Source: Cyathus striatus (Eukaryota; Basidiomycota; Agaricomycetes; Agaricales; Nidulariaceae). Taken from it: a stretch of DNA of 64,000 nt. This document shows positions 1-64,000 of the stretch, piece by piece; positions within the stretch are counted from its first letter, which is position 1, and the number at the start of each line of letters is the position of its first letter. The stretch is taken from assembly GCA_025738555.1 (NCBI GenBank), contig JAOVFP010000009.1:744001-808000 (forward strand), in the 5' to 3' direction. The notes beneath the pieces were generated by a model, which saw only the letters and a list, made by a program, of their open reading frames with translations, was not told where the DNA came from and did no database searches. The position numbers were made by a program, and so were the translations under genes.

Positions 1-1203
1 CACGATATCGAACTATCGGATGCTGTAAAAAAGCCAGTGTCGTTAGCTTGATCTTACAACATTTGTTCGTGAGTGGCGAAGCCGTGTATGTACATCTGCG
101 TCTGAGAGCTTGAGAGCGTTAACTTTTACATACTCCAGACTGCTTATGTGGTCAACCACCTACAATGAGAACTCAGTTGATTATCCGTATTACACTTAGT
201 TACCAATTCTTATCATCTATTCAGATATAGGATCAAACTTTGCCCGCCACCGCTACGGTATATTTGAATCTACTGAGTGCTGAAAAGTAATCGCACTGAG
301 TAGGTTTTGACCAACATTAGTGCCGAAAGCCTGTGTTTGATAACTATATCTCAGCTTCTATGGAGAAACATAGATTTATCGTTCACAGTAAATATGTTTA
401 GTTGAAATCAAATGGAGAAAGTATAGAAATTTTTCGAAAGCAAGATCACATTTCACATACAACTCCAGTATTTCACGTTTATCTAAATTACAAACTGAAA
501 GAGTACCAAATTTTCTTTTCTTTTGGATTTCCTTTAGTATTAGTTAGATTGTTTACTAGTAAGTACCGGCAACATGATTGATATTCCGGGAGTGGTGCAG
601 ACTGATACTGTAAGTTGTGCCTGGACTTGGAGAAAACCAAGTAATAAGCTGAGGAATGTTTACATAGCCGTCTGACGCCCATTGAGTACAAAGTCATTGA
701 GAGTGAATTCGTGACGAATGAAGACTGAATGCAAGACGAGATGAAGACAAATCGGTTACGCTTCAATCAAGCTTGTGTGACTATATGAGGCGCGGTAGGA
801 GGCGCTAGGGTTGTGGCTCGTGACGGCGTCTACATGAGCGTCTACAAATCTCCAGGTCTCAATAACACAATTGAATTTGAGTTTCAGCTGACCGAAACCT
901 AATTTCAAACAAAGTAACCAGCGATAAAAAGATTATACCATTATACAAGCAGCATAAAGGTCCATGACAATCAATGTGATACAAACGTAGTAGGCAATAG
1001 GAAGCCTGACACTAACTAGGGGTCTACAACAGCAAATAATAACAGATATACATCGATAATAAAAATAAAGATAAAACCAACATAAAACATGAAATAGCAA
1101 AAGCAAACCCTGCAAAAAAAGAGTGAATATTACGAAACGTATCAGCAAGGATCATACCGGATTTTCTTCCATATGGTGAACACTAAAACAAATATCCACA
1201 CCA
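1..1203. other. Gene-poor flank upstream of transposon
   Basis: AT-rich sequence with only short ORFs, none with a recognisable domain, a plausible intron structure or a signal peptide. I see no gene, RNA or obvious repeat here. It ends at the 9-bp target duplication of the element that starts at 1213. Confidence 0.5.
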
Positions 1204-1212
1204 CTGAAGTAA
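1204..1212. repeat. Left 9-bp target-site duplication
   Basis: CTGAAGTAA directly precedes the GGGCAC terminus of the 1213-4313 element. The same nine bases directly follow the opposite terminus at 4314-4322. Confidence 0.8.
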
Positions 1213-4200
1213 GGGCACGTAGTTTTTACCGTGCACGCACAAAAGTGAGCGTGACTGAGCGTGCCACGCTCAAGGCCATATTTTCACGCTCAAGATATAT
1301 TTAATAGTTGTAAAAAGCCTATTTCTAAGTCAAACTAATTGTAAATCAGGTGTATATACCGTTACTGTACTATTGTAGTTCTATTACCACCGCAGGTAAA
1401 ATTTTAAGCAAGATAAATACTCAGAAGTAGAAGAATAAAAATTAAATTTCACGCTCAATGCGATATTATTCACGCTCAAACTTGAACGTGCACGCTCATT
1501 TTTCACGCTCAAGGTGTGAGCGTGCACGCTCACATCAATGATCACGCACAGGGTCGAGCATTCACGCTCAGGGTCGAAATTTCACGCACAGGGTTTGAAT
1601 TTTCACGCTCAAAGTATGTTACTTCACGCTCAAGGTCTTTAAATTCACGCTCACATTCAAACTCATGTGAGCGTGAATATAAGTAATATAATATTAAATA
1701 TACACACCCACACTCAAGCTACAGAAAATACTATGCCCGAGCGTGAGTATGTATTCACTTCATGCTCACGCTCAAAATCATTTTAATTGAGAGTGAGCCT
1801 GAATATTGTGAGCGTGATAGGCACTCAACCCAATTAACTCTACCATGAATGTCAATATAATATTTATGCTCCTTCACGCTCACTCTCAAACTTGATTAAC
1901 TTGAGCTTGAACTTAAATATAATATTTATGGACACTATTTACACTTAATTTATGCGATATGCGTTATCGTGAATAGCAATGTCTATCACGCTCATGCTCT
2001 AACTCAATTAAATCGAGAGTGTGCCTGAATGTAAATATTATATTTGCACTCGCCCTCAAGATACTGGACATAAACATGTGTGTGAATAGGGATATCCACC
2101 ACTGTGCTCACACTCAAGTGAAAGGAGATATGTGTGAGCGTGAAGCAGTAAATAGAATGTGTCAGCCTGAATAGGAATATTTATCACGCTCACTGTCAAA
2201 CTCCTTTAAGTTGAGAGCGAGCTCTAAAGAATATGCATGAGCGTGAATAGTATTACCTATCACGTTCACGCGAAAACACAATTTAATCGAGTACGAGTGT
2301 GAATATAACACTCACGCACAAATTATACTAATAAATATGTGTGAGCGTGAATAGAAATACCTATTCACACTCACCCTCAAACTCAATTTAATCAAGTACG
2401 AGTGTGAATATAAAACTCACGCACAAGTTTACGAATATATATGTGAGCGTGAATAGAAATACTTATTCACGCTCATGCTCAAACTCAAGTAAATTATCAT
2501 AAATACATGTAAGTGTCACGAGTAAGGTGATATAATATTTGCTCACTCTCAAATTATATGAAATATGCACGAGCTTAAATAGGAATACCTATCATGCTTA
2601 TGCTCAAGTTAAAAGAGAAACATATGAGCGTGAATAGTATGTACATCACGCTCATGTGATTGATATCATTCTTATGACCTATTTGAATATATATGGCATT
2701 TCAGATAGACCATATGCATGCAGTAGTACAGTATGTATTTATAATAGTAGTAGATTTACGACAACCTATTGCTTCACGCTCACATATAGAATATTCACGC
2801 TCAGGGTCGAATTTCCACTTGCAGACCGTTCATGCTTAAACTGGGTGTATGATATCTAATTCTTTTAGGATAGACTATAAGGAGGACATGCTACAGTATA
2901 TCTATATGTGTTGATGACAACATATAGCTTCTCACTCAATTTTATATTACTTCACACTCACTTAAATATTATTCATGCTCAAGTATATGACCCTGAGCGT
3001 GCACGGGATTTTCTGCCTGCTCCAATTTAATGAGCAGGTTAAATATTCATACTCACAGAGTTAATCTCAAGTTATAGGAAGTCATTATGAGTGTGAATAA
3101 TAATGATCATCATGCTCACGCTCAAGCGAAAGGAGATATGAATGAACGTGAACTTGAAACATATATTCATGCTAGGCTCATACTCAAATAAAATGAAATA
3201 AGCATGAGCATGAATAGAAATTCTTATCACACTCATGCCTAAATTTGATTAAGTCAAGCATGATTTTGAATATAACACTCATGTAAATATTTACGGTAAA
3301 TATGCGTGAGCGTGAATAGGAATCTCATCATGCTCACGCTCAAATTATACTTTAAAACCACAATAAATGTGAGCATGGATCGAAATATAGAGATTTACTA
3401 TGAGCGTATATACATACTAAGTCTAATTGTATTTAATTCATGCTCATGCTCAAGCCACTGAAAATATGACTGAGCGTGAAAGTAAATACTTATCACACTC
3501 ACTAAAAATCAACTACTTAGTAACTTGAATATAAAATTGGTTTATGTTCACACTCACGCACAAGTGATGGTAAATATGCGTGAGCGTGAAGGAAGAAATG
3601 CATGTGAGCATGAAGGTAAACACATATCATGCTCACACTCAACCTTGTTTAAATTAAGTGCGGCGTGAATATCATATCGATATGCAAGCTTATGCTCAAA
3701 TAACAGGAAACCAAAACCACCCTGACTGTGAGTGCGAAGTGAACGTGAACGTGAATATGATGTCTATACATGTTCATGCTCAATTTAAAAGGATGTATTA
3801 CATGAACGTGCGTTGTAAATATTTACTTTATATACACACTCACTGTACAGTTATGTAGAGTGAGCGTGGTAGATATTACCCATCACGCTCATGCTCAAAC
3901 TTAATTAAATCGAGCGTGAGCGTGAATACAGATTAGTACATGTATATTCATGCTCACAGCGTCTATATTTGCTGTAGAGTGAGTGTAAATGTAAATTCCA
4001 TATGCATTATTCATGCTCACCCTCAATTTAATCCAGTCTGAGCGTGAGCGTGATAGGTATTACCATTCACGCTTATGGACACTCAAACCGAATATTAATG
4101 TGAGCGTGGGTAGTTATATTTACACATTTTTAATACAGTACAATACAGAACTACGTCAATTTATAAGATATTATCTTCACGCTCATGTAGGATTTCTTCA

Positions 4201-4313
4201 CGCTCAAGATACAGTACTTCACGCTCAGGGTCGCCATTATCACGCTCAGACCCTGAACGTGCACGCTCAACTCACGCTCATAATTGAGCGTGCACGGAAT
4301 TTTCTTGGTGCCC
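1213..4313. mobile_element. 3.1-kb non-autonomous TIR transposon packed with CACGCTCA words
   Basis: The element begins GGGCAC and ends GTGCCC. Just inside each end the inverted sequences continue as CCGTGCACGC followed by TGAGCGTGA-type words. A perfect 9-bp direct repeat (CTGAAGTAA) flanks it. The interior has no coding potential. It is built from about 45 copies (counted by eye) of CACGCTCA or its complement TGAGCGTG, in both orientations, spaced irregularly by AT-rich filler and often extended to TTCACGCTCA or TTCACGCTCAGGGTCGA. Nine-bp target duplications are typical of Mutator-like elements, but no transposase is present and the superfamily is an inference. The words could be transposase-binding sites amplified over the whole element, or a minisatellite captured between two ends. 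The right end abuts the 3' end of the gene at 4370-5531. Confidence 0.75.
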
Positions 4314-4322
4314 CTGAAGTAA
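4314..4322. repeat. Right 9-bp target-site duplication
   Basis: CTGAAGTAA, identical to 1204-1212. It marks the right boundary of the word-array transposon. Confidence 0.8.
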
Positions 4323-4369
4323 GAATCAACAACCAGCCACCGCCCGAAGGTCAGTAAATAAGCACACCT

Positions 4370-5531
4370 AGAGATAACCCAATCATGCACTACATCAAAT
4401 GGATCAAAATCCTCTGCCTTCTTTTCTGAAATAAACGGTTCCAGCATCTCAGTAGCAGCTCGAAATAAGCTATCTCCACAAATGTTCCCAACTATACTCC
4501 AAAATGTTTCACTAGCGGCGTCAGGAACAGGTGGAGCAGAAGGAGTGTTGGAATTCGGTCCTGGGCAGGCACGCGCGTCTGAAGCTTTCTTTTCAGTCCT
4601 TGGGCACTTTGTAGGTCGTTCCATGCCGCACCCCGAGTTTGCAGTGGGAGGAGCGGTAGACGAGTTCAAGTTGGCTGCTTGATTTGTGCGCTTTGGAGGC
4701 CGATCCACTGTGGGATACCCCGAGTTCGCAGTGGGGGGAGCAGTAGAAGAGTTGGTTGGTGCATGTTTGGAATGAGACGTAGCCTTGGGGGTGCGTGGAA
4801 TGGAAGATATATTCATAAAAGCATTGTACTTTTGAGCACGGGCAGGGAGGTGAAGAGTGAGTCGTGTAGCCCAGATCGTGAATCGATATAGATTGGAATT
4901 GCTGTTGGTCTGGTGTTAATTTTATTTATTGGTATAGATGTGCCTTCATTTAATTTTGAATGCTGAATAGAATTATTTTTCCCGAATGTTTCAGAGATTT
5001 GGAGAGGAGGACGATGGAGATATATAGTTGAGTGCTGTTCAGGTCCCGAATACATTGGATAACGAATGTTAAGAGGCACTTGGTTGTTCCGGGTCCAATC
5101 TGCTGCAGTAGTGGCATTTTGGCCTGCTACAAGTTTAGCCATCCACAGATGACCATTCGAGGAGGGAGGAGGTGCATTACCATGGCAAGAAGTACCAAAA
5201 TCCATCGTTCCTGCAGATACAGGCAATGAATTTGGAGCAGCAAACTTTCTGGAGACATCGTAAAGGCGTCTTGCTGAATGATTAATACCTTCACCCCCCG
5301 ATGCGGTGACAGTGAGGTTTTCACTAAGAAAAATGTATAGTCAGCAGTAGGACGTGTAGGATGGCTTACTGGTACGTTTGTGTGATATGCATTGGGTGGA
5401 GTGGGGTGGACAACATCGGAATACGTCCGATTCTGTGAACGAGGAAGTGAGAGAGGGTGAGAGGGAGGTGAATTTAGAACATTTGGTAAAGATGGAGGAA
5501 CGATACGGCGGGTCTCGTAAGTGTTTTGCAT
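4370..5531 (-). CDS. Orphan Pro/Ser-rich protein with EKKxEDFDxFD C-terminal motif
   Basis: Function not recognised. Two coding blocks are clear on the minus strand. About 5285-4816 is rich in N, P, S and T. About 4840-4370 has a duplicated segment containing NSSTAPPTANSG and ends in a charged helix-like stretch, RAATEMLEP then EKKAEDFDPFD. A canonical 49-nt intron (GTAAGC, CTGAC branch site, TTCTTAG) lies near 5340. The two blocks are in different frames near 4850 with no evident intron between them, so either the exon model is incomplete or there is an indel. The C-terminal motif recurs in the 22212-23760 protein, which argues for a real family. The 1213-4313 transposon inserted just past the motif, and an open frame runs on into the element, so the natural C-terminus may have been replaced. 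Start and exon limits are uncertain. Confidence 0.4.
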
Positions 5532-6664
5532 AGTAAAAACGGTGGATGGAGTTGTGCAATAGAAAAGTTGATAGAAGGTGTTTAGTAGAGTTGAGCACTA
5601 GGTAGGTGATAGTTTAGAGCAAGACCTGGAGAGGACGCGTAATGCACTGGGAAGTATCCATTTGAAGTCCGATGAATGGGAGCGATCGAATATTGGACAA
5701 TGAATAGGACCAAGGACCAGTCACCAGGATGAATGGGATTTCAGAAGTCGTGATGGCAGCACGCGACCGTGTCGAGTTATTCCCACGATTGCGGTTGTCC
5801 GTGACTCCGTGACAATCGTATGTTTTCAACCTCTGCAGCCTAAAAATAACCCCAGAAACATATACCAGATCTTCAAATTAATCACAGGAATGTGTCAAAG
5901 TCGAGTAGAAACCACCCTCGTTAAATTGCCTCGGAATGGGCACCCTCTTGACTCAGGGCCCTTGGTGTGAGGTCGCTCCAAAGTCGTTCACGCCTTTTTA
6001 GTACCAGTGCAGCTTATGGTTGTGTGTTCTTACCCCGGCAGATAAATGATAATAATAATGGACAGTTGTTGCGACTGATTAATATTTTAATGATCACCGA
6101 CACCCATTGAGCAGTGAGCGCTTCGGCAGTGACCCGCTGTCACCATCGTCTTCCCTTCAAAGGTGAGTTGTTCTACCTAAGACGGAAGGCTTATCCACTG
6201 CTCAGTGCTCACTCGAATTACTACAGATATATACCTCTGTATTACCGGTTCAAATCGACCGAAACTTATCCCCAAACCCCTCTATCATCGAGCTCGTCAT
6301 TTTTCTATACACGTGCAGCATGTTCGTGTTGCTCTATTACTTCAAGCTCCGATCTGATAGAGGTAAGTTTGAGTGGCTCTTTCTATTAACCCATGATCAT
6401 TACAAGTACCCCTATTCATAGACTGACGCCCTAATCTAAGGCACTTTGGCGTTTATAGCGCCCGACGGCACCCAAAATATCGCAATCGCTGACAGCCGGG
6501 CATCTGCTGCTCAACAGCAATGCTAAAGCAGTTTAGTTATATATGGTGGTATCGGCGCTTTGGAAATGAATAAAAGAGTCGATTGTACTGTGGTACACCT
6601 CTCAATCCCCACCAATTGCCTATCCCGCTTTTCTGGAAGGCCCTAACTTCGCACAAATAGCACC
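5532..6664. other. Intergenic, no supported gene
   Basis: Contains only short unsupported ORFs. The last few hundred bases presumably hold the promoter of the DUF4139 gene that starts at 6665, and the bases before that ATG (ATAGCACCATG) give a good eukaryotic start context. Confidence 0.5.
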
Positions 6665-8762
6665 ATGTCTCATTTGATTGAAGTACAATCCGCTCAAGAC
6701 CTTCCCCCTCCTTTTGAGAGTCGCAATGTCGTAGAGCTAGTCTCGGCGAAGGACGGAAAGATTGCACATGTCAGGGTATACTCCAACTTTGCAGAAGTTA
6801 CCCGCGTCTTCCAGGTTCCCGTCAAAGTGGGCAACAATCAAGTCGTTATCTCAGGGTTTCCTGATGTCATTAAGGACCAATCTATTCGGTGAGAAGGGAG
6901 GAAATTTACTGTCATACAGCACTGATGCCTTTACAGATATGAATGCAAAGGCCCCGCATCAATCCACGATCTCAAGATCTCTGAGGCTCCTTTTGAGGCT
7001 GCACCTACAACAAGCGAAAAACTCACAGCGCTGACACAGAAGAAAGAGCGCTTAAACAAGGCGCTAACGCGTGCTAATACTGGGGTATTCGCTCTCGAAG
7101 ATTACCTCGAAGACATGAAAGAGAACTCTTTAAGTGATATGAAAGCTATCGCGGACGAATACATGGACGCTACAACCGACTTCGATGATAGGATCGCAAA
7201 ACTCAAGAAGGAGATTGCTGAACTGGATAAGGAGATTACGAACGAAAGGAAGGTGCTCAATGGGGGAGAAGTGAAGTATGATTTTATGAAGGTTTCTATG
7301 GGGGTTTTTGGAGAGGCTGAGGCGGACGTTCAGTTGACACTTCATTACGGTATCTTTCAGTTTTCTTTCTTTGTCGTGATTTATACTAAAATGTTTAATA
7401 GCTGTGGACCATGCAAACTGGTACCCCTCGTACGACATTCATCTGAACACAAAGACTAAAGAAAAGCGTGTTACGCTTGCTTATAAGGCTTCAATTTCCC
7501 AGATCACTGGCGAGGTCTGTTATGTCCTTCGTTTTGTTTCATGTACTTACACATTTCTGGATAGTCGTGGGACGGAGTCCCCATCACACTCGATACATCC
7601 ACACCTGAAAACAAATCATTTAGAGGGCCGAAAGTGTATCCTTGGAGGCTTTCCGTGTACACTCCACCCCCGCCCCGTCCTTCTCCACCTCTTAAAACCA
7701 AAAAGGCAGCCACTTCATTTCCCGCCCCAGTGCGACCACCTCTCCCAGCAGCTTCCCTGCCCAGGTGGCCTGACGAAGTGACTTCTGTTGACTCCCTTAC
7801 TGTTCCTTCACAACCAGAAAAAGTACAGCGAAGACGAACCGTGCATACTCCCTTAGCATGGGGTGGGTGGGGGGGATGGGGGGTAGGCTCAACTCAAGGT
7901 GTCACAGCTACCCTCGAACTGCCAGGTCTAACGAACATCACAAGCGATGGCCAGATGCACCTTGTGAATGTTATGGAGTTGGAGATGGATGCTGAGACCT
8001 TTTGGTGCGCTGCGCCGAGGAATGACAATGCTATGTATTTCAGGGTTCGTTCACCCTTTCTTTGTTTTGGAATTGGAGAGAGAATTAATTGGGATACAGA
8101 TGAAAGTGAAGAATACTACCAAGTATCCACTCAAGTCTGGCTCAGCGAATGTATATCTAGATGGGAGCTTGGTCTGTTATGATTCAATTCCTCTCGTATG
8201 TCCTAATGAAACGTTTGAATGTTCTTTGGGGTTCGTTCTTTCCATTTTCTCAGGTCACAATACTCACTTAATGTTTTTTCTCATATACAGGTTGGATTCT
8301 TCAATCCGCACAGAATACCATCCCGTAAGCGAAAAGATCTCCAACAGAAAATTCCTATTCCTTCCTGTCAAAGCCAAAGTGACTAAACATACATTCACGC
8401 AAACCATCTCAGTGTTGAACATGAAGCCCTACCCGGTCTCTGGGGTGAAAATCTCTGACCATATCCCCGTCTCCGACGATTCGTCAATCAGTGTCACCCT
8501 TCTCTCTCCCTCGCTTCCAGTTCCTGGGAAGAATGAAGCGGATTTGAGTAAAACTGTATCAGTATCTTCCGGTGTTGTAGCCCAGTGGGATGCAGCTAGC
8601 GCGGGGGATGGATGGGATTCTACTACGAAGAGTAGGGGTAGAGGAAAGGATGGAATGTTGAGTTTTACATGTGCAATTCCGGCGGGTGGAATGGTAGAGA
8701 TTATGCTGCAGTGGGAGGTTAGAGTGCCAGTTGGGAAGACTATAAATCGTCTGAGAGGGTGA
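6665..8762 (+). CDS. DUF4140/DUF4139 domain protein (mucoidy-inhibitor A-like)
   Basis: Spliced model: 6665-6888, 6937-7349, 7402-7514, 7565-8044, 8100-8230, 8291-8762. All introns are GT-AG and 48-60 nt, and the product is 610 aa. The N-terminus (VYSNFAEVTRVFQVPV, then a GFPD segment) fits DUF4140. A predicted coiled coil follows at about residues 105-175, rich in E, K and L. The DUF4139 core follows, with HANWYPSYDIHL, an ITGESWDGVPITLDTSTPE segment, a Pro-rich linker, then KNTTKYPLKSGSANVYLDG and GLDSSIRTEY. The end (GMVEIMLQWEVRVP) matches the usual strand-rich close of the family. Every splice junction restores these motifs in frame, which strongly supports the model. The family is widespread in bacteria and fungi, but its biochemical role is not established. 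There is no signal peptide or membrane helix, so it is probably cytosolic. Confidence 0.88.
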
Positions 8763-11752
8763 TTTAATGTATCACGGTCGTTCTTAAGCAAATGCGTTTA
8801 AAATATAAATTGTAAGATATGACGATGTTGTAGTCGAAATTTCTATGTACTACTTACTAGCATCAGGCGAAGACCTTACTTATGTATTTGGGACTTCCAA
8901 CTTTCTAGTTTTCTTTCAACTCCGCTGAAAGTTCCAGTCAAACACAAGCATACATATGCTATCAGAACTATGACGAGAGACAAATTCGTTATGAAGTAAG
9001 TATGAAAGTTATTAGGAGATTACAGATATTCTCCTCATTCAAAGTCACCAGGCAACATACAATGACACGCACGTAGATTTGTAAAAACAAGCATCAGCTG
9101 GCGACAATAGCATGCTGGAAAGACGTTCTGCATCCCAACCAGCAATGAACCCACAGTGGTTGGTAAATAAATATCTCCGATAGCCAGCCATGCAGCTAAG
9201 GAGTCAGGCCTTCAGGTTTCGGGCAGTAGAAATTGAGGGAGCTCAATGTTCGATCCTTCATGTGACAAGGATAGCGAGATTCTTCGCGTTCCGACCCAGA
9301 CACCCCGAAGCGGTCCAGCGTGCAGATACTCTTGCAGCCGTAAGGTTTCGATAGGCAAAAGAAAGGAGTAATAATCTATTTCCTCACCTCACCATGCACA
9401 TAGCGTTGTACGGACTTCAGCAAATATTAGACGACGGAATACTTTGAGTGGTACTCCACTTGCAGTGACCTTGAGCTCCTGGACACCATGCTGCGGTAGC
9501 TTTCGTGAATACTTTGCTTCACCTGAAAGTGTTATTCATTATAAAATTACGTGCCAGGTGAACCCTCAGCCGCTGAATCATCTTGAGTGCTCTGCTTCTC
9601 TTTGCCGAAGATCCCGTCGGATATGTAAGAATACGGAGATTCGAGAAGCCTCGTGGATCTCTCGTGTTTCTCGCGCGAGTACTTATGTCCATTCCTCAAC
9701 GTGTCCCACTCCTGCATGTACGCTATATATGCTACATACAAGACGTATATTTTTCTGTTGGTCGTAACGAATGGTAAATTTGCCACATAGGCGGCGTTGG
9801 CCTTCCATTTTAGGTGGCACTGGTTCTTGACCCCGCATTCGATTCTCCTCACTACACGCAGAAGCTCGTTCGCTGCCCATGTCTCCGTCAACATTAGCCG
9901 CGATAAACCCACTACGTAACTTTTTCGACGCATTCAGAACAAAGTCTGTAAGAGCACTTCCAAAATGGCTTCCCAGGGTTGAGGCACCGCAGGCTCACAG
10001 AAGACATTATCAATGAAATTTACCACACCCTCCGATTTAAAGAAATCCAGGAAGCAACCAAGCAAGGCTAGCAGCGTAAGCTTTGGACAACGATATCCAT
10101 AGATCTTGACTATACTCGTCACGTGGCAAGATGCGAAAAGCAGCCTAGGTCAAGGACTCACGGTGCATTGAGGAGGTCAAGGGACCTATTGTACTAAACC
10201 CAGACAGGTGAGGTCTGGTGAAGTGAGATTAAGACTTCGACTCGGGATAATCGAATCCGTGCTGAGCGTAGTAATATCCTATGAGGGACAAACGATTTTC
10301 CCTGGTCCCAGGCCTGGGTGGTCGAAGAGTTCCCCGGTAAGGTTCAATGGCCTATTCCAGTGCTAGCCAGCTGGCCCCAAGCAGGGAAAGGAATAGCCGA
10401 AATATCTTAACACATACTGGGAAGTCGATCGTAGTGCGGTTGTGCGGTAAGAGCGACTGTAATGCTAGGTAGTTTGTTCGGAAATGACACATTCCGGTAC
10501 GAGGAAAGGGTTTTCAAAACAGCGACGAGAAATGCTTAACATTCCTAGACTTGGGAATCAGTATCCTGTAGATGGGGCAGCGACAACACGAGACTTCTCT
10601 GATTCTGCGATGACCACTGAAATGAAATATATGCGCCTGTATATCGAGATTCGAGCATGCTAAACAGTATAGTAGTCAGTAATGGTTGACAAGAGGAATT
10701 ATTTCGGCAAAATGAATATTAAAACTTACTGGTTGCACTTCCCACCCTACACCGTGTTCGCGAGGTGACGTACCAAGTGTCGTCAGAGATGAAGACATAG
10801 GAGAGTATAGGAGGCGCTGAATTGAAGGAATATCACAACGATTTGACAAGCACGCACCTAATATATCTATCGTTGATCCAGGTATTCCGAGGAACGACTT
10901 GAAGAAGGAAAAGCTTGGAGCTTCGCGCATATTTCCGCCGTCCGTAACGCCAGGACTAGCATGAACTTCCACGAGACAGATACTAAAGTTGAAAGAACAC
11001 CTGGGTCAGGGCCAGGTCACCCCGCAGTTCTTGAGGCTAATTGTATTCCGGGATAGCCGCAGTAGCTTCGTGGTCGAGCCAGGTGATTGCGTCCTCCAAG
11101 CCTCTGGTTGAGCTTCTATTCTAGTCAGTGCGGAAGCTGTCACCACGATCCGGGTTTAAGACGGCAGGGTATACGGACAAGCATCATGCTGCTTAGAACT
11201 ACAAACTGAATAATAGGTCTTGTCAGCGAGGGGGACCGTTGACACTAATGCAGACTGATGGCTGTGACAACTTCCCGTATATCTCCGCAATCGACCAGCT
11301 TTATCGTCGGATTCGGCAGACATGTCGCCATCAGCAATGGCAGCAGAAACAGTTACGCAGGGCAATAATATGCCCCTAAACAATGTTCTGCTCAAATTCG
11401 TGGGCCTCGCCACACTCGCCGAGCACGAGGCAGTACGAACGTAGAGGCTAGCATGTTGTGTCAGTATGACCGACCCTGCCTATGCTGGTACTAAAGGATG
11501 TTAACGATTGAAGTAACTTCCATGATTTTTAGATAGATGAATGTCCTGGGTTCCACGGCGAGTGTGGTATACAGTTTAACAGCGATATTCTGGTCTAAGC
11601 TTACCATTTAGGATAAACGATCAGCAACGAAATTTTCTTCAGATACAATCGCAGGAGCATGTCCTGGTAGTAGGTAGCGTTGTTCTTGAAACGAGGTAAA
11701 ACAATACAGGGGCCGAAATTTATCACAGATGTCGTGTTAATCATGTTAGGGA
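8763..11752. other. Intergenic with possible F-box/LRR-type debris on minus strand
   Basis: No gene I can model. On the minus strand, short open stretches at about 10972-10676 (CLSNRCDIPSIQRLLYS-type) and 10122-9934 (CPKLTLLALLGCFLDFF), continuing at 9933-9547, have the leucine and cysteine spacing of fungal F-box/LRR-like proteins. I see no F-box, and stops separate the pieces. If real, this is a decayed gene of roughly 1.4 kb. It could equally be chance ORFs. Confidence 0.25.
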
Positions 11753-12596
11753 TTACTTCAAAAGTTCCTCTACTACTCGATCGTCTGGTATCTTTGCAAC
11801 GTTTGCCCCGCGGTAATTCAATCGCCGAAGCACGTCGATCTATGATCAAACTAAATGAAACCAATCCTTTCGCTAAGAAACAGGAAACTCACCACTTGGC
11901 TTCTTGTGAAGCCCATCGACTCAAAATTCTCGACGTGCTCCTTCTGCAACCCAGCAATAGCGATCTCGTCATGCACACCTGGCTGCGCTGCCCCCTTTCC
12001 CTTCTTAGGCCCTGGACCACCAGCATAAACCTGAGTCCAATAAACAGCAGTGTCTTCAAAGCTGCTCCTGCTGGTCATGTAATGCTTAGCAACCTCAGCA
12101 TCTTGAGGATCATTCGGCTCTGGAGAACAAAGCAAACTTTGAAGAGAGATCAGCGTCGACTTGAGCGTCAGAACTGGCGACCACGCGTCTTTGAGAATAT
12201 CGAGGCAGATCGCACCAGACGCGGAGGATACGTTGGGGTGATAGACCTTAGTTATGAATTTCATCTTGACAGGCTGGAAAGGATACGATTCTGGAATAAC
12301 AATGTCCTGATCGAAAGTGGCGAGGAGTCAGAACGATGCCACACTCTTTGGACATGCACAGCTTACGACTTCGAACTTGCCACCTTCATACGGAGTTTCC
12401 TCCGGCCCTGGAAACGAGCCTTTCAGATGAAAAGGTGAGTCATCTATTAACTCAATCCTGATGCCTGAAGTTTTATCATTCTTGCAATCTGTCCGCCGAA
12501 CGATGATCGTAAGGAATTTTTTCGAGCAAGAACATATGTGAGCAGACGAAACATACCTGCAATTTCCTTGTTTACACGACGAAGACGGGCGTCCAT
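11753..12596 (-). CDS. ubc1: Ubiquitin-conjugating enzyme E2 with C-terminal UBA domain (Ubc1/UBE2K type)
   Basis: Minus-strand exons: 12596-12557, 12488-12367, 12306-11893, 11839-11753, giving a 220-aa protein. The start MDARLRRVNKEIA matches the first helix of the E2 fold, and the 40-nt first exon is needed to complete it. The UBC domain (about residues 1-150) contains GPEETPYEGGKFEV, YPFQPVKMKF, TKVYHPN, then GAICLDILKDAWSP with the catalytic cysteine, and SPEPNDPQDAEVAKHY. A linker (AGGPGPKKGKG) leads to a UBA domain (about 175-220) with FESMGFTRSQV, a short intron, then LRRLNYRGAN and VVEELLK. This is the class II E2 layout of yeast Ubc1 and human UBE2K, which extend K48 ubiquitin chains for the proteasome. 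All catalytic and UBA landmarks are intact, so the gene is probably functional. Confidence 0.95.
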
Positions 12597-15477
12597 AAGA
12601 ATACAGAAAGATCTAGAAAATACAAAGGATAGAATCGATGCAGTTGCAGGTGGATGTTCAAGATGTAGATGTGGGAAGCTCCTGCCCACCCGAGGGCTGC
12701 TGCATGGATTACATAATCACGGATCGCTGTTTTCCCGGCTCTTAACCTTGGTTCACCAAAAATCTCGCTCGTCTTCAAATTGAATGCTCAGGCTTCTAAG
12801 TTCTTACCACCTTGAAATTTTTCGTCAATGTCTAATGCGTTTTCTGGCCCACGTATACTAATACTAGGCAAAATTATCGATAGATCAATTGATTATGGCA
12901 CAGTCATGGTTTTGTTCTGTCCAACTTGAAGGCTTCGTTCAGCCCCGCGGATTCTATAACATTAGGAGCCTCACGTTCTCCCGGATGTACCTTAACTCGT
13001 TGGAGACTTCAAGCTTTGATCTACAACTGCGCCATGCCTCAGGAGCAAGTACATTTCTGAAGATCTGCTAGAGGATATTTATAAACAGATCCACAGACCT
13101 GTGCCAAGCAATCTACATGCTTCATTCTTTGAGAAAACTCTAGAACGATTCTTCATGGCGCTACATAACCTTATCATCTCTAAAGCTCTATCACCGCACA
13201 CGTTCGGAACGCGGATCGTGCACCGTCTCCACAAAGAATCGGCTCGACCTCTTCTAATGATTTTCGATCGTGTTCCCTGGGGATTTCTGTGTTCTGAAGA
13301 CTGAAAATATCTCCGTGTCGCCGGTTTTCTCACTAGTCATTTATAAATATCAAATCGACCACTTCTAATTGCTAGATACACTGTAGCTTGAATGTTTGCA
13401 GATAGATGATCTGCTAAACAGTGTTCGCCACTTCAAAGCTTTTTAAACCGTACTTGTAACTTCTTTTAATTGTCTGTCCAAATCATGCGTTGTGAATAGG
13501 AATATGAGCATGTCCGACTTACCGGGAACAAGCAGTGAACGAGCCATACATATCGATTATTAAAGTCGTTGCGGCGATAAATGAAGTGGACTGTCAGCGC
13601 TATTAAATTCTGCTGTGCGGAGACAACGAGGTACAGGAGGGATCAGGATAACTGCACGTCGATGCTGTCAACGCTGATAGAGATGTAGAAGTTTACTATA
13701 TATGTAGCGAAGTTGTCATCATTTCATTAAACATAGAACATCGCTTAGATAAGATGTAAGATGGCAGTAAGCTGTATGTATATAGTTTAGGAAGTTACTA
13801 TTCTCTTTGAATGTAGTTTAGAAGACGCTCCATCCCAATATTTTGGCTATGAACAGAAGTGGTAGCAACAAGCTGAATGCAGCTCGAAGCACACCAACAT
13901 CTGATTCATGCCCAATATTGGCTATGGAGAGACAACATCGCTAATTGCAAAGAGTGATAGTAGGTTATAGAAAATAAGCGTGTCTTGGCCGGTGCACTCA
14001 ACGACTCTCCACCTCTAATATTAACCATGGAAAAAGACAGTGGATACCAGTCTTGAACCATGGAAAACACTAAGGAGTGAAGAGAGATTTTTGTACATCT
14101 GTAAGACTGTTTTCGAGGAGTGGTGGGTTGGTTTGCAGTAATGGTCGAGAGTTATAGGTCCATATTTATATGCTTTCCTCCTGTAGACATCCCTGCTTTG
14201 TGTAGTACATAACATGCAAATTTTCCTGTCGGTGGCAATGTGCCACTATCAAGTGCCAGAACAAAATAGGAAAATATGCAACTCTTTGTGCTGGTACATA
14301 CTCGCACTTACTCCGACATCTTATCGATTCATGTTCGGTACGGCAGCCGGTGTCGGACGGAACTTTACGACACTTTGCTACGATTTCTTGGAGGTTAAAG
14401 ATGTCAAATGGCGATGCCAGCAACAGGGAAGGCCTTCGGCGCTTTTGACCATACAGAAATATCTCCATTTCGTTTAGTTTTGGTAACTTGATTACCGAAA
14501 GAAGGGAAGACTATTCCATATTTGAATTTTTCTTTTGTTGAGGAGCAAGTAATTTATTGTGTGTATAACGGCATTTTCTGGAATTAGTTTGGAGATGTAC
14601 CACCAAGTGTCTTTTGCAACTTATACCCACGTGTTGTAGCAAAAGATCTTGAAGAACATGAATTAAAAGGCTAACTATGACATCAGATCTCACCAGAATA
14701 CCGGGACATCGGTGGCTTATGCTGACAGGAACCATCCAGTGTCCGAACATAGACAACGTCGAGTATAATTTTAGTAATGCTAATGAGACAGCTTGAAAAG
14801 TGCCGTGAGGCAGCCAGCAGGCACATGTGTTAACCGCACCCACTGCATAGAGCAGGAAACCATGAAGTTCCAACTTGGATATATTGGTGCTTGCACTTAA
14901 CCACAGGAGTAGCGACAATCGCACAACGGCGATCAAGTACTTACGTGCTATCCTGTAGTTGAACTGCTGAATGTAAGCAGGGAGTTTTTAGTAACCAGAA
15001 GTGTCGAGGTCAAGAGGGGAACATTAACGAGATCTCGCCAACACAGAAAGTCTAACTGGTGATGTCCGAGCTGTCACTGTCAATCAGTGATCATGAAACA
15101 TTCGGAGAAGGTCTAAGAATCATTTCACGGATCACGAGACTGCTTCAGCCTATCCCAACCGTGATTTACGCGTAATCCCAACAGGTGTATATATGCTCTG
15201 GCAGTGGTATAACGGTAGCACAGAGATATCATATGATCTTGTGAAACTCAGCCTCCTAGAGTGAAATGTCGGGGAAACTCTATTAGGATTTGAAAACAAA
15301 TAATTCGGTTAACAACGCCATGTTTGCGTCAAGCTTAAGTACACGCCTATTTAGCTGGAAAATGACGATAGGTACTTTTTGCAGTCGAAGGTTATCGGAG
15401 ATTTAGATACCGTATGAATGGAGGTGTGAAGGAAGTCACGAGTTAGCTATTGGCGTTAAGCTATCATAATAGAAAGC
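12597..15477. other. Intergenic, no supported gene
   Basis: Nearly 3 kb with only short ORFs. The longest, about 14936-14511 on the minus strand, is hydrophobic near its start (SLLLWLSAS), but I can attach no family and no splice model. The first hundred bases may include the promoter of the Ubc1-like gene. Confidence 0.4.
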
Positions 15478-16066
15478 CTAGACGACTGTAGATTCATCCA
15501 AAGGCATCGCCATCCGGACATACTTCACGTCGTTCTTGAAGAAATTGGCACCGAACGGGACAAGGCCTCGTTTCGCATATCATTCGCTGGCTGTAGTTCT
15601 TGCATCGCACCAAGCTACTTCACCGTTCAGCTCGGATCGAGCCATCGATAGCGCATATTTAAGAAGTTTGGTGCTGATTCCTCTTCCTTGATGGACTAAA
15701 GTTTATCGCAGGCGAACTTACGGAAACGCACCGCTCGGGAGCAGTGTTTGTTTTGCAGAGTGTTATCGATGGGCGGCTGTTCGATAAAAAGAGAGATAAC
15801 GGCGACGGGTTGTTCGCCGGTGGGTAGAAATGTACCTAAATGTAAACCTTCGTCATCCTCGGGAAGGCACATTTCGGAAATCGGTTTATTGGCTACAGGA
15901 CATCGTGTCGCAACAGCAGTTTTTGGTTGACTGAAATAATATCCAGTCTTATCTTGGCCGATTCTAAGAATCATAAAGAATGATTGAAAAGATACACAAT
16001 GCAAGGAGCCTGACCTTTAGAATAACCCGCCACGAGCGATTCCTTATCGAAAGATATCTCGGCCAT
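15478..16066 (-). pseudogene. GNAT-family N-acetyltransferase pseudogene
   Basis: The minus strand encodes recognisable pieces of a fungal GNAT acetyltransferase. The start is MAEISFDKESLVAGYSK, followed after a probable GTCAGG...TTAG intron by LLLRHDVL. The piece NKPISEM, EDDEGLHLGTF, QPVAVISLF and FRKFACD is the core beta strands. The acetyl-CoA loop HQGRGISTKLLKYAL follows, then GEVAWCDARTTASE and YAKRGLVPFG. Lesions: after RHDVL the expected Trp codon is TAG and the frame shifts by one base before NKPIS; the frame is lost again between FACD and HQGRG; and in ASE*YAKRG the expected Trp codon is TGA. Multiple independent lesions make this a true pseudogene rather than a single read error. 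An intact version would be about 160-170 aa. Confidence 0.75.
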
Positions 16067-17332
16067 TTCTTGCTGATGTGATATGGAATGCTTCCTCAAC
16101 GTGGTCTGAAGTACTACTTCAACTGAAAAGTAATTGAACTTTGAAGTGTGTTGTATTCCTGGAGCACACGTGACGTACAACTTCAACTCCAACAAACATT
16201 GAATGACGGCAGCTTGCAGTCTTGCAACACCGAAAAAAAAACGAAAAATGCTGTAGTCCCAGTGGAAGCTCGTGGGGTGGTACTATTAAGTGTCAGAAGA
16301 ATTTGGAACAAGGTATGTCAAAATCGAGGACCGATTATCAGATTAATCCAGGAGAAGCAATATTCCCCAAGTTCAGGGTGACACAAACGGCGATCATGAA
16401 AGTCGCGATGTGAAAACGCGGGTACGGTGTTGAGAGCATGTGGATTCAAAAGATCGTTCTTTCCCTGCCTGTATGCATGATACAAGAAAGGACAATAAGG
16501 GGAAGTAAGAAATCCTTAACAGCGTCGATTTGTGAATGAAGCGACAGACAATTAGACCAGTATTTCTTCAATTTTCATCGATTAACATAAATCTGCGATA
16601 TCCGCATATGGCGCAAGATAAACCTGTCAAATATTAGAAATATATGGTTTCGGTGAGAGTACCAGCGAGCTTGCATTGAGCAGTGAAGTTGCTCGATCAA
16701 CAGGGATGTTAAAGTTCTGAAGAAAGCTGTTGACGCCAAAGTTGACGCGTTTCAGTTGGCTAATATTTGGCAGCTCCGGCTATAATAAGCATGCACAAAT
16801 ATAGAACCTTTACATTGTCCCCAGTTCAAGCCGTCTTGAAGCCGCTAATCATTTTAGGACAGATTTAAGACTCTACTAATGTGCTTCTACTAGTCTTCTT
16901 ATCAATTAGCTGTGAAACGAGCTTTTACAATCGCAGGAGTATCTCCAGTGCCACACGTACAAGGTTACTTATGTCCACTGATGCCCAATTCGATGCATTA
17001 CCAATGCAATAAGTACACTGGCATAAAATCCACAGTACCATCTATTCGAATGCCACTACTATTACCGGGATCTAAATTTAATAAGGAGAAAAATGGCAGA
17101 GAGGTTCTTCTATGTGGAGCTCGCCCGAGCCCGGCAATCCCATAATCACGTTCTAATTGTCATCTGCCTTTGTACACCCATGCTGATTTGACAACTTCGT
17201 GGCACCAAGAAGACCCACGGGATACTTATCAGCACGACGGTTTATGGCGGCCCGCTTCAGTCCATTGGCTCATATATGTGGTCATCAAGACATTTGATTC
17301 TGCTTCTTCACCACACCCTTTGACTCTCGAAG
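16067..17332. other. Intergenic, no supported gene
   Basis: Only short ORFs without recognisable domains. The region separates the divergent GNAT pseudogene and the secreted-protein gene at 17333, so both promoters probably lie here. Confidence 0.45.
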
Positions 17333-19509
17333 ATGTGCCTTCACTGGGGACTGATATTATGCTTATCAAGTTTCGTTGCACCAGCAGCTTCCGTTGAGTC
17401 CGTGGCAGGATTTGATTCGACCAGGCTTTTAGGAGGCATCGGGGATCTATCGAGAAGTCAGAAGCAGCTATTCACATATGCTATGAGCGGATTGGACGCC
17501 AGCTTTGGAGTTCCTTTCTTGGTACCGAAATCTCTCAGTTGGGGCACTCCTGTTAGATCTTCACTGTTATTCCTTTTCAGTTTGGCTCTCCGCGATATTC
17601 TGCGTGGTATTCTGTCGGACTTTTGGCAAGGAACAAGGAGGCGATGCCGCCCATGCCGCCAAAATTATTCGTAATGTGTGCGTGTTTCCCTGTAATTTTC
17701 ACGTACTTTGGAGGAAGCTGAAATTATAAGATAGGATTGATTATCAATATAAAGACCCATCGAAACTTTGGTTTGGGACTTTTAAAAATAGTCTCGGTGA
17801 ACCTGATCCTGGAGACATTTATCCTCCTAAGGTACCTGCAAATTTCTCCTTCAATTCACGGATTGATCCTTTCATTAAATATTCTATTTAAAGCTCTATA
17901 CCTCCTATGATCTCAATCAAGCGTTATTCGTGTGCACTTCATGGATCATTGTCATGGAAGAATTCCAGCATTTTCTGGAGCCGGAGTTAGTGAAACTGAT
18001 GAAGGAGAGCATGTATAACGCTACAATTGGGGATGGTTATAGAGTCGGTGGCATTGACGGCGATAACCGTAAGTCCCATTAGATTGGACTCGGGCTTGGT
18101 CCGGATTCAAACGTTTTGTTTAGTGTATCCTGTCTATAGTAATCCTTGGTACGTAGCATCATTACTCGATTTGAATGGAACTTAACCAGCTCGACTTACA
18201 GGTATATGCGTGTTATGGCTGCGACATATGTGGGCAATATGTTACGAGACACTAATATGACCTTCTGGGGCAACAATTGGGCACGCCAGGCTATCGAGGA
18301 GTTTGATAGATACGGAACATTGAGTGAGGTATGTATTACGAAGTCATCTCTCTCTTTAAGAGGCATTACTTTTACACCTTTCTTTTAACTAGTTTAATTC
18401 TGGAACGTACACGGGAGTGACATTGTATGCCCTTTCGTTATGGGGATACATGCCGAAGAATTCTACAATTGCCGCCCGAGCGAAAGATATTATCACAAAG
18501 ACATGGACCTCGATTGGGGAATACTATAATCCAACTTTAGGAACTCTGGGCGGTCCATGGGATCGAGCTTATGGGTTTGATATGGTATGTGGTTCTTGTT
18601 TCCTGTTCTAGAATGATAGCTAATACTTTGCCAAAGAAGAAGTACTTCGGTATTTTAGGCGCACAAATTACAGGACTGGTTGGCGGGATCGATGATGGAA
18701 CTGCTCCAATTCCGAAACCACTCATTGGGAGTGAGCATTATTCAGATGCTGGTGCGATTCCTTTGTGAGTAACGTACTTTGCATAAACAACCGGAGAATA
18801 TACGTATTAAATTTGCTTACTAGGACAACTTTGCTATCGAAATTCCACGATCCTTATGTTCCTGCCGCCGTACTAAAAAAGGTGAAAACACTACAAGGAA
18901 ATGGACACTCTTACTTTTCACAAGCGGTTTCGCCTCCATTTGAGTCGTTGGATGTGCCTAGGAATTATACCTCTTGGACTGGCATAGGGATAAGTATTGG
19001 AGGGATTGAAGTGGATGGAAAATATGCTGGTGGAGCATCTATCAATTCTAATAGTTTTGCTCCTGGAGTTATTCTTTGGGACACCGGAGCAGGATACAAT
19101 GGATGGATATCGGTATAATTTTCCTTTGAATAATTAAATTGGCGACTAATATTATTTTCAGCATTACGCTACCTCCGCAAGCATTTCCTCCATTGCGACA
19201 TCCAGCAATTTGACTATCTCCTATCCTCCTTCTAAAGCGTTCCCTTCAAATTCTACCTCTAACGTTATGACATTCCTTATTTCTGGATTCAGAACGGTTT
19301 CTCTTCCAAGCAATTTCCTTTCGAACAGGACAGTAAATCTTCCGGGACTTCGACTTAGTATTTCAGGTAATGTGGTGGATATAGGCTCTAGGAGCTTCAT
19401 TTATGGCGTTGGGAGTATTAACGATCTTCCGTACTATAATTTAACTTACACGTTGCCTGAGGGTTTGGGGGAGGTGCCAAGCATTATTTTTAGCTTTGCA
19501 AAACTGTAG
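17333..19509 (+). pseudogene. Secreted glycoprotein, possible six-hairpin glycosidase-like fold; frame broken once or twice
   Basis: Starts with a signal-peptide-like MCLHWGLILCLSSFVAPAAS. The 3' exons join cleanly: 17894-18068, 18124-18148, 18202-18328, 18393-18584, 18637-18764, 18824-19112, 19162-19509. They read LYTSYDLNQALFV, MEEFQHFLEPEL, ATIGDGYRVGGIDGDN, FNSGTYTGVTLYALSLWGY, LGGPWDRAYGFDM, NYTSWTGIGISIGG and a close ending FSFAKL. At least eight N-x-S/T sequons (NATI, NMTF, NYTS, NLTI, NSTS, NRTV, NLTY) fit a secreted glycoprotein. The helix-rich pattern reminds me of fungal six-hairpin-like proteins, but this is weak. In the N-terminal third, WYSVGLLARN runs into GGDAAHAAKIIRNV only if one G is added to the GG near 17637. 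The join after LDASFG is also unclear. Either the gene is decayed or these are read errors. Confidence 0.6.
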
Positions 19510-19753
19510 ATAAGTACCAAGAGTATATGTTTGTACACTGCAATATTTTATCATATGATGAAGTCACTTTGTACGGCCGCCTGAGCACGTTGGCGTTCTT
19601 GACGCGTGCGTGAACGGTGACATGTGACATGTGACATACCACGTAAAAGTCGGTTTTCGGGGTTCCGGAATAGTTCCGACATCCGAGCCCGTACTGAAGT
19701 ATTCCTCGTCGAGCTCGTCGTCTTCCAACCTTTCTCCCATATCACACACAGCG

Positions 19754-20819
19754 ATGAGGCCCTCTGCTGCACGGTTGATCAACATTCTAGTTCCCGTTAA
19801 GCGGTGAGCTCGTGCTCTCCACTAAATTCTGGCTTTGCGGATACTAATCGTCTTGGTCTGTAGGGCAGTCGACTTCGCTGTGAAGATCCGCGTGAACCCG
19901 CAGCAGACGGGTATCGACACAAATGTGAAACATTCAATGGTTCGTCATTGCCATCGTTGTGAAGTTAGGGTGTTCTGACCTTCGTCACAGAACCCCTTCG
20001 ACGAAATTGGTTCGTGCCATCCTACTCCCTTGGTCACATCCTAACCTTAATTTCTCAGCCGTGGAAGAGGCAGTACGTCTTCGTGAACGACTAAAAACTG
20101 AGGTCAAATCCATTCAAGCTGTGACAATTGGATCCTCCAAGTCCATAGACACTCTCCGTACCGCTCTCGCCATGGGTGCCGACTCTGCCATACATGTTGA
20201 AATCCCAGAGTCTGACCCAGCACCTGAACCCCTTGCGGTAGCGAAACGCTGAAGGCGATTATTGAGAAGCAGAAGGAGGGCGTCGATATTGTGATCTTGG
20301 GCAAGCAGGCGATTGATGATGATTTGGGCCTGACGGGGCAGATGCTCGCAGGCTTGCTGAACTGGCCGCAGGCGACGTTCGCGAGTAAGGTTGAGGTGGA
20401 TGTAGCGAAGAAAGAGGTGGTGGTTGTTAGGGAGATTGATGGTGGTGGGGAAGAGATTAGGTGTAAGCTTCCGTTGGTTATTACTACGGATTTGCGGTAC
20501 TTTTTCGACTTTTTCTCTGATGTCTGTGCTCTGATGGATCTTTTTGTCTAGACTCAATGGTATGCTCTCTGAAACGTTTTACGTCCTGGTAGGACTGACT
20601 TTTTCTTAAGTACCCCGCTATGCAACACTACCCAACATCATGAAAGCAAAGAAGAAGCCTGTGACGAAGTACAGCGCCGCTGACCTCGGTGTAGACCTCA
20701 CACCCCGGCTCGAGACGTTGAAGGTCACGGAGCCACCTACACGTGTTGGAGGTGGGAAGGTCGAGTCGGTAGACGAGCTCATCGCGAAGCTTAAGGAGGC
20801 TGGGATCACTGCCGTGTAA
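19754..20819 (+). CDS. etfB: Electron transfer flavoprotein beta subunit, one apparent frameshift
   Basis: Exons: 19754-19803, 19864-19939, 19991-20009, 20059-20496, 20552-20559, 20611-20819. The protein starts [20 protein letters not shown] and contains the nucleotide-binding beta-ETF landmarks [87 protein letters not shown] and a C-terminal [17 protein letters not shown] beta pairs with ETF alpha in the mitochondrial matrix and passes electrons from acyl-CoA dehydrogenases to ETF-QO. Two oddities are visible. One exon is 8 nt and another 19 nt. At about 20245 the conserved [12 protein letters not shown] segment needs AAAA where the sequence has AAA, which shifts the frame to an immediate TGA. 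Since the gene is normally single-copy and everything else is conserved, a sequencing error is as likely as a mutation. Confidence 0.85.
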
Positions 20820-22211
20820 TAGGCGGATTGAAAAGCTGGTCGCACCGCAAGAGCTATCCGGGGGCAGAACGCGCCGAGGAATAGTTTTTGGATAGTATGT
20901 ACCCCAATGCTGTACCTTTTATCGCTCATAGGATTGGTTAAACATCCTCATGATACCTCTGAATATTTAAAGAGTGAACGGCGGCTTGTTGTTCTTGGAG
21001 GTAGTGTTGTGACACTTCAACAGCTAAATGTGTCTTAGGTGTCTCAGTTGTACTATATCGCCGCAAAGAATCCCGTTGTTCCAGTCCTTTTTTCAGAAAC
21101 AATATTAGGAGCTTCTACACCTGATCGGAGGCTCCTCTTCCACCTCGTCGCCTTCTTCCCTGGTTCCCTCCCTAAGGCTACCGTAGACATCGGGCCAACC
21201 CGTGCCCATCCTTCCAATCCTTATGCATCGGCGAAATCAGTCCACTTAAAATGTCTCTTCAATCCTAGCCCCTACACAAACCATTCAACTCCCAAGTTCC
21301 CTAAACCCAAAACAGAACAGAATAACAGCCACGAACACGCCCATCCTTCGCGTATCAGTGTTTGGAACAAGGTTCCCATGCGGGCACAACGCTTAACGAG
21401 GAAGAAGTATTGTGGTTAGATGTCTTTGGGCTTATTATGGATTGGGTGTGGACGTATTTCTAGGAATGTTCAAGGTATGGTTTATATGTTTTAGGTCCTG
21501 CCTGTTTGGCTGATGGAATTTTGGCAGTTTTGGCAGCTGTAGAAATTCACTTTGGTCGCTGTCCTTTCTCCGTGCCTTGCTCTGATTTTCTAGAAACGTC
21601 ACGTTGTTTCATTACGACCAATTTGCTATATTACCATCAGGTATGCACATATGCTTTGTCAATGCACGTTTTATGTATTATCGTTTCTTCTCTTTGCAGC
21701 CGATCGCAATCGTATGTTCGGTGGGTACCTGGTGTCCCAACTTTACATGACGAATGGTCAAAGTCAGTTGTATGTTTTTCTATTTGGCCATTCACAAGAT
21801 GCTCCAAGCTCTTCCCAAATCTGCTTTAGAGGTTGAAGGCTGAGAGAACGGTAACAGTTCATAGACAGCTGGTGGCTCAGGTACGCGTCGTGGGAACACT
21901 TAACGCGGTCGCGTGCAGCCATACCTCGTTTTTTGATTACCTTTCGAACCAATGTTGACCAGCATTTAATGATTTGATCTCTTTGCCTCTACTCCCAACA
22001 CCCCTTTCAATACTTGGCCACTAACCCAATCAAAGGACTGAAAATTCCTGTATATAATCCTACCTAAATGCATTACCAGCATCTCAAAGTCTTGCTCCAT
22101 CACCCCCATCGTAATCTGTGGCACTAGTAAAACAAAAGCTGATCTTTCAACCCTCTATAACAGCTTATCCTATAATATCTCTGACTGCTGAACTCGCAAG
22201 AAAGGACACAT
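20820..22211. other. Intergenic, no supported gene
   Basis: Only short ORFs. The largest, about 21039-21419 on the plus strand, has no recognisable domain and overlaps no splice model. Nothing else stands out. Confidence 0.45.
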
Positions 22212-23760
22212 ATGGCTCATCGTGTTGACGCGATTGAGGAAGAAAATCATAGTGTTGTTTCCCTAGTGGCATCAGGTGTCGTTCCACAGGCTCTTTCAGA
22301 CTCGCTCTCACTTTCTCATGTACAAGAGTCTCTCCCATCCATTTCATATGCCATACGTTCAGTTCCCAATAATACTGATGAAGCTTCATTTGTAAGTTAT
22401 AATCCTTGTCGTTTCACTGACGAGCCACCTTGTCTTCAAAGTCGCATCCATCTTCCATCGGAGGGTGAGGAGAGCCTCCCATGTAATTACGGCGCTCCTC
22501 AGATGCAGCCTGCTGCAAACTCCTCTGTAAACAATCAAGGTTTGTTGTCTCTGAGGTAGCTCTCTTTCAACGACTCAACTCAAAGCTACAGTTCGCCCTT
22601 CGTTCGATTTCTGCGAACTTGAAGGCAATACGACATTTCCCACCTCCTGTAAGGACCTAATCCAAAAACAATTAACGCACTCGTCTGGTAACGTATCATC
22701 TCTGCCCTCCAGGAACTCCTCGCTGAGATTAGAGGTCACAGGTGGATCTCTGCCTTCTGTTCACTCGGATCCTGTGGTTACACGCGACAACGGTAATACA
22801 TCCCTTAGTTCAAGGTTCCATAGATGCTAAAAATTCGTAGCAGGGATAAACATGGCTCCTGCTGAGATGGAGCCTCATCATTCCCCTCTCAGAATACCCG
22901 AACAACGTTCGCCTTTGCTTCCAGTTGTGAACATCGATCATCCCTCACCGGAAGCCCCGGTTCCTGGCAAGAGAAGGAAAGGCAAGAATGCCTTGGTACC
23001 ATCTACAGTTACCTATGGCCTACGGTTGTTCACAAAAAGACAGAATACTCCTCCAGCTTCAGTTGATACGGCTTTAAGTTCACAGCGTCCCATTGCTCCC
23101 CTCCTGTGTCGTGCCCCTGGGTGTGCTCCCGTTCCGGTTGATGCGCCTTCGGGTTCACGGCGGCCCATTTCTCCCCTCCCGCGTCGTGCCCGGAGTAAGA
23201 TTGCTACAGCGAATGCCCCTCGGCGTGCTACTTCGAGGTTTACCATTCGCATTCCTGCCTGTCCTCCAAAGCCCAGTACTCCTGTTTTAGTAGACAAGGA
23301 TGAGGAGTCCTCCCTTGTGGGAGCCTCGTCACCGGCGGGAGATCAAGGTGCTGCTTCAAGTAGCTCTCTTCACGATCCTGGAGAGGCTATCACCCCTGCC
23401 CTTCCTCCAAATCCCAGTACTTCTGTTTTAATAGACAAGGATGAAGAGTCCTCTCTCGTGGTAGCTTCGTCACTGGCGGGATATCAAGGTACTATTTCAA
23501 GCAACTCCCTTTACTATCCTGTGCAGGCTACCGTCAAGCATCAAGCTACCAATGGAAACCTTCAGGTTTTCCTGTGCCAGTACCCTTTGCAGGCGAATAT
23601 TGGTTCTCCTAGCCACTTCAGTACTTTGAGTCCTCCCACTTTACTTGCTCTTTCTGTGGCCAGGTTGTTGCGTATTGCCGCCGAGATGAATCCTTTCACA
23701 GAGAAGAAAATGGAGGATTTTGATTGCTTCGATGCATTTGATGAGTGGGGGTATAAGTAG
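22212..23760 (+). CDS. Orphan Pro/Ser-rich protein with tandem 43-aa repeat and EKKxEDFDxFD motif
   Basis: Function not recognised. Joining 22212-22539, 22586-22792 and 22841-23760 through GT-AG introns gives one open 484-aa frame. The splice from CGACAACG to CAGGGATAAAC removes three internal stops. Residues in the middle are proline-, serine- and arginine-rich (RRPISPLPRRARSK). Two tandem copies of a roughly 43-aa unit follow, each with PPxPSTxVLxDKDEESSLV then AGxQGxxSSxSL. The C-terminus has LRIAAEMNPF followed by EKKMEDFDCFDAFDEW, closely matching the minus-strand protein at 4370-5531. There is no signal peptide or membrane span, so it is probably a disordered nuclear or cytosolic protein of a lineage-specific family. 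The first exon boundary is the least certain part. Confidence 0.55.
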
Positions 23761-24889
23761 AGTGGTAAGTTCATTCGGTTTGCCGTGATATTCGGTTACT
23801 GATTCTTAATTTAGTACTGTGGACTTGTTTGGGAGGAAGAATATACTTACGAAGGGAAATTTTGGTAGGATTGATAATGTTACACTGTTTCTTGATGCTC
23901 ACTTTTATGCAGGATTTGGTGCTAGTGCTTTTTCTGTTGTATGTATCTGTAGTATTAACTTCTCAAGATCTGATATATATTTTTTGTTGATGGATGATAA
24001 GTATTCTGCAATTGTATTTCAGTTGGCAGTCGGTTGGCAGAACAAATGAACCAGGCTGAATGTACTACTTATTAGTATTCCCACTACCATTTAAGGTATA
24101 GTAGGGTTATGTAGGGTGATGAAAAACAAAATTTTGCAGAGCGAACACCTCCCATCAAGCGGAGTTTGAATACACGTGTAAGCTTGAAATATCGGTCATC
24201 TCCGTATCCCAACTGCTTGGAGGCTTGGAGCTTCTACCACGTTCAAACCACGATCGGCGCGTCGTCGACCAATCGTCGACTAACATACTTACGAGTTCTT
24301 TTGTATTTTTATTTATTTTGCATCATTACTTACAAGTTTTATGTTATATAGTAGGTTTAGTTATACCTATCTTTTGACTCAGAATCTTCGTGGAATATAC
24401 ATTTTCTTGTACATACAAGTTTCCCTTTTGCATTTTTGATATTTCATGCTATGCTATGATGCTCAGGACTATCTTTTTACGACAAAATGTTTATGCCATT
24501 ACACATATTCTCTCGCAAAAATTTCACTGATACACCTTGGATACACCTGCTTATGCACTTTCAACAGGTCTAAGTTTAACTACCTATATAAATGATATAT
24601 TATATATTATTGGAGAGAACATCAGGTTGTGTCTGGTAGCGAGCCTTGCCGCTAGTTGGCCTTATTGATTTTTTGATTAGTATAGAATCGCGTAGGAACA
24701 ACTTAACGCAGTCACGTGCTGTCGTAATGTGTACATGTCATGACCGTCGACCTCCATCGAGAGTCAAGACTCAGTACTCAGTACTCAGTACTGATCACCG
24801 TGACTCGACTGTCGATACCTCACTTTAACTTACTAAGTACAACGAAGTAATGGGATAGCAATTAGTTCTTTGAAATGACATTATGATGG
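23761..24889. other. Intergenic, AT-rich
   Basis: No supported gene. A possible intron (GTAAGT...TTTAG, 23764-23815) lies just after the stop of the upstream gene and may belong to its 3' UTR. The rest is AT-rich, with a short tandem repeat near 24770. Confidence 0.4.
24768..24794. repeat. Short tandem repeat (ACTCAGT)n
   Basis: About three and a half head-to-tail copies of a 7-bp unit, ACTCAGT, in an otherwise unique intergenic stretch. Confidence 0.7.
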
Positions 24890-25980
24890 CTCGAACTACA
24901 CAACTTAGCTTAGCTTCGAATACTGATCAACATAATAGCATACAATTGCTTCACGATTTAGATGAATACATATCAAAAGACGGATGTTGAGGTGTTCTCA
25001 CCTTTGATTCCTGTTCATCATCAGCGCTACATCAGGTTCACAACTTTCGACGACCATTTGTACAAATTTTACTGCGTCAAGACCACATGTAGTATCAATA
25101 AACAACCCAGCTCCACAACCCAAACTGCACAGCCGACAGCACACCAAACCCCTTCCTCTCCCGCCCCCAATTTCTAACCCATATCCACTATGTCCACGGA
25201 AACCCATCCGTTTTCGCATATAACCAAATTCTTCGATTGGGTCTCCTCATTCAGTGCATACAAGGCACAAAGCTGGTCACACATGACAACGAGGTTGTTC
25301 CACTACTGAATGATGCTCGTTTGGTTCGAGCTGTCAACAACGTTAGCAACCTTGTAGTCTCCGAATCCAATTCTCCTATAGTAAAAATCACCTCTGGTGG
25401 AATCCACATTCGGATCGTGCGTCGGCCTGAAGGCAAAGGATCCTCTTCAGTATTTTCTGTAGCTGCTACCACCTCCAAAGAGGAACTCCTACACAAGTCT
25501 CCATCATCCGAAGCTAAAGAATACCATGTCTTCGATGGCCATGCAACAAGTTTTATATGGCATGTCATGGACAGTTGCCGAGACCCCAAGACTGAATTTG
25601 ATAGATCACTTGCAGATCATCGAATTGCATGGGCAGAAGCTTATGATAACAGTTTTAGAAGGAGAGGACTGGGTCAAGGTGCAGATGAAGAAGTATTCAT
25701 ACAATAGAGCAAATTACTTCATGGACGATGGAAGGTGCCTTGCTTTCCGTTGGAATTGCTCTCACTACATCTATTCTGGTGGTTTATTCAGCATATCTCA
25801 GGAGAGCCAATGCAGTTAGGTTTTCCGGAGATGAAGACACCGACGGTGAAATATTTTGCAAATTAGTACTAAAGCTGGTATGCATCCTTTTCAACTAAGT
25901 AGAGCCGTTTAAAATTATTATGACCATAATTTTTATACAGAAAGAGCAGCTTTCTATGACGGTCAAAACACACGTTTAAT
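24890..25980 (+). repeat. Copy A of a 1.1-kb dispersed duplication
   Basis: Colinear with 37858-39010. The shared stretch begins with ACACAACTTAGCTTAGC in both copies, covers upstream sequence and a gene, and ends just after the last intron. Divergence is mostly point changes with a few small indels. This copy carries the broken gene. Confidence 0.75.
25190..25975 (+). pseudogene. Broken paralogue of the 38191-39032 membrane protein
   Basis: Aligns along its length with the intact gene at 38191. The start MSTETHPF is present, but a T-run in the following codons is one base short, so the frame is lost at once. It is then regained as ...LVTHDNEVVPLLNDARLVRA. A 12-nt in-frame deletion removes the QLDD-equivalent residues. 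A missing G after GAAGAAGTATTC shifts the frame again and ends translation at EVFIQ, before the putative membrane segment. Two frameshifts relative to its sister make it very likely non-functional. The 3' intron and the terminal KEQL codons remain recognisable. Confidence 0.75.
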
Positions 25981-26217
25981 AGGGAGCACAAACATTTGGA
26001 GGTTCACACAAATATTCTGACAGATGCACAATTTCCCCTCTGTTTAGGTCATTTCATAAATAGTATACAAAATAACAATTTCATAAATATTAAAGCAAAA
26101 GTCTATATCCAGATTATTGTAAAACCGTGATAGTAAGTGCTTTGATTAGGAATTATTATGGTAAGACACAAACTGTACACAGCCAAACACAAAAGGGGTC
26201 TCAGGAATCTCCAGCCT

Positions 26218-26223
26218 CAATCT
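26218..26223. repeat. Left 6-bp target-site duplication (CAATCT)
   Basis: CAATCT immediately precedes the TATGGAAAG terminus. The same six bases follow the other terminus at 30983-30988. Confidence 0.7.
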
Positions 26224-26520
26224 TATGGAAAGTCTAACGACCACGCTCAAACACATCAAATATAATTGAGCTCCGGTGTCCGGCACCACGGCTTCTCGGT
26301 TAGATATTATAATATCGGTTTCAGAATTTCACTTAAGCGAGACTGAGTGCTTACTAACTGAAGCATGGTCGTCCGGTAACTATGTGTTCTTAAGTAATTA
26401 TTTAATTCGTTACAGTGAAATAGAATAATATGTGTATATGAACTCGGATGCAAGTATTTGCGTACTAGATGAACCGATGATCTAAGCGATACTACACGGC
26501 ACTCATATTAAGTAAACTGA
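26224..26520. repeat. Left terminal inverted repeat
   Basis: Matches the reverse complement of 30672-30982. The first 140 bp or so are nearly perfect; the inner half has small gaps and substitutions. Confidence 0.85.
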
Positions 26521-27949
26521 ATTCCAGCCATTTTGCCGTTAAATCCAATTTCATTCAAGTGTAACATTATTAGTTAAGCATTACTGAACTTTTGTTTAAG
26601 CTCTTCTTTTATCGTTCTATGCTACTGTTATATATTTTGCACTGAATAAGAATTATGGAAGGGTCATTCATCAGGAAAAAAACACATAGCCACATAGTAT
26701 TACATAGTCTGTATAGCACCTATAGTTGGCTAAACAAGTTCCCAATATATAGACTTGTATAGACACCCACTAACCTATCATAGATCACGATAGACCTTGA
26801 TAGCTGTGATGATATCTCCATAGATGTACATGATCACGCTAACGTATCTGTAGTATATCTATCTATCAAGCTACATAGCGTACATGATTATATCCACCAC
26901 CCAATCAGTATTCCAGTAATCCATTCCGGTACTACATAAGAAAAAGCTTGCAGCTATCAAAAAGGAACGGAATAAAATAATATATTATGCATATATACTA
27001 ATATGAGACGAGTACATATACATATGTACACAACTTACAGCCCTCGCTACTCTCCATTGTTCATCTATCCACACATCTGGTCAAGTCCTAACATACCCCA
27101 ACCCGAAGCAAGGTGATATAAAGACCCAAGGTTATCTATGCGAATTCAGAAATTAGTATGATCAAAACGAGATAATAACATTGTCATGCCGTATCATGAG
27201 CTATCTTCGGCCCAAGTACAAACGAGTGACAGAGCATAAATCACAGCAGAGAAAAAAAAATTAATTACAAAAGGAATGAAGTTGGATATAAGTCAAACAA
27301 CATGCCGTGCGCGAAGCTTAGAAAAGCGTGGGAATTAAAATGGGATATTTCCGAAGCCTCATAAAGTCGTCGAAACGATCATTATAAAAGAGATATCTGT
27401 GATGGTAGGATATATCAATGCCTAAATATAGCGGCATATCCATTCGTAGACCGGACACATTTTTATAGGGAGTTATTTTACAGGGCTTTGCATTAGAAGC
27501 TGCTGTGCTGATTTCTCTGAATTTGTTTGATGTATTTTCTATAAATACATAATGACGGTGTTATGCTATTCGATCACTCAATACTGACAAGATATTGTTA
27601 AAGTTATCCAATGCTACTGTGAAGAACCCCAAGAGTATGTAATCAAAGTACAGGGTACATAAGTATACTTACTTACAAAAAGTCACTTTTATCGTTGAAT
27701 ACAACGCCTGAGGTGTACAGACCATGGTACGGCTATTATATAAGCAATGTACACCATGAGTTCGAGAGTCCGCTACTTCTAGAGTCAGAGTGGGGCCATC
27801 AACTTTTCGAGTTACCGGTAACTCGAATGGAACTCGAAAGGAACTTGAGTGGAACTCAACTTAGGAACTCACCTGTAACTCGAAAAATGTAAATTAGCTT
27901 GATTTGTATTGTATATCACAGACATTCTGACCCTGCTATGGATTACTAG

Positions 27950-29545
27950 ATTAATGCTCACTCGCTGTTGCGCCTCGGCGCTCATTATTTCCCACGCCCC
28001 TGAATGTTGATCATTAATTTGATCTGATGCTTCTCCCTCCATCAAATTGATCAATGAGTGCCACACGTTGTTTTCCACGGCATGCTTGATCACATTCATA
28101 TGCCTCATCATCGTTATAAGTGGTGAGCACCCATTATTTTCATTTCTGGTCGAGTTATTGGACAATTCCTCTCAATTTTTTTTGTGAATATGAATGTATA
28201 TTAAATGCTTCTACAGTACAGCTAAATTACCTATGAAATAGTATGAAAAGTTTATATTATTATTATTAATGTTATATTTTATATAAGCACAATACATCAT
28301 GCTTATGCAACTAAGATGTTATAATACATGCAAAATAACTAACTTCATATTGTAAAAAAAAAATCACAGGAAGAATCCAAAAACTGAGAGAAGAATGCAC
28401 AAAATACGTGCTCACTGTTGAACATGATGGAAGAAGTGCAATGCGATCACCATCAATGCATCAGAAGCGAGTGGAGTTATCGGGGATTTGATGGCTGATG
28501 TGATGGTGCTATTTTTTACACATCCGCGGCAGCAGGGGTGGGCGTGGGAAACAACGAGGTAAGGGATTGCGATAACAATGAGCATGATTGTAAAGTATGG
28601 GTTTTTTGTAATGGAATTTGAGGAACTTAATATAGGAACTTAACTGGAACTTAACTGGAACTCGAATGGAACTCGACCCAAATTCAAGTGTCCTTGAGTG
28701 TCAATTTACCACTCGAAGGTAACTCGATGGTAACTTAACTGACACTCAAATTTAGGAACTTAACACCACTCGAAAAAAAAATATGCGAGGAACTCAACTC
28801 GACTCGATGGAACTTAACTTTTACTCAAAAAAATATGCGAGAAACTTAACTTTACTCAAGGGAACTTAACTTTTATTCGAAAAATAAGCAAGTTGTATAC
28901 CTGTATTGTATGAGAACCTTACAGTAATTATACAGTAGTTTGTGTTGTTTCCTGCCCCTCCGCTCACTGTTTCCCATGCATATAATTCAATGTTTACTCA
29001 TTTCCCATTAATTGCACATCCTCATTGTTGCCCGCACCTCCGCTCATAATTTCCCACGCATCCGCTTAACATATCGCGCCAACATACTTTCGCGCTCAAT
29101 GTTTCCCACGCTCTGCTGCTATCATTCTGACCTCTACTCATTATTTCCCGCCCTCCCGCTCGTTATTTCCCACGCATCCGCTTACTATTTCTGCTGTCCA
29201 CTGCTGTCCACTTCCCGCTCAGCATTTTCCATGCTTTCGCTTCTCCTTTAATTATTATTTCCTGCCCTCCCTTCCGCTCGAAATTTCCCACGCATTCCAT
29301 CATTTCCCGCCCTCCCGCTCATATTTTCCCACGCTTCCGCTTTCACTTCTGATGCTCACTGGGTATTCGCATTTATTTACCATGCCACCGCTTCTGCTGT
29401 TCACTGCTGTCTGCATCCCCGCTCAATATTTTCCCGTGCTATCGCTTATTGTTCCGACCTCTGTTTATTATTTCCCACTCATTTCATCATTTCCCGCCCT
29501 CCCGCTCTTATTTTCCCACGCCTCCGCTCTTATTTTCCTTCACAA
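27950..29545. repeat. Degenerate CCGCTCA/TTTCCCACGC word array inside the TIR element
   Basis: Many irregular copies of CCGCTCA...TTTCCC(A/G)C words, densest at 28990-29545. They are interrupted by AT-rich DNA and by an array of GGAACTTAACT/GGAACTCGA words (28620-28880). No coding capacity. It resembles in style, though not in exact word, the array in the 1213-4313 element. Confidence 0.65.
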
Positions 29546-30039
29546 CTAATACACTTTTCTACACAAATCACATAATCTGTGCAAAGCATGGAACATATTA
29601 TAATAAAAGACTAAATACATATATAACTCGCATTTTTATAAGTTTATGTACATTAGTACCCAGTATAATATGGTCTACTAAATGTATAACAACTTATATT
29701 AAGTGATGCAAAAAGACTGAAATAAAAAGAGCAAGAATTGAGCTTAAAAATCAGAAAAGACTTGCTCACTGTTGAGCATGATGAGCATTGATGATAAGGA
29801 AGAGTGCACATCAAAAATCACACGATGTGTTGATGTCGCAGTGATGAATATTTGTTTATGATAGATGTGATCGTTCAATACTGCACGTAAACAGAAGTAA
29901 ATAAAGGCGGGCAGAGTCCGTGGGAAATGTCGATGAAATCAGGCAGGGTGCGGGACAGAGCTGTGGTAGCAATAGTAGTGATTAGCAAATAGTAGTACTA
30001 GTGATTAGTTTATAGTTACTGTATAGTTGAAATTTTGAA

Positions 30040-30450
30040 ACTTGAACTTGAGGGAACTCGAAAAATTAGCGAGGAACTTAACTCGAGAGAACTCAACTTT
30101 CAGAAAAAAATTAACAAGGAACTTAAGTCGACTTGAAAAACTCAACTTGAGGGAACTCGACTTACACTCACTCAGATAGTAGTACTAGTGATTAGTTTTT
30201 ACTTTACACTTGAAATTTTGAAAATTGAACTTGAGGGAACTCGAAAAATTAGTGAGGAACTTAACTCGAGAGAACTTAACTTTCAGAGAATTAATTAGCA
30301 AGGAACTTAAGTCGACTCGAAAAACTTAACTTTCACTGAATAAAAATAAGCGGGGCCAAAGTGGAACTTAACTATAACTCAACTGGAACTTAACTTTGAC
30401 TCGACTAGAACTTAACTTTGACTCGAAAAACTTAAGGGGAACTCGAAATG
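30040..30450. repeat. GGAACTCGA / GGAACTTAACT word array
   Basis: Two near-copies of a block of about 150 bp, each beginning near TTGAACTTGAGGGAACTCG, followed by closely packed GGAACTTAACT words. Related words occur at 27790-27890 and 28620-28880 in the same element. Confidence 0.65.
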
Positions 30451-30671
30451 TTAGCAGCCCGTCAGAGTGGAGTAAGCATATGATAAGTAGAATGCAATGA
30501 AGCGTATAGCACTGTTGTACAGTGTACAGTATTTGTTAATACTGTACATGTCAGGATTATGGAGTAAGAAAGCAAGATAGACATAGTACGTATGAAATAA
30601 TTATCTGGTTGTCAATCGTGTATGTATGTCAAAGGTGGCCTACTGAAGTGAATTTGTAGTCGGATCGGGTG

Positions 30672-30982
30672 CGCGGGTTCACTTAATATGAGCGCTACAT
30701 AGTATCGCTTATATTGTCTGCCGGTGGCTCATCTAGTCCACATTTCACAAACACTTATATTGGAGCTCATAGAGGTATATTATTTTATCTTAACGAACTA
30801 AATAATTACATGAGCACACACTGTACTTACTGGACGACCATGCTTCAGTTAATAAGCGCTCAGTCTCGCTTAAGTGAAATTCTGAAACCGATATTGTAAT
30901 ATCTAACCGAGAAGCCGTGGTGCCGGACACCGGAGCTCAATTATATTTGATGCGTTTGAGCGTGGTCGTTAGACTTTCCATA
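30672..30982. repeat. Right terminal inverted repeat
   Basis: Reverse complement of 26224-26520 with small indels. Ends CTTTCCATA, then the CAATCT target duplication. Confidence 0.85.
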
Positions 30983-30988
30983 CAATCT
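30983..30988. repeat. Right 6-bp target-site duplication (CAATCT)
   Basis: Identical to 26218-26223. Confidence 0.7.
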
Positions 30989-31142
30989 AGCTTATAAACC
31001 CGTTCATTCCCTTGATTTTCATTAAGTCACCCTTCAACATAGCACCGTCCGCAACGACCACCGCCAGGCCCTTCCCGAAAGCCAGAACCAGTATACCGAT
31101 GAAGGTAACAACTTGGTGTGGGATGGACGACGCCCGTGAGAC

Positions 31143-31583
31143 TCATGACACACGCAAGATGACGAAGCCAACCTTGGTGCCAGGCAGGAACTGAGAGGAA
31201 GCATAAAAGTAGAACAATCTAACAAAGTGATGATCAGAGATGGTTTTCGAGTAAGGACAGAAGACAAAAGAATGGATACAAGATATACCATCAGGATCTG
31301 GATCGAGGTCTGGAAGAATTTTTATTCTGTCAATTTTAGTAAGTGAGAAGAACTGGGGGTGTGGGTTACATACGACATATCCGGCAATTCCGCCAGTGAG
31401 GGTTGAGCAAGTAATATAATGTAGTGATTTCTTATTTGGTGGATGTGGGGGATGCATATAGACAAATTTGCGAGGATGGACTCGGGGTGGTGTCTGTATC
31501 ATCAAAATATAATTGGAATATTGTAGGACAGATGTTATATGAAGGAGTGACATACCTGTATGATGTATAGAATAATATGACAT
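31143..31583 (-). CDS. Uncertain small gene between TIR element and PRP38
   Basis: An uninterrupted 146-codon frame starts MSYYSIHHT and contains HPRKFVYMHPPHPPNKK and LTGGIAGYVV. The same stretch has several good intron signals on the minus strand, including GTATGT...GATACAG near 31555-31493 and GTATGT...TTGACAG near 31369-31323. A spliced reading in another frame is also open, with LLAQPSLAELPDM and IKILPDLDPDPD. I cannot choose between them and recognise neither product. Either way something is probably transcribed here. Confidence 0.25.
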   Translation of the reverse strand: MSYYSIHHTGMSLLHITSVLQYSNYILMIQTPPRVHPRKFVYMHPPHPPNKKSLHYITCSTLTGGIAGYVVCNPHPQFFSLTKIDRIKILPDLDPDPDGISCIHSFVFCPYSKTISDHHFVRLFYFYASSQFLPGTKVGFVILRVS

Positions 31584-31886
31584 CGCAGAGTGCTTGAAGA
31601 CAAAAGAAGGGCTATTTAAACCAAATACGTGCTGGAGAATGTGCCCTTAGGAGAGGTGGGGTCGCGGTACTTTTGTCAGCCATTCAACCAAGGTCGCTCG
31701 GTAAGCGTCGGGTTCTTCATTCCGTCGTCGGGTTCCCGGCCTTAGGCAGCTAATAAGTAGACTATTCCGAAGCTGCTCTCTAAAGAATGGACTTGGAATG
31801 GACTGTACAAAAAAAGTGGGAGTTCAGGATCAAACATGACGGAAATTAAATATAACACACATACACATCGAGAATAACATATCTGA
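31584..31886. other. Intergenic
   Basis: No gene seen. It holds the 3' side of PRP38 and possibly the promoter of the uncertain gene at 31143-31583. Confidence 0.4.
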
Positions 31887-32900
31887 TTAGTTAGAAACAT
31901 CCATTGCTATACGATCTGGGGATATGCTACGAGTCCGTGACCTAAACGATGGTGGAGATGGAGAACGTAACCGTAAACGACTGGGAGAACGACTTCGAGT
32001 TCCGCCTCTGCTGCTAGTTTTAGTGACGCTTTTGTTGTTCGAGCTTCTATCCCTACTTTGACTCCGACTCCGACTCCGACTCCGACTGCGTCCTCTGTTG
32101 CATCCAGAATCACTTCTTCCTTCCATGGCATCTAACAATCTGCTCTTTCTTGGTCTGATCTCCCCATTTTCTTCCAAGACTTGCCGTTTCGGCAGACGAG
32201 GCAAAATGATATCACATACTCGCTCTTCGGCTAATAATGCATACACAAATTCGTCGATGTACGTGAGGGAATAACCCACTAGAAAGGATTAAATGTTAGA
32301 ATATGGAATGGATGAAGTTCCAAAACGCACACATATTCCTTTGCCGCAGTTTCCTGTAATCTTCCAGAAGAGGTTCTAGAAGCTCATACACCTCAACCGC
32401 CCCAAAAGTCATACGTATATAAAAAGCGGCTAGCGCACGCAAATATCTTAGGCGCCGATGTTAGTTAACACTTCAAAGTTACCGGGATGATTCGACTTAC
32501 TTGAACTCTTCTGCTCTTAAGTATTCCACGAGTATCTCTTTCTCCGGTTGAATTTGAAGGAGCTTCAGTAAAAGACATAGGAATTCTGTTGGCCTCTGGT
32601 TTCCGTAAACACCTCCAATGGCTTTGAGGTCAATAGCCTTTTCGATCAAGGTTACGGCTACGAGTAGTATTAGCACCGTGGCACGAACAGGACATATAAA
32701 AACCCTTACCGGTAAGTGCGAAGCAATGTTCTTTCCAATACACTGATTCATGTATCCGGTTTTTAATTATCGCTTCAATAAGATACTGTCAAAATGTGTG
32801 TGAAATTTAGAAAGTGCAATGAGACAACTGTTCAGGACGTTCATACCTGAGGATTTTGACCATGGATTGCCTTAGCACCAATAATTGTTGTGTTTGACAT
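31887..32900 (-). CDS. prp38: Pre-mRNA-splicing factor 38 (PRP38), tri-snRNP component
   Basis: Minus-strand exons: 32900-32847, 32785-32710, 32657-32501, 32446-32331, 32278-31887, giving 264 aa. The start MSNTTIIGAKAIHGQNPQ is followed across the first intron by YLIEAIIKNRIHESVYWKEHCFALT. Next come IEKAIDLKAIGGVYGNQRPT, FLCLLLKLLQIQPEKEI, the AFYIRMTFGAVEVYELLEPLLEDYRKLR block and GYSLTYIDEFVYALL, CDIILPRLPKR. These are the ordered hallmarks of the PRP38 domain, about 175-190 residues. The C-terminus is an RS-type tail with RSRSRSRSRSQSRDR, as in metazoan and basidiomycete homologues and unlike the short yeast protein. PRP38 joins the U4/U6.U5 tri-snRNP and is needed for spliceosome activation, so it acts in the nucleus. 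All junctions keep the frame and no lesion was seen. Confidence 0.95.
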
Positions 32901-33202
32901 TAGGTACCCGGAGAATTTATAAAGGAGCGAATAAGAGAGAGCTCTACAAGCAGCCCAAACGCAGTCTGGCAGTGTGTAAGTATTAAGTATGACTTGTGGA
33001 TGTGAGGACTCGAGCTCGCACCAATACTTTATTACAGGTCACTACCGGTCACTGATCGCCGGTACGTTTGTGTGACCAGCTCATTCAATCAGATACTACC
33101 ATTGAATTCTGTCACTATGACTCACTGAATGTCGAGCTGACGCGTCATTTCTTCAGGTTTTGCTACCAAGCTACTACCTACCACCCGAGACTTTGTCATA
33201 AA

Positions 33203-33236
33203 CCACACACACACACACACACGCACACGCACACGC
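33203..33236. repeat. (CA)n microsatellite in 5' leader
   Basis: About 16 CA/CG dinucleotides, ending some 20 bp before the ATG at 33257. It probably lies in the 5' UTR of the orphan gene and is a candidate for length polymorphism. Confidence 0.8.
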
Positions 33237-33256
33237 TTTTAACACGACCAAAAACC

Positions 33257-34660
33257 ATGGCTTTTGGTACGCTAGCTCGAAAGGTTTCCGAACGGGTCCA
33301 CGACTCCTCCATTTCTAAACTTTTGCGAAAGAAGAAGAACGCTGTTGATGATCGCTTTGTTATGGTGGAGTTTAGCATCGACGAGATGATTTCTAATTAT
33401 GTTCCCTCAGATCCCATGTACAAACCTATGCGAAAGCCGACTACAATTGGCGGCATCCCTACCTCTTATATCTGGAAAAGTCCTCACAAGGTCAACATCG
33501 TTGGCGACGTGAGTCCCGTTGCTGATGTTCCCTGTTATGCTGATATTGGGAGATTCCTCGACCCTCTCTTCCCCGTGGATGACGAGAACGACTGGGATGT
33601 TTTAGGCTCAGATGCGACTGATGTGTCGAATGAGAACGATACCACTGAACCATTGTCCCCTGCTACATTAAGTGAGTCGTTCTTTATCTCATACTCAAGC
33701 ACCTTGTCTCTGACTCTACATTCAGCAAATTCTTCGACTTTCTCCAAAGACAGCTATGATTTTGATGATGACTTTGATATCGTGCAACCGTTAAGCTTGG
33801 AAGACTTGCTCTCTGACTACATCCCCCCAGATCCAATGTATAAACCAACCAAGAGCTTGAAGCGTAAATCAATCAGCTCTCCTATAAAGCATATCTGGAA
33901 ACATCCTCATAACGTTGATGCGGGCGACAAAGTAGTAAGTGATACAGATGATTACTGCTTTGATGCTGATGTTATGAGATCCCTTGACCCTCTCTTCCCC
34001 AAGGACGATGAGAACGACTGGGATATTATAGATAGGAATATTTTCGATCCTGTGAGCGCCAAAGTCATTGGTGGAAAGTCGATAGGTGACTCATCCACGA
34101 TCTCGCACCCAAACCCACCTTCGCTGACTTTACCCCTAACAGATTCCTCTACCTCGCCAAAGTTCAGCTACACTACCCAGCGACGAGTCCCAATTCAACA
34201 CATGCCCCGTAAATCCAAATACCAACGCCCCTCTCGCCCACCAAGCCTTGAGACAATTCAAGAAGAAGACACCCGCGGCCCACACGCTGCTCCTCCACCA
34301 TGGCAAGGCATCGTCAAGAAGCAGGTTTCCGTCTACGAAAATCTCAAATTTGCTGCAAACTCTCCCACACGCCCCCTCATCATACGCAAAAAAAAATTGA
34401 ACACAAAACCCATCCAAAATCCTCCCTCATGCTTTACTGGATGCTCGTTCCACCTGCCTCCCCCTCCACCGTGCTTTGCTGGCTGCCCTTTCCACCCCTC
34501 ACCGGCTATGGAGCTTGATATGCCTTTTAATCATCTTATTGAAGATTTTACGAATGCTTTACTAGATGCTGATTATAATGTTGATGATAATTTTGCGAAT
34601 GATGTGGGAGAGTGCAACCTCGTTGATGACATTTTGAGAGACTTGTTGAGACAGAAGTAA
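33257..34660 (+). CDS. Orphan protein with internal duplication
   Basis: A single long exon of 467 codons counted from MAFGTLARKVSE. An upstream in-frame ATG at 33068 would read through the CA repeat and is unlikely. No known domain. The protein contains two copies of a module of about 100 aa: EMISNYVPSDPMYKPMRK, SYIWKSPHKV, RFLDPLFPVDDENDWDVL, and again LLSDYIPPDPMYKPTKSL, HIWKHPHNV, RSLDPLFPKDDENDWDII. A basic Pro-rich region follows. A Cys repeat comes next (CFTGCSFH, PPPPP, CFAGCPFH) and then an acidic C-terminus. No signal peptide or membrane helix is evident. The 56747-57502 protein shows the same order of a YIW segment then a DDxxxW segment, so a distant family relation is possible. 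Confidence 0.7.
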   Translation: MAFGTLARKVSERVHDSSISKLLRKKKNAVDDRFVMVEFSIDEMISNYVPSDPMYKPMRKPTTIGGIPTSYIWKSPHKVNIVGDVSPVADVPCYADIGRFLDPLFPVDDENDWDVLGSDATDVSNENDTTEPLSPATLSESFFISYSSTLSLTLHSANSSTFSKDSYDFDDDFDIVQPLSLEDLLSDYIPPDPMYKPTKSLKRKSISSPIKHIWKHPHNVDAGDKVVSDTDDYCFDADVMRSLDPLFPKDDENDWDIIDRNIFDPVSAKVIGGKSIGDSSTISHPNPPSLTLPLTDSSTSPKFSYTTQRRVPIQHMPRKSKYQRPSRPPSLETIQEEDTRGPHAAPPPWQGIVKKQVSVYENLKFAANSPTRPLIIRKKKLNTKPIQNPPSCFTGCSFHLPPPPPCFAGCPFHPSPAMELDMPFNHLIEDFTNALLDADYNVDDNFANDVGECNLVDDILRDLLRQK

Positions 34661-35419
34661 TTTGTATCGTGGTGTTGTTGTTTACTTTGGATAGCTTTTT
34701 CATGTTGGATATTCTATGCTAATGTTTCACTTCTTTTCTAGGTTTCTTCCTTTGCGCATATGGTCGGTTAGAAGTTGATCATAGAGCTCTGGGGTATTTC
34801 GTTCGGTGTGTCGCTTATTACGCTGCTCTTGCATTTACTAAATTGTTGAATCGGTGTTTTAGACTGCATACATACTCGCTTTCGTCAGGCCAAGCTCGAA
34901 CCGAAGAAGAATTAATCCTTTATGCCACTTCTTCCAGTACGTCTGTTGTTCAACTATCTTTCAGTGAGTTGAATCACATCTTTTAGACATCGCTCCGTTA
35001 GACCAGAAAGCTCGAATCGAAGAAGAAAGGGCCCGTTACGACATTACTGTTGTCGTAAGTAGTCCGTTCTCCATACCGAAACTAGAAATCTCATTATCCG
35101 TTCCCGAAGCTTGCCACCCTCATCGCCATTGGCTATTTGTTTTCATGTTTTCACTTGTCACTTATCTTTTGTAGTAAATCTATTTGTATATGTGCTTGAT
35201 ATATGTTTACTCTCCTTGATGTGGCACCCAATATCTCACTTACTTACATGAATGAGCTACTTATTCCAGAATAATTATCTTATCCTGTTTGCTTGATCCT
35301 ATGCTTTCTCTATGTGACGGCATGACCTATTTATTTAAAGCAGTAGGCTAACGATCCTAGAATATATTATATAAATTTATGAGTGGATCGGACTCGTTCG
35401 AAACTCCAGAGCACTGAAT
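34661..35419. other. Intergenic with two exon-like repeats
   Basis: No complete gene. Two short exon-like stretches, about 34861-34938 and 34987-35056, are each bounded by a TTTTAG acceptor and a GT donor. They encode related peptides (QARTEEELILYATS and QKARIEEERARYDIT). They could be the tail of a small gene or a decayed duplicated exon. Confidence 0.3.
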
Positions 35420-35740
35420 TTAAATACTCCATCTATGAAGATATAGCCTTAACAATCAATGCCCCGAGATCCCATTTTACATCATGCATAAGGTGATGTC
35501 CTTTCGATGTCAGCTTAATTAAATCTCAATTAGTTTGAAATAAAGAACATACCTGCTCCCTCAACAAATTCCAACTCGCCATCCAAGTAGACTTCTTGAA
35601 TAGAACGCATAACCTACAAGCGCAGTCCGAATTTGTATCTTCTCACTTGACTTGGAAAGGGGTTCTGGAAGATGCAGTGCGAATTAACGAATGGTTGTGA
35701 CATCTGGCTTGGCCGGATTATGCTCTCTTCCTTGTACGAT
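35420..35740 (-). pseudogene. Truncated alpha/beta-hydrolase 3' fragment
   Basis: Closely matches 48280-48620, the last intron and C-terminal part of the hydrolase at 48272-49503. It includes the GTATGT donor, the following His-containing HHLMHD-type codons, and the upstream SQPF and KEESIIWPS-type region. The homology stops near 35740 with no N-terminal half, and a stretch corresponding to the Asp-containing loop is deleted. It is a dead partial copy about 13 kb away from its parent. Confidence 0.75.
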
Positions 35741-36029
35741 ATTGCTGGCATGGTAAAATATGGAATTGGTACGGTTTGCGTGTCGTAAGTTCCTAAACCC
35801 CGGCCGTAGGAGTGAACGCATCCAGTGGGTTTCATGTTTAATTAAGTGTCTAAGCACATCGAAATTTCGGAAAGTAGGAAGGGAAGAAATTACGAACTTC
35901 GTCACGAATTTGGCCGGTGGGCTGTAAGCAGATGGTCTTCAAAGTGACGCGTCTTTCTTTTGAAGTAGAGTATCCTATGTAGAACCTAGCTTGCACAGGC
36001 TACATATAACTTGATCTGTCTGGGAGAGG

Positions 36030-36420
36030 TTTGCGCAGGCGTCGAGGAAGGAGGTCGGAACCCCCCGGTAATAGCCAATTTAACTTCCGTGTCAGCGTGT
36101 TCATTCCCCAGAGCACCCATGTTCTCAGGTACCCAGGGGATGCGTTCCAAGAGTCCCAGTCCATCGAGGAGATCCAGGAAGGTTATTGTGATCGATCATC
36201 GAGCAGCCAGATGGGAGGGAAGCCACCTGCTGCGGATAGAGAAGCTTGGTTGTCTGGGATCCCCAAGTCGTTATGGGATTCCAAAAGTAATAGTTACGCT
36301 TGGGAATGTGTTGGCAATAGAGAAGATAGTGCTGGACGAGTCTCGCAAAGGAGGACGACCATGGCAATGACAGTTAAGAGAGACGCAACGCAAAGTGCTA
36401 GTGAACGCTTGAACCGTGAG
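36030..36420 (-). pseudogene. LINE-type RNase H remnant
   Basis: Read on the minus strand, the stretch ends with PWVPENMGALGNEHADTEVK. This is the WVPGHxGxxGNExADxxAK signature of the RNase H domain of non-LTR retrotransposons. It is preceded by SRWLPSH and LDLLDGLGLLE-type sequence in the expected order. No reverse transcriptase is left nearby and the frame has stops. The plus-strand ORFs over the same bases are shadows. Confidence 0.45.
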
Positions 36421-37857
36421 AAGACACTGCGGCCCGATAAGTGTCGGCTTATTAGTTACGTAAGTACCCATCAGACACTCGCACTCGCCTTCCCAACTAC
36501 CCTTTCCTTCTCTACGTACATTCCACAGCACACTCCTCTCACTACGTCCTTTACACTTCCTATCCACTTGTCCCGGCCCAAGTGCTAGCAGCTCCTAATC
36601 GACAAATATGCCACCTTTGGTGTGACACTCAGTGACTTTCACTGTCTCCCACCACATCTCATAGAAGGATATTCTATTGACATCCACAACAGACGCAAGG
36701 CATGTCGTATATTCCTCGTATTCCCTATCCGTTCTCTTTGCCGATTCCTTCGCACTCCTTTCTTCAAATCATCTTATTCTCCTGCCTCCTTTTGTTTCTT
36801 TCCTTCCCTGATATCTATCCTCACTCCTCGTACCCATCCGTCTGTTCGACCTCTCTCTTCTCGTGCTTACGTCCCTTCTTCGTTCCTCTGTTCGTTTCTC
36901 CAACGCATCACTTTTTTACTTCCTTTCTCCTCCCTCGTCGTCACCTCGCTAACCCCCCTCCCCTCCCAACAGTACACCACTTCACTTCTGCCCAACCCCG
37001 AAAGGAGATAGCAACCCTCCAGCTTGAGACACTGCGCAGGCAGTCATCCAGGGGGACGTCTACCTCTTAGCTAGCGATTCTGTATGGAATGCACTTGCGA
37101 ATGGGATAGGTGCTTGTGCTGGATGACGAACGAGGCGGGGATGGGAAAGGGATAAATATAAGTGAGTGAACTTCTTCGTGTTGTCCTCTGCTTTGCTCCT
37201 CTTTCTTATGTTCTCCTTCCTCCTTCTCTTTTCACCCTTATACTGACGCTATCTCCCGTACAATGACCACAGCCGACATTCCATCGCGGTTTAGGACCTT
37301 GTAGGCTTTGCGCGTAGACGGAGCGCGAGGGCGAGGTATCCTTCAGTTCGCCCACACATGCGGTTAGGGTTATAACGACGGCGCTGACGTTTCCTGTGCT
37401 TGACGAAATTCTCGCAGCTTCCAAGGGCATTTGCGTGACGTATATACTTCCATAATACAAGCAACTATCGTCACGTCAAGGAACATAGGTCATATCCTCA
37501 ACGGCAAAGTACCTGCCAACCTGGTATCTTATGTAGTGCAGAAACTATCCATCTAAGCCTACGTATGAGATATAGATCAGCAAACATATCGGCGTACTGT
37601 ACAAGCCACCCAACGTTCCCAGACCTACGTCGTAGTTCCACTTCCAAGTGCTCATTCCGTTGAGCACGCGCCAGACGTGCGCTCATAGCGTTCGTGAGTC
37701 ATTAATGAGCTACCAAGAGTAATAATTATGCGCACGTATTTGGTGAACATGTCATGGCCTGTGGATGAGTCTTGTAAAGGAGAGCACGATATGATTCAAT
37801 CACATGTGAGCGCCATGCAATGTCCACAATATAATACATGCGTCGTAATCCATTATG
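36421..37857. other. Intergenic: pyrimidine-rich tract and inverted hydrolase-upstream fragment
   Basis: From about 36720 to 37000 the plus strand is strongly C/T-rich. Around 37590-37690 a short piece (CACCCAACGTTCCCAGACCT) is the reverse complement of sequence that lies upstream of the two duplicated hydrolase copies (near 53700 and 63850). I see no gene. Confidence 0.45.
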
Positions 37858-39010
37858 AACACACAACTTAGCTTAGCATCAAATAATGATCAAGCATACA
37901 ATTGTTTCACGGACTTACTGATGTACTGCCTTGTACTTATACAAGTATAGGCTGTGTATCTCACCGCTTGGATGAACATCAAAAGACGGTCGTTGAGGTG
38001 TTCTCATCATCAAGTTCATAACTTTCGAGGCCCATTTGTACAAATTTAACCGCGTCAAGCCCACGCGTAGTATCAATAAATAGTGCAACTCCATGACTCA
38101 AGTGCTAACGACCGTAGCCCCACACAGTCGATAGCATACTAATACTTAACCCCGTCCCCTCCCGCCCCCAATTTCTAACCCACATCCACGATGTCCACAG
38201 CAACCCGTCCGTTTTTCACCTATAACCAAATTGTTCGATTTGGTCTCCTCGTTCAGCGCATACAAGGCGCAAAGCTGGTCACGCATGACAACGAAGTTGT
38301 TCCGCTACCGAATGATGCTCGTTTGGTTCGAGCTATCAACAACGTTAGCAACCTTGCAGTCTCCGAGTCCGATTCTCCTCTAGTAAAAATCACTTCTGGT
38401 GGAATCCACATTCGGATCGTGCGTCGGCCTGAAGGCAAAGGATCTTCTTCAGTATTTTCTGTAGCTGCTACCACCTCCAAAGAGGAACTCCTACACAAGT
38501 CTCCATCATCTGGAGTTAAAGAATACCATGTCTTCGATGACTATGCAACAAGTTTCATATGGCCTGTCACGGACAGTGGCCGAGACCAACTGGATGACCC
38601 CAAGACCGAATTCGATAGATCACTCGCAGATCGTCTAATTGCATGGGCGGAAGCTTATGATGACAATTTTAGAAGAAGAGAGCTGGATCAGGGTGCAGAT
38701 GAAGAAGTATTCGATACGATAGAGCAAATTACTTCGTGGACGATGGAAGGCGCCTTGCTTTCTGTTGGAATTGCTCTCACTACATCTACTCCGGTGGTTT
38801 ATTCAGCATATCTCAGGAAAGCCAATGCAGTTAGGTTTTCTGGAGATGAAGACACCGACGGTGAAATATTTTGCAAATTGGTACTAAAGCTGGTACGCAT
38901 CCTTTTCAATTAAAATTGTTTAAAATTCTTATGACCACAATTTTTATACAGAAAGAGCAGCTTTCACTAAGCCATGACAAAAGTCCAGAATTTCACATTG
39001 GAATATTGCG
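37858..39010 (+). repeat. Copy B of a 1.1-kb dispersed duplication
   Basis: Partner of 24890-25980. This copy keeps the open reading frame. Confidence 0.75.
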
Positions 39011-39032
39011 TCTTATAGGTAGTGGACAATAG
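38191..39032 (+). CDS. Small probable single-pass membrane protein, unknown function
   Basis: Exons 38191-38892 and 38952-39032, joined by a 59-nt GTACGC...TACAG intron, encode 260 aa ending LRLIGSGQ. The N-terminal part (MSTATRPFFTYNQIVRFGLL) is followed by a soluble region with THDNEVVPLPNDARLVRA, SGGIHIRIVRRPEGKG and FDRSLADRLIAWAEAYDD. An acidic stretch and one hydrophobic segment follow, EGALLSVGIALTTSTPVVYS, consistent with a membrane helix at about residues 190-212. The arrangement of a conserved soluble part and a late helix resembles fungal DUF6535-like membrane proteins, but I cannot confirm membership. A second, broken copy lies at 25190-25975. This copy has no lesion. Confidence 0.6.
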
Positions 39033-39305
39033 TTATTAGCTGTAGAATGCTGAGCAATAAATATCTTTTGACTCTTATCCAAGTACTTTAAATAAGGTTA
39101 CTGTATCTTTCTAAGGCCACCTCACCGCCAACTCAAGGGTTTTTCATCTTGTTTTCTGAATTTGTGCACCAACGTCCAAACAGTATTAAAATCGTCTTTG
39201 AACAAGATTTGAATGCATGAATTCATGGAAGCTTGTGCCAGGTTCACATTCTTTACATAACTTTAAGTACTAGTATACTGTACTTATATACCGACTACCC
39301 ACATT

Positions 39306-40253
39306 TCATGATGTTCCACTAGGACCAGCTACAGCTCTTGGAGCACTTCTAGGGTTCATACCAATAATGAAGCCATTAGTTCCTACAGAGATAGCAAGAT
39401 AAAGTTTCTTGCCACTCCATGTAACCTCGTATATAACTCTAGGGGGTAAATCAGGTTTCTTGGCACCCTGTGTTCCGATGGGATGCCCCCCGGTGAGCGC
39501 AGCTTCAAGAAGACGAAGAATTTCAGCGCGCGTAATGCCCTTTTCCATGAATTGTGAACCGTGTTCAGACCAAATATGTTTCTCTCCGCGTCTCATAGTT
39601 CCCTTTTCAAGCCAAATGATATCTACTGGGACGCCTTCGATAGAGCCTTTTTTAACTCTAAATATTGTAATAACATTCTAGACAGTCATCTTCCTCGGCG
39701 GTTGAGCTCCCAAGGCTTCCTGAATTAAACGCTTTTGCTCTGTCGTGAGCTTTCCAGGTTCAATGTCAACGCTGGAGATGGAACTGGGAGCGGGCTTGGG
39801 CTCCTTGGATTTCTTGGACTTCTTTGGTTTGGCCTTAGGTCTCTCAGGGCTAGACGTTTTGGAAACAGTATCAGTACGCTTGAGGAGTTATTCAAATGCA
39901 TTGAGAGTTGCGATCAAAACACAATGACTTGAATGTAAAGAGCGCACCTCATAGCTATGGTGCCCACGTGCCAGTGGACGATTCCATTCTTCGGGGCTGG
40001 GGTCTGGTTCTCTGGCTTCTAAATCATTGATATGCTCATAAGAACGCTCATAAAACTGTTTTTATTTTTGTTAAAGTTAATAGTAAAGAAAAAATTACTA
40101 AAACATACTTACGTCTGAGTAATCATGGTAACTACGAGCACGCAGTAGGTCGTCGCTTCGCTTCTCATAAACGAGGTGGGTATTATGAAAGTAATGTGGA
40201 AGTGCAGAAGTTAGGATAGGAACTGCTAGAAGGATAGCGCTGAAGAGTCTCAT
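39306..40253 (-). pseudogene. Secreted protein with possible BECR-like nuclease C-terminus; one in-frame stop
   Basis: Minus-strand exons: 40253-40113, 40055-39948, then from 39878. The start MRLFSAILLAVPILTSALP is a good signal peptide. A charged linker follows (EPDPSPEEWNRPL; KPKKSKKSKEPKPAP; LTTEQKRLIQEALG). The C-terminal domain, about 110 aa, contains VDIIWLEKG, HIWSEHGSQF, TRAEILRLLEAALTGG, PPRVIYEVTWSGKKLYLAISV and GFIIGMNP. A His-rich start, a helix, then two strands and a Gly-x-Ile-x-Gly-x-x-Pro end recall BECR-fold RNase domains of polymorphic secreted toxins. This is only a pattern match. A TAG at 39680-39678 lies in frame with both flanking parts (KMTV then NVITIFRVKKG). The gene is therefore interrupted unless an unrecognised intron removes the stop. 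Confidence 0.5.
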
Positions 40254-40716
40254 CGTCGATGATAGATTTGGATTAGAAATGCTGAGAAAATGTAAACGAC
40301 CTGCGTTTTACTGCGACCCGCGCTGAAGATTTTGTTTGAGCTGAGCGAGATGCTTTTTAAACACTCTTTCGAGCGCCTAGTTCCAATGGGTATTATTATA
40401 GTGTGTGATCAGTGTGTGAAGTCATGTATAAGTTGGATAGTTACTGAAACACATTCCTCATTCTTGATTATGGTCAGCATTGATAATTGATTGATCCTTG
40501 AGGGTTGGCGATGGCTACTGAAATCTATGAATGGCAACTTACCCTTCACGAATATTTAGGCAGCAGTTTCTGAATGAATTTATTTACTATATTTGAAACC
40601 ATTCAGTAAATAGGGCATGTCGGGGACAATGGTAAGTGCCAGGAGAAATAGGCACTAGGATCTTACGTTGAAAAGCATGGACCAGGGCAGACCTAAGCTT
40701 AAAAGTTATGTGCTAT
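40254..40716. other. Intergenic between secreted gene and gypsy LTR
   Basis: Likely holds the promoter of the minus-strand secreted gene. No other feature seen. Confidence 0.4.
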
Positions 40717-40851
40717 TGTAGTGGCACGGCGGGACGGACAATGACTAGAGTGTGCGTGCGATGATGATGGTCGTATCGTTACTCGTTCTGCTCCTCCTCT
40801 ATCTACTGTACTCTAGTGATGACTAATCTACCAAGATCACGTGACCGTGCA
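40717..40851 (-). repeat. Gypsy 3' LTR (135 bp)
   Basis: Same sequence as the right LTR with roughly ten substitutions over 135 bp, mostly transitions. Intact length. Confidence 0.85.
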
Positions 40852-42499
40852 TGTGTGCCTGCGAGGTGAGCATGTCATCAGTGTGGACTCCCCTGGAGGG
40901 GGGTGCACTACTTCCCCCCACAATATACTCACACTTGTGCTCCGTGTGTCCCGCTGGAGGCAAACCTGGTCCTAAGGGTGGAGGAGGTGGCTCAGGGGGT
41001 GGATCAGAGTCATGCATGAAAGCATGCTGTGCTTGAGCCAATGGTGAGCCATCTCTAACGAGAAACTTCTGGAGTCTGCGTGTGTGGAATTCACCACTGA
41101 TTGGGTTACCATTTAAGTTTGCAAGTTTGTATGAATTCAGTAGACATTCCAAGATGTGTTTAGGTGGTGACCACATAGGAACTAACTTTTGTTCGGTACT
41201 GATGGGTTTTGCCAGGTCACTATGGTATATTTGAACTAGGTCACCTACGGAGAAGGATGTGTTGCCGGGGCCAGATTTGGTCACTTTTCGGTTGAAGGCA
41301 GCTTTGCGGTTGATAGTGCAGTGCATGGCTTTGGAATATCCATCAAGGTGTTGTTGAGTGGTGTAGGTGAGGTGTGTATCAATGTCAGGGGGGGGAAGAA
41401 TAGAGGAGCTCTGTTCTAAGGGTGTCTTATTGGTGTTTACAACTAAGCCCAAAAGAAGTTCTTTAGGAGAAAATTTCAATGATGGTAATATACACCAGTT
41501 GAGGATAGATATCGCTTTTTCGAAGTGGTCAGGCCATTTTGCAGGTAGGCGTTCCCAAGATGTGGAACTCCAGTCCTCTTCTCCTAGTTCTGGAGCACAT
41601 AGTCGAGCTAGAACATACAGCAGAAGTTTGTTTGTGCCTTCAACAAGTCCATTGATCCAGGGTGAATAAGCTGCCACAATGTGAGGTCAAGTGCTATAGG
41701 TGCAACAAAAATCGGCAACATCATGGCTATTGAAATGGGAGCCGCCATCAGACATGAAGACCTCGGGGGGACAGAAGTTGTAGAAAATATTGTGCAGGGC
41801 ATGTGTTGTAGTCTTGGAGGTGCCATTAGTTTTGAACATGAAGCCCCAGATATGTTGAGAAAATGTATAGAGGTAAAGACCAACTGTGTGATATCCTCCT
41901 TTCCCCACTGGTAGAGAGAGGTAATCACCAACTAAAAGCTCAAATGGGTGGTGGTGGATGATAGGCTGTAAGAGAGAATTGAGAAATGTGCCTCCAAAAT
42001 TTTTGCATTGAGCACAGTCTGTGATTGCAGTTATGATTGACTTGTCGAGACCAGGGCTGTGAATTCAGTTGAGTAAGGCCATCTTGATACTGTCATGGTG
42101 CCAATGTCCTTCCTTCTCGTGTTCCTCCTTGGCCAGTTGAACAGCCTCTTTCCTGCTGACACATTCTCGACAACTTCGAGCCCTCATCCTATTTCTGCCA
42201 CCAATATGCCACAACTTACCATCCTCTAGCATGTACTGAGTAGCCCAGTGTTGGGCCTGTTTTCTCTCCCATACTGAAGATTGCTCTGCTTTCAGACCTT
42301 CCAGTGTGTCGATGACTTGTAGAAAAAGAGGTTCGTTTGCAAACTGTTGTTGTAGAGCTAGAACCTCTGGGGAAGGTTGGACCTGTGAAAGGACATTAAT
42401 CAAACATGCGGAGCCCTCCCAATTGGGATCGACTGTCCATTGGCTGCCATTGTGGTTGGATTTGGGCAGGCCTTCAAACTGGCAGCTGATACCATCCAC
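40823..42499 (-). pseudogene. Gypsy integrase region
   Basis: Minus-strand pieces in order: a His/Cys zinc-binding segment (EEHEKEGHWHHDS then DCAQCKNFGG), the catalytic core with LLVGDYLSLPVGKGGYHT (first Asp), EVFMSDGGSHFNSHDV (second Asp) and SPWINGLVEGTNKLLLYVL (Glu), and a C-terminal GDLVQIYHSDLA, KLVPMWSPPKHI, NGNPISGEFHTRRLQKF tail. A TGA separates FCCTYST from PHIVAAYSPW. The stop near 42065 is also in the ancestral frame. All three DDE residues survive, but the protein is broken. Confidence 0.8.
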
Positions 42500-42739
42500 A
42501 ATGTTGAGTATGCCAGGAACATGTCATATGTCAACAATATTGTATGCGAGAACACTGTCCCTCTAGTGGGCATGGGTAGCAGTGAGTTTGTCATTCATGA
42601 GGACATCACAAAGGGCTTGACAGTCAGTTTTGATTTCTACTGGAAAGTTATAGAGAATGTCTACAAAATTATCTAGGGAGAATTTAAGGGCTGCAAATTT
42701 GAGTAGGTAGGGTTTATATTTGGCTTCAGCAGTGGAGGT

Positions 42740-43130
42740 TCATTTAGAGGCAAAGGCAATTGGGTGGCGGTGGGACACTGTTTTGCCACTAGGGAGGGTA
42801 ACATCTTGTCGCTGGCAAAGAACACCTGCAAAAGCATCAACACAGCCATCAGTGGTTACAATGAAATGGGATCTGTCATACCAGGGGGCTACACAAACGG
42901 GCTCAGAGATTAGTTTTGCCTTAAGGGCCAAGAAGGCTTGTGTATGAACTTGTGTCCAAATGGGGGAGAGTTTGAAGGCACACATGGCCTTCTGGTAGGC
43001 CTGTTTTTTGGTACCTGCAGGGACATCGACTAGACAGAGTAGGTCTCTAAGTGGTTTTTCGATAGTGGCATAGCCCTGGATGAGATCTCGAAAGTAACCT
43101 GTAAGACCAAGAAAGCCTTCAAGATGAGAG
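42740..43130 (-). pseudogene. Gypsy RNase H region
   Basis: Begins right after the TRIM insertion with HLEGFLGLTGYFRDLIQGYA (RT connection), then LRDLL, AFLALKAKLISEPV, FIVTTDGCVDAFAGVLCQ (RNase H first Asp) and HPIAFASK. Removing the TRIM joins this piece cleanly to WPIPHDAS of the RT side. Confidence 0.75.
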
Positions 43131-43348
43131 TGTTGGATTGGCAAGGTTGACAGCCTTGACTGGGTTATGGGGGTGTATAATATTGGAGCACTCCTGCCAT
43201 GGTGACGAGCCTGGTAGCCCACTCAACTGGTTAAGTACCTGTTCTTGCTTGTGTATAGGCAAGGGCTGGTAGCTCAGTTGGAAGAGTGCCTAGTCATGAG
43301 TACGGGTGGTCACAGGTTCAATCCCTGTTCAGTCCAATAGTTTTAACA
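43131..43348 (+). repeat. TRIM 5' LTR (218 bp)
   Basis: TG...CA ends. Contains TATA-like GTATAATATTGG near 43176 and the tRNA-like unit near the 3' end. Confidence 0.85.
43263..43336 (+). other. tRNA-like pol III unit in TRIM 5' LTR
   Basis: 74 nt. A perfect A box (TAGCTCAGTTGG, from position 8) and a B box (GGTTCAATCCC) are present. The acceptor stem GGGCTGG pairs with TCAGTCC by hand (two G-U pairs), the D stem is GCTC/GAGT, and the T stem ACAGG/CCTGT is perfect. The anticodon stem pairs poorly and the loop has C, not U, at position 33, so a working tRNA is unlikely. A T4 run at 43341-43344 is a minimal pol III terminator, four bases after the 3' end. Confidence 0.8.
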
Positions 43349-43435
43349 GGTTATGGGCCCCGAGTGCGGTGTTTGTATCTGTGTAGACTTCCTCCCTTGG
43401 TGATACGGTGACGAGCCTGTCTCCTTGTGGGGGTG

Positions 43436-43653
43436 TGTTGGATTGGCAAGGTTGACAGCCTTGACTGGGTTATGGGGGTGTATAATATTGGAGCACTCCT
43501 GCCATGGTGATGAGCCTGGTAGCCCACTCAACTGGTTAAGTACCTGTTCTTGCTTGTGTATAGGCAAGGGCTGGTAGCTCAGTTGGAAGAGTGCCTAGTC
43601 ATGAGTACGGGTGGTCACAGGTTCAATCCCTGTTCAGTCCAATAGTTTTAACA
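43436..43653 (+). repeat. TRIM 3' LTR (218 bp)
   Basis: Same length as the 5' LTR with about one difference (GACGAGC versus GATGAGC). Followed by the second GAGAG. Confidence 0.85.
43568..43641 (+). other. tRNA-like pol III unit in TRIM 3' LTR
   Basis: Identical to the unit at 43263-43336, again followed by TTTT at 43646-43649. Confidence 0.8.
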
Positions 43654-43768
43654 GAGAGGCATCATGTGGGATTGGCCAATTGACAATAGCTGCAAGCTTG
43701 GATGGGTCAGGAGAGACACCATTGGGTCCGACAAGTGCACCACCAAATATTGTTTCTGTCATGAACAC

Positions 43769-44482
43769 TCAGAGCTTGGAGGCTGATAGGGAAAGTTTCT
43801 CCTTGCAGATGCATTCCAGGATGGTGTGGAGTTTATGAATACCTTCTTCGAATGTGTCAGCTGTGGAGCCCCCATCGTCGATGAAGAGTTCACAGGTGTT
43901 GTTAGCTATGAGATCATGTAAGAGTCTAGCAGTCATGTGTGCAAACCCAGAGGGTCTGCCAGTCACACCAAATGGCATGCAATCATATGAGAAGTAACTG
44001 TGGCCCTCCACATAAAACACAATGTAGGGTTGAGAGTCTGGATGTACTGCAATGCCATAGAACCCAGCTGCAAAGTCAAAGACATGTATGTAGTGGTGTC
44101 CTGATAAATGGAGCTGTTTGGCTCGCAAGTCACCCTGAGGCATAGGTGCAATTTCAGTGGCTTTATTGATCTGGTTAAAATCATGGCAGAGTCGCCATTT
44201 GGGAGGTGGGAGGGGAGCATTGACTGAAGGTGCAGGTGTGGGATGTGGAGGAAGGTTAAAGGCTGGTTCCAATCCATTGGCAACACATTGATCGTTCACC
44301 TGGTGTTGGAGTTCTTCTAATGAAAGACCAGGGTGGGTATGCTTCTTTTTGGCAATTACTGTAGGTGCAGCGGCCTTGATGTCTCGAAGGTGAATCTGGT
44401 GAATGATGCCTGCCTCAAGCATGGTATCAATTTGCTGGTCCAGAAAACAATGCTGTATCAGGTTCAGTGTTCGTTGACCCAC
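43769..44482 (-). pseudogene. Gypsy reverse transcriptase region
   Basis: Contains the RT motifs in order: LCHDFNQINKATEIAPMP, HVFDFAAGFYGIAVHPDS (first catalytic Asp), SYDCMPFGVTGRPSGFAHM, and LFIDDGGSTADTFEEGIHKL (YxDD box, here FIDD). A TGA follows SASKL where the family usually has Cys. The open reading continues beyond it as VFMTETIFGGALVGPNGVSPDP up to the TRIM insertion. Confidence 0.85.
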
Positions 44483-44763
44483 TTTGGTGGGGAATCAAGC
44501 ATCATCAGGTATATTGAGTTTGTGAACTGCATCTGGTATGGCATTCACTTCATGGAGGAAAGTGCAAAACAGTCAGCAAATTCTGCTATTAAGAGTTGTA
44601 CCTCCTCATGTTGTGCTTCAGTTAAGTCAGGACCAATTTTAACCTCCTGTAAGATATTCTGTATATGCTTGGGGTTGAAGGGGTCCATATGGCGCGTATA
44701 AATTGAGTCTAAGTCCTCTGGGGATAATGTGAAGACTGCAGGAGGTGGGTCAGTATCAGCCAG

Positions 44764-45528
44764 TCATGGGTGGAGATTTGTGGTTGGTACTTCCCTCGAG
44801 GGGGGTGTGTGACTCCCCCCTGTGGTGTACACATGCGATTTGGTAGTAAACTCCTTGCCCATGTCCTCCTCAATAGTGATGCATCTTCCTCCTCCAATGA
44901 GTGTGACTGGTAGTTGACTGGTGTAAGGGGTGATAGGTGTACCAGATGTGGCATTATTGAACAGGAGGGACCAGGAGCCTGATATAGCATTATGGACAAA
45001 GACAGTGTCAGTGGTAAGGTCATGATCAGCATGGAATTTCTGGAGAAGAGGTTTCCCAAGCAAGAATTCCCAAGAGCCACCACTGTCGAAGACCTTGAAT
45101 TCACCTGTTATCTGGACTGCGCCAAGTTTCATGGGGCCATGCCAAGTAGCTGTCAACCAAACAATAGAGCCATTAGCAAGGTGGAGGCATTTATGAGAAG
45201 GATACCAGTTAGTGAGGGAATGTTTGAGTGAGTTGAAGATAGAAGAAGACATGACACCAATAAGAGTGCCAGTATCAAACAATGCTGTAGCAGACACAGA
45301 CTGGTTGTCATTGTCACCAAAAGTTAGCTTGTGAAGGAATGGAACAGTGGTAGAGGCCTTCGCATCCACAGAGTACAAGTCAATAACATCGCTATTTGTG
45401 TAGGAATTATGTACATGATATAACTTGTCTGTGGTGGCCTCCACTCCGACAAGGGTCGAAGTTGGGGCCGCCAGTGTGTGATTTACGCTGACAGCCCTTC
45501 CCCTTTTCCCTGCCCTTTGTTCATCCAT
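44764..45528 (-). pseudogene. Gypsy retropepsin region
   Basis: SATALFDTGTLIGVMSSSIF supplies the D-T-G active site. FDSGGSWEFLLGKPLLQKF supplies the hydrophobic-hydrophobic-Gly flap partner. It lies between the zinc knuckle and RT as expected for a gypsy pol. Confidence 0.75.
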
Positions 45529-45800
45529 GCAAATGCATCCTCCATGACTGAAACTTGATTCACTCTAACAGTATGATTAAAATTCCCCAGCTGCATTGCT
45601 GCTTGACTGTGCCATTTACGTTCTTGAGCAGGCACCAGGTCCGAGGACATGCAAGTGAGGGTTTGATGACCAGTGTGTGCACAGTTCCAACATTCACCGG
45701 AACAGATAGGTGCTCCTCCAGGTTGGAGCAGAAACTCACTAAGATCCATGGGTTCTTTGAGGTGTGAGTACTTGGTGTGCCAGGCAACACACTGCACCAT
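45483..45800 (-). pseudogene. Gag zinc-knuckle region
   Basis: Contains CWNCAHTGHQTLTC, a CX2CX4HX4C nucleocapsid knuckle, after KEPMDLSEFLLQPGGAP. The frame differs from gag upstream, so it is separated by an indel or a programmed shift that I cannot resolve. Confidence 0.7.
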
Positions 45801-46203
45801 CCATCAGGCATGGCCATCAGCTGTGTCTGGATGGACTGGGTATTCCACCAGGACTGCGCACATCTGGGCAGCTAAAGTGTTGTCAGCCAGGCGGCTAGCT
45901 GATTGTCCAGGTTGTCTAGTAGGCATAGGGGATGGTGAAGTGGTGGTAGCTGGTGGGGAATGTATGGGTGGGAGACATGTACTAGGCGAAACAGGGGAAG
46001 GGCAGGCAGCAAGTTGCTTCCTGAGATTGTCAATCTCACTCATGAGCTTGCTTTTCAGCTCACTTTTCAATGCAGAGGTGCGCTGCAGCCACTCCAGCCC
46101 TTCCCCTGATGTGCATGAGCTTGATGATGGAGATTGCTTCAGAAAACTTGGACCAATTGCTGAAGTCAGTGTCTAGGTGATCACATAAGATATCTGGCAA
46201 ATT

Positions 46204-46944
46204 TCAGCAGACAGTCCCAATCATAGACGAGGTTTCAGCAATGCCAGCATGCTTAGCCAGAGCCAGGGCCTTCAAAGCGAAGGCAATGTGTGAGTAGATC
46301 AAGTGGCCACCATATGATACTTCCTTCATGAGGTCTTGCTCCATTAAACGCAGCTCTTGGAGTTCCCACTCCACATCAGTGGTGGACTTCTTGACTTGTG
46401 AGCCACTGGGGAAACAGGCCAGGAAGGCCTTTCGGAATATGGCCCAAGAAGTCTTGGGAGTGTTCTCCTCTTCAAACCATGTTTCAGCATCTGAGCATGC
46501 TTTCAAGAACTCCCCAAAAATAACAATGGATTCAGCATCATCTTTTCCAGCAATTAGCATTTTGGACCTGAATGTTTTGACAAAATCTTCAGCAGAAAGT
46601 CCATCAGATGGGTCACCTGAGAAAACTGGAATATCAGCCATTGAGGAAATGGGATTGATGAATGCTTTTCTCAGTGTAGGGTGGATATATGCATGTTCAG
46701 GCAATGGTGAGTGGATATATGCAGGTTCAGGGGACAGTTGTAGTGTGGGAGAAGGCAGTGGGGATGAGGGTGGTGTTGTGAGAGGTGAAAGTGTTGTTAG
46801 TTTTGCTAAGAAATGTCGTTCTATAGGGGTCCAAGGTTGAAACTGTCTGTTGTTGTTATGAGCACGGGGTGCCAGTGCAGTGTTGAGACTAGAGAAATTT
46901 ATATGTATGGTACTGGGGACTGCAGGAGTCATGAGAGATAGCAA
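46204..46944 (-). pseudogene. Gypsy gag (capsid) region
   Basis: About 247 codons. Pro/Ser-rich N-terminus, then a capsid-like domain with FSGDPSDGLSAEDFVKTF, FLKACSDAETWFEEE, SWAIFRKAFLACFP and ELQELRLMEQDLMKEV, the usual pattern of fungal gypsy Gag. Confidence 0.75.
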
Positions 46945-47108
46945 GAAAGAGTGGGAAATGAGAAGCTAGAGTTGAGACAAACAGAGAGAATGAGTGCAAG
47001 AAGATGCAGAGGATGAAGCTTGAGCAGAGGACATGTTGACATGTTAATTTGTGACCAAGGGACATGTCTTTCGGAGGTGTGAGTTGAATTGCACTCTCGT
47101 CACCACAA

Positions 47109-47621
47109 TGTAGTGGCATAGCGGGACAGACAATGACTAGAGTGTGTGTGCAATGATGATGGTCGTATCGTTACTTGTTCTGCTCCTCCTCTATCTACTG
47201 TACTGTACGAATCCGATCAATTGGGCAGTCACGCGTCACGCACCCATTCTGCCGCGCCGAAATTTGGACCATGTCACACATCACAAATAAAAATGCCGAA
47301 AGGTTAAACTGTGACATATTTAGACGCCAGCGTACACCCAAAAATTTTCAACGTAATAATAATTTTTTCTTCTCCAATAGCTATTTCTTGCCAACCAACA
47401 GTGTTCAGTACATTTACAAGTTAAATATGTGCACTAATTCAAATTTTTGGCCAGCTTGAGTGCCCAAAATGCTGAAAATTCTGGTGTGTCACACTACAAT
47501 TTCTCGTGTGCCGAAATCATTTTGCGGTTGGGCCTGTCACGCACTCAAAGGTATGCCCAATTGATCGGATTCGTACAGTACTCTAGTGATGACTAATCTA
47601 CCAAGATCACATGGCCATGCA
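47109..47621 (-). repeat. Gypsy 5' LTR interrupted by a MITE
   Basis: 47109-47202 plus 47579-47621 reproduce the 135-bp LTR of 40717-40851. The intervening 376 bp and one TA are the MITE and its target duplication. Confidence 0.85.
47203..47578. mobile_element. 376-bp TA-targeting MITE (Tc1/mariner-like)
   Basis: 25-bp perfect terminal inverted repeats starting CTGTACGAATCCGATCAATT, flanked by TA on both sides. The uninterrupted sister LTR at 40717 has a single TA at the same spot, so the empty site is directly visible. No coding capacity. The TA duplication and TIR style fit a non-autonomous Tc1/mariner element. Confidence 0.9.
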
Positions 47622-48271
47622 GTCCTTCCTACTACGCTGTTCCGTTGTATCTCTACTTCGTGCTGGTCTCCCTACTCCACCATTCCTATTGACTTCCCTC
47701 AGGGCGATGCTGACTGCCTTGACCATTAAAATGTTGGCAGTGCTTCTGATTGATTATTGATTTTAATGCTGTGTAATAAAATAATTATATGTATACTTAG
47801 ACAAAGTTCAACGCTCACGGATCTGATATATCATATTACCACACCATGATTTTTAATATATAGGAAGGAGTTGGCCTGGTTACTAGTCCTAGAGTTTTTT
47901 ATAGAAGATTAATATGGTTGGTAAGTAAGTACAAGAACATTCACGTCCCGAGGTCCATTTAACGCTAGCTGGGCACTTACACATTGCACATTGCAGTTCA
48001 AGCACAGCCGCCAGAGCGAGCGAGCTTGGTCACAACGTAGCTCACACAGAGCTTAATTTGAAGTTACAACGATCAATCAGAACTTGTGTGTCTATCGTGA
48101 TAATAAAGCTAACATACTAAAACCAGGCTACTTATCTGTAGAGTTTCCATGTCTACCACAATGACCAAGTCTCAAGTTTTCACGAGAAAAAAATTTGCAT
48201 GACTCCGGAGGTTAGGAGATTCAAGTTTAAGGTAGAGCTCATCACATCCAAGAAGTGGGACGACATCGGAG
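47622..48271. other. Intergenic
   Basis: No gene recognised. 3' flank of the hydrolase at 48272-49503. Confidence 0.4.
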
Positions 48272-49503
48272 TTAAATACTCCACCTAGATATAGCCTTCT
48301 CCACAGCCAGTGCCCCGAGCTCCCATTGTATATCATGCATAAGATGATGACCTTTCGATGCCAGCTTAATGAAATGGTTAGCTTGACAAAATAAAGGACA
48401 TACCTGCTCCCTCAACAAATTCTAAGTCGCATTCCGAGTAGACTTCTTGAATAGAATGCATAACCGTCGGCGTTATTAATGAATCATGCGACCCTGCTAC
48501 AAGCGCAATCCGAATTTGCGTCTTGTCACTTGACTTGAAATAGAGGTTCTGGAAGACGCGGTGCGTATTAACGAATGGTTGTGACATCTGGCTTGGCCAG
48601 ATTATGCTTTCTTCCTTGTTCATTTGCTCCGTGAAGCCATCTGGAACACCATCGGGGAGATTCTGGGTATTTGCATCTCCATAAAGGGAGTGTGCGTAGG
48701 CTACTCCGAAAAATGCTCTACTGATACGCTGGGGTGTATTAAGGACGGTGTAACCGTTGCTGTATGTCATGCGGAGGAATAGCGTAGGGTCGATTTTCAT
48801 CCAATTGATATACCTAGACTGGAGTCAATGAAAGTTGAACAAGAGAAATTTGTATGCGTGCACGGGAATACCACCGGTTGGAGGCATAGGACCTATACAT
48901 ACGAGTCCGCTGATTTGATTCGTTTTCCGTAATTGGGCGCCATATTGATCAACGACTACCTGGACAAGGCCATCACCAGCGGAATGCGCAACAATTACAG
49001 GTGGAAGTGAATGTTTTTTCTGGCCAATATGTGATAGAACGGCTAGAACATCTTTTGCAAAGTATGATGTTGGACGGAGGTGGAAGAACCAGGGTCGAGT
49101 TGAGAGACCATGTCCTGCAGATGATGAAATAGAGCCGCATAGACTTGAATGAAATTTAAATACTTTACGAACCAGATAAGGATATAGCGTATACAATTCG
49201 TCCCAGCTCTTTTGCAAAATACGGTAACCATTTGGACCAACACCATGCGCTTCCATAGCATCCATGGACAAATAATATAGGAGCTTTTGAATCATCAATC
49301 TTGGATGGAGAGGCAACGAGAATCTCTAGCTGTCCACTTCCATCTCCAGACTTGATGAATATTCGTTCTACTCCGTCTGGAACAGGTGGTAAAATGGGCT
49401 TGGGTCTTCTAGGTGGAAAGAGTGTAAAGAGCAATGGACCAAGTGTAGCTGCCAACGCAATGGATTTTCGTAGTCCCAGCGATTGAACTTCAAGATGTTG
49501 CAT
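48272..49503 (-). CDS. Alpha/beta-hydrolase, apparently intact copy
   Basis: Minus-strand exons: 49503-49173, 49114-48862, 48813-48404, 48351-48272, giving about 357 aa. The N-terminus has a hydrophobic segment (KSIALAATLGPLLFTLFPPRRPKP), probably a membrane anchor. The fold follows: APILFVHGCYGSAWCW (oxyanion loop HG), AISLSGHGLSTRP, FAKDVLAVLSHI, the nucleophile region VIVAHSAGDGL, RIALVAGSHDSLITP (Asp loop) and VEGAG-HHLMHDI with the catalytic His after the last intron. The nucleophile elbow reads AHSAG instead of the usual GxSxG seen in its sisters (GHSAGG). The second intron has a GC donor (GCACGC) where the sister has GTACGC. The substrate is unknown; the family includes esterases, lipases and epoxide hydrolases. 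Confidence 0.8.
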
Positions 49504-50052
49504 GGTGAAGAACAGGGGAACGGACGGATCATGGGGTCGTCGGTATATTTATACCGTTAGCTGTGCGATCGGATGGGAGGACGGAAAAATTCGGTTGGGT
49601 TCCGTTATTGATATCTCTGATTGTTGTCATTTAGAGAACTCTGATGCGATAAGTCGCTGTAATTTCTTGTTATATTAGTTTGCAATATCTATGAATAGGA
49701 GTGTGGCAGCTTTAACTTGCGGATATGTTGCAGGAAGAAGTTGGGAAGAAATGAAATAAATTGAGATCCATAGTCTCGCTGGAATTTTGACACCGTCACG
49801 TGTCATTACTACTATCTCACGCCACCGTCAGTCTCGACTCTCACGAGTCACTCGCACTCAGATTGAATAGAGTCGGGGCAAGAATACTCAATACAGCGGA
49901 CTGTCAATAAACTTAATGCACCTCAATCGTCTATATAAACATTACGCTGTGGATATTCTGCTTTTCTCCAGGTTGTCGACCTACCACCATCACCTCTACA
50001 CAACCCTTATCCGCTACCAACCCTTATCCTCCACTACCCTACCCATATAAGA
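49504..50052. other. Divergent promoter region
   Basis: Lies between the minus-strand hydrolase and the plus-strand ORF at 50053. A TATATAAA at about 49934 is a candidate TATA box for the latter. No gene. Confidence 0.45.
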
Positions 50053-50487
50053 ATGCCTTCGTCCTCCCACCGTGCCTTCAAGGCTATCAACACTTTTCAT
50101 GTCTTGTTTTCGAAGTTGAAGTCTAAGAATAGAGTGTCCGCGCTGAATAGTGAATCTAGTAGTGAAGAGCATGATGTTGAAGTTCGTATAAAAGATGTTC
50201 CGTTATCTGTTCAAAGCGCTACAAAAAGCAGCCGGGAACGTAAAGTAAGTAGTTACCGTGTTCTTAGCCGAGATCCTGACTGCCCTTGGCCGGGAATGCC
50301 CATCTGTCCCAAAAGGGCAGATGAGGATATATATTTCACAACAGAGTGTCAACTTCAGCGCAGGCCTCGCGTACTACGTCGCCAGCGACGTTCCCAAGAG
50401 ATCCAGGCCAATGGAATTGCATATGAAGAAGGTATGCACTCTACCTTGCATCGACTATTTCATGCTTCATCTCAACCTGGCCTCTAG
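50053..50487 (+). CDS. Small orphan basic protein
   Basis: 144 codons, unrecognised. The N-terminus is basic and hydrophobic (AFKAINTFHVLFSKLKSKNR). An acidic Ser-rich stretch (NSESSSEEHDVEV) and an Arg-rich C-terminal part (QLQRRPRVLRRQRRSQE) follow. The leader is C/A-rich like that of fungal genes and a TATA-like box lies about 110 bp upstream. A GTAAGT within ERKVSSY could be a donor, so the C-terminal half may be different. No homologue inside the window. Confidence 0.4.
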   Translation: MPSSSHRAFKAINTFHVLFSKLKSKNRVSALNSESSSEEHDVEVRIKDVPLSVQSATKSSRERKVSSYRVLSRDPDCPWPGMPICPKRADEDIYFTTECQLQRRPRVLRRQRRSQEIQANGIAYEEGMHSTLHRLFHASSQPGL

Positions 50488-51099
50488 CTCGCACACCTAT
50501 CCATATTCTAAACATTCAACGACACTACATCTCTTCTTCGGTCTCTTCCTTATCTTCAACCACAGCTCCGACACCCACAAGTCAACCCTCTAAAAAGATA
50601 TTTTATATCCTCTAAACTATTATCTCCATAACGTGTTTTCTCGTTTGTATTTCCATGGAACTGTTTACACTACCTGCAATGATGCATGACTCTACGCACA
50701 TACAGCTATATTTTATCTATTATTTATTACATGGAACTGTCTTATACGTACCTGCAGGTATATTTGTGCTACGGAAATCGATATTATTCGCGCAACGCGC
50801 ATTGATCTTCATCACATTTGAGCATGTCTGAATACAATCCAACGAGACATCTGTATTGGAGTAAAAATTTATTCAATCAATTCAAATTTCATGAATTATA
50901 AGTGCAGATAGTCACCGGTTTCAACGGAATCCGTTCCCAATAATGAAAAGCGCTCCAAAGGGCTGCCAGTATGAGTGTTCGAGATAAATGAGTGGGGCAG
51001 GGATTTGAAAAACATTTGTTCAACTCGTATAGCATTACATTAGATCGAAAATAGCCCAGATATTTACGACACCTGAAGGGTCACCATGAAGACATTTAA

Positions 51100-51760
51100 T
51101 TTGAAGTTACTCCCGCCTGTATATCGCGTCGTTTGTTGGCAATTATCCAAGAGTACACCAGGGGGAGTCGCGCAGATAGAAAGCATAGTTCCAGATCCAG
51201 CCACGGTGTCGATATCGTTATTTCCGCTATGATTTAAAGCAATGAATTTCCAAAGGCATTTGTTAATGCAATTCCCATATATCCGTATCCGACCCAGAAC
51301 ACAAAGAACAAGCCTTCGACCACGATAATCAAGATAAGCCACGCTTCCCTTCAAGCGCTTTGAATGCAATTCCAGGTCCCAAGAATAAAAACAATTCCAT
51401 ATCCGAACCAAGAAACCGACACCGTTCGTCCACCTTTAGAAGGAAAGTATCTTCTCGCAAGCTATTCCAGATCCAATCCTAATAGCATATTTGTACCCGA
51501 ACCAATTAATATGTAAAATTGTTCCAACCACCACGGTATTTGAGACAAGCCAATCCGAGATCCCAAGAACATATTTGTATCCTAGCTGAGGTATCGGCGA
51601 TATCGTTCTTCCCACCCACCCAGATCATTCCTTGGTACATTAAAGCGTCTCGATCGCAGTCCCAGATCCCAAGAATATACCCAAGAAAGATAAAGATTGT
51701 TTGGCCTCCGTGGTATTTGAACGATGACGAGAATCAGCTATCATCACACAGCATCGAATG
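51100..51760. repeat. Diverged tandem repeats of about 110 bp downstream of hydrolase
   Basis: Repeated pattern of CCAGATCCCAAGAAT, then a CCGAACC or CCGACC word, then ACGGTATTTGAGACAAGCC. Copies are about 100-115 bp apart. The same block is present in copy 2 at about 59160-59660. Confidence 0.6.
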
Positions 51761-51922
51761 AACGATATTAGTATTAGTTCTAGTCTTATCGACATGCAAA
51801 AGCAGGACGCCATAATTACCACCAAACGCTCGTCAATAACTTGCCAAATTACCTTCGACTTCGATGACTTCGAGGCACTCGGTCCGATTCCGAAACAATC
51901 TTCTCAACGATAAAGTTCGATC

Positions 51923-53238
51923 TCACGTTGATTGCAGAGCCCAGATAACTTCCGAACGTTCGATAGTGCCTTGATCGTTAAATACACCACCCACCAACAA
52001 TCCGCTCAACAACCCCGCCCCAACCTCCCACTGCATATCATGCATTAAATGATGTCCTTCCGAACCAAACTTTAGCACACTAAATTTACCAATAAAATAA
52101 AATAAAGAAAACATACCAGCCCCATCGACAAACTGCAACACACATCCATCACCATATGCACGCTGCATTGAACGCATAACAGACGGAGACATCAACGCAT
52201 CACACGAGCCAGCTACGAGAGCAATCCGCACACACGTCTCATCTCTTTCACGACCCCGCAAAAACGTGAGGTGTTGGATGACGCGTTGTGTATCCACGAA
52301 CGGCAACATCATGGTGCTGGGCCATATAATACTCTCTTCCTTGTTCATCTGCCCCATAAATCCGTCTGGGACCGTATCCTCTCCACTGCCGTTGGAGTAA
52401 AGCGACCGCGCATAAGAAACTCCAAAAAGGCTCTGCTGACTCGCCTCGGGGTGTTGAGTGCCGTATATGCGTTGCCTGACAGTGTCATTCGGAGGAGTAC
52501 TGTTGGATCTATTCGTAGCCAGTTTGTGTACCTATCAAAAGCATTTGGTTTAAGAAATGAAACGAAGGGAAGGAGGGAGGAGGCGTACACGGGTAATCCA
52601 CCACTAGGCGGAAACGGGCTTACACATACCATCCCGCTTATCTTGTTCTCTTTACGCAGTTGGTGACCATGGCGGTCAAGGACGTACTGTGCTAGACCGC
52701 CTCCGGCAGAATGTCCCACCAGCACAGGAGGGAGGGGGTGCGCTTGTTCGGAAATGTAAGATAGAACAGCTAATACGTCCTTTGCAAAGTAGGATTTGGG
52801 TAGGAGGTGGAAGTATGCTGGACGTGTTGAATCCCCGTGGCCTGATTCATAACGATTAAAACGAAGAAATGGAACGACGGGCGAAGGAAACGAACCAGAC
52901 AACGAAACAGCATACACCACTCTCCCTTCTCTCATTGAAAAATACGATATCCAGTGCGTCCAGCACCATGCGCTCCCGTATCCCCCGTGGACGAATAAGA
53001 TTGGTGCTTTTGCTTTATCTACTCCGTTGGGTGGGTAGGAAACGAGAACTTCAAGCTGCCCACTGGAGATTGGGATAAATACGCGTTCGATTCCAGCTGG
53101 GAGAGGTGGGAGGAGTGGTTTAGGACGGCGTGGAGGAAAGAGAGTTAAGAGGAGGGGTGTAAATGCAGTTGCTAGGGCGAGGGACTTTGCTAGTCCCAGT
53201 CCTGTGGGAAAGTGTGCAGTGAGAGTTTCAAGAGGCAT
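51923..53238 (-). pseudogene. Alpha/beta-hydrolase copy with one-base frameshift
   Basis: Minus-strand exons: 53238-52896, 52841-52589, about 52531-52117, 52056-51923. The N-terminal anchor is SLALATAFTPLLLTLFPPRR, then APILFVHGGYGSAWCW, AVSLSGHGDSTRP, VLVGHSAGGGLAQYVL (intact GHSAGG elbow), VYTNWLRIDPTVLL, RIALVAGSCDALMSP and GAG-HHLMHDMQWEV. The catalytic triad is therefore complete. A T5 run near 52425 shifts SRAF from FGVSYARSLY into LEFLMRGRF; six T would keep the frame. The C-terminus stops at WALQST because a 7-bp segment between two CTG copies is missing relative to the copy at 59752, which reads on for about 29 residues. Decayed, or a T-run sequencing error plus a real C-terminal truncation. 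Confidence 0.8.
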
Positions 53239-54776
53239 TGTAAGAAGAGAAAGACAGTGGCGTTCTTTAGCTTATATTCATTGTAATGAATGTGTTGTGC
53301 GATGTGCTAGGGACACCGTGGTACGGCGAAAGTCGGGACATGTCTTGCTGCTACTTGTCGACTGCAGCAGCACGCCAAGCTAGATCATTGTCAATTAAAG
53401 GGGCATGTCCGTTGTACGTGGAAATTATTGCTTGCGTGCGGTGTAGTGAGAGGAAGAATGTGCTGGGGATTGTAGAGACGGTGAGGAGGTGGTTGGGAAA
53501 CAGGCCTGGGCCAGTGGCGGGGTTGGGGAAGTGTCAGCCGACGCTTGTCGGGCCGCGGCATCTCTCACACGGTTCAACTTTGCTTTCTCTTGTGTCCTTT
53601 GCAAGCAATTTGCAAGACACGGCCTCTCACTATCGACTGGCCATGAGGCCTTGAGGACTCACAAACGCCACGAACGAACATCAAGCGCGTGCCCACCGAA
53701 ACTTCGTAGGTCTGGGAATGTTGGATGGCGTACAGTTTGCCGCTTTATATATCATACTCCTCGCTTATCTCCCATATGTAGGGTTAGGGAGTTTTTACCA
53801 TACAAGATACCAGGTACTTTTGCGGCTGAGGTTATGACTCCTACGTTCCTTGACGCGACGATATTTGTTTGCATTATGATGCATCCCTAACATACGAGTA
53901 AAGGTAAGTTCAACCGGCTTTGGATGCCGTCATAGTCCCTACACTCATTTAAAACTAGGTTGTCTTCGTTCCTTAGTGAGAATAGAGTACAAAGCTATCA
54001 AAAATAACAATGCCCCTAGTAGCTATACTGAGGCCGTTGGTTTTCACTCAGGAATGGAGCTAGACATCTGGTATGTTACCTGAAATGATTACTGCCCCCA
54101 AAGCGAGGGGGGAAGCAATGCGGAAGTAGTCCCCTGAATGCTTGTGTGTGTAAGTCATCTGGTTGCGAAATCCAATCGCGGACACTCAGGCTAATTGGTA
54201 GATGATAGGCTATCTATATATCCATTATTGTTCTAAAAGCATCTGGCTTATATTTCCACCACTGCTGATCTTTGACATACATATCCAGTTCAATACCATG
54301 AAAACCTTATCTAAGCTGGTGAACTTCTTGTTCTTGCCCGCGCTTGTAGCCCCTGCAAAGGTAATTATAGGCATTCACTCCCTGATTTGCGCCAAATCAA
54401 GACTACCTCCAAGTATGTACGCTAATGCAGTGGGATTCATGCAACCTTTCACGAGCTTTACATCAGTTTCCGCTGACTTCCAAGCTAATCATATATCCAT
54501 ACAAATTCCCTTCTGGTGCGCACGCTACTCTTGGTATGGAGGCCATTTCTCGCTTAGTTCTCACAAAACACTTCTCGCGTGAAAATGCGACAGTATCTGG
54601 TCGATGCACATGCGTATCAGGTGACGACTCAAGTTCTATATGGAGGCCTGCCGGTGCGTCGCTGGCGCAATCCGCGGTAGGCAGCCGGTATAGAAGTAAA
54701 AACTTGTCGTTCAAAGCACCTTATAAATCGTCCATTGAGGTTCGTAAACGTGCAGTCACCACATTGTCTATCTACC
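53239..54776. other. Intergenic between hydrolase and PEBP gene
   Basis: 53286-53890 is the upstream part of the segmental duplication (partner 63410-63990). The rest, 53890-54776, shows only short ORFs. The final part should contain the promoter of the PEBP gene. Confidence 0.45.
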
Positions 54777-55587
54777 ATGCTATTGAAGACATTCGCAGCT
54801 GCTTTTTCTTTTCTTGGTCTTGCTATAGCGCAAGATATTAGCCTCAGTCAGGTCAAGAAAGCATTTGACGATGCTAATGTACTAGTTTTCGATCACATAT
54901 TACTCCTCCCTACTTACATTATTCCAATAGATCCCCGCCAACCTTGAAATAACCTTTAATCCCAGAGCTTTACTGGAGGTCACTTTCCCAGAAGGCAAGA
55001 GTCGACCAATTGTTCTTCATTCTGGTGTTCAGCTTCCGAGAAATGGTTGGTATTGCCTAGTTCTACCTAATCTATTATTAGTTTGACTGAAGGCATTTAT
55101 GATTGTTACAGCCACAGCTGGCCCACCCATCTTTAGCGTCGTCGGAACAGTTTCCAAGGGTCCATTCGTCGTTGCCGCTGTAGACCCGGACGGTCCAACG
55201 CCCCAGAACCCGACGAACGCCCAAGTTAGACATTTCCTGGGTGGTAACTTCTTCCCAGCTCAGGTCGGGCCGCACATCAGCACGCATTTGTTGAAAAATT
55301 CCACGCCGGCTGTCTCTGAATTCAAACAACCAACGCCCCCGGCTGGGTCGGATCCTCACCGGTATGATTCCGCTGCTGTCCTTGATAATTCCTTTTCCTG
55401 AAGATTTTATCGCAGTTATATCTTCTTGCTCTTCGAACAGCCTAGAGGATTTAATGCACAAACTTTGGTAACCCCCTCAACGTCCATTCAGCATTTTAAT
55501 ATTAGTTTATTTGCTGCGGCGGTCGGTTTGGGCAACCCGATTGCGGGAACGTTCATGCGTGTTGCACCTGATGCAACTGCTGCTTGA
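54777..55587 (+). CDS. Secreted PEBP-family protein
   Basis: Exons 54777-54878, 54931-55045, 55112-55361, 55416-55587 give 212 aa with all phases consistent. The first 20 residues (MLLKTFAAAFSFLGLAIAQD) are a signal peptide. The mature part contains NPRALLEVTFPEGKS, VVAAVDPDGPTPQNPTNAQV and the downstream RHFLGGNF. It continues with SEFKQPTPPAGSDPHRYIFLLF, then EQPRGFNAQ and FAAAVGLGNPIAGTF. DPDxPxPxxP and GxHRY (here GSDPHRY) are the ligand-pocket signatures of the phosphatidylethanolamine-binding protein family. Secreted fungal PEBP proteins are common and their ligands are mostly unknown. No lesion seen. Confidence 0.93.
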
Positions 55588-56746
55588 TATGGTGTAAGCA
55601 ATTGCATTTTTTGATCTTAGGCATTTAGAGATGGGTCCTCAGGCTTATTTTCTGATGCAAAATTGTACTTCTGCATGATCAAAAGTTTCGATGGCTAATG
55701 AGATAAGAGTAGTCGTTGTGAGTTCATATAAAAGTAAGTACGTGAGGACGTAACTTCTGAATCAAAATACAGGCCTACTCAAGACCTCAGTCCGATAGCA
55801 CATCGCTCAACCAACAGTTGAAGCTAGTAAAGAGACAGCGACTATATAAATTGCACAAGCCTGTAAATGTCCATTAGGCATTTCCTACTCGTCTACATCA
55901 GAGCGCGACACACCGAACAATGTACCTCCACTACCTACTGCCAGTGTTACTTCCCTTCATCAATTTCGATTCTTCCTCCCACCCCCCGCCCATGCGAATT
56001 TCGAATTGGTTACGTCACCACGAATTGAACAGAACAGCTGCATCCTACATGTTGGGCGTACACTAGTGGTGTTATGATTGATGTACCGTGAATAAGTTTC
56101 TTGCATTAAACTGGCAGTAAATTTGGAGAAAGTCAAATGGAATAATTTATAACGGCGCGGGTTATACAAATGCCAGATACACATTAATTCGTCTACAGTA
56201 AACTATTTCTTATACTAACAGTGAATTAGGAGAAAAGCACAAATGAAATATTTTATAACAATGCAGATTATACAAATGCCAGATGCACATGAGACGCAAA
56301 AGAACTAGCAGAAATTGTGATCAAAAGGAAAATATAACGTCTACCATCAAGGTAATAAGATAATGTTAGATGTGATAGAGATGTTGAACGATATCGCACT
56401 AGGATATTCAGGATATACATGATTAGATGAGGTCTGTAGTGAAAGTGTTGTCAGTGACAACAATGTAGCCGACAGGGGCATTTTTACCGGTCAAGTAACA
56501 AGTCGAAGGCAGCTGGCAACACCCTAAGCTACTGCTGATGTATTCCATTTGTTTAAGGGGTTTCTTGCTAGATGAAGAAGCGTTGAGTACCGAAAAGGGA
56601 GATTGAAGCTAACATACTAGAAAAATAGGGTAATTGCACCCAAGACTCTCTAATTCTCTTCCGAAGCTTCGTCACTAATTATCTAGAAAAAGGTTAGTTA
56701 AGAAGTAACAACTACTACACGCCCGCCTCTTCCTTCCCGTATTACA
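55588..56746. other. Intergenic with a two-copy tandem repeat
   Basis: No gene seen apart from the tandem repeat at 56085-56291. Confidence 0.45.
56085..56291. repeat. Two diverged tandem copies, about 105 bp each
   Basis: Both halves contain TTATACAAATGCCAGATRCACAT and a GGAGAAA...ATTTATAAC stretch upstream. Divergence is substantial, so the duplication is old. Confidence 0.6.
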
Positions 56747-57502
56747 TTACCAACAGCACGGACAATCTGACATCTTCGGCATCCAAGGTGGCATTTGAAG
56801 CGTCTTCTCCATATCTTCCATACAGTACCTCTGCTGTTCACGTACCCGTTCAGGCGTGTAAAGCTCTTCATGCCTCTTCAAGGCCCGCGACTTCGTGATA
56901 GTCCAATTTCTCGATTTCACAGATTGAATCCTCGGTTCAGGTTCGTAGTTGATGCGATCCAGAGCATAGCCCGTGGTCTCCAGGTATGAAACAAGCGAAG
57001 AGGGAAGTGGCCATGCTGAACATCCGGGTCGGCGCGCCACACGAGGTTTCCGGGTGAGATCACACTCAGGTCTTTCGAAGCACCAGGACTTGTCCATAGA
57101 CAGATCAGAGGCCAACGAAGTATCTGTATTGGAGCCATCAATTGAAAGTGATTTAAATTGTTCTGCTAAGTCTTCGAAAGCATTCCAATATTCGTTATCA
57201 TCCCTTCCGGTGAAGGAAGGATCACTCAAGCAAGAAACATCAGCCTCTTTAACAAGAGCGGGAAGACTACTTACCTCGTCGTGCTCGGCACCATCATCAA
57301 CAGCATCCGAGTCACGACACTCCCAAATATAGTGGACGTAGTCTTCAGCACGAGGAGCGCGCCTCTTCTGAGTAAAAAAAGCTTGTTGGAAGGTTGGTAA
57401 ATTGCTTGAAGTCGGCCAAGGAACCAAAAGGTCGATGTCCGCGCTCTCTCTCTTGCTTCGAAGGAGCCTAAAAGCTGCCTTGCGAGCATCTTTACTGAGC
57501 AT
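56747..57502 (-). CDS. Orphan protein
   Basis: A continuous frame of 251 codons from MLSKDARKAAFRLLRSKR; an in-frame ATG at 57526 would add eight residues. No known domain, signal peptide or membrane helix. There is a basic start, then VHYIWECRDSD, an acidic middle with DDNEYWNAFEDLAEQFKSLS, and a basic, Trp-containing C-terminal half ending MPPWMPKMSDCPCCW. The order of YIW segment and DDxxxW segment recalls the duplicated module of the 33257-34660 protein, but similarity is weak. Codon content is GC-richer than the flanks, supporting a real gene. Confidence 0.6.
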   Translation of the reverse strand: MLSKDARKAAFRLLRSKRESADIDLLVPWPTSSNLPTFQQAFFTQKRRAPRAEDYVHYIWECRDSDAVDDGAEHDEVSSLPALVKEADVSCLSDPSFTGRDDNEYWNAFEDLAEQFKSLSIDGSNTDTSLASDLSMDKSWCFERPECDLTRKPRVARRPGCSAWPLPSSLVSYLETTGYALDRINYEPEPRIQSVKSRNWTITKSRALKRHEELYTPERVREQQRYCMEDMEKTLQMPPWMPKMSDCPCCW

Positions 57503-58739
57503 TTTTGTTTTTTGGATATAAAACATGATAGATAATATGGTTTTATGTGGTTTGGGGTTGGGATAGGGTGTTAATACGGTGTGGTGTGGGTGGGTCAAAG
57601 GTGGGGTAGATTATAGCAGGAAGCAAAATCTAAAGAAACGACGCGTCAGCTCGAGTGAGTTTATATAGACCAGTACTGAATAGACACATTCAGTGAATCA
57701 TACCACTTGTTGAATGGTAGCACTGAATTGGTGGACGAGCGTCGACGTCATGGAAGTAACATATGTCACGCGAACACCCTCATAAATTGAGAGTAAGTAA
57801 TACATTGAAGTTATTTAGACCAAAAAAATAAAAGGATCGAATACGACAATGCTACTTTACAATTGACAGTAGAGTACAATATTGTGCCTTCCACATACTT
57901 TGGGCTTAATGTTTTCAATTGTTTATGTTTGTACCAGAAATTTGTTATGTTATTACTTCGTAAGTGTGTTCTCGGTTCAACTGAGCATGGGAACTACGTT
58001 GGAAATAATAAAGTTCTGCGAAAGTGGGCTTTAGATGACAATTATTACATGATTTATATCTGTTATTTTTACTTCTGCATAGGTAGTTGCATGTTATAAT
58101 ATCGATATATGTTGTGAGTAGTGAGAAAATAGACAACTCCAGATTTTATAGCGCAACCGAACACTATAGTGACGAATTGTTTTGGTAACGGTTACGGTTT
58201 ACCAGTTAGCATTAGTAATCAATATAATTTTTATTTACATAACGCTCTGGATTCTGAAGATCTGAAGATCGTAATTAGCTGTCCATTCAAAACTGGAACA
58301 TGAATTTGTATTAGTATAATAGATATTGTTATTTGCTATTGGATATTACAATTAACTGTTTATTTCTACGTAGACTCTTAAAGTACTGGATACATTACCA
58401 GGTATGACATGTCTTGTGATACATGACTCGTGGTATGATCAGTCATCTTATGGATTTCTAGACCTCATAATAAGTTATGGTAGGTCTAAAATTGTAATGG
58501 GGATAGAAACTGAAGTGAATGCTTGACTTTAAGGAAGGTAGCGGAGTATCTTCAAATGTAACGTAAACAAACGAAGGAATTAGTTACATTTCAGAGCACA
58601 CAGGAAGCTATATAATGCTCTGAAAAATTTCGTCCTCGATTATATGCCATGTGAGGCAGCTCGTGCATTAAGGCATTAAAATACACTTCAATGCATTGCA
58701 TGGAGGATTCAGTTTTCGTGACATAGGACTAGTGATACG
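57503..58739. other. Intergenic, AT-rich
   Basis: No gene recognised. The first part presumably holds the promoter of the minus-strand orphan gene. Confidence 0.45.
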
Positions 58740-59159
58740 CACATACTATATTTTATCTATTACTTATTTCATGGAACTGTCTTATACGTACCTGCTGCTA
58801 TATTTTGTGCATTTATTATCTACAGAAATCGGTATTGTTCGCGCAACGCGCATTGATCATCATCACATTTGAGCTTGTCCGAATATAATACAACGATCGC
58901 GTTCAAAGTTTCATAAATTTCGGGTCCATATAAACTTAGCAGCGCATTCTGATGCTAATTTCAAAATGTGAACCCCTTCCCACTAGCGAAAAGAGCACGG
59001 AAGGACCACCAGATACGAATCATCGAGATAACGGAGTGATATAGAAATTCGACAAGCAGTCGTTCAACTCGTACAGTGTTTCACCAGATCGAAAACAGCA
59101 CGTCCAGAATTTATGACACGGGCCACCGAATAGATATTTAGTCGCAACGTACTCCCGCC

Positions 59160-59660
59160 TGCATCACTCCAGGGAGGGTTTTCCAGATAGAAATTCAATT
59201 CCATATCCAGATCGAACCACGATATCGATATCGTTGTTTCCACTATGATTTTCGGGCAATAAATCTACAGGGGCGTTCGTTGGTGCAATTCCCGGATATT
59301 CGTATTAGACCCAGGACACAAAGAACAGTCTTTCACCACGGTAACCAAGACAAGCCACACTTCACTCCAAGCGTTTTGAACCTAATTCCAGGTCCTAAGA
59401 ATAAATAAAAATCCATATCCGAACCAAGATATCGACAACGTTCCATCCACCACGGTATTTGAGACAAGCCAATCCGAAATCCCAGGAACACATCCGTGTC
59501 CGACCGGAGGTATCGATATCGTTCTTTCCACCAGGTACATTGAAGTGTCTTAATAGCAGTCCCAGATCCCAAGAATATCTGGAGAAAGACTGTTCGCCTT
59601 CGTGGTATTTGAACATTGACCAGAATCAGCGATCTTCACGCAGAATCATATAACGAACGA
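59160..59660. repeat. Diverged tandem repeats of about 110 bp
   Basis: Counterpart of 51100-51760, with the same CCAGATCCCAAGAATAT and ACGGTATTTGAGACAAGCC words at similar spacing. Confidence 0.6.
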
Positions 59661-59751
59661 GATCATTATTAGTACTATTAGTCTCGGTATCGACATGCAA
59701 AAAAAAAAAAAAGGACACAGCAATTACCACCAAACGTTCCTCAAGTCACCT

Positions 59752-62700
59752 TCAACCCCAATGACTTCGAAGCACACGGTCCAATCCCGAAACAATCTTC
59801 TCAACGATAAACTTCGATCTCGCGTTAATTGCAGACTCCAGAGCCCAGATAACTTCTGGACGTTCAATGGTGCCTTGATCGTTAAACACCCCACCCACCA
59901 ACAATCCCTTCAACAACCCCCGCTTTAACCTCCCACTGCATATCATGCATTAAATGATGTCCTTTAAGCCAACCCACTTTCAGTCCATTTCAACAGTAAA
60001 GAAGAAAAAGAGAACATACCAGCCCCATTGACAAACTGCAACTCACACCCATCACCATACGCACCCCGAATCGCACGCATGACAGACGGAGTCATCAACG
60101 CATCACACGACCCAGCAACGAGAGCAATCCTTACACATCCCGCCCGTCTCACCTCCCCGGGAAAACGTGAGGTGTTCAATGACACGCTGTGTATCCACGA
60201 ATGGCAACATCATGGTACTGAGCCATATAATACTCTCTTCCTTATTCATCCGGTCCATAAATCCTTCCGGGATCATATCCTCTCCACTGCCGTTGGCGTA
60301 AAGCGACAGTGCATAAGAAACTCCAAAAAAACGCTCTGCTGACTCTGCGTGGGGTGTTGAGTGCTGTAAATGTGTTTCCTAAGAGTGACATGCAGAGGAG
60401 TACTGTTGGATCTATTCGGAGCCAGTTTTGTATCTATCAAAAGTATTTGGTTAAGGAAGGGAAGAGGGAGGGAGGGAGAAGGGGACGAACACGGGTAATC
60501 CACCACTAGGCGGAAACGGGCTTACACATACCATCCCGCGTATCATGTTTTCTTTACGCAGTTGGTGTCCATGACAGTCAAGGACATACTGTGCGAGACC
60601 GCCTCCGGCGGAATGTCCCACCAGCACAGGCGGGAGTGGGTGCACTTGTTCGGAAATGTAGGACAGAACATCTAGTACATCCTTTGCGAAGTAGGATTTG
60701 GGTAGAAGGTGGAAGTAAGCTGGCCAAGTTGAATCCCCATGGCCTGATTCATAATGATTATAACATAGATGGGGAGCGAAGAGGGAGAACGAACCAGAAA
60801 TACGATATCCGTGCGTCTGTTGAGTCACGCGACGAAAGTAGTTAGTTTATTTAATACTTAGAATAGCAATTCCAAATACAATCATAAACTTAATATCCCG
60901 AGGTGTAGATTCAGTAAGTTCGAGGGGTGCAATAATATTCAAGTCCAAATTTAGATCAAGTTAAAAATAGACAAGTTAAACTTAGGCTATTTTCGTTCTC
61001 GCGTCAAAGTATTCAAAGTCAAGTTCAGATTTAATTCGGTATCGCGGTACGTATTTCTCGGTATCAAAACGTCTCGTAACTATATCTGATTCTCGTCTTT
61101 ACACACCCTGTCTATGGGAGGGAAGAATGCCTGGCAGTTCCTGCCGTTTCATTCCCTCCTCGCTCATCTATATACCTTTTCTTATCTACTTACTTACAAA
61201 TTGTGTAGTAATAAATTTATAATTGATCTCCGGTGTTTCCCCGGCCTATGTGTAAGATAGCGCGTCGTCAGCCCCAGTGAAAAATCGGCCTAGGGATATC
61301 AAGCTGTAGCGTGCAAGATATAGTTTCCAGGTTTTTATCAAGGGACATCTAGGGGACTTTGCCGAGACACAAAACTAAGTCTTGGCAGCATTACACATGC
61401 GAAACAGTGGGACGTCTTTAAATCATTTTCATAACAACATCTGGGCATTTCGAGCGACTTCTGGGGTAAACCAGATTGTGAGAGTGCTATCATAAACTTT
61501 CGCTTATGGCATTCATTTCCCATTTCCATCAGTTGCACTTACATATATAATTGCAACGTGCATGCGACAGGCCCTTTCTTTTCGTTCCCACCAACTTCCC
61601 ACCAACTTCTCGCGCCTCACGCAATTCAACTGACACCTTTTCACCCCCCCCCTTCACCTTATCTTCATCTATCTGCGAGCAACACTACACGTCTGGAAGT
61701 GGTCTTTCATAGGTGTGTGGCATAGTATCCTTTCATCTTGATATGTACTCATTTTTGACTCATTTAGTAAATGAACTCGGAACCAGCGAGGGTTTCATTT
61801 GACTTCCCCATATCTCCACTTCAGTTTCGACTCCCAGCAATACTTCTATCCACAATCAATTCATCATCGACGCTCTACCTTTGATAGTTGGTTCACAAGA
61901 TGGTTGTTAGGTTCCGGGTGTGTGGGTTGGTGAAGTGCGGTGTGCGCATGTGCAAGGTATAGTTTCAGTTAATTTTCAGGAATCTACTGCTAACACTACT
62001 TTCTGTTTGTTTAGTTGCATGAAGTTGAGGCTCGCACATAGCAAGTCAGTTGGAATAGTTGGGCTTGGCTAGTATAGTAGTAATGTAGCATTAGATGTAT
62101 TGGATACCGACAATGTACACCAGTAGATAAATTTCCAATATATTTGCTTTTTATTTTCCTTCTATACCTGTACAAATCCCTCGGAAATGCTTCAGCAACA
62201 CATGATACAACTAGAGTAAGTTTACAGTGGCACTAGATATCGCTATATTTGCCAGGAAGTTAACAGCTTGGAAAATCCAACTTATTCTTGGCACTTATCT
62301 AGCCTCGACGTACTTAGATCTTACACGAGAAAAATCGTTATATTCCAGATTTTATTGCGATATCGAGTGACATCTGGTCTTCGATATCACTGGATACCGC
62401 TCGACATCACTAGACCGACTTTTGACTGGGCGTCAGCGCCCAGGCGGCGGTCAGCCAATCGTGCGCATAACCCAGCGCGCTCCCTTTCTGCAACGCGCGC
62501 TCTTTTGAGCGTCCCATCGGTTACCTTCCTAATCGGGTAATCAGCCGATGCGGCAGCGTCATCCGTTCATATCAATTTCATTTATGTCGGCCTCTCGGGT
62601 CGGGTTTCCGCTTCCGCGTGAACTCCTGACCGTTAGGGTACTCGTTCTCTTTCCATTCTTGCTTCCCTTCCCCCTTTCTCGTGCGCTCTCTCTCTCTGTC

Positions 62701-63367
62701 TCGCTTGTCTCAGGGTTTCAGGGTCTCAGGGATTTTAGTAAGTCATCGTGTTTATCTGTACTCCACACTGTGTCGTATTGACTTTGTCATCATTAGTTTA
62801 GTTCTTGGTTTCTTGGTATTCATGTACAGAGTACAACGTCGTGTTTTTAAAGGTAAAAGTGATATGTATTTTATTTGTTTTTAAAGGGGTTTTAAACCAG
62901 TACTAACGCGGAGTTATGTTTTTTAATAGGTTTTGATTTATCCCTTGTTTAATTATGGGAGGCGGCACGGGAACTCAGCCCCTCCCTGCTGTTTCCTCAC
63001 TCGACACGCTAGGTACTGGTATCTCGAAGTCGAGATATAAAGAATTTTTAAATTAGGTACGTTGCTTTCTATTTACATGCGTATCACGTCTAACACCATG
63101 CGCTCCCGTATCCCCCGTGAACGAATAGAATCGGTGCTTTGGCTTTATCTGGTCCTTTGGATGGGTGGGAAACGAGGACTTCAAACTGTCCACTGGACAT
63201 TGGGATAAAGATGCGTTCGATTCCAGCTGGGAGAGATAGAGAAGTGGCCTAGGATGGCGTGGAGGAAAGAGAGTTAGGAGGAGGGGTGTAAATGCTGCTG
63301 CTAGGGCTAGGGATTTCGCTAGTCCCAGTCCTGTAAGAAATTGTTCAGTAAGGGTTTCAAGAGGCAT
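59752..63367 (-). pseudogene. Alpha/beta-hydrolase copy split by a 2.27-kb insertion
   Basis: The N-terminal part (MPLETLTEQFLTGLGLAKSL..., LLLTLFPPRHPRP) lies at 63367-63091. The rest (GHGDSTWPAYFHLLPKSYF, LVGHSAGGGLAQYVL, RIALVAGSCDALMTP, QFVNGAG, VIWALESAINARSKF) lies at 60817-59752. The break falls in the first exon, between APILFVHG-type sequence and AVSLSG. Further damage: a frameshift soon after PRHPRPLL, a T7 run near 60325 where the frame needs T6, and loss of codons around the RERDET-equivalent loop. Unlike the 51923 copy, it keeps the long C-terminus. Not functional. Confidence 0.85.
60818..63086. mobile_element. 2.27-kb TG...CA insertion, candidate solo LTR or non-autonomous LTR element
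   Basis: Comparison with the uninterrupted hydrolase copy at 51923-53238 gives the boundaries. CGTC precedes the insertion (60814-60817) and CGTC follows it (63087-63090). The insertion starts TGTTGAGTCACG and ends TTTACATGCGTATCA. It has no ORF above about 90 codons and no visible terminal repeat inside. TG...CA ends with a 4-5 bp duplication are typical of LTRs, so a long solo LTR or a gutted LTR element is the best guess. Confidence 0.6.
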
Positions 63368-64000
63368 TGTATGGAGAGAATGACAGTGGCGTCTTTATAT
63401 CCATTGTAATGAATGTGTTGTTCGACGTGCTAGGACACCGTGGTACGGCGAAAGTCGGGACATCTTACTGCTAGTTGTCACGACTGCAGCGGCACGCCAA
63501 GCTAGATCGTTGTCAATTAAAGGGCTATCTCCGTTGTACGTGGAAATTACGGTTTCGTGCGGTGTAGTGAGCGAGAGAGTGTGCTGGGGATTGTAGAGAC
63601 GGCGAGGAGGTGGTTAGGAAGGGAAAATGCGAGTGCAAGTGTGAAAGAGGCCTAGGCCGACGGCGGGATGGGAAGTAGTCAGCCGACGCTTATCGGGCCG
63701 CGGCGTATCTCACACGGTTCAATTGCAAGACACGGTCCCACACATCCACTGGCCATGACATCTTCACCAAATGCGTACGCGTAACTATTACTCTGGGAAA
63801 CACACGTCGAGCGCGCGCTCATCGGAAAAAACATCTGAAAGCTGAACTTCATAGGTCTGGGAACGTCACTGGGTGGCTCGTAGTGACAATACGGCACGCT
63901 TGCGACTTTCTATATCATACTAACTGAGGCTATGACCTATGTTCCTTGATGCAACGATTTGTTTGCATTATGATTCATCCCTAAGATAAAGGCAAGTTCA
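63368..64000. other. Upstream part of segmental duplication copy 2
   Basis: Matches 53239-53890, the region upstream of the other hydrolase copy. Contains its promoter but no gene. Confidence 0.5.

Follow-up and report, generated by a model that had tools for sequence, protein, structure and literature searches.

A young Helenus-type TRIM in Cyathus striatus, and hybrids between its sister family and a Copia element

A 523-bp element in the analysed window, a 64,000-nucleotide stretch of Cyathus striatus DNA, is read here as a young copy of a Helenus-type TRIM that would have kept a decayed tRNA gene as its promoter and would be moved by a Copia-type helper; the probability of this reading is put at roughly 0.85. 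The anatomy of the element, its family, its 5-bp target-site duplications (TSDs) and its primer site were taken directly from the sequence. The same genome holds a sister family and hybrids between that family and a coding Copia element.

Structure of the element

The element occupies positions 43131–43653 and consists of two 218-bp TG...CA long terminal repeats (LTRs) and an 87-bp non-coding interior (43349–43435), all on the plus strand. An exact duplication of GAGAG, a feature without strand, lies directly outside, with its left copy at 43126–43130 and its right copy at 43654–43658. The 5' LTR (43131–43348; TGTTGG...TTAACA) is one of at least 48 full-length matches in the genome and differs from the 3' LTR (43436–43653) only by a C/T at LTR position 76. 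In each LTR a tRNA-like 74-mer (43263–43336 and 43568–43641) was called by both ARAGORN and Rfam. The copy in the 5' LTR was called as tRNA-Ser(tga) and scored 41.7 bits to RF00005. RF00005 was also the sole Rfam family to reach its gathering score within the window; a 5S rRNA in the LTR was not found.

Within the 74-mers, TAGCTCAGTTGG (43270–43281 in the 5' LTR, from 43575 in the 3' LTR) and GGTTCAATCCC (43315–43325 and from 43620) were taken to match the A-box and B-box consensus, respectively. A TTTT run (T4; 43341–43344 and 43646–43649), which could serve as a pol III terminator, starts at the fifth base past the end of the tRNA-like 74-mer and was unchanged in 48 LTR copies. The interior opens with a 14-nt primer binding site (PBS; 43349–43362) complementary to nt 26–39 of a Met(cat) tRNA, which would act as a half-tRNA primer. 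It closes with TGTGGGGGTG (43426–43435), which adjoins the 3' LTR and was assigned by its sequence as a putative polypurine tract (PPT). The LTRs, the 74-mers, the two ends of the interior and the GAGAG duplication together bear out the preliminary description of a TRIM whose LTRs each contain a tRNA-like unit, and of its PBS, PPT and TSD. Its claim of a clean insertion site stands as far as the duplication is exact, but the surroundings are a degraded Gypsy-type pol region, with RVT_1 and RT_RNaseH_2 on either side of the element.

The H1 family in the genome

The family of the window element, given the working name H1, was searched for in the 107-Mb genome (24 contigs). A hydrolase encoded in the window has 81% identity to a C. 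striatus hydrolase, in keeping with a bird's-nest fungus as the probable host. The LTR query returned at least 48 full-length matches, the window copy included, with 40 of the 108 candidates scored. These 48 matches fell into 40 loci, namely 33 solo LTRs, six two-LTR copies and one three-LTR array. An exact 5-bp TSD was present at 39 of the 40 inspected loci (the exception was L031) and at 32 of the 33 solo LTRs. A 24-base pattern from the 3' end of the LTR, allowing up to three mismatches, was found at 86 genome sites, 85 of which had an intact T4 run; the reversed-pattern control gave none. When sites less than 1 kb apart were merged, the 86 sites corresponded to 76 insertions. The element is therefore one member of a multicopy family, and a one-off duplication was ruled out by the copy number.

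Only nine H1 interiors were found (9 of 9 candidates scored), so most H1 insertions are without an interior. Eight of the nine have a full H1 LTR at each end; at the ninth, L055, the 5' LTR is reduced to a short stump. In the six two-LTR copies, 0 to 4 differences separate the paired 218-base LTRs, which indicates that these copies are young; the single difference in the window copy agrees with the youth proposed for it at the outset. No autonomous element with H1 LTRs was seen around the nine interior places.

Two loci showed unusual arrangements. At L047 (615–1441), a tandem array of three LTRs and two interiors in alternation is enclosed by a single TSD, TATCT, in the manner of Cassandra. 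At L020 (C3:5551658) and L021 (C3:5532027), the same solo LTR was found twice, about 20 kb apart and inverted, with the same TSD and near flanks at both places; this is probably one insertion duplicated within an inverted segmental duplication.

The primer site

The H1 interior begins GGTTATGGGCCCCG, directly adjoining the LTR. Its 14-nt primer site is the reverse complement of nt 26–39 of the Met(cat) tRNA gene in L062. This reverse complement is present in two Met(cat) tRNA genes, L062 and L066, and the same 20-mer occurs at two further genome sites. ARAGORN called the L062 gene simply as Met(cat); from its A1-U72 pair and the AUCG in its T loop, we take it to be the initiator. By complementarity, the predicted primer of H1 is a 5' half-molecule of initiator-Met tRNA whose last base is nt 39. 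A priming role for the tRNA carried in the LTR, which the preliminary description had entertained, was dropped because the primer site matches the Met(cat) tRNA and not the 74-mer.

Ty5 of yeast and copia of Drosophila differ from H1 in being autonomous coding elements, and to our knowledge their LTRs contain no tRNA gene. They resemble it in their primer: the portion of PMC5371799 drawn on here gives a half-tRNA primer for both, which in Ty5 comes from an initiator-Met tRNA cleaved within its anticodon loop. A further repeat family in the C. striatus genome (L053, L054, L058, L060, L063 and others) has the same Met-tRNA primer site with a GCCTG extension and a different LTR end.

A sister family, H2, and the coding element Copia-A

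A second family, H2, has 239-bp LTRs and a 107-bp interior, giving an element of about 585 bp. Copies were found at L086, L087, L088, L092 and L093; the LTRs of those scanned gave a tRNA-Ser(act) call, and TSDs were present in four of the five intact copies. A coding family, Copia-A, has LTRs of about 325–342 bp, with TSDs in three of five inspected copies. Its copy L082 has an open gag-pol ORF of 1429 aa which, scanned in four pieces, matched Retrotran_gag_2, Pol_BBD, rve and RVT_2. The reverse transcriptase piece of L082 is identical to that of L083 at 234 of 245 residues and to that of L084 at 238 of 245. L085 is a more distant subtype, its LTR being 73–77% identical to those of L082, L083 and L084.

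The interiors of H1 and H2 have only their first 16 nt in common, and Copia-A, compared over the first and last 300 bases of its interior, begins with the same 16 nt. The LTRs of Copia-A and H2 gave no match when compared with each other. None of the nine H1 interiors has an adjoining Copia-A LTR, so H1 itself provides no hybrid. By virtue of the shared 16-nt primer site, Copia-A is a plausible helper of H1.

The tRNA-like part of the LTR

The anticodon arm of the H1 74-mer is broken on direct reading, as had been described, and the predicted fold of the 74-mer was no better than that of shuffled sequences (z = −0.21; 78 of the 200 shuffled versions folded equally well or better). The corresponding value for the H2 75-mer was z = −1.54. 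For these two reasons, the tRNA-like part of the H1 LTR is unlikely to decode. Among 21 tRNA genes compared (20 of the 61 tRNA places and one Met(cat) gene), the best match to the 74-mer was tRNA-Ile(aat), identical at 53 of 65 aligned positions. Since LTRs of the Helenus type are called as tRNA genes, such calls need caution in genome annotation.

Across the 48 H1 LTRs, no changed cells were found in the A box and two in the B box, against 31 in the D/anticodon stretch, although the low A-box variation carries little weight because the H1 copies are young and related. When the LTRs of H1 and H2 were compared, the A-box and B-box stretches were all that they had in common at the sensitivity used. 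As the boxes are near-invariant within H1 and are the sole stretches common to both families, a promoter role of the tRNA-like part is favoured on sequence grounds. The A and B boxes would drive a pol III transcript that begins close to the 74-mer of the 5' LTR; this transcript would read past the T4 run of the 5' LTR and end at that of the 3' LTR. The 'complete pol III unit' of the preliminary description can be kept as a prediction for H1, with its A box, B box and T4 run, but it does not extend to the sister family. No T4 run was present in the LTR or the interior of H2, L087 among its copies, and the terminator is therefore not common to H1 and H2.

The main competing account keeps the Helenus-like TRIM but has it transcribed by pol II, with the tRNA-like part either a relic or retained for RNA structure or packaging. 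It draws on the absence of the T4 run from H2, on the TATA-like TATATATAA that lies 34–26 bp upstream of the tRNA-like part in that family (a box usable by either polymerase), and on the failure of the H1 74-mer to fold better than its shuffles. A relic would not readily explain why the box stretches are what the two families share, at the sensitivity used, or why both boxes are near-invariant in 48 H1 copies, and the excerpts of the Helenus report available here describe the same A and B boxes as conserved across Helenus (PMC10886601). Transcription by pol II is accordingly considered unlikely. The excerpts of that report treat pol III transcription of Helenus, or TRIMp3, as unproven.

Copia-A/H2 hybrids

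Twelve H2 interiors were found (12 of 12 candidates). Six carry an H2 LTR at each end, and one of the six is damaged. A further five are hybrids which, read 5' to 3', have the layout Copia-A LTR, H2 interior, H2 LTR, and all five junctions are at the PBS. The remaining interior, L096, is missing its first 11 bases and has neither an H2 nor a Copia-A LTR directly upstream; it adjoins what appears to be an LTR terminus belonging to a different family. Three of the five hybrids retain both ends. Exact TSDs were found at L080 (GTTAA) and L094 (CCCCT) and none at L079, while L081 and L095 have lost their 5' ends. The hybrid LTR of L080 is 98.8% identical to the LTR of L083.

Normal reverse transcription yields equal LTRs. 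From unequal LTRs within a TSD, we infer on anatomical grounds that Copia-A plus-strand strong-stop DNA landed on an H2 minus strand at the shared PBS, and such a transfer would place Copia-A and H2 in one particle. The hybrids, together with the closeness of H2 insertions to Copia-A, suggest that H2 is co-packaged with Copia-A, and because those joined at the primer site carry TSDs, Copia-A is probably the helper of H2. For H1, a Copia-type helper would take the RNA into its particles, copy it into DNA and insert that DNA into the genome. Hybrids of Copia-A and H2 would be expected where, inside one particle, plus-strand DNA of one element transferred onto the minus strand of the other. That Helenus and Copia RNAs enter common particles, and that plus-strand transfer at the initiator-Met primer site swaps LTRs in both directions, is considered somewhat better than an even chance. 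If so, a pol III-type LTR could be lost from a coding element, or acquired by a TRIM, through such swaps, and the swaps would identify the helper directly.

A possible product of the opposite kind, known from its 5' side, may be present at L097 (702–933) and L103, where an H2-type LTR leads into a Copia-A-type primer site and interior. A Copia-A LTR bearing a separate TSD (TATTA) splits this interior, and beyond it lies a coding stretch that has 91% identity to a portion of the L082 ORF. Over its first 300 bases, the interior has just 71% identity to that of L084.

The hybrids could instead have arisen by chromosomal recombination or gene conversion, in which case they would say nothing about the helper. 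The closeness of Copia-A and H2 copies would favour ectopic exchange, and L079, without a TSD, and the rearranged L081 and L095 would fit such an origin. Against this, L080 and L094 join complete ends within exact 5-bp TSDs; by simple arithmetic assuming equal base use, TSDs at two of three hybrids would be expected by chance with a probability of about 3e-6. In addition, all five junctions coincide with the PBS, the point of plus-strand transfer. A chromosomal origin is therefore judged improbable, and reverse transcription in a common particle is the preferred source of the hybrids.

Chimeric copies are also known from Dasheng and RIRE2 of rice. In that case the LTRs of the two elements resemble each other, according to the text of PMC1940013 at hand, whereas those of Copia-A and H2 gave no match.

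Relation to known systems

A tRNA-derived SINE or SINE dimer, mobilized by LINE-driven, target-primed reverse transcription, would account for the A and B boxes in a tRNA-like part and for the many single-unit copies (33 of the 40 inspected loci); it would be expected to show a 3' tail and TSDs of variable length. It was ruled out, with next to no probability left to it, since the single units are complete 218-bp TG...CA LTRs with no 3' leftover, the TSD has a constant length of 5 bp at 39 of the 40 loci, and a PBS and a PPT-like stretch lie between the units of two-unit copies.

The novelty implied by the preliminary description was not supported: tRNA-bearing TRIMs have been published as Helenus (the TRIMp3 group; Kojima 2024, PMC10886601), with Agaricomycetes among the hosts in the excerpted text. 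H1 is, by its anatomy, a new family of this published type. According to the same excerpts, Helenus elements are short, non-coding LTR elements with a tRNA-like A/B-box sequence in the LTR, a PBS and a PPT; in fungi they make 5-bp TSDs, as was found at 39 of 40 H1 loci. Most fungal members prime from the anticodon stem-loop of a tRNA, chiefly initiator-Met, which the H1 PBS fits, and solo LTRs, tandem copies and false tRNA calls that include tRNA-Ser-TGA are also reported (PMC10886601). The likeness is one of anatomy. A lineage near Cyathus is absent from Table 1 of that paper, and its excerpted text describes no hybrids between Helenus and a Copia element from a single genome. Among open-licence papers, no Helenus/Copia hybrid and no follow-up on Helenus was found. 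H2 is a second Helenus-type family in the same genome; this family and the Copia-A/H2 hybrids are new here.

Cassandra of plants is likewise a TRIM whose LTR carries a gene for pol III, and it forms tandem LTR arrays. It differs in that its guest is 5S rRNA rather than a tRNA and its PBS is of another type, TGGTATCAGAGC, and its partners are called unknown in the part of PMC7215508 drawn on here. Fungal Helenus elements have been linked to Copia by their primer sites and by a match within the interiors of elements from two different rust species, in the excerpts of PMC10886601. With a Helenus family, a probable Copia helper and hybrids in one genome, this helper link becomes testable.

Genomic placement

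Of 39 primer sites, seven of H2 type were dropped; zones of 50 kb about each of the 32 remaining Copia-A sites cover 1.7% of the genome. Of 35 H2 insertions (40 of 67 H2 candidates scored), 33 lie within 50 kb of a Copia-A primer site. The figure for H1 is 21 of 76 insertions, the other 55 being farther away, and nine of 117 other RVT_2 (Copia reverse transcriptase) hits fall in the Copia-A zones. H2 and Copia-A have common targeting or survival, which H1 shares only in part. Copia-A primer sites occur on 14 of the 24 contigs, mostly as one compact cluster per contig; a centromeric position of the Copia-A/H2 clusters is conceivable.
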